Source: a virus. Taken from it: a stretch of DNA of 22,803 bases. Made by a program: the position numbers and the translations under genes. The notes under the pieces were generated by a model. The model did no database searches. It was not told where the DNA came from and was given only the letters and a program-made list of their open reading frames with translations. Where the stretch lies: IMG/VR virus record IMGVR_UViG_3300033141_001493, positions 1-22,803 of that record. One strand, written 5' to 3'. Of this stretch, positions 1 through 22,803 are shown in pieces (position 1 is the stretch's first letter; every line of letters begins with the position of its first letter).

Positions 1-96
1 TTTGACTTGAGACAAAGAGAAGAGGAAATACCTTCTTCTGGAGAATATTAGGATATTTGCTGAGTTTTTAGGCACAAAGATAGAGACAGAAAGTTG

Positions 97-236
97 ATAT
101 CTAAAGGAGTTGGTCCTACGGCAGCCCCTTTTAGATATACCCTGATGGTATCAGGTAGGGATTAGTAGCTGATGGCTTAGAAGGTAGGAACCTGAGAGGG
201 GGAGTACTGAAAGGGAATGAGCGAAAGACCTACCTG
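97..236 (+). ncRNA. Candidate structured leader RNA upstream of the first gene
   Basis: There is no convincing ORF in 1-260. Several helices can form on the + strand. Positions 97-107 pair with 127-138 (11 bp with one bulge). CCTGAT at 141-146 pairs with ATCAGG at 150-155 across a 3-nt loop. AGGTAGG at 182-188 pairs with CCTACCT at 229-235. The 3' arm of this last helix can instead pair, with 8 bp, with CAGGTAGG at 152-159, which overlaps the second hairpin, so the two folds exclude each other. The region ends about 10 nt before an AAGGAG ribosome site (245-250) and the GTG at 261, so it could act as a 5' leader. It matches no tRNA or riboswitch I recognise. It may also be the 3' end of a longer RNA that starts before the window. 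Confidence 0.4.
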
Positions 237-260
237 GTATCTGGTAAGGAGATAAGTATA

Positions 261-584
261 GTGATAGTAGAACTATCCCGACATTACAAATTAGCTATAT
301 CCATCTTGAAGGATGTGGAAATCTATGCTAGGTACTATGGATTTACTGTCCGTAGATCCGACTACCCTTTCCAGGTTATTCTAGACTTTGAGTTGCAAAG
401 AGGAATGGTTTGGTCAGTTCATTGCTCTGGATTTACTAAAAGGATAGACCTTCAAAAGTTAACTAAGAGGGGACATCCAGACTTTAGATTTACAGAAAGA
501 GGTTTTATGAGTGCAAAAGCTCTAGTTAATTTCTTAAATAGAAGAAAGTCTAAGGATATAAGGAGAGCAGAAAATGAATATTAG
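261..584 (+). CDS. Hypothetical protein, 107 aa
   Basis: I do not recognise this family. The protein is a small, basic, soluble 107-residue product with no membrane segment, signal peptide or Cys pair. The start is GTG, supported by AAGGAG 10 nt upstream. The C-terminus is highly charged and overlaps the start of the following acetyltransferase-like gene by 11 bp, which suggests translational coupling. Basic residues, including FTKR, LTKRGH and FLNRRKSK, would suit nucleic-acid binding, but no fold can be named. It is the first gene after the structured leader at 97-236 and would be the gene that leader controls. Confidence 0.6.
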   Translation: MIVELSRHYKLAISILKDVEIYARYYGFTVRRSDYPFQVILDFELQRGMVWSVHCSGFTKRIDLQKLTKRGHPDFRFTERGFMSAKALVNFLNRRKSKDIRRAENEY

Positions 585-598
585 AACTGCAACATTAG

Positions 599-783
599 AA
601 GATCTTCCTACTATACTGGCTTTGGGCAAGGAGTTTGGACACCAAATGCTATACCAAAAAGACCCTGATGTTATGGCTATGTATCTAGATAAGATCTTCC
701 TACTATACTGGCTTTGGGCAAGGAGTTTGGACACCAAATGCTATACCAAAAAGACCCTGATGTTATGGCTATGTATCTAGATA
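599..783 (+). repeat. Perfect 92-bp tandem duplication
   Basis: Positions 599-691 and 691-783 are identical, giving a period of 92 bp. Because 92 is not a multiple of three, the duplication shifts the acetyltransferase reading frame. There are no mismatches between the copies, so it is either very recent or an assembly artefact. Confidence 0.95.
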
Positions 784-1057
784 GGATACTAGTTGTTGAG
801 GAAACTGTAGGGTCCAAGATTCCTACTTCTCTCTATGGATCTCCAATAGAAGATACTCTAGAGAAGGAGATAGTAGGGTTCTACCATTACATAGTCTCTA
901 AAGACCCTGGATTTGAGGAAATGCTAAGATGCTATAGGCAATTTCCAGAAGAGCTAATCCATGAGGCAGTTACTGGATTACCTTACCCTACACATACAAT
1001 GACAGATAGGGATCCAGAATTGTGCGTGATTATGCAAGGGGGTTGCCATAGGGACAC

Positions 1058-1127
1058 TGCTAGAGCTTTTTATGGATATCTAATGGAAAGGTTGCTAGAG
1101 CTTTTTATGGATATCTAATGGAAAGGT
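1058..1127 (+). repeat. Perfect 35-bp tandem duplication
   Basis: 1058-1092 is repeated exactly at 1093-1127. The extra copy shifts the frame near the 3' end of the same acetyltransferase-like gene. Removing it restores a frame through to the TAA at 1283-1285. Confidence 0.95.
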
Positions 1128-1287
1128 ATTCTGAGATCTGGTGCTACTGCTCGATTAAGTCTAGAAGAGTAGATACCTATAAAGACTTAGGCTTTACTTT
1201 TAGCCCAGAGGAACAGTATTCCTTCTTTAATATCCATGCAGGAAGAGAGTCTACCTACCAGTTAGGTAGATGGACTAGGAGGTAAAA

Positions 1288-1548
1288 ATGATTGAACTAG
1301 ATGAGAAGGATGTGAAGGCAATTGCTTCTAGTAGACTTTCCAGAAAATATAAGTGGTGGATTTCAGGTCTACTATTAAGTAGTCCTATAGGGCTTATTGG
1401 AGTTGGACTCTTAAGTAGTATTAAATCCTGGCCTAGCTTTTTAGTATTTATTCCAGGGGTCTTCTTTCTTGGATTAGGTATCTTCTATTATATCGTAACT
1501 TCCAAAGCTGAGAAGGCCTTGGTAAAAGAATGGAAAAAGGAGAACTAA
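1288..1548 (+). CDS. Two-pass small membrane protein, 86 aa
   Basis: The 86-residue product has two hydrophobic segments, about residues 24-44 (WWISGLLLSSPIGLIGVGLL) and 50-70 (FLVFIPGVFFLGLGIFYYIV), joined by a short loop. Both the N-terminal and C-terminal tails are charged and probably cytoplasmic. The start ATG follows AGGAGG closely, and that ribosome site overlaps the end of the broken acetyltransferase-like gene. The stop lies one base before the GTG of the QueE-like protein, with the AAAAAGGAG of that gene inside this one. No family is recognised. Many phages carry such proteins among early genes, where they may act on the host envelope, but nothing here shows the role. Confidence 0.65.
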   Translation: MIELDEKDVKAIASSRLSRKYKWWISGLLLSSPIGLIGVGLLSSIKSWPSFLVFIPGVFFLGLGIFYYIVTSKAEKALVKEWKKEN

Positions 1549-1549
1549 A

Positions 1550-2077
1550 GTGATACCATTATCTGAGATATCTAATGGACTAAGAAAAGAGGGTCTAAAT
1601 TATGGAGTTCCTACTACTTTTGTAGTACTAGGGGGTACTAACCAAATTCAAATGGAGGATCTGCTTGAGGAAATTCTCAAGAAGTCTACTAAGAGAGGAT
1701 GGGTTTGTCTAGTTGGTAAAGACTTTGATCCGCTTAGTATGGGCATAGGTACTCTAGTTAGAGGTCTATCCCAACTGCAAAGGTTTGTTGAAGTAGAGAC
1801 TGATGGACTACATAGAGACCCCAGATGGGCTTATACTGTAGATCGGTGGATTGTGAGATGGACTTCTAAGTCTGTTTATAATCTTGGATCTCTTAGAGCT
1901 ACTGATAGTATCAAGTTTGAGGTAACTGATGAAACTTCTTTAGAAGAGATTCAAGACTTCTTAGATGGATGTTCCTCTCTAACTCCTGTAAGGTATTTAG
2001 TTACAAGCTCTTTTGGAGAGATAACTTCCTCTATGTTTGACCTAGTAAGAAAGTATGAAAGAAGTAGAATCTACTAG
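1550..2077 (+). CDS. QueE-like paralogue lacking the radical SAM cluster motif
   Basis: This 175-aa protein aligns along its length with the QueE at 8554-9264. The N-terminal block EGLxxGxPTxFxxLxGxN (residues 14-31) is shared. So are the beta strand before the glycine-rich motif (WVC, 51-53), the block RFxxEVETDG...PRW (78-93, against RFxxEIETNG...PRW in QueE), and ATDSIKF (117-123, against AEDQIKF). In QueE the segment following GCN carries the three cluster cysteines. Here GCN is GTN and about 20 residues of the Cys loop are missing. The SAM-binding TGGEP is replaced by VGKDFDP, and the C-terminal 50 residues are absent. It therefore cannot hold the 4Fe-4S cluster of this family. It may be a regulatory partner of QueE, a ligand-binding protein, or a repurposed scaffold. 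Start GTG with AAGGAG upstream. Confidence 0.75.
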   Translation: MIPLSEISNGLRKEGLNYGVPTTFVVLGGTNQIQMEDLLEEILKKSTKRGWVCLVGKDFDPLSMGIGTLVRGLSQLQRFVEVETDGLHRDPRWAYTVDRWIVRWTSKSVYNLGSLRATDSIKFEVTDETSLEEIQDFLDGCSSLTPVRYLVTSSFGEITSSMFDLVRKYERSRIY

Positions 2078-2085
2078 GAGGCGAA

Positions 2086-3030
2086 ATGTTAGCAGAAGCA
2101 GTACTTGAAGGAGCAAGTAAGTTACGTAATCCTTCAGGAGAGAGAACTATAAGACCTTCTGGAATGTCTATTTGTCCAGTTAATACTTATAATAACTGGA
2201 AAGGAATTAGAGAACCTTCTACTAATCAGACTCTTCTAATAATGAATGATGGACACTATCAAGAAGAGGAGATGAAAGCTGACTTAAGAAGAGCAGGCTT
2301 TCAGATAGACTGTAGAGAGGATTCTGAAGGTAACCAACTTCCTCTCCATATCGGTCCTATGATAGGGCATTTAGATGGACTGATTAAAACCTATGGTGAG
2401 TGGTGTCTGTTAGAATGTAAGGGGATGAATACCCGACGCTTTAATAGATTTAAGGAACATGGATTCCAGATGGAACCTGGAATAAGAGTTCAAACTCAAC
2501 TTTATCTTCACTCAGATGAACTAAGAGATATGGGAATTACTAAGGGATTTGTCTATGCAAAAGGTAAAGACCATTGTAGGCCTTATGACCTACAGTTCGA
2601 CTATGAACCCCAGTTTGCAAAGGCCTTAGTTGAACAGGCTAAGAAACTTTTAGATGGATGGATTCCAAAACCAGTAAGGATTCCTATGTGCTCTGATTGT
2701 AGAAGAAGTATTGACTGTTGGGAAACTTTTAATATCGACTTCAGTAAAGTAGGTTCGGCTTCTTTGCCTGAATTAGTAGAAAAATGGAAGAAGGGAACAC
2801 GTTTCAGAGACTTTGGTAAGACCTTAGTTAAGGAGGCTAGAGAGGCCTTTGAAGAGGAATTAGGAGATTTGAACTTGGTTATTATAGATGACTTGAAAGT
2901 AATTAGGAGTGAGTTTACTAGAGAGTCTTTTAATGCAGATAAGTTCATAGAACTTTATGGAGTAGAAAACCTTTATAAAGTTCTAGACAATGTTCCAGTT
3001 TCTCAAATGAGAGTTTATGAGATTGGCTAA
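2086..3030 (+). CDS. PD-(D/E)XK nuclease, Cas4/RecB-like with Fe-S cysteines
   Basis: This is a putative DNA exonuclease of the Cas4/AddB-like PD-(D/E)XK group. Visible core: a His in DGHYQEE (about residue 57), Asp97 in GHLDGLI, then Glu110-Cys-Lys112 in LLECKGMN, which forms the metal-binding D...ExK centre, and a QTQLYL helix (Q137) matching the RecB-family Q motif. One Cys near the N-terminus (C30) plus three at C202, C205 and C211 match the 1+3 spacing of the Fe-S cluster in Cas4 and AddB nucleases. The C-terminal 100 residues are charged and unassigned. AGGAGG lies just before the ATG. It sits two genes before an SF1 helicase, so nuclease and helicase may act together in recombination or host DNA breakdown. 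Nuclease family is well supported; the exact role is inferred. Confidence 0.8.
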   Translation: MLAEAVLEGASKLRNPSGERTIRPSGMSICPVNTYNNWKGIREPSTNQTLLIMNDGHYQEEEMKADLRRAGFQIDCREDSEGNQLPLHIGPMIGHLDGLIKTYGEWCLLECKGMNTRRFNRFKEHGFQMEPGIRVQTQLYLHSDELRDMGITKGFVYAKGKDHCRPYDLQFDYEPQFAKALVEQAKKLLDGWIPKPVRIPMCSDCRRSIDCWETFNIDFSKVGSASLPELVEKWKKGTRFRDFGKTLVKEAREAFEEELGDLNLVIIDDLKVIRSEFTRESFNADKFIELYGVENLYKVLDNVPVSQMRVYEIG

Positions 3031-3249
3031 ATTCTATGTAGGATAGAACTGAACTTAAAGTAGAGAGAGACCCTTGAATTAGATATTCCTTCAAGAGACA
3101 TATCTTTAAAGAACAAACAAAGATAGGTAAGTTAGACCCTAGTAAAGTAAAAACTGGTAAGTAGTTTATCTTTTTAGTCAGATTAGAATACTCTTAGGGA
3201 CCGTTATGGACTAGGCATATCTAAGTATTATGAGTAAAGGAGGAAGGAA
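3031..3249 (+). other. Intergenic stretch, possibly with a gene remnant
   Basis: No complete gene is seen. One frame is open without a start codon at about 3078-3163 and reads protein-like sequence (KEQTKIGKLDPSKVKTGK). It could be the relic of a decayed gene. Every frame is soon closed by stops. I see no tRNA, terminator hairpin with a T tract, or strong promoter. Confidence 0.3.
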
Positions 3250-3345
3250 ATGTCACCGATAGTAACTTTAGTACTTGGTATTGTTGCTCTTGCAGTTGTA
3301 GTCTCAGTAACTGTAAAGTATTACAAGAAAAGTAGGAAGGGATAA
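3250..3345 (+). CDS. Single-pass membrane microprotein, 31 aa
   Basis: A 31-residue ORF starts at an ATG preceded by a strong ribosome site (AGGAGGAAGGAA). Residues 4-22 form one hydrophobic helix (IVTLVLGIVALAVVVSVTV), followed by a positively charged tail (KYYKKSRKG) that should stay in the cytoplasm. It ends 19 bp before queD. No family is recognised. The ribosome site and clean TM-plus-basic-tail design support a real gene over chance. Confidence 0.55.
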   Translation: MSPIVTLVLGIVALAVVVSVTVKYYKKSRKG

Positions 3346-3364
3346 TAAAGAGAGGATACTAATA

Positions 3365-3727
3365 ATGCTAATTTCTGTCTGTAAAATCTTCAGGTTCGAT
3401 GCTGCTCATTGGCTGCCAAACTATGAAGGTAAATGTGTAAATCTGCACGGACATTCCTGGACTTTAGAAGTAGAATTAGAAGGTCCAGTAGATTCTTGGA
3501 CTGGGATGGTTACCGACTTTGCTTCTCTTAAGGACACAGTGGTAAACTTGGTAATAAGCAAGATAGACCATACCTGTCTTAATGACTTTATCCACAATCC
3601 TACTTGTGAGAATCTGCTTGACTGGATCTTAATAGAACTAGACCCTATATTTAACCAGAATACTAGTCCGAGGATGAAAAGGCTACGACTATGGGAAACT
3701 CCAGACAGCTATGCAGAGATATCTTAG
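3365..3727 (+). CDS. queD: 6-carboxytetrahydropterin synthase QueD
   Basis: QueD converts 7,8-dihydroneopterin triphosphate to 6-carboxy-5,6,7,8-tetrahydropterin, the second step to 7-deazaguanines. At 120 aa it has the usual length. Zinc ligands are visible as H15 (DAAHWLP) and H28/H30 (LHGH), with the catalytic Cys24 in EGKCVNLHGH. VTDFASLK (about 49-56), the DHTCLND segment (about 69-75), and the C-terminal WETPDSYA containing the pterin-binding Glu are all present. The ATG follows GAGAGGA. It lies between the nuclease and the helicase, away from queE and the dpdA-like gene, so it is a phage-encoded copy, probably for DNA modification and not host tRNA queuosine. Confidence 0.93.
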   Translation: MLISVCKIFRFDAAHWLPNYEGKCVNLHGHSWTLEVELEGPVDSWTGMVTDFASLKDTVVNLVISKIDHTCLNDFIHNPTCENLLDWILIELDPIFNQNTSPRMKRLRLWETPDSYAEIS

Positions 3728-3728
3728 T

Positions 3729-4760
3729 ATGGATACTTTGAGTTTGGACTCAGACCAGAAAAAGGTAGTAGACTACCCAGATAGTTGTATCTGCATTGCT
3801 GGTCCAGGAAGTGGAAAAACTAGGGTTTTGGTTGCTAAAGCTGAGTCTTTGTATAAAGAGAACGTAGACCTAGTCTGCTTAACTTTTACTAGAAGTGCAG
3901 CTAGGACAATGAAGGAAAGAATACCAGGAATTCCAGTACAAACTATTCACTCATTTTGTCATGGAGAGGTAGGCTGGTTTGGAGACTATGACCAAATGCT
4001 AGAGAAATTCCAGCAGTTAGACCTTAAACCTAAATACCAGTGGGTTCTAGTAGATGAAGCTCAAGACTTAACTCTAGACCAGTTGAAAGTTGTCCAGTCT
4101 ATAATAGGTGAGAAGGTCTTTGCAGTAGGGGACCCTTATCAAAGTATATATGGATTCAATGGAGCATTAGGAGTCCAAGCTATCCAGAAATTTCGGGACT
4201 TTGGATGTACTGAGTTCTTCTTAAGAAATAATTATAGAAGTAATACTCCAGTTGTTAAACTACTAAATAGTATCTACCATCGAGACTTAGTAAGTACTGG
4301 AGTTAAAGAAACTGGAATAACTACTATTCTTACTAGAACTAATAAAGATCTTAGAGAAGTACAAGACTTCTTTAATATGGAGGGTCTAGGCTATACCATT
4401 ACTAGGGGATCTAGACAATCTGGAGAAAGAACAATAAGAAACTACGGTAGTACTAAACTTCAGTTAATGACCTGTCACTGTAGTAAGGGTTTGGAATTTG
4501 ACTGGGTTATCCTGTATAAATGGTTTCCTGAGACCAGAGGAGAAAAAGATTTTATTCCTGGTATACCTCATTCCAAAATTAAACTCAGACTTCCCCAACA
4601 AGAGTCTTGGGGCTTTAATAAAGAAGAACAAAATCTATATTACGTTTCGGTATCTAGAGCTAGTAAAGGTTTTTGTAGAGTCCAGACTTTAAAGGGAGTG
4701 CTAGATGCCCTTAGAGTTACAGAAAGTGATCGTATTAGTAGTTTTGTGGAGGTTCCCTAG
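3729..4760 (+). CDS. UvrD/Rep-like superfamily 1 DNA helicase, compact
   Basis: This is an ATP-dependent DNA helicase of the UvrD/Rep/PcrA type. All SF1A motifs can be read (numbering from an alternative ATG at 3711): Walker A GPGSGKT (31-37), Ia LTFTRSAA (57-64), Walker B VDEAQD (114-119), III VGDPYQSIYGF (139-149), IV NNYRS (173-177), V CHCSKGLEFDWV (255-266), and VI LYYVSVSRA (309-317). At about 345 aa it is half the size of UvrD, because the 1B and 2B insertions are nearly absent. The ATG at 3729 directly after the queD stop is preferred. The ATG at 3711, overlapping queD, is possible but has no better ribosome site. Probably acts in replication or recombination with the PD-(D/E)XK nuclease upstream. 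Confidence 0.9.
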   Translation: MDTLSLDSDQKKVVDYPDSCICIAGPGSGKTRVLVAKAESLYKENVDLVCLTFTRSAARTMKERIPGIPVQTIHSFCHGEVGWFGDYDQMLEKFQQLDLKPKYQWVLVDEAQDLTLDQLKVVQSIIGEKVFAVGDPYQSIYGFNGALGVQAIQKFRDFGCTEFFLRNNYRSNTPVVKLLNSIYHRDLVSTGVKETGITTILTRTNKDLREVQDFFNMEGLGYTITRGSRQSGERTIRNYGSTKLQLMTCHCSKGLEFDWVILYKWFPETRGEKDFIPGIPHSKIKLRLPQQESWGFNKEEQNLYYVSVSRASKGFCRVQTLKGVLDALRVTESDRISSFVEVP

Positions 4761-4762
4761 AA

Positions 4763-6808
4763 TTGACTACGAGAGAATTAACTAGATTCAGCAGTAATGC
4801 TAATACAGTTTTATGTAAAAGATACTTAAAAAAGGGATCTGAATTCCCTAAATGTCTCTTATGTGGTGAAAACCATGAGACTCCAGAAGAAATGTTAGAG
4901 AGAGTCTCATTTGGAAATATAGACTTCTATAACCTAATGGCAAAGCTAGACTTTCTACCTATGTCTACTACCTTATTTAATGCAGGAATAGAAAAGACAG
5001 GAACTCTCTCAGGTTGTTTTAAGTTTGATGTAGAGGATAGTATGGCTGGAATCCTAGAAGTGGAAAGAAAGTCTGGACTGGTCCAGAAGTGGGGAGGAGG
5101 AGTAGGTTATTACTTGGGTAATATTCGAGCCAAAGACCAACCCATTAAGTCTACTCATGGCAAAGCCTGTGGTCCAGTCTCTTTACTATACTTCTACCAA
5201 GCTCTAGCTAATCTAATTACTCAAGGAGGGAAAAGAGAAGGAGCTCAAATGGCAGTTCTTCCTTGTTCCCATCCAGATATCCTAGAATTCATTAACTGCA
5301 AGGTAGACCATCCACAACTACTAGATACTTTTAATATCTCAGTATCCTGTACTGACGAATTCATGGCTAAGGCTAGAGACTTTCCAGAATCTGAAGAGTC
5401 TAAACTTCTAGATAAAATGGCCCAAAATGCTCACAGTAATGGAGATCCAGGTATATACTTTGTAGACACTGCAGAAAGATCTAATCCTACTCCTTACTTA
5501 GGAAAATTGACTGGCACCAATCCTTGTGGAGAGGTACCCCTGCTAGATAATGAGCCTTGTAATTTAGGGTCTATAAATCTGGCAAACTTTGTAATAGAAA
5601 CAAACTCTAAACCCATAAATGGAGATAGGACTGGACCTACTATTAAAGGGTTTGACTTTGATAGACTAAAAGTAGTTACTAAACTAGCAGTAGACTTTCT
5701 AGACGAAATTCTAGACCACAATTCTTTTCCAGATCCAGTAATAACTAAGGCTGCTCTAGCTACTAGAAAGATAGGCTTGGGTGTTATGGGGTGGGCTGAT
5801 TGCTTGGCTTTATTAAATATCCATTATAACTCAATGGAAGCTGTAGACCTTGCTATCAGAGTAATGGAAACTATCCAAGGTGCAGGATTAGAAGAGTCTA
5901 TTAAGTTAGGAAGAGAAAAAGGGGCTTATCCAGAAAGTCAGGATAGAATAGAGAGAAATGCTACAGTAACCTGTATTGCTCCTACAGGCTCTATATCAGT
6001 GCTGGCAGACTGTTCCTCTGGAATAGAACCTCACATTGCTTTAGAGTATACTATCCATATGGGAGATGGAACTCTCCTGAAAAGAAAGATCTCAATCTTA
6101 GATAAATGTAAAGGTTTTATCCCCAAAACTGCTTTGGAAATTCCATGGAAATGGCATATAGATCACCAAGCAGCCTTTCAGGAATATGTGGACTTAGCTG
6201 TGTCTAAGACTGTAAATCTTCCTAAGGATAGTCCAGTAGAAGTAGTTAGAGATATCTATATAGAGGCTTGGTCTAGAGGATGTAAAGGAGTTACTGTTTA
6301 TAGAGAGGGAAGTAGACTTATACAAGCCATATCTATAGAGGAGTCTGGACCCTCTAAAGCTTTTCCAGAGGATACTTACGAGGCTAGAGTTCATAGATTT
6401 AGAATAGGGGATATGAAGGGATATCTACATTGGGGACTTCAACCTAAAGATGGTAAACCAGGTGAACTTTTTATTACTGCTTCAAAGCAAGGATCTACTA
6501 TTGATGGACTGTTAGATGCTATTGCTATTCTAGTTTCAATCTCACTTCAAAGTGGAGTTACTTTAGGAGAATTGGTAGATAAGTTAAAAGGTAGACGTTT
6601 CGAGCCTGCAGGTTTTACTAGTAGTAAAGATATTCCAACTACTACATCTATCCTAGACTATATAGCAAGATATGCAGAACGGACTTTCCTAGAAACTAAC
6701 TCTACTTATCACTCTGGAATGTTCTGTCCTGACTGTTCTTCTGAAGTAATCAACCAAGAAGGTTGTATGGTTTGTACTAGTCCAGAATGTGGATGGTCGA
6801 GGTGTTAA
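4763..6808 (+). CDS. nrdJ: Class II (adenosylcobalamin-dependent) ribonucleotide reductase NrdJ
   Basis: NrdJ reduces ribonucleotides to deoxyribonucleotides with a radical from adenosylcobalamin, supplying dNTPs in the cytoplasm without oxygen dependence. Visible motifs: C85 (TLSGCF) and C266 (PCNLGSINL) as the redox pair, and NPCGE (253-257) with the catalytic Asn, thiyl Cys255 and Glu. TVTCIAPTGSIS (401-412), a TSCPD-type domain at about 545-645, and a Cys-rich C-terminus (655-681, six Cys) follow. No ATP-cone is seen, so overall activity control by dATP is not expected. The start is TTG with GGAGG upstream, two bases after the helicase stop. At 681 aa it is near the usual NrdJ length. No separate small subunit is present, as expected for class II. 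The host must make or import B12. Confidence 0.94.
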   Translation: MTTRELTRFSSNANTVLCKRYLKKGSEFPKCLLCGENHETPEEMLERVSFGNIDFYNLMAKLDFLPMSTTLFNAGIEKTGTLSGCFKFDVEDSMAGILEVERKSGLVQKWGGGVGYYLGNIRAKDQPIKSTHGKACGPVSLLYFYQALANLITQGGKREGAQMAVLPCSHPDILEFINCKVDHPQLLDTFNISVSCTDEFMAKARDFPESEESKLLDKMAQNAHSNGDPGIYFVDTAERSNPTPYLGKLTGTNPCGEVPLLDNEPCNLGSINLANFVIETNSKPINGDRTGPTIKGFDFDRLKVVTKLAVDFLDEILDHNSFPDPVITKAALATRKIGLGVMGWADCLALLNIHYNSMEAVDLAIRVMETIQGAGLEESIKLGREKGAYPESQDRIERNATVTCIAPTGSISVLADCSSGIEPHIALEYTIHMGDGTLLKRKISILDKCKGFIPKTALEIPWKWHIDHQAAFQEYVDLAVSKTVNLPKDSPVEVVRDIYIEAWSRGCKGVTVYREGSRLIQAISIEESGPSKAFPEDTYEARVHRFRIGDMKGYLHWGLQPKDGKPGELFITASKQGSTIDGLLDAIAILVSISLQSGVTLGELVDKLKGRRFEPAGFTSSKDIPTTTSILDYIARYAERTFLETNSTYHSGMFCPDCSSEVINQEGCMVCTSPECGWSRC

Positions 6809-6809
6809 A

Positions 6810-7340
6810 ATGAACTATATACATACAAAGTGTGGGGGACTGATAAATGTCTCTCATAGACAATGTACCAAATGTCTAAAGAAGTGGAATATCATTTCTT
6901 TCTGGTTAAACTCCAACCAGATTAGACCTGTTCCCGAAGTTAAAGGCTTAGAAGGTAAACAGTATGTCAGACCTGTCAGATCTAAAGCAAAGAAAGCTAA
7001 GTATGTAGACTGGATAGAAAGAAATAGTCCAGGAGCCTACAAAATAGCTTCAAAACTTCCAAACTGGCCTAGATGGGCTAGACTAACCTTTACAGTACTT
7101 ATTATAGCAGTAGTAGTAGCTTTAGTAATAATGTTGACATCCTGTGCTACTTCTAATGTTGCTACAGAGGCTCCTAGATATAGTATAGAAACTATTTCAG
7201 AGGGTCTTCTTGTCTTGACAGTAGGGGCTATTTACCACAAAGGTAGTCCACAGTACCATCTTGTACTAGGACTAAAAGAGATTGCAGAAAACTATACTAT
7301 AATAAGTATTCCTAGTACTATAACGGAAAGAGAAAGCTAG
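6810..7340 (+). CDS. Zinc-ribbon protein with one transmembrane helix
   Basis: The ATG at 6810, two bases after the nrdJ stop, gives 176 aa starting MNYIHTKCGGL. An N-terminal zinc-ribbon-like half (KCGG and CTKC, with a basic segment around RSKAKKAK) is followed by a strong TM helix at about residues 83-105 (ARLTFTVLIIAVVVALVIML). Next comes a SCATS segment and then a predicted extracytoplasmic or membrane-proximal domain rich in beta residues. The LTSC stretch resembles a lipobox but lies after the TM helix, too far from the N-terminus for a normal lipoprotein. Neighbour of a true lipoprotein gene. No family or function is recognised. Confidence 0.6.
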   Translation: MNYIHTKCGGLINVSHRQCTKCLKKWNIISFWLNSNQIRPVPEVKGLEGKQYVRPVRSKAKKAKYVDWIERNSPGAYKIASKLPNWPRWARLTFTVLIIAVVVALVIMLTSCATSNVATEAPRYSIETISEGLLVLTVGAIYHKGSPQYHLVLGLKEIAENYTIISIPSTITERES

Positions 7341-7381
7341 GTGCCTAGAACTTACGCTCTTCTAATACAAGTGGAGAGAAA

Positions 7382-8170
7382 ATGATACTTAAGAAAATAG
7401 GTTTAAGTCTGCTAATACTTTCTACTGTCTTAATCTCATCCTGTGGATCTGGACTATCTCCTACAGCTCTAGCTTCCGATGTCCAGAATACTGTAGAGAA
7501 AATAAGACTGGATAGTAACAAAGTATTTGAAGATGTCCAAAGAAATATAGACTTAACTACTGAACTAAGACAGATAGTTGAAGCTTCTAAGGTTTCTGGA
7601 GAAACGATATCTCTTAAAAGGCTAATTAAAGAGATAACGATAGTCACAGAATCCTATGAGAAACTTTCTAGTCAGAGACTTGATATCAAACATAGATTGC
7701 TTAAAAGGGTTTCTGTCATACAAGGTATGAAGTCTAAAGTAGACACAGAAATAGAAGCTTTAAGACTAAGGCAAATGGACTATCTAGTTCAGATATCACA
7801 GATAGAGAATCCAAACTTGGAAGTATCCAGGCTACATGAAAAGTCTCTTGCCAAGGCAATAAACTACATAGACTTACAGATACAGTTATGGATAACCTTT
7901 GACCAGATAGACCAAGCTATTCTTCTAGAAATGGATAGGATAGGACAAACTATAGATAATTTCTTAGGAGCTATTAGTGGATCTGCCATTGTATTTAGAG
8001 AAGGCTTAAACTTACTAAAGCTTCAACAGAGTATAGAAGAAGCCTTATCTTTATTTGATAAGGATATTCCAAGAATGGACCAGTTAAAACAGGATATGGA
8101 AACTTCTTGGGACACTTTGGACTATCTAATAAACAATTTGATGTCTTTAGAAGTTATTGTCCAAGACTAG
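7382..8170 (+). CDS. Phage-encoded lipoprotein with long helical coiled-coil domain
   Basis: The 262-aa product starts with a typical lipoprotein signal: MILKK, a hydrophobic run (IGLSLLILSTVLI) and the lipobox ISSC, with Cys21 as lipidation site. The rest is almost entirely helical and heptad-rich (LTTELRQIVEAS, SLKRLIKEITIVTESYEKL, and a long LQIQLWITFDQIDQAILLEM region), like a spectrin-style bundle. It should be anchored on the outer face of the cytoplasmic membrane, or in the periplasm if the host has an outer membrane. Phage lipoproteins often block superinfection by binding the receptor or the tape measure protein; that role is inference here. The ribosome site GTGGAGAG precedes the ATG. 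Stop is directly before the HTH gene. Confidence 0.7.
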   Translation: MILKKIGLSLLILSTVLISSCGSGLSPTALASDVQNTVEKIRLDSNKVFEDVQRNIDLTTELRQIVEASKVSGETISLKRLIKEITIVTESYEKLSSQRLDIKHRLLKRVSVIQGMKSKVDTEIEALRLRQMDYLVQISQIENPNLEVSRLHEKSLAKAINYIDLQIQLWITFDQIDQAILLEMDRIGQTIDNFLGAISGSAIVFREGLNLLKLQQSIEEALSLFDKDIPRMDQLKQDMETSWDTLDYLINNLMSLEVIVQD

Positions 8171-8171
8171 T

Positions 8172-8573
8172 ATGAGTTGGACAGAGGAAGAATTAGATCT
8201 AGTTAGCAACTTCTCTGGAGTAGGAGGGTATTCCTATCTTACTAAAAGACTTGGCAAGAGCAAAAATGCTATAAAGTTATTTTGCTGCAGGCATGGTATT
8301 AGACTTAGTGATAACATTTATACTTCTAAGCTCTTGGGAAAGGAGTTAAATAGAGAATCTAGGACAGTAAGAAAATGGAGACTTTTAGGTTGGATAACTG
8401 GAACCAAGTCTACATGGGGACTTAACTATGGAAAGGTTACTTATGTCTATAGCGAGAAACAGATAGTTAAGTTTCTTAGACAGTATTACTTTTTATTCAA
8501 AGGGACCGTTATTCCCAATCCTTATTTTAGAAACATAGTAAAGGAGTGTAACAATGGCTTTAAAGGTAAATGA
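8172..8573 (+). CDS. Small HTH DNA-binding protein
   Basis: The likely start is the ATG at 8172, one base after the lipoprotein stop; an upstream in-frame TTG at 8157 is less likely. The 133-aa product begins MSWTEEELDLVSNFSG, a SANT/Myb- or GcrA-like opening (Trp plus acidic helix). A helix-turn-helix follows (LTKRLGKSKNAIKLFCCRHGI, about 24-44), then a second putative HTH with a MerR-like wing (GKELNRESRTVRKWRLLGWI, about 56-75). It is basic overall, so a transcription factor or DNA-binding architectural role is likely. It overlaps queE by 20 bp, which couples their translation. The specific target is unknown. Confidence 0.6.
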   Translation: MSWTEEELDLVSNFSGVGGYSYLTKRLGKSKNAIKLFCCRHGIRLSDNIYTSKLLGKELNRESRTVRKWRLLGWITGTKSTWGLNYGKVTYVYSEKQIVKFLRQYYFLFKGTVIPNPYFRNIVKECNNGFKGK

Positions 8574-9264
8574 AATCTTCTATTCTCTTCAAGGAGAAGG
8601 CCTTCTAACAGGAACTCCTACAGTCTTTATTAGACTTCAGGGTTGCAATTTGTATCCAGATCGGTGTTGTGTTTGGTGTGATACTTCTTATGCCCAAGAA
8701 GTAAATTCGGGGTTGGAAATAGCGTCTAAAGACATAGTAGAAAAGTGCATTAACCTTATAGGAGATCCTACTAATTTCTGGGTCTGTATTACAGGAGGAG
8801 AACCCTTACTACAAGAAGAAGATTTATTTATTCTAGTAAGAGACTTAAAGTCTCGAAGGTTCAAGGTTGAGATTGAGACCAATGGTACAATAACTAAGCC
8901 TAGATGGTGGACTAGAGTAAATTCCTGGTCAGTAGATCTTAAATGTCCTTCTAGTGGGGTTTCTGATCTAGCCTTAATTAAAGATTGGATAGACATTAAA
9001 GCTGAAGACCAGATAAAGTTTGTGGTAGGAAGTAAAGAAGACTTAGCTTTTGCTAGAAGAATAATTCAGGACAGGTCTAACAAAAATCCTACAGTGTTGG
9101 TCAGTCCAGTGGCTAGACTACTCCATAAAACTAACCTTGATGAAGATTCTGTAGGATGGGACCAGGACTGGCTTCAGGAAGTTGCAGAATTTTGTAAGGA
9201 TACGAAAGTTAACTTCTCTCTACAACTTCATAAACTAATCTGGGGAAACAAAAGAGGAGTCTAG
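8554..9264 (+). CDS. queE: 7-carboxy-7-deazaguanine synthase QueE (radical SAM)
   Basis: QueE rearranges 6-carboxytetrahydropterin, the QueD product, to 7-carboxy-7-deazaguanine with S-adenosylmethionine and a 4Fe-4S cluster. The opening EIFYSLQGEG (7-16) and TPTVFIRLQGC are diagnostic. The cluster cysteines lie in residues 31-42 with a longer spacing than the usual CX3CX2C: C31, then C39 and C42 in CVWCDT, with an extra C38. The SAM-binding TGGEPLL (80-86), VEIETNG (105-111), SVDLKCP (126-132) and the C-terminal LQLHKLIWG are present. The size, 236 aa, is normal. It overlaps the HTH gene by 20 bp and ends in the structured region 9265-9525. It may feed the dpdA-like enzyme for DNA modification. 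Confidence 0.93.
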   Translation: MALKVNEIFYSLQGEGLLTGTPTVFIRLQGCNLYPDRCCVWCDTSYAQEVNSGLEIASKDIVEKCINLIGDPTNFWVCITGGEPLLQEEDLFILVRDLKSRRFKVEIETNGTITKPRWWTRVNSWSVDLKCPSSGVSDLALIKDWIDIKAEDQIKFVVGSKEDLAFARRIIQDRSNKNPTVLVSPVARLLHKTNLDEDSVGWDQDWLQEVAEFCKDTKVNFSLQLHKLIWGNKRGV

Positions 9265-9525
9265 ACCAGACTATATAGAGAGAAGACAGGATTGAACGCT
9301 CCCAGACTACTAGTGGTCTGGTGCGCTCCGAGGGGAGCCTCAAGAGATTGTAAGCTGCGGATGTTCCGTGGTGATGAGGTCGGGATCTAGCCGGAATAGT
9401 AGTAAAAGAATCTCTTGCGGTGAACGGATGTTTATTATGTAGCAGAGTCTAACAAAGTTAGACCCGATGAAGACAGAGTTAGACTCTACTAGAAAACTTG
9501 TAGAAGAACGAAAGGGGGATTTAAA
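9265..9525 (+). ncRNA. Candidate structured RNA or leader with alternative folds
   Basis: This is a gene-free stretch of 261 bp, visibly richer in G+C than its surroundings. Perfect helices include CCAGAC 9302-9307 with GTCTGG 9316-9321, GCTCC 9325-9329 with GGAGC 9334-9338, and a 9-bp stem 9341-9349 with 9409-9417. The 9-bp stem encloses an internal hairpin 9354-9361/9365-9372. GTCTAAC 9447-9453 pairs with GTTAGAC 9457-9463. The strand 9444-9453 can instead pair perfectly over 10 bp with 9478-9487, and GCTCCC 9298-9303 can instead pair with GGGAGC 9333-9338, so two competing folds exist at each end. No tRNA T-loop, no T-tract terminator and no known preQ1 riboswitch pattern are seen. It precedes an AAAGGGGGA ribosome site and the ATG at 9526. 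Confidence 0.5.
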
Positions 9526-10752
9526 ATGAACCATAGAGAAGCTAATAGAGCAGATCATCCCCCAAGCTGTTCTTGTGTGGAATGTCTAAAGAGGAAGAAA
9601 AGGTCTTGCCCTAGATGTGGAAGTACTAATATTTCCTATAACCAGAGATTTGAAGTTTGGCGCTGTAATAAGTGTGAAGCCAACTTTCCTACACCCAGTA
9701 AAGGCCCTGGTAGAAAAGTCTCAGACATTCCTTCGGGAGGTTATACTAAACATATTGCAGAAGTTGACTTGGAGTATAGAAATAGTTTAAATAGAAAGAG
9801 TCCACAAAAACCAGAAGATTTAACTCCTATAAAGGAATATAGTTCTAAGTCTGAGACTAGAAGACAAACTGAAATGAAGATAGATGCAGAAAGGCCCTCG
9901 AACTGCTCAACTCTTAAGACTCCAAAGTGGTTTCTAGCTTCTCTATTCATTTTTATCTCCTTTGTTATAGGAATAGTAGTTAGCTTTTTTATCAAAAGTA
10001 GTATACCTCTTTGGTTATTACTGAGTTTTTCTATTATCTATTCTATAGAAAAGTGGTTTAGTCCTATTACTTATAAGATTAAATCCCTTGGGAAAGTATA
10101 TAAACTTATACTAAATCTAAGTCTACTATCAGTTCTAGGTCTTCTAATTTGGACTAGTATTAAAGTATTTTCTGGAAACTTCCCTTCTTCTACTATTGTA
10201 GGAAGTTGCATACTTTTAACTGAGTTTATTTTCTTTATATGGATCTGGAAAGGTGTTGCTAGGAATAGTTGGAGAAGACCTAGTATGAAACTTACGGTAT
10301 TCCTACTAATTAGTACCTCTTTAATTCTGGCCTTTGCTGGATTTAAGCCTCTTGCAGACTATAAAGATGGACTAGTAAGTAAGATCTCTACTAAGACTAC
10401 AGAAGTAGTAGATAAGATCTCTACTAAGACTGTAATTATTAGTAAAACTAATGGATTTTATGGAGTATACTGGTACCTAGGAAATAGGTATGTCTTAGAA
10501 ACAGAGATCCTTCCTAATTCTAAAGTTATTGCGGGGAAGACCTACTTGGTAGAGTTATACGAGAAAGGTATACTAAGAACAACCAGTAAGATTTTCTGGA
10601 CTCAGCCTGAACTAAATGTAAATACAGCAAAGGTAGTCCATTTCTCTCTATCTAAGGCAGAGGGAGAAGCTTACTGTTCTCTAGTTAATCCTCCTGAACT
10701 TAGTCACATATTTAGTATAAAAGTTATTGATGTAAGTGAAGAGAAGGAGTAG
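9526..10752 (+). CDS. Zinc-ribbon multi-pass membrane protein, 408 aa
   Basis: The N-terminal 50 residues carry two metal motifs: [10 protein letters not shown] (11-20) and a CPRCGS...WRCNKC zinc ribbon (28-49). A charged, probably disordered linker follows to about 130. Hydrophobic helices then appear around 134-155, 158-174, 190-208, 223-240 and 255-272. The C-terminal 130 residues are soluble and beta-rich, preceded by a short 11-residue repeat (KISTKT twice). I know no family with this layout. The HPPxCxCxxC motif is one I associate with Chloroflexota proteins, a weak host hint. The gene follows the structured region 9265-9525. It ends 5 bp before the SEC-C protein gene. Confidence 0.6.
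10380..10431 (+). repeat. In-frame 33-bp-period direct repeat
   Basis: 10380-10398 recurs at 10413-10431 (19 identical bases, period 33). It encodes KISTKT twice within the membrane protein, keeps the frame and looks like a short protein repeat, unlike the frame-breaking duplications elsewhere in the window. Confidence 0.8.
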
Positions 10753-10757
10753 ATAGA

Positions 10758-11111
10758 ATGGCATTAAATCTTTTCAAAGGTATCAGTAAGGCAATGGCCC
10801 CTCTTATTGCTAAGAAGATTAATAAAGAGGATTTTCTAGAGCAGTTAAGAGAAGCCTGGACTCCAGTAGTTAAGAAAACCTCGGACATAGATCTAGAAGT
10901 AGATAATACTATGAAAAGAGTCCAAAAATCTGGATTCAGAAAAACTTTTGCAACTATAGGAATTACTAGAGAGGATATCCAGTCAGTACTTTTAGATATC
11001 CAGAAATCCAAAAGTGCTACTATAGTTAGAAATACTCCTAAAGTAGGTAGAAATTCTCCCTGCCCTTGTGGTAGTGGAAAGAAGTATAAAAAGTGTTGTG
11101 GAGATCTTTAG
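10758..11111 (+). CDS. SEC-C motif protein, 117 aa
   Basis: The C-terminus [19 protein letters not shown] (97-115) is a textbook SEC-C zinc-binding motif, as at the end of SecA and of many stand-alone proteins. The N-terminal 90 residues are helical and charged, without a recognised fold. The SEC-C tail binds zinc and in SecA contacts SecB and ribosomes. In short proteins it is probably a docking module, here perhaps to bring the phage protein to the host Sec machinery or ribosome (inference). The gene starts 5 bp after its neighbour with GAGAAGGAG upstream. Confidence 0.75.
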
Positions 11112-11112
11112 T

Positions 11113-11259
11113 ATGAGTATTATTAGGGGTCTTATAGAGGGATTTCTCTACTTTGAAATGGGAATATCTGCCTTATTATCTTTAATATGGCTTCCTGTAG
11201 TACTTTTGGTACTTAGCTTTACCTGGATTTATAGGAGGATTAAACTATGGAAAATTTAA
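11113..11259 (+). CDS. Small membrane protein, 48 aa
   Basis: The ATG at 11113 lies one base after the SEC-C gene stop. The product is 48 residues with one long hydrophobic stretch (about 10-38, including GISALLSLIWLPVVLLVLSF) and a basic C-terminal tail (YRRIKLWKI). It overlaps the next gene by 13 bp, where AGGAGG just inside its 3' end serves as that gene's ribosome site. Function is unknown. Its tight coupling to both neighbours supports it as real. Confidence 0.5.
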   Translation: MSIIRGLIEGFLYFEMGISALLSLIWLPVVLLVLSFTWIYRRIKLWKI

Positions 11260-11489
11260 GACCTGAACTAGTATCATTTGCAGAGGAAATGGAATCTGTC
11301 CTAAAAGCCCATGATGAAGATAGAGGAGATTCCTGGAAGACTTGCGATATAGACTTTTTACAAACCAGGCTAGAAGATGAAGTCCAAGAGTACAAACAGT
11401 TTGAGGATTTTAGTGAGCTACTTGACATAGCAAATTTCTGTATGATGCTATGGTGGAGATCTAGAGAAGCTAGGAAGTCTTCTAAATGA
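11247..11489 (+). CDS. MazG-like NTP pyrophosphatase family, small
   Basis: The 80-aa all-alpha protein has features of the MazG/dUTPase-like NTP-PPase fold: RGDSW, then LQTRLEDEVQEY (an ExxE helix with E49 and E53 region) and SELLDIANFCMMLWW (the E(L)xDxxN helix). The two acidic helices would bind Mg for hydrolysis of a nucleoside triphosphate to the monophosphate plus pyrophosphate. It is the first of three such proteins in the window (others at 18148 and 18456). Strong AGGAGG upstream. Substrate cannot be told from sequence. Confidence 0.55.
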   Translation: MENLRPELVSFAEEMESVLKAHDEDRGDSWKTCDIDFLQTRLEDEVQEYKQFEDFSELLDIANFCMMLWWRSREARKSSK

Positions 11490-11974
11490 ATTTTGTCTTA
11501 GAGATTGAATTAGTATCCCGGCATAGTTGGGGTAAGAGTCTTGCTCAACTTTTACCTCAAATACTATGGGATAAACTAAGACGCTTAATTTATAGACGCT
11601 ATAATTGGACTTGCCAAATCTGTAATGCTTATGGAATAGAAGTACATTGTCATGAGCACTGGACTTATGATGACCGGAAACACATTCAGTATCTAAAGGA
11701 CTTAACTTGTCTATGTAAAGACTGTCATGACATAAAACACTGGGGTAGGTTTGTCTTTCTTCTCCATGAAGGGAAGGCTACTCAAGAAAGAAAAGACTAC
11801 CTTGTAAAACACTTCTGTATTGTAAACCAATGTACTGAAGAGGATATGCTAAATCATACTGTAGAAACTGGAAAGAAAAACCACTGGAGAAGCAGATTCA
11901 AATATAAGATAGACTTTTCTAGAGTAAACCAAATCATAACAGAAACTGAGAAATGTATTCAGAGGAGAAAATAG
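11486..11974 (+). CDS. HNH-like zinc endonuclease domain protein
   Basis: The central part (about residues 43-86) has CQIC, then VHCHEHW (HxH at the position of the HNH histidine), then LCKDCHDIKHWG, so two CxxC knuckles hold zinc around a His-rich beta-beta-alpha core. This is the HNH nuclease pattern. Basic helices flank it (LRRLIYRRYNW and a charged C-terminus with TETEKCIQRRK). The protein is 162 aa. HNH proteins in phages can be homing endonucleases or DNA-processing nucleases. It is not inserted in another gene and overlaps its upstream neighbour by 4 bp (ATGA), which argues for an operon member instead of an inserted homing gene. Confidence 0.65.
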   Translation: MNFVLEIELVSRHSWGKSLAQLLPQILWDKLRRLIYRRYNWTCQICNAYGIEVHCHEHWTYDDRKHIQYLKDLTCLCKDCHDIKHWGRFVFLLHEGKATQERKDYLVKHFCIVNQCTEEDMLNHTVETGKKNHWRSRFKYKIDFSRVNQIITETEKCIQRRK

Positions 11975-12406
11975 ATGGAAAATCTTTTCACTTCATTAGC
12001 AGACTTTCTAGATATAGATACTACTATATTAAAGATAGTTTTTGGTGGAATAAGCCTCTTTGGGGTGGGCTTAGGTATCTATCTAGGTACTAGAAGGTAT
12101 CTTACTAGCTTTATAGGTATAGTTTTTGTTGTAGGTCTTTTGTGTTGTTTAGGATTCCTTCCCATTTGGATAATTGCCATACCTTTCGGAATTGCGGTTG
12201 TCCTTATAGCATCTAGACTTCAGGATCTCTCTTCTAAAGAGAAGTTAGAGAAGTCTATATTTGAAACAAAGACTGAGAACTGGTCTTGCTTAATTGAAGA
12301 GGGAGAGAAGGCTAAAGCCCAATGGCCACTTGAGGAGGAAAGTCTAGAATTAAAACAGGAAGATTCTTCTAAATACACCAGTTGGAGAGACAGGGGAAAG
12401 AAATAA
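11975..12406 (+). CDS. Small multi-pass membrane protein, 143 aa
   Basis: The ATG at 11975 comes right after the HNH stop, with GAGGAG upstream. Hydrophobic helices lie at about residues 19-38 (LKIVFGGISLFGVGLGIYLG) and 45-80 (FIGIVFVVGLLCCLGFLPIWIIAIPFGIAVVLI, probably two helices). The C-terminal 60 residues are highly charged and acidic, with Glu/Lys-rich helices, and probably face the cytoplasm. No family is recognised. Confidence 0.55.
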   Translation: MENLFTSLADFLDIDTTILKIVFGGISLFGVGLGIYLGTRRYLTSFIGIVFVVGLLCCLGFLPIWIIAIPFGIAVVLIASRLQDLSSKEKLEKSIFETKTENWSCLIEEGEKAKAQWPLEEESLELKQEDSSKYTSWRDRGKK

Positions 12407-12432
12407 AGTAGATCCAATGGAGGTAAAGTGGA

Positions 12433-12573
12433 ATGGCAGGTGAATTCAAAAGAGTATTAAAGAGAGCAGGCCCTCCTGTTCGGAGATTCCTTAAAGATAT
12501 GAATAGAGGATTAAGAGATTACTCTACTCCTAGTAGTCCCCATAAAAAGAGAAGGAGGCGAAAAAGTAGATGA
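12433..12573 (+). CDS. Small highly basic protein, 46 aa
   Basis: A 46-residue ORF begins MAGEFKRVLKRAG and ends HKKRRRRKSR. It has about 18 Lys/Arg residues, so it should bind nucleic acid or an acidic partner. AATGGAGGTAAAG lies upstream of the ATG, and the stop overlaps the dpdA-like start as ATGA, with that gene's AGGAGG inside it. The tight link to the transglycosylase suggests a possible accessory DNA-binding protein for base exchange. This is inference. Confidence 0.55.
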   Translation: MAGEFKRVLKRAGPPVRRFLKDMNRGLRDYSTPSSPHKKRRRRKSR

Positions 12574-13304
12574 AGGCAGGTATTATAGCACCTATCTCTT
12601 TGCTAGACTACTACTCTGGATTTACTAATTACCATGTCTGTAATCCAAAACTTCTAATAGAAAGTCAAGACTACTTAAATTTCTATTTGGGAAGAAAAGC
12701 TTTGGGAAACTTTCTAATAGTAGATTGTTCTATTACTGAGCCTAGAGAACCTATAAATTCTACTGACTTGATTACAGCTCTTACTCTACTAAAGCCTAAT
12801 CTGGTAGTTCTTCCTAATTCAGATATGAATACCGAGAGAACTCTTTCTCTTACCTCAGGATTTCTAAATTTGTATAAGAGAAGTCTAGACCAACTAGATG
12901 TTGGATTTATAGGAATGGTTCAGGGAGCTACTATGAAACAGTGTATCTTTTGTAGTAAGGTTCTTAGTAAGATGGTAGATAGTCTAGGACTTCCCAGAAG
13001 TATGGAATCCTCAGTAGACAGGACAAAATTTCTTAAGGAAGTACAAATAGATCTTCCTATTCATATCTTTGGAATTCATTCAAGTCCAGAAGTAGAAATA
13101 GACAACTTGCTTAGTCTAGAAATGGATAATATAGTAGGTATATCCTCTGATTTGCCAGTAAGGCTAGGATTCTTGTGTAGGCTATTAGATGAGTATAGAC
13201 CTGAACCTCCTCCACTAAACTGGTTTACAACACATAATCCTTTTCCAGACTTCACTAAAAAGAATGTAGAAGAATTCATTTATCTTGCAGAGGGAGAGTA
13301 TTAA
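12570..13304 (+). CDS. dpdA: DpdA-like transglycosylase (phage TGT family) for 7-deazaguanine in DNA
   Basis: DpdA enzymes swap guanine in DNA for a 7-deazaguanine base, by the chemistry of tRNA-guanine transglycosylase. This 244-aa protein is shorter than cellular TGT (about 370), like some phage forms. TGT-like features in order: an LIVDCS strand (49-53) with an acidic residue, VVLPNSD (79-85), VGFIGMVQG (111-119, matching the GIVQG loop of TGT), IHIFGIHSSPEVE (164-176, matching the GLxxGEP-like loop), and GISSDLP (191-197) with a possible nucleophile Asp195. The C-terminal zinc site of TGT is missing. It overlaps the small basic gene by 4 bp and the next zinc-ribbon gene through TAATG. With queD and queE present it completes a modification route. 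Which base is inserted is unknown. Confidence 0.75.
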   Translation: MKAGIIAPISLLDYYSGFTNYHVCNPKLLIESQDYLNFYLGRKALGNFLIVDCSITEPREPINSTDLITALTLLKPNLVVLPNSDMNTERTLSLTSGFLNLYKRSLDQLDVGFIGMVQGATMKQCIFCSKVLSKMVDSLGLPRSMESSVDRTKFLKEVQIDLPIHIFGIHSSPEVEIDNLLSLEMDNIVGISSDLPVRLGFLCRLLDEYRPEPPPLNWFTTHNPFPDFTKKNVEEFIYLAEGEY

Positions 13305-13543
13305 TGACTTTTACCCAGTTAGAACAAATAGAATGCCCTAAGTGTAAGCGTCCATTATTTCGAGAGCCTGGTGGTAGGTATGACCACTGCCTATATAACG
13401 ATTGTGGATGGAGAAATCTAGAAATCTATGCTTATCTACCATGCAAGAGACTTACACATTATCCTGACAAGTATTGTACAGAGTATAAGAAGTTACTAGA
13501 CTTTATAAACTTGGCCTGGGATTTGGATCCGACCGATGGATAA
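13304..13543 (+). CDS. Zinc-ribbon protein, 79 aa
   Basis: The N-terminal half is a clear zinc ribbon: CPKC (11-14) and CLYNDCGW (29-36). Two further Cys (C47, C58) may form a second site. The start overlaps the dpdA-like stop by TAATG, and the end overlaps the next zinc-ribbon gene by 8 bp, so the three are co-translated. It may be a small nucleic-acid-binding partner of the base-exchange enzyme, which itself lacks the usual TGT zinc domain. Function is not known. Confidence 0.6.
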   Translation: MTFTQLEQIECPKCKRPLFREPGGRYDHCLYNDCGWRNLEIYAYLPCKRLTHYPDKYCTEYKKLLDFINLAWDLDPTDG

Positions 13544-13856
13544 TTTTAATCCTACTGTTAAATGTCCTCACTGTAACGGAATAAATAGACCTTGTATCTC
13601 TGGATGGGGACGAACAGGTCTAAATAACCGAGTACAGACCTGCAAGCACTGTGAACAAGAGTATATAGTAGTAGTCTATGTTGAAACTGCTACTGACTAT
13701 AAGATAAGCGATATGCATATTAGAGGTCTTAAGTCTAGAATAGAAGCTAGGAAAGAACAGATCAAGGCGGCAGAGTCTGGACTTGTGAGTAGAGCTGAAG
13801 GTCTTGTAAAGGAGCTAATCAGATCAGAAGCTTCTGGTAGAGGTAACCAAAACTAA
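13536..13856 (+). CDS. Zinc-ribbon plus helical tail protein, 106 aa
   Basis: A zinc ribbon (CPHC at 10-13 and CKHC at 36-39) fills the first 50 residues. From about residue 65 a single charged helix, probably a coiled coil, runs to the end (LKSRIEARKEQIKAAESGL). Co-translation with both neighbours is likely: it overlaps the upstream gene by 8 bp and its stop overlaps the macro-domain start by one base. It is probably a dimeric nucleic-acid-binding or adapter protein. No named family. Confidence 0.55.
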   Translation: MDNFNPTVKCPHCNGINRPCISGWGRTGLNNRVQTCKHCEQEYIVVVYVETATDYKISDMHIRGLKSRIEARKEQIKAAESGLVSRAEGLVKELIRSEASGRGNQN

Positions 13857-14326
13857 TGAAAGAAATAATTGGGGATATCTGGAAATTTCATGCAGAGGGA
13901 AACTGGATAGTTATTACTACCAATGGTATAGTAAAATCCAATGGTGAGGCAGTAATGGGTAAAGGTATTGCTCTACAGGCTAAGCAAAGGTTTCCTGTCT
14001 TACCAAAAAGACTTGGAGAGCTATTAAAACATGGAGGAAACCACGTATATATAATGTGGGGTTTGGGTTTGATTACACTTCCTACCAAGAACCATTGGAG
14101 GGACTTATCTATACCTACTTTGATTGAAAGAGGTTGTGAAGAACTTCAAAGTGCTAGACACCGTATAGATAGATCTCAAAAGGATATAGGTCCAGGTAGT
14201 AGACAGCTTGAAACCATTTATATGGTACGACCTGGATGCAGTAATGGAGGACTAGACTGGAAGAATGTCAAACCTATTCTTGAGAAGTATCTTGATGATA
14301 GATTTGTAGTAGTGGAGAAGGTATGA
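13856..14326 (+). CDS. Macro-domain (ADP-ribose-binding, DarG/ADRP-like) protein
   Basis: The 156-aa protein is a complete stand-alone macro domain. Visible: GDIW (6-9), IVITTNGIVKSNGEAVMGKGIA (the ADP-ribose pocket with Asn23 and the Gly-rich loop), ALQAKQRFP, LPTKNHW, and GGLDWKNVKP near the end. The NG..VMGKG spacing and PTKxxW resemble the DarG antitoxin and the ADP-ribose-1''-phosphate phosphatase branch. Members bind or hydrolyse ADP-ribose, including ADP-ribose on thymidine in DNA laid down by DarT. No DarT gene is next to it, so the likely job is protecting phage DNA or proteins from a host ADP-ribosylating defence (inference). It ends the zinc-ribbon/dpdA run. Confidence 0.85.
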   Translation: MKEIIGDIWKFHAEGNWIVITTNGIVKSNGEAVMGKGIALQAKQRFPVLPKRLGELLKHGGNHVYIMWGLGLITLPTKNHWRDLSIPTLIERGCEELQSARHRIDRSQKDIGPGSRQLETIYMVRPGCSNGGLDWKNVKPILEKYLDDRFVVVEKV

Positions 14327-14451
14327 GATACTTTTCCCAAAAGACTATCTTAGTTTACTAGTTGAAACTCCATTGAAAGAGGTATAGGTTTAATAGTTCA
14401 TATGGTAGGTATTCAATATTTTCTAAAGATCAAAGAGAGGGATGGATAGCT

Positions 14452-14703
14452 ATGCAGCAAACTCTGTCTTTGGTCTTTAACTGTCCTTTAGTATGTTGTT
14501 GTAGGGGCTCCCCAGAAAGAATGAATAGATCTGGAGTGGTAGACCTCCCTAGACTAGTGATATGCCCTGAGTCTAAAACTTGTGACCAGATAGGATGTAG
14601 ACATAGAGTTTTACACCAATTTACTGACAGTTGTAGTAAGTTAGAAAGAGGTAATATCATAAACGGCTGTAAGACTCCGTGTGGAAGAAGGAGAGAAGAC
14701 TAA
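14452..14703 (+). CDS. Small Cys-rich, probably zinc-binding protein
   Basis: The 83-aa product has ten Cys, clustered as CPLVCCC (11-17) and as CPESKTC...GCRHR...C...GCKTPC (38-78), with His residues that could complete one or two zinc sites. Family unknown. AGAGAGGGA precedes the ATG. The stop lies one base before the next gene. The 125 bp upstream (14327-14451) holds no gene or recognisable site. Confidence 0.5.
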   Translation: MQQTLSLVFNCPLVCCCRGSPERMNRSGVVDLPRLVICPESKTCDQIGCRHRVLHQFTDSCSKLERGNIINGCKTPCGRRRED

Positions 14704-14704
14704 A

Positions 14705-15085
14705 ATGGCAAACCAAGGTGAAACTATATGTCCAAAGTGCAATAAGAGTATTCCTTTTCTGAATCCTAATTTCTGCTGTTTCTGTGGACAAAGGATCTTA
14801 AGAGAAGGGAAGAGAGACTGGACAGACACAGTAATGACAGAGGATGAATGGGTGCATGCAGGGTGGATTAGGGCTGAGATTAAGGATACCTTCGATGGAG
14901 TGGTGTGTGACGAGGTATGTAGTCCTAGGAGAGTACTGGCAAGGCAAGCAGAAATAACAGGGGATATAGCATACAAGGCTGGTATGCAGTTGTTTCTGGA
15001 TAAACTAAGGACTAATATGGTCTGGGGTATATTACGGGATGATGATGACTTTGAGAACTTCCTAGAGAAGCATGACCTGAAGTAG
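14705..15085 (+). CDS. Zinc-ribbon protein, 126 aa
   Basis: The ATG at 14705, one base after the previous stop, is preferred over an in-frame GTG at 14681, because the AAGGAGAG site lies between them. The N-terminus carries a zinc ribbon, CPKC (10-13) and CCFCGQRI (24-31). The remaining 95 residues are acidic and helical with a Cys pair (VVCDEVC). They end in an acidic run (DDDDFENF). This gene is slightly richer in G+C codons than its neighbours. No function can be assigned. Confidence 0.55.
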   Translation: MANQGETICPKCNKSIPFLNPNFCCFCGQRILREGKRDWTDTVMTEDEWVHAGWIRAEIKDTFDGVVCDEVCSPRRVLARQAEITGDIAYKAGMQLFLDKLRTNMVWGILRDDDDFENFLEKHDLK

Positions 15086-15143
15086 AAATAATGACAGACG
15101 AGTAGTAAGAAAACGAGAAGACTAAGTAAAAGGAGATTTAGTT

Positions 15144-15407
15144 ATGGAATTAACTACAAACCAAAAATGGGCAGTAATAGTAGCTACATTTATTCTTCTA
15201 TTCTGTACTATAATAGGAGGTTATGTATACGGAGTACTAGTAGCTCCTCCGTCTACTAGTAAACTTACTCTAGAAGCTGATATGGACTTAGATACTTCTG
15301 GAGAAACTACTATAGTTGATAGTATTAACTTTGGGAAGTTTGAAGTAGAGATTAGTAGCAAACTTTTTGATGTAATTATGTTAGGTTTGTCAGACATAAT
15401 AGAATAG
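15144..15407 (+). CDS. Single-pass membrane protein, 87 aa
   Basis: One TM helix is seen at about residues 9-31 (AVIVATFILLFCTIIGGYVYGVL), after a short N-terminus. The extracytoplasmic part is acidic and beta-rich (LTLEADMDLD...FGKFEVEIS) and ends in a hydrophobic patch (LFDVIMLGLSDII). AAAAGGAG precedes the ATG. No family recognised. It is the larger of two adjacent membrane proteins. Confidence 0.55.
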   Translation: MELTTNQKWAVIVATFILLFCTIIGGYVYGVLVAPPSTSKLTLEADMDLDTSGETTIVDSINFGKFEVEISSKLFDVIMLGLSDIIE

Positions 15408-15430
15408 TAGTAAAACCGTTTGGAGAGTAC

Positions 15431-15514
15431 ATGGATATAAATAAGTTTAGCAAGTCTCTGTATACAACCGTAGTAGTACTGTCATTAACTGTTTGTATAG
15501 TACTCACATTATAG
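15431..15514 (+). CDS. Membrane microprotein, 27 aa
   Basis: A 27-codon ORF, ATG after TTTGGAGAG, encodes MDINKFSK followed by one hydrophobic helix (TTVVVLSLTVCIVLTL). It ends 9 bp before the thymidylate synthase gene, whose ribosome site follows. Position between tightly packed genes and the good ribosome site support it. Function unknown. Confidence 0.45.
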   Translation: MDINKFSKSLYTTVVVLSLTVCIVLTL

Positions 15515-15523
15515 GGAGATAGA

Positions 15524-16177
15524 ATGGAACTAACAGTAATTGAAGCAAAGACTTTACCTGAGATTTGGTTTCAGTGTATTAGAAAGCTATTTAGTAAGTC
15601 TATAGGTATTAGAGAGTATACTATAGATAGAGGAAGCTATGCAGGACAGAGAAGACGGGAATTTGACTTTGTTACTCTTAAAATAGAGTATCCTGGTAGT
15701 AGACCTTTAGTTCCTGATACTCCTATTGGTATTCCAGCTCCTACTACTCAAGCCTATCTGGAAGGGTATCTTCCCTATCTAATGACAGGAATTAAGGCTC
15801 CAGAAGAGGAATATACTTATGGAGAATTCCTTGAACCTCAGATTCCAGAAGTTATTAAGATGTATAGGCAAGATGGATCTAATACTAATCAGGCCTATAT
15901 GGCAGTAGGAGACTCAAATTCCATAATCCAGACAGACCCTCCTTGTCTAAGAGGAATTGATACTAGGGTAAGTGAAGGAAAACTTCATTTTATAGTCTAC
16001 TTTCGTTCTTGGGAACTTTGGGGGGGTTTACCTGCTAATCTAGGAGGCCTCCAGATACTAAAAGAGTATATGGCTTTGGAAATAGGAGTAGATGATGGAG
16101 AACTAATTGCCTGCAGTAAGGGTCTTCATCTATACGAACATAGTTGGGAAGTAGCAAAAGCAGTTATAAGGAGATAA
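15524..16177 (+). CDS. Thymidylate synthase family (methanogen-like branch)
   Basis: This enzyme should methylate dUMP, or a related pyrimidine, using methylenetetrahydrofolate. Family marks: the catalytic Cys141 in TDPPCLR, IDTRV, FRSWELWGGLPANLGG (160-175, corresponding to RSxDxxLGxPFN), and GLHLYEHSW (the DxHxY motif region). It is 217 aa, much shorter than ThyA (about 264), and resembles the archaeal/methanogen-type short enzymes. Asn172 sits where ThyA has its dUMP-binding Asn (Asp in dCMP hydroxymethylases), so dUMP is the more likely substrate. GGGAGATAG precedes the ATG. It opens a nucleotide-metabolism cassette. Confidence 0.8.
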   Translation: MELTVIEAKTLPEIWFQCIRKLFSKSIGIREYTIDRGSYAGQRRREFDFVTLKIEYPGSRPLVPDTPIGIPAPTTQAYLEGYLPYLMTGIKAPEEEYTYGEFLEPQIPEVIKMYRQDGSNTNQAYMAVGDSNSIIQTDPPCLRGIDTRVSEGKLHFIVYFRSWELWGGLPANLGGLQILKEYMALEIGVDDGELIACSKGLHLYEHSWEVAKAVIRR

Positions 16178-16178
16178 A

Positions 16179-16604
16179 ATGAGAAGACATCCCATACCAG
16201 TAGTAGCAGCTTGTATAGTAAATGAAGATAATGTTTCAGTTCTACTCCACAAGAAAAACGAAAGCCATGATGAGAAAGGTATTAAGAGAAACCCTGAGTT
16301 AATAGGTAAATGGGAATTCCCTGGTGGAATGATGGAGGGTAAAGAAACACCACAAGAAACTCTAAAAAGGGAAATGGTAGAAGAACTTAATATAGAAGTA
16401 GACATAGATGAAACTCCAATTTATGCCAACACTTTTGTATTTAAGGACAAAAAACCCTATCTAGTTCTATTCTATCGTTGCCATACTAATTTTCCAACTG
16501 TTCCAGAGGGTTGTATGTATACTGGAATATTTGATACTCTACCAGATAACTTACTACCAGGAGACGGAAAAGTTTTTGAGTACTTAAAGGAGTTTTATTC
16601 ATGA
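16179..16604 (+). CDS. Nudix hydrolase (MutT-like)
   Basis: The Nudix box is complete: GGMMEGKETPQETLKREMVEELNI (about residues 49-72), matching Gx5Ex7REUxEExGU with the final Gly replaced by Asn. The 141-aa protein is a typical single-domain MutT-type enzyme, which would hydrolyse a nucleoside diphosphate-X such as oxidised dGTP, ADP-ribose or a modified dNTP. It begins one base after the thymidylate synthase stop and its end overlaps the HAD gene as ATGA. Substrate unknown. Context suggests dNTP clean-up, or ADP-ribose clearance with the macro-domain protein. Confidence 0.9.
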   Translation: MRRHPIPVVAACIVNEDNVSVLLHKKNESHDEKGIKRNPELIGKWEFPGGMMEGKETPQETLKREMVEELNIEVDIDETPIYANTFVFKDKKPYLVLFYRCHTNFPTVPEGCMYTGIFDTLPDNLLPGDGKVFEYLKEFYS

Positions 16605-17074
16605 GAGTCTGTTGCGATATTGATGGAGTCCTTGCTGATGTTAGATACTATGTAAAGAAGTATTTACCCCATGACTGGGGAGGCTACTTTGGATGTACTT
16701 TACAGTTTCCTACTATTCCTTCTATGAACGAACTAATTCAAAGGTTTGGAGAAGACGAGATTTACTTAGTAACAGGAAGGCCAGAAAGTAATAGATGGCT
16801 AACTGAAACCTGGTTAACCCTTAAAATGCCTTTTCCTAATCCAGCTTGGATACTAAGAATGCGTAAAGATGAGGATCACAGACCTGGCTATCAGATTAAG
16901 ATGGAATGGTATAGAGAGATCCACCCAACCTTGGTTATTGATGATGACCCTGAGGTGATAGAAGCTGCTAGTAAAGAAGGCTTCGTTGTTCTCCAAGTCC
17001 ATGGATATAGAATAACTACTATAGATATGGTACCAGATACTAATTATAAGAGGGGGGGAATAGATTGTGCCTAG
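16601..17074 (+). CDS. HAD-family phosphatase
   Basis: HAD motifs: DIDGVLAD (6-13, nucleophile D6 and acid-base D8), VTGRPES (57-63, motif II Thr), basic residues around RMRKDEDHRP, and LVIDDDPEVIEAA (motif IV acidic pair, about 111-123). The layout resembles the 3'-phosphatase domain of T4 polynucleotide kinase and small nucleotidases, without a kinase part. It may remove phosphate from a nucleotide or from nucleic acid ends. Its start overlaps the Nudix stop by 4 bp and its end overlaps the APRT start by 8 bp. Confidence 0.8.
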   Translation: MRVCCDIDGVLADVRYYVKKYLPHDWGGYFGCTLQFPTIPSMNELIQRFGEDEIYLVTGRPESNRWLTETWLTLKMPFPNPAWILRMRKDEDHRPGYQIKMEWYREIHPTLVIDDDPEVIEAASKEGFVVLQVHGYRITTIDMVPDTNYKRGGIDCA

Positions 17075-17678
17075 GAATTCTGATCCACTTAGAAGAGGTC
17101 CTTACTTTAGTAAGAATAGACATGTAGGAATGTTTCCAGTCCAACCCCCTCCACTTTCTATAGAAACTATTCTAAGAAACCATATTATAGATATTCCTGA
17201 CTTTCCTGAAGAAGGAGTTACTTTCAAAGATATTACTCCTCTTCTCCAGAGCCCAGACAGTTTAAGGCAAGCTATAAACTTGATGCTAAAGTACAATAGG
17301 TATCAAGATATAGACATAGTAGCTGTTTTGGACTCTAGAGGCTTTATTCTGGGAACTCCTATAGCTTTAGACTTAAATGCAGGTCTAGTCTTGATTAGGA
17401 AATCTGGAAAACTACCTAGACCTACTCTAAGCATGGACTATACTTTGGAATATGGTTTAGCAAGTATTGAAGTTCACAGAGATGCTATATCAAAAGGTCA
17501 AAAGGTATTATTAGTTGATGATGTTCTAGCTACTGGAGGCACAGCTAAGGCAGCAATCAATCTCATACAGTCTTTAGGAGGCCAGATAGTTAGAGCTCAA
17601 TTTCTTCTGGAATTAGACTATCTACATGGACGAGATCTTTTAGATATACCGATACAATCTGTACTTCACTATAGATAG
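17067..17678 (+). CDS. apt: Adenine phosphoribosyltransferase-like enzyme
   Basis: APRT makes AMP from adenine and PRPP. The match is close: DIPDFPEEGVTFKDITPLL (37-55), the DSRGFILGTPIAL loop, the flexible YTLEYGLASIEVHRDAI segment with the catalytic Glu, and the PRPP-binding VLLVDDVLATGGTA (145-158). It has an extra basic N-terminal tail of about 33 residues (from MPRNSDPLRRG). The GTG start is supported by AGGGGGGA upstream. An ATG at 17130 would shorten this tail. It is followed by an SLOG-like gene. Possible uses: salvage of adenine from degraded host nucleic acid or NAD fragments, or transfer of ribose phosphate to a modified purine base. The last is speculation. Confidence 0.88.
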   Translation: MPRNSDPLRRGPYFSKNRHVGMFPVQPPPLSIETILRNHIIDIPDFPEEGVTFKDITPLLQSPDSLRQAINLMLKYNRYQDIDIVAVLDSRGFILGTPIALDLNAGLVLIRKSGKLPRPTLSMDYTLEYGLASIEVHRDAISKGQKVLLVDDVLATGGTAKAAINLIQSLGGQIVRAQFLLELDYLHGRDLLDIPIQSVLHYR

Positions 17679-17695
17679 GAGGACGGCAAGAAAAA

Positions 17696-18148
17696 GTGTT
17701 ATTAGAGAAAATCATTTCTGGGGGACAAACTGGTGCTGATAGAGCAGGCTTAATAGCAGGTAAGCTGTTAGGCTTGAAAACTGGAGGAACTGCCCCTCCA
17801 GGATTTCTAACTGAAAGAGGACCTGAACCTAAGTTACAAAACTTTGGATTGGTAGAAGGTCAACCAGACTCTAGAAAGTATGTAAAAAGAACTATACAGA
17901 ATATACTAGACTCAGACGGAACTCTTATAATGGGGATAACTACTTCTCCTGGATCTACTTTAACTCTAACTATTTGTAGAGAGTATAGTAAACCTTGTAT
18001 CATCAATCCTACTTCTATAGCTCTAAAAGAATGGCTAGACTTAAATCATATTAAGACTCTAAATGTAGCAGGAAATCGGGAGAGTAAGAATCCTGGAATT
18101 CGAGATACTACACTTAAACTTTTAGTATCTGCTTTAGGAGAGAAATAA
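17696..18148 (+). CDS. SLOG-superfamily protein (putative molybdenum-carrier/LOG-like)
   Basis: The opening IISGGQTGADRAGLIAGKLLG (6-26) and TGGTAPPGFLTERG (29-42) match the putative molybdenum carrier/YpsA-like branch of the SLOG Rossmann families, as does ILDSDGTLIMG (about 69-79) and PGSTLTLTICREYSKPCIIN (84-103). SLOG proteins bind or hydrolyse nucleotide derivatives; LOG proteins cleave AMP-type N-glycosidic bonds. SLOG domains also sense NAD-derived signals in bacterial defence proteins. The GTG start has AGGAGGACGG upstream. The stop overlaps the next MazG-like gene by TAATG. Placing next to APRT suggests a nucleotide-base cycle (inference). Confidence 0.72.
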   Translation: MLLEKIISGGQTGADRAGLIAGKLLGLKTGGTAPPGFLTERGPEPKLQNFGLVEGQPDSRKYVKRTIQNILDSDGTLIMGITTSPGSTLTLTICREYSKPCIINPTSIALKEWLDLNHIKTLNVAGNRESKNPGIRDTTLKLLVSALGEK

Positions 18149-18453
18149 TGTATACAGAAATTTTGAAGGAAGAGAACGTAGAACAGACAAAAGACTTTAC
18201 CCTGTCTATTCTAACCTACGAAGTAGGAAATCTTCACCGGTTAAAAGTCTATACAGAAAGATTTGGTAAGGACAGAACTCTCTATTTAGGAGATCAAAAG
18301 ATAGAACTGGCTGATGCTCTCACCCAAATAAGTCTTTTAGTAGAACAGTATGGATACGATCTTGAAGAACTACGAAGTATAGGCTTAGACAGATTTAAAA
18401 CTAGAATAAGAGAAGTAAAAAAAGCAGAACTAAAAGGGAAGTATGGTGACTAA
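18148..18453 (+). CDS. MazG-like NTP pyrophosphohydrolase, 101 aa
   Basis: All-alpha NTP-PPase features: LSILTYEVGNLHRL (19-33, first acidic helix) and KIELADALTQISLLVEQYGYD (51-71, the ELADxLxQ helix with the Asp and Glu ligands). This would cleave an NTP to NMP and pyrophosphate. It is one of three such proteins in the window. The gene starts by TAATG overlap with the SLOG-like gene and is followed 2 bp later by another member of the same superfamily. Substrate cannot be deduced. Confidence 0.7.
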   Translation: MYTEILKEENVEQTKDFTLSILTYEVGNLHRLKVYTERFGKDRTLYLGDQKIELADALTQISLLVEQYGYDLEELRSIGLDRFKTRIREVKKAELKGKYGD

Positions 18454-18455
18454 AG

Positions 18456-18845
18456 ATGAGTAAAGATTGGTATCAAGACATAGTAGACTTCCATAGACTA
18501 GTTATGAGAGATAACTTCTCTACAAAGCCTTATATTCCTTCTCAGAAGTATAGGGATCTTAGGATAAAACTGATTAGAGAGGAAGTAGTAAAAGAGACTT
18601 TACCTGCTCTTGAGAACGGGAACTTAGTAGGAATCGCAGATGGAATTGCAGATAGTATAGTAGTTTTATTAGGTACAGCAGTCACCTATGGAATAGATAT
18701 TAGACCTATCTGGGACGAAGTTCATAGAACCAACATGGCTAAGAAAGATGGACCGATGCGTGAGGATGGAAAGAGACTAAAACCTGAAGGATGGGAATCT
18801 CCTAGAATAGAAGAGGAAATCCGGAGGCAACAAAGTGACTCTTAA
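18456..18845 (+). CDS. Phage MazG-like NTP-PPase (PRA-PH/COG4696 type)
   Basis: The 129-aa protein has LREEVVKET (about 40-48 region, ExxxE helix) and ADGIADSIVVLLGTAVTYGID (61-81, the ExxD/ADGxxD helix), then PIWDEVHRTNMAKKDGP (84-100), which is the signature of phage phosphoribosyl-ATP-pyrophosphohydrolase-like proteins. It should hydrolyse a nucleoside triphosphate or related compound. AAGATG lies after the neighbour stop by 2 bp. Its end overlaps a small membrane protein gene by 11 bp. Possibly clears unwanted dNTPs or a signal such as ppGpp, as argued for MazG in phages. Confidence 0.82.
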   Translation: MSKDWYQDIVDFHRLVMRDNFSTKPYIPSQKYRDLRIKLIREEVVKETLPALENGNLVGIADGIADSIVVLLGTAVTYGIDIRPIWDEVHRTNMAKKDGPMREDGKRLKPEGWESPRIEEEIRRQQSDS

Positions 18846-19008
18846 CGAAATTGGTACACTAGTACTCATTGCATTACCAACAATGGTCTATCTTTTTCTT
18901 TGGACTAGACACGACTTAAAAATTAAGAGAGGTCATACTCTGTATGATCCAAAGACTGGAAAGAAAGTAAGTAACTTTGGTGACTGGTTAGATGGAAAGG
19001 AGAAATAA
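18835..19008 (+). CDS. Small membrane protein, 57 aa
   Basis: A 57-codon ORF opens with GTG, preceded by GGAGG. It reads VTLNEIG, a hydrophobic helix (TLVLIALPTMVYLFLW) and a charged tail with KIKRGH and a DPKTGKKV segment. It overlaps the upstream gene by 11 bp and the downstream ATG by one base (TAATG). Both junctions and the ribosome site support it. Function unknown. Confidence 0.55.
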   Translation: MTLNEIGTLVLIALPTMVYLFLWTRHDLKIKRGHTLYDPKTGKKVSNFGDWLDGKEK

Positions 19009-19376
19009 TGAGACAAAGAGCTAGTTGGTGCAGTGAATCTGGAACGACAGGTACTCCTTACACTTCCTTTAAACAGCTCTTCCGAATTAGAAGAAATAAC
19101 TCTAGAAAGAACTTTGGAGTAGGGCTTGCTCTGGGAGCTACCTTTCTTGAATGGAGTAACGAACTTCTATGGAATGACCTTTTTACTGTCTTCTATGGAA
19201 AGTACCCTGATGGATATTCTAGAATAGTTTTCTCCCCCCTAATTTTACTTTGGGGACTACTAATAGGAACTATAAGTATAGTTGGATCCAGTTTAACTAT
19301 AATCTTCCTTGGACTATCCCTTCTATGGAGTTTACTTCTAGAACTTCCTTCTGACTTCTTAAGAGGTGAGATGTAA
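19008..19376 (+). CDS. Small membrane protein, 122 aa
   Basis: A basic, Ser/Thr-rich N-terminal 60 residues precedes hydrophobic segments at about 75-95 (FSPLILLWGLLIGTISIVG) and 97-115 (LTIIFLGLSLLWSLLLEL), so two TM helices are likely. Translation is coupled to the preceding gene by TAATG. The end lies one base before the DUF1848 gene start. No family is recognised. Confidence 0.5.
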   Translation: MRQRASWCSESGTTGTPYTSFKQLFRIRRNNSRKNFGVGLALGATFLEWSNELLWNDLFTVFYGKYPDGYSRIVFSPLILLWGLLIGTISIVGSSLTIIFLGLSLLWSLLLELPSDFLRGEM

Positions 19377-19377
19377 T

Positions 19378-20148
19378 ATGAATAAACTACTAGTAGCCTC
19401 AGAGTATACCGAGCCTTCTTTCCACATGCTCAGAATCCTTAAGGCTCTAGAAGACTCCAAGAAGCTTGCTATCAGATGTGGTCTTCTTCTTATTACCAAG
19501 AATATCTCTGGATCTCTGCCTATCTGGGTAAAGGCTAGGGAACTAGACATTCCAACAGTCTTCCATGCGACTATCACTGGATTAGGTGGAACGACTTTAG
19601 AACCTTCGGTTCCGGATTGGAAGAAATCTTGTGGGGGCTTAACCCTTCTAATGGAGAGAGTAAAAGACCCTAGAACAGTAGTTCTAAGAATAGACCCTCT
19701 AATTCCTGAAGTAACAGTAGATTTCTCAGTTATAGACACTATAGTAGGGCATGCTTTCGAACTAGGTATTACTAGAGTAAGAACCTCGGTTATCGACTAC
19801 TATCCCTTCGTAAGAAAGAAGTTTAAGACATACAGTATTCCTCTTGCGGGTACAGGATTTCAGCCAGACTTTTTAGATAAGTATAACTTACTTAAGACTC
19901 TAGCAGAACTAGTAGTTGGAAAGTATGGAATGTCTCTGGAAGCCTGTGCAGAAGATATTGAGATTCCTGGAATGACCAAAGTAGGTTGTGCCAATAGAGA
20001 GGAATGGAAGAGTCTAGGCTTAGACTTACCCTTAGGAAGTCCAAAGAGATGGTCTTGCTTCTGTAATACTCCAAAGTATGACTTGCTACCTAAAGAGACT
20101 ACCTGCAGATACAATTGTTTGTATTGCTACTGGGGACGGAATAGATAA
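19378..20148 (+). CDS. DUF1848-type radical SAM protein
   Basis: The ATG at 19378 is preferred over an in-frame GTG at 19366. The 256-aa protein fits DUF1848. It begins MNKLLVASEYTEPSF and has a TIM-barrel-like middle with FHATITGLGGTTLEPSVP (62-79) and VLRIDPLIPEV (102-112). Then comes SLEACAED (186-193), and the C-terminus CFC plus CX3CX2C (C243, C247, C250 in CRYNCLYCYWG). That last motif is the radical SAM cluster site at the far C-terminal end, the known oddity of this family, whose reaction is undetermined. It is coupled to the polymerase gene by TAATG, so a DNA-related or nucleotide-modifying role is possible. Confidence 0.8.
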   Translation: MNKLLVASEYTEPSFHMLRILKALEDSKKLAIRCGLLLITKNISGSLPIWVKARELDIPTVFHATITGLGGTTLEPSVPDWKKSCGGLTLLMERVKDPRTVVLRIDPLIPEVTVDFSVIDTIVGHAFELGITRVRTSVIDYYPFVRKKFKTYSIPLAGTGFQPDFLDKYNLLKTLAELVVGKYGMSLEACAEDIEIPGMTKVGCANREEWKSLGLDLPLGSPKRWSCFCNTPKYDLLPKETTCRYNCLYCYWGRNR

Positions 20149-22604
20149 TGACTGAACCTAATTGCGGTGAATGTCCCTTAAAGGGAAGTCCTCAAGTTTG
20201 TGGAGAGGGTATTTGGATAGAAGAAACTACTTCTGAACAGAGAGACTCTGCCAATCCTGAGCTATTACTAAAGTTGGTTCATCAGGTAAAAGAGCAAAGA
20301 GATTCTTATAGAATAGTTATGGCTGGAATGGCCCCTGCTAATGATGAAGTAGCTCAAGGAAGGGTGCTTGTAGGAATCTCTGGAAAGATCTTAAAAAGTC
20401 TTTTAGTAAAGTTAGGATATAGAGAAGTTTATCTTTGTAACTGTCTTCTTTGTCAGATTCCGGATAGTTTATCTGATAGAGATAGAGCTTTGGCAGTTAA
20501 ATGCTGTAGTTCTAGATTTGTAGATGAGATAAAGTCTAAGAAGCCTGAACTGATAGTTGCTATGGGAGCTATGCCTATGGAACAACTAATAGGCAATTAT
20601 TCTATTATTAGAACTGCAGGAAGAGTATTTCCTACTGACTTTACTGTTCACAAGATTGCTCCTGCAGTGTCTACAATTCATCCTGCCTTTGTTTGGAGGA
20701 ATACTGAAGTATTTTACGACTTTGTAGAACAACTACAATCTGGACTAAGATGGTTAGAAGGCTCTTACCAAAGTGCTGTTGCTCCTAAATGGATAGTAGC
20801 AACCTCAGAAAATATAGATGAGATTTTAGATACTATTGAGAAAGGTACAGTAGGAGCTATTGATTTAGAAACTACTACAAATGGATTTTATCCTTATGGA
20901 CATGACCCAGATAAAATTAGGTGTATAGTAGTATCTCTAGATACCAAAACTTCTTATATTATTCCTGGATTTCACTGTGCAAAAGATAATCCTTACTGGA
21001 ACCAATGGACTGGGGATGAAATAGAGTATGAAAACCTTCTATTCCATCCTAGACTAAAACCAGTATTGGAAAACTTTCCTTACTGGAGAACTCATAATGG
21101 ACAATTCGATTGTGGATTCTTACTCCAAATTGGCATTAGCATTAAAATAGCCTTTGACTCTATGCTAGCTTCTTATACTACTGATGAAAGAGAGTTTGCC
21201 CACTCTTTAAAGAAGATTTCCCACAAGTTTCTAGGAGCACCTGACTGGGAAGATGATATTAGACTGTATACTACCAAAAAGAAAGACTCCTATGACAAGA
21301 TTCCTAATAGTAAACTATTTGAGTATGCAGCCCATGATGGAGTGTATACTAACCAGATATCTGAGAGACTAGAAGGAGAAGTAGTTACTAACTGGTGCTT
21401 CAATAATATCCTTATGCCTTCTGCTAATATGTTTAATGACCTTAGACACAGAGGACTTAGAATAAATCCTAGACTTCTAATGAGTTTGGACTCAAAGCTA
21501 GAGGATGAACTATCTAAAGGTTTGGACGAGCTAAATGACCTTGTAGGAGAACCAGTAAGTCCTACTTCTCCTAAAGAAGTAAGTGAGTTACTATATGATA
21601 AATTGGGATTTCCTATCAATAGAAAGTATGGAAGATCCTCTGGAAAGAAAGCTATATCCGCTTTTTTACCTAATCCAATAGTTGAGAAGATCCTAGAATG
21701 TAGATCTCTTAGTAAGATGAAAAATACCTATGTGGAAAGTCTTGCTAAATTTATAGATCTAGACATCAGAATTCATCCTTTCACTAAGTTGTTCTCTTCT
21801 GTTACTGGAAGAATCTCTACTGAAGATCCCTCAGTAATGAATGTAGTAAAAAAGGGAGGTATAATGAACCTATACCTTCCAGATAAGGGACACCTACTGG
21901 CAGCTTTAGACCAGGGACAGATGGAAATGAGGTGTGGTGCTCTTGTAACTGAAGATGAAGTGATGAGACAAATACTACTAGATCCTACCAGAGATCCTCA
22001 TAGAGAGTGTGCAACTTTCGCTTTCGGAGCAGATAGAGCAGCTGAGAAAAGAGGTAGTATTAAAACTGTAGTATTTGGAACATTCTATGGACGAAGCGTA
22101 GACTCTATTCAATATGCTCTAAAACTTACTAGACAAGAAGCCTTAGATCTGGTAGAACTAGTAAATAGTTTCTTTCCAGGCTTACATATATACCAAACTA
22201 GAATAAAGAAAGAATTAAGAGAAAAAGGTTATCTGGTTAGCTACTTTGGACGGTATAGAAGATTTGGGCTAATAACTAGAGAAAATGTAAGAGAGTACGA
22301 AAGACAGGGATTTAACTTTCCAGTCCAGTCCATGGCTTCAGACATTAACCTTCTATGTATGATAAAGCTCTATAATATGAGATATGAAACAGGGGCAATG
22401 CCTTTGTGGCCTATCCATGACTCTATTATCTTTGATATCCAGGATACTTCAGTAATCCCAGACTTAAAGAAGATAATGGAAAAGTATTCTGAAGAATTAG
22501 TTGACCATAGGATGAAGTTTATTGTAGAGGCAAAAGTAGGAGAGAATTGGGGAGATGCTATGGTCTGGAAGGAAGAAGGTGATGGTCTGGAAGGAAGAAG
22601 GTGA
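20148..22604 (+). CDS. Family A DNA polymerase with N-terminal UDG-like domain
   Basis: This 818-aa replicative polymerase has three parts. First, a family-4 UDG-like domain (about 1-205): Fe-S cysteines C6, C9, C102 and C119, a VLVGISGKIL helix and IHPAF (177-181). Its GEAPG catalytic motif is GMAPA. Second, a 3'-5' exonuclease (about 230-410): IDLETT (D239/E241), HNGQFD (D321), YAAHDGVY (D397). Third, a polymerase: TGRISTEDPS, motif A LDQGQMEMR (D588), motif B RGSIKTVVFGTFYG (K639, F643, Y647), motif C IHDSII (H757-D758-S759). UDG-polymerase fusions are known in SPO1-like phages. Phe643 suggests normal discrimination against dideoxynucleotides. A 22-bp duplication lengthens the C-terminus from ...KEEGD to ...KEEGDGLEGRR. 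Confidence 0.93.
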   Translation: MTEPNCGECPLKGSPQVCGEGIWIEETTSEQRDSANPELLLKLVHQVKEQRDSYRIVMAGMAPANDEVAQGRVLVGISGKILKSLLVKLGYREVYLCNCLLCQIPDSLSDRDRALAVKCCSSRFVDEIKSKKPELIVAMGAMPMEQLIGNYSIIRTAGRVFPTDFTVHKIAPAVSTIHPAFVWRNTEVFYDFVEQLQSGLRWLEGSYQSAVAPKWIVATSENIDEILDTIEKGTVGAIDLETTTNGFYPYGHDPDKIRCIVVSLDTKTSYIIPGFHCAKDNPYWNQWTGDEIEYENLLFHPRLKPVLENFPYWRTHNGQFDCGFLLQIGISIKIAFDSMLASYTTDEREFAHSLKKISHKFLGAPDWEDDIRLYTTKKKDSYDKIPNSKLFEYAAHDGVYTNQISERLEGEVVTNWCFNNILMPSANMFNDLRHRGLRINPRLLMSLDSKLEDELSKGLDELNDLVGEPVSPTSPKEVSELLYDKLGFPINRKYGRSSGKKAISAFLPNPIVEKILECRSLSKMKNTYVESLAKFIDLDIRIHPFTKLFSSVTGRISTEDPSVMNVVKKGGIMNLYLPDKGHLLAALDQGQMEMRCGALVTEDEVMRQILLDPTRDPHRECATFAFGADRAAEKRGSIKTVVFGTFYGRSVDSIQYALKLTRQEALDLVELVNSFFPGLHIYQTRIKKELREKGYLVSYFGRYRRFGLITRENVREYERQGFNFPVQSMASDINLLCMIKLYNMRYETGAMPLWPIHDSIIFDIQDTSVIPDLKKIMEKYSEELVDHRMKFIVEAKVGENWGDAMVWKEEGDGLEGRR
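22560..22604 (+). repeat. Perfect 22-bp tandem duplication at polymerase stop
   Basis: 22561-22582 is repeated exactly at 22583-22604. Because 22 is not a multiple of three, the second copy changes the frame and the stop, giving the tail DGLEGRR in place of the single-copy ending EGD with its TAA. The next gene starts 3 bp later. Third non-triplet perfect tandem duplication in this window. Confidence 0.95.
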
Positions 22605-22607
22605 CTA

Positions 22608-22803
22608 ATGAAACTTAGCAAAGAAGATACTAAAGACATTAAAAAGTTCGAGCCTGAGTTTACTGGAGAGATACTAAATACTAAAGATTTAGATTTACTA
22701 GAATACCCTAAAATCTACCAATATATATTATTGTCTAAGAAAGGCAAACATAGTAGTGGATACTCTAATATTAGAGTAATAGGAAAAAGATCAGATGGGA
22801 AGT
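22608..22803 (+). CDS. Hypothetical protein, 3'-truncated by the window end
   Basis: The open frame from ATG 22608 has 65 codons to the window end. The ribosome site is the GGAAGAAGG-type run within the duplicated polymerase end. The visible part is charged (MKLSKEDTKDIKKFEPEFTGEIL) with a YQYILLSKKGKHSSGYS stretch. No family is recognisable from this fragment. Confidence 0.6.
   Translation, partial: MKLSKEDTKDIKKFEPEFTGEILNTKDLDLLEYPKIYQYILLSKKGKHSSGYSNIRVIGKRSDGK

Follow-up and report, generated by a model that had tools for sequence, protein, structure and literature searches.

The DUF1848 gene and its neighbors

The window analyzed here is a 22.8-kb fragment of an IMG/VR viral contig, and at positions 19378..20148 of its plus strand lies an open reading frame for a protein of 256 residues, with start and stop as given in the initial annotation. 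A Shine-Dalgarno-like sequence, AGAGGTGAG / GAGGTGAG, could be read on the same strand at 19363..19370, about 7 nt before the ATG, and an in-frame GTG at 19366, which would add four residues, was judged less likely as a start than the ATG at 19378. The earlier identification of the product as a DUF1848 protein was borne out by Pfam, where PF08902 matches residues 36-251 with an E-value of 2e-18 and 67.6 bits against a gathering cut-off of 30.5, and neither PHROGs nor NCBIfam gave a match for this protein. Bacterial members carry an N-terminal SxSRRTD segment that is absent from the window protein, which has VASEYTEP there instead, and the viral clade described below differs likewise. Because the Pfam match starts after that segment the PF08902 HMM does not require it, and its absence is the mark of a subfamily rather than an exclusion from DUF1848.

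Directly downstream, at 20148..22604 on the plus strand, lies the gene for a family-A DNA polymerase (Pfam, PHROG 17), whose product joins an N-terminal uracil-DNA-glycosylase (UDG)-fold domain (PF03167, 2.7e-10) to a 3'-5' exonuclease and a polymerase domain. The two genes overlap by 1 nt in a TAATG junction, from which coupling to the replicative polymerase had been taken as a clue to function. The overlap itself is there, but we reject the functional link, because overlaps are ordinary in this window, in which neighboring genes overlap or are separated by no more than 5 nt at 19 of 32 junctions, four of them with an overlap of exactly 1 nt, and because the linkage is not conserved. In the nearest relative of the window gene, on a phage contig that we refer to as L179 (46% identity), the polymerase gene is found ~12 kb from DUF1848, and no family-A polymerase was found in the records L047 and L048, both of which have terminases. 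Moreover, no neighboring gene family was conserved, or recurred at a fixed distance, across the viral DUF1848 loci.

Elsewhere on the plus strand the window encodes QueD (3365..3727) and a QueE with the canonical N-terminal radical SAM arrangement (8554..9264), both identified by Pfam, NCBIfam and PHROG, as well as a DpdA-like transglycosylase (12570..13304). While QueE stands as first annotated, the DpdA-like assignment comes from weak tblastn matches to the Flavobacterium phage DNA guanine transglycosylase (1e-5), and close relatives of this protein were not found. The window also holds a QueE paralogue at 1550-2077 (28% identity, BLASTP E 1e-11) that is without the radical SAM cysteine loop, and for which there was no match in Pfam, NCBIfam or PHROG and no relative in the viral contigs. 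A class II, B12-dependent ribonucleotide reductase, NrdJ (4763-6808), has a relative in the L179 contig, and a circularly permuted YpsA SLOG-family protein (17696-18148, 9.5e-33) is 55% identical to its counterpart there.

Conserved residues and the predicted barrel

The CX3CX2C motif that had been pointed out in the DUF1848 protein is present at C243, C247 and C250 (codons spanning 20104-20127), with C250 six residues from the C-terminus. Together with Y249 and Y251 it makes up the sequence CRYNCLYCY (20104..20130, plus strand), which homologue alignments lead us to predict as a radical SAM cluster loop and which aligns with residues 76-103 of spore photoproduct lyase (SPL, SplB). We followed these positions through 49 aligned homologues, 29 further bacterial sequences gathered by HMM without requiring the motif, and 23 short-form sequences, mostly viral, a few of which are shared with the set of 49. 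None of the 101 rows examined departs from the seven cysteines or from the two tyrosines of CxxxCxYCY, and since the CX3CX2C is kept in all three sets we do not regard it as a chance occurrence. The four additional cysteines, C190, C204, C227 and C229 (19945..20064, plus strand), may form a second Fe-S cluster or a structural metal site; these four, along with Y249 and Y251, had been overlooked in the initial annotation. A further group of conserved residues, K41, T65, E75, R104, D106, S137 and Y142 (19498..19803, plus strand), lies on the barrel strands, and in the 49 and 29 rows all are invariant except K41, which is nearly so. The same conservation holds in the 23 short-form rows, apart from T65 in one of them.

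An AlphaFold2 model of the window protein, built from the 49-row alignment, has a mean pLDDT of 87 and a pTM of 0.89, with the C-terminal tail (last 30 residues) less sure at pLDDT 52-77, and a model of a bacterial DUF1848 protein reached 94.9 and 0.91. Both models are partial barrels. As Foldseek's own ranking mixed in many TIM barrels we relied on a second look with VIA-align, in which radical SAM proteins or their domains filled the first 16 rows for the window model and the first 23 for the bacterial one. The window model matched pyruvate formate-lyase (PFL) activating enzyme (PFL-AE) best (Z 10.0 over 165 residues), and the bacterial model matched MqnE (Z 9.9), a PFL-AE domain (9.8) and HemN (9.5), as well as Elp3, RlmN and HydG, and aligned with SPL from its residue 134 onward (Z 9.1, 175 residues, 3.3 Å, 17% identity). 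The partial (β/α)6 barrel of the radical SAM superfamily is thus found in the models, at modest Z. In a separate observation, the DUF1848 model has a strong BFVD match (TMq 0.75, E 8.6e-12) in entry A0A7M1RU68_5, a piece of a large protein from the crAss-like phage cr272_1, which suggests that the large protein contains a DUF1848-like domain.

The register of these alignments is shared among the targets, in that residue 1 of the window model pairs with PFL-AE 65, SuiB 151, LipA 97, NifB 80 and HemN 104. With the cluster motifs at C29-C36 in PFL-AE and C90-C97 in SPL, the alignments begin only after the target's own motif, so the DUF1848 chain begins at what is usually the second strand, β2, and the usual first piece is missing from that end. 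Residues 1-12 (19378..19413, plus strand) are the strand structurally aligned with β2, through PFL-AE 65 for the window model and SPL 134 for the bacterial model, and the alignment columns place E9 of the window protein where SPL has its H-donor Cys140. This position is Arg in 70 of 78 rows of the first two sets and Glu in all 23 of the short-form rows.

Unrelated TIM barrels also reached Z 7-8, compared with ~9-10 for radical SAM proteins, and because this margin is modest we sought independent evidence by comparing a DUF1848 profile with one of 30 SPL sequences in hhalign, using 40 column-shuffled decoys. In native order there were two local matches, in swapped order: DUF1848 residues 242-267, with the cluster loop and its preceding strand, matched SPL 76-103 (P 4.6e-4), and residues 72-155 matched SPL 189-271 (P 7.8e-4). 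The best score to SPL was 35, against a decoy maximum of 23. When the C-terminal segment was moved to the front, most cuts from 157 on gave a global alignment to SPL of 203-250 columns with P ~1e-5 to 3e-5, compared with only 104 columns and P 4.7e-4 for the native order. Early cut points did worse, and cuts at 204 and 216, among the extra cysteines, aligned poorly or less well. With a PFL-AE profile the cysteine motif alone was significant (P 5e-4). Sequence-only permutation tests against the PDB and Pfam were uninformative: neither the native window protein nor its permuted copy matched the radical SAM family PF04055, and PDB sequence searches with both found no radical SAM match of note.

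In radical SAM proteins the motif is usually N-terminal, with its loop after the first barrel strand, and in DUF1848 it is C-terminal. With its motif there and its order permuted, the protein is better called a permuted variant than an ordinary member of the superfamily. Taken together, the barrels that align from β2 onward and the SPL profile that aligns at full length only after permutation make a circularly permuted radical SAM core, closest to that of SPL, the most likely identity of DUF1848, and models and profiles thereby support the earlier radical SAM assignment beyond the motif alone. We put the probability that 19378-20148 encodes a radical SAM enzyme with a (β/α) barrel circularly permuted relative to SPL and PFL-AE at a little under 0.8, a figure that covers the enzyme class and the permutation and not the substrate. 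Alternatively, all seven cysteines might bind structural Zn or Fe-S, at a single site or at two, in an enzyme with an ordinary TIM barrel, as their clustering in one C-terminal region and the Z-scores of the other TIM barrels would allow. We find this unlikely in view of the exact CX3CX2CY spacing with two tyrosines, the profile matches to the cluster loops of both SPL and PFL-AE, and a barrel register that starts at β2.

Distribution of the family and possible roles

DUF1848 is a common bacterial family, with members in 37 of the 149 genomes sampled from one clostridial phylum, and contexts elsewhere include sugar cassettes and positions beside methyltransferases on mobile elements; in an uncultured phage of 735 kb, a bacterial-type member lies inside an apparent sugar-modification cassette. 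The window protein belongs to a short-form clade that the tree sets apart from the bacterial members with 100/99 support and that is found on ~20 viral contigs of 25-413 kb, most of them at least 75 kb, as well as on a Ruminococcus albus plasmid and two MAG contigs, which may be mobile themselves. Direct searches with the window protein matched no GenBank phage and no viral contig, and the viral relatives were reached only with subfamily alignments. In one of these (L181, 7989-8758) the short-form protein appears as two adjacent ORFs of 128 and 125 residues, possibly split or frameshifted. In the large phage L048, genes at 16304-20342, 6-10 kb from DUF1848, read as nicotinamidase, PRPP synthetase, nicotinamide phosphoribosyltransferase and a NADAR-NadE-like fusion, and would make up an apparent NAD salvage cassette.

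A single further window-type DUF1848 was found, that of the nearest relative (E 6e-82), with which the window protein forms a clade with 100/100 support. Its 68.7-kb phage contig, IMGVR_UViG_3300034406_000036 (loci L179, L195 and L196), carries FolE, QueC, QueD, QueE and a TGT/DpdA-like gene, all within ~18 kb. A phrog_850 protein (RNA-binding protein) is encoded there directly after DUF1848. With QueD, QueE and the DpdA-like protein also encoded in the window, DUF1848 might catalyze a further radical SAM step in 7-deazaguanine DNA modification, acting on preQ0 or one of its derivatives, or on the modified base, alongside QueE and DpdA. Such an association holds for the L179 phage but not for the 19 other viral DUF1848 records, several of them fragments, in which a phrog_2076 search gave no full-length QueE match, and the DUF1848 enzyme therefore cannot require the deazaguanine pathway in general. 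QueE-like matches in these other contigs were set aside, since the ones translated looked like different radical SAM proteins, NrdG-like for the most part. Moreover, the genes do not lie side by side, the association concerns two phages only, and these share further genes (NrdJ, a thymidylate synthase-like gene and the permuted YpsA), so that co-inheritance explains the co-occurrence, and a role in this pathway seems to us improbable.

We think it similarly doubtful that the protein repairs nucleic-acid lesions on phage or host DNA as SPL does, by direct radical reversal. Among radical SAM families it is SPL that shows significant profile similarity over two segments, its Tyr pair is conserved here, and the DUF1848 gene adjoins that of a polymerase with a UDG-fold domain; however, the SPL catalytic Cys is replaced, by Glu in the viral clade and Arg in bacteria, the family's contexts are not repair operons, and SPL-like folds may act on other substrates.

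Membership of a phage-host or element-element conflict system, as defense or counter-defense, is likewise suggested by several associations. The PADLOC model PDLC03815 ('RTasDUF1848', listed under DRT) matches the window protein (1.6e-15), and on gut-bacterial mobile elements a methyltransferase-like gene lies directly upstream of about ten DUF1848 members. Three of four such partners tested match PADLOC PDLC01079, both proteins are listed by PADLOC as defense-associated, and R-M and recombinase genes lie nearby. One such partner (L050, 8320-9750) has an N-terminal stretch weakly resembling the RnlA toxin (PF15935, 1.1e-5, just under the cut-off). However, PADLOC labels denote association and not function, the methyltransferase-like partner was not found in the viral short-form clade, and reverse transcriptases were found neither among the window proteins scanned (a subset of the ORFs of a fragmentary contig) nor in the L047 record, with the single one in the L048 record ~14 kb from DUF1848. 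We give a conflict role little weight.

Proposed mechanism and comparison with known systems

The permuted SPL-like core that we favor would run from the β2-equivalent strand through the rest of the partial barrel, then through the four extra invariant cysteines, and finally to β1 and the CX3CX2C. Conservation, predicted fold and swapped order are the part of this model that we observe. C243, C247 and C250 would hold a [4Fe-4S] cluster, with SAM bound at its free iron, and most likely SAM is cleaved with this C-terminal cluster, upon one-electron reduction, to a 5'-deoxyadenosyl radical that would abstract hydrogen from the substrate. Y249 and Y251 would stand at the positions of the SPL tyrosines for SAM-adenine contact and radical relay, and C190, C204, C227 and C229 may hold an auxiliary cluster. 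Kinship with SPL and the replication and nucleotide-metabolism context of the phage favor a nucleic acid or nucleotide as substrate, a guess to which we would give about one chance in three. A fuller reading, in which large phages have acquired, as a distinct clade, a naturally permuted core with a second invariant cysteine set, and window-type phages use it for a new radical reaction that modifies or repairs DNA or nucleotides containing deazaguanine, strikes us as a long shot.

In the literature searched, of partial coverage, we found no mention of DUF1848 or of a permuted radical SAM core, and no biochemistry of the family. The Pfam text for DUF1848 already remarks that the C-terminal cysteines resemble a radical SAM motif; the permutation, the seven-cysteine set and the viral clade are new here. 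Searches of the very large radical SAM superfamily nearly always look for the cluster motif close to the N-terminus, which is why standard models such as PF04055 miss the permuted core. If confirmed, our assignment would add a widespread enzyme family, from the clostridial genomes to the viral contigs surveyed here, together with a precise active-site model, and it would mean that the fold survives the cutting and rejoining of its cluster loop.

Compared with the bacterial DUF1848 proteins, the viral ones share the HMM match, residues T65, E75, R104, D106, S137 and Y142, the seven cysteines and Y249 and Y251, and differ in lacking the SxSRRTD (E9 being invariant instead), in ending a few residues after the motif and in forming their own branch (100/99). 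With the PADLOC RTasDUF1848, or DRT-associated, systems the window protein shares the HMM match, while neither a reverse transcriptase nor a methyltransferase partner was found beside its gene among the proteins scanned. We take ThiC to resemble DUF1848 in combining a C-terminal Fe-S motif with SAM radical chemistry, and to be unlike it in that its barrel is complete and its motif, CX2CX4C, is housed in a domain of its own. In PFL-AE the CX3CX2C is N-terminal, and outside the motif there is no significant sequence similarity to DUF1848. The closest comparison is with SPL, which shares barrel strands in register from SPL 134, the TK and EP motifs, the CX3CX2C with YCY, and the profile similarity. 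Yet in DUF1848 the cluster motif is at the opposite end of the chain, Cys141 (B. subtilis numbering) is replaced and four extra invariant cysteines are present, and because the H-donor Cys has given way to Arg in bacteria and to Glu in all viral short forms we conclude that DUF1848 is not SPL. The Tyr pair of SPL, Y97 and Y99 in B. subtilis, is matched by the invariant Y249 and Y251 of DUF1848, and in SPL one of the two contacts the adenosyl group of SAM and the other relays the radical (PMC3742179).
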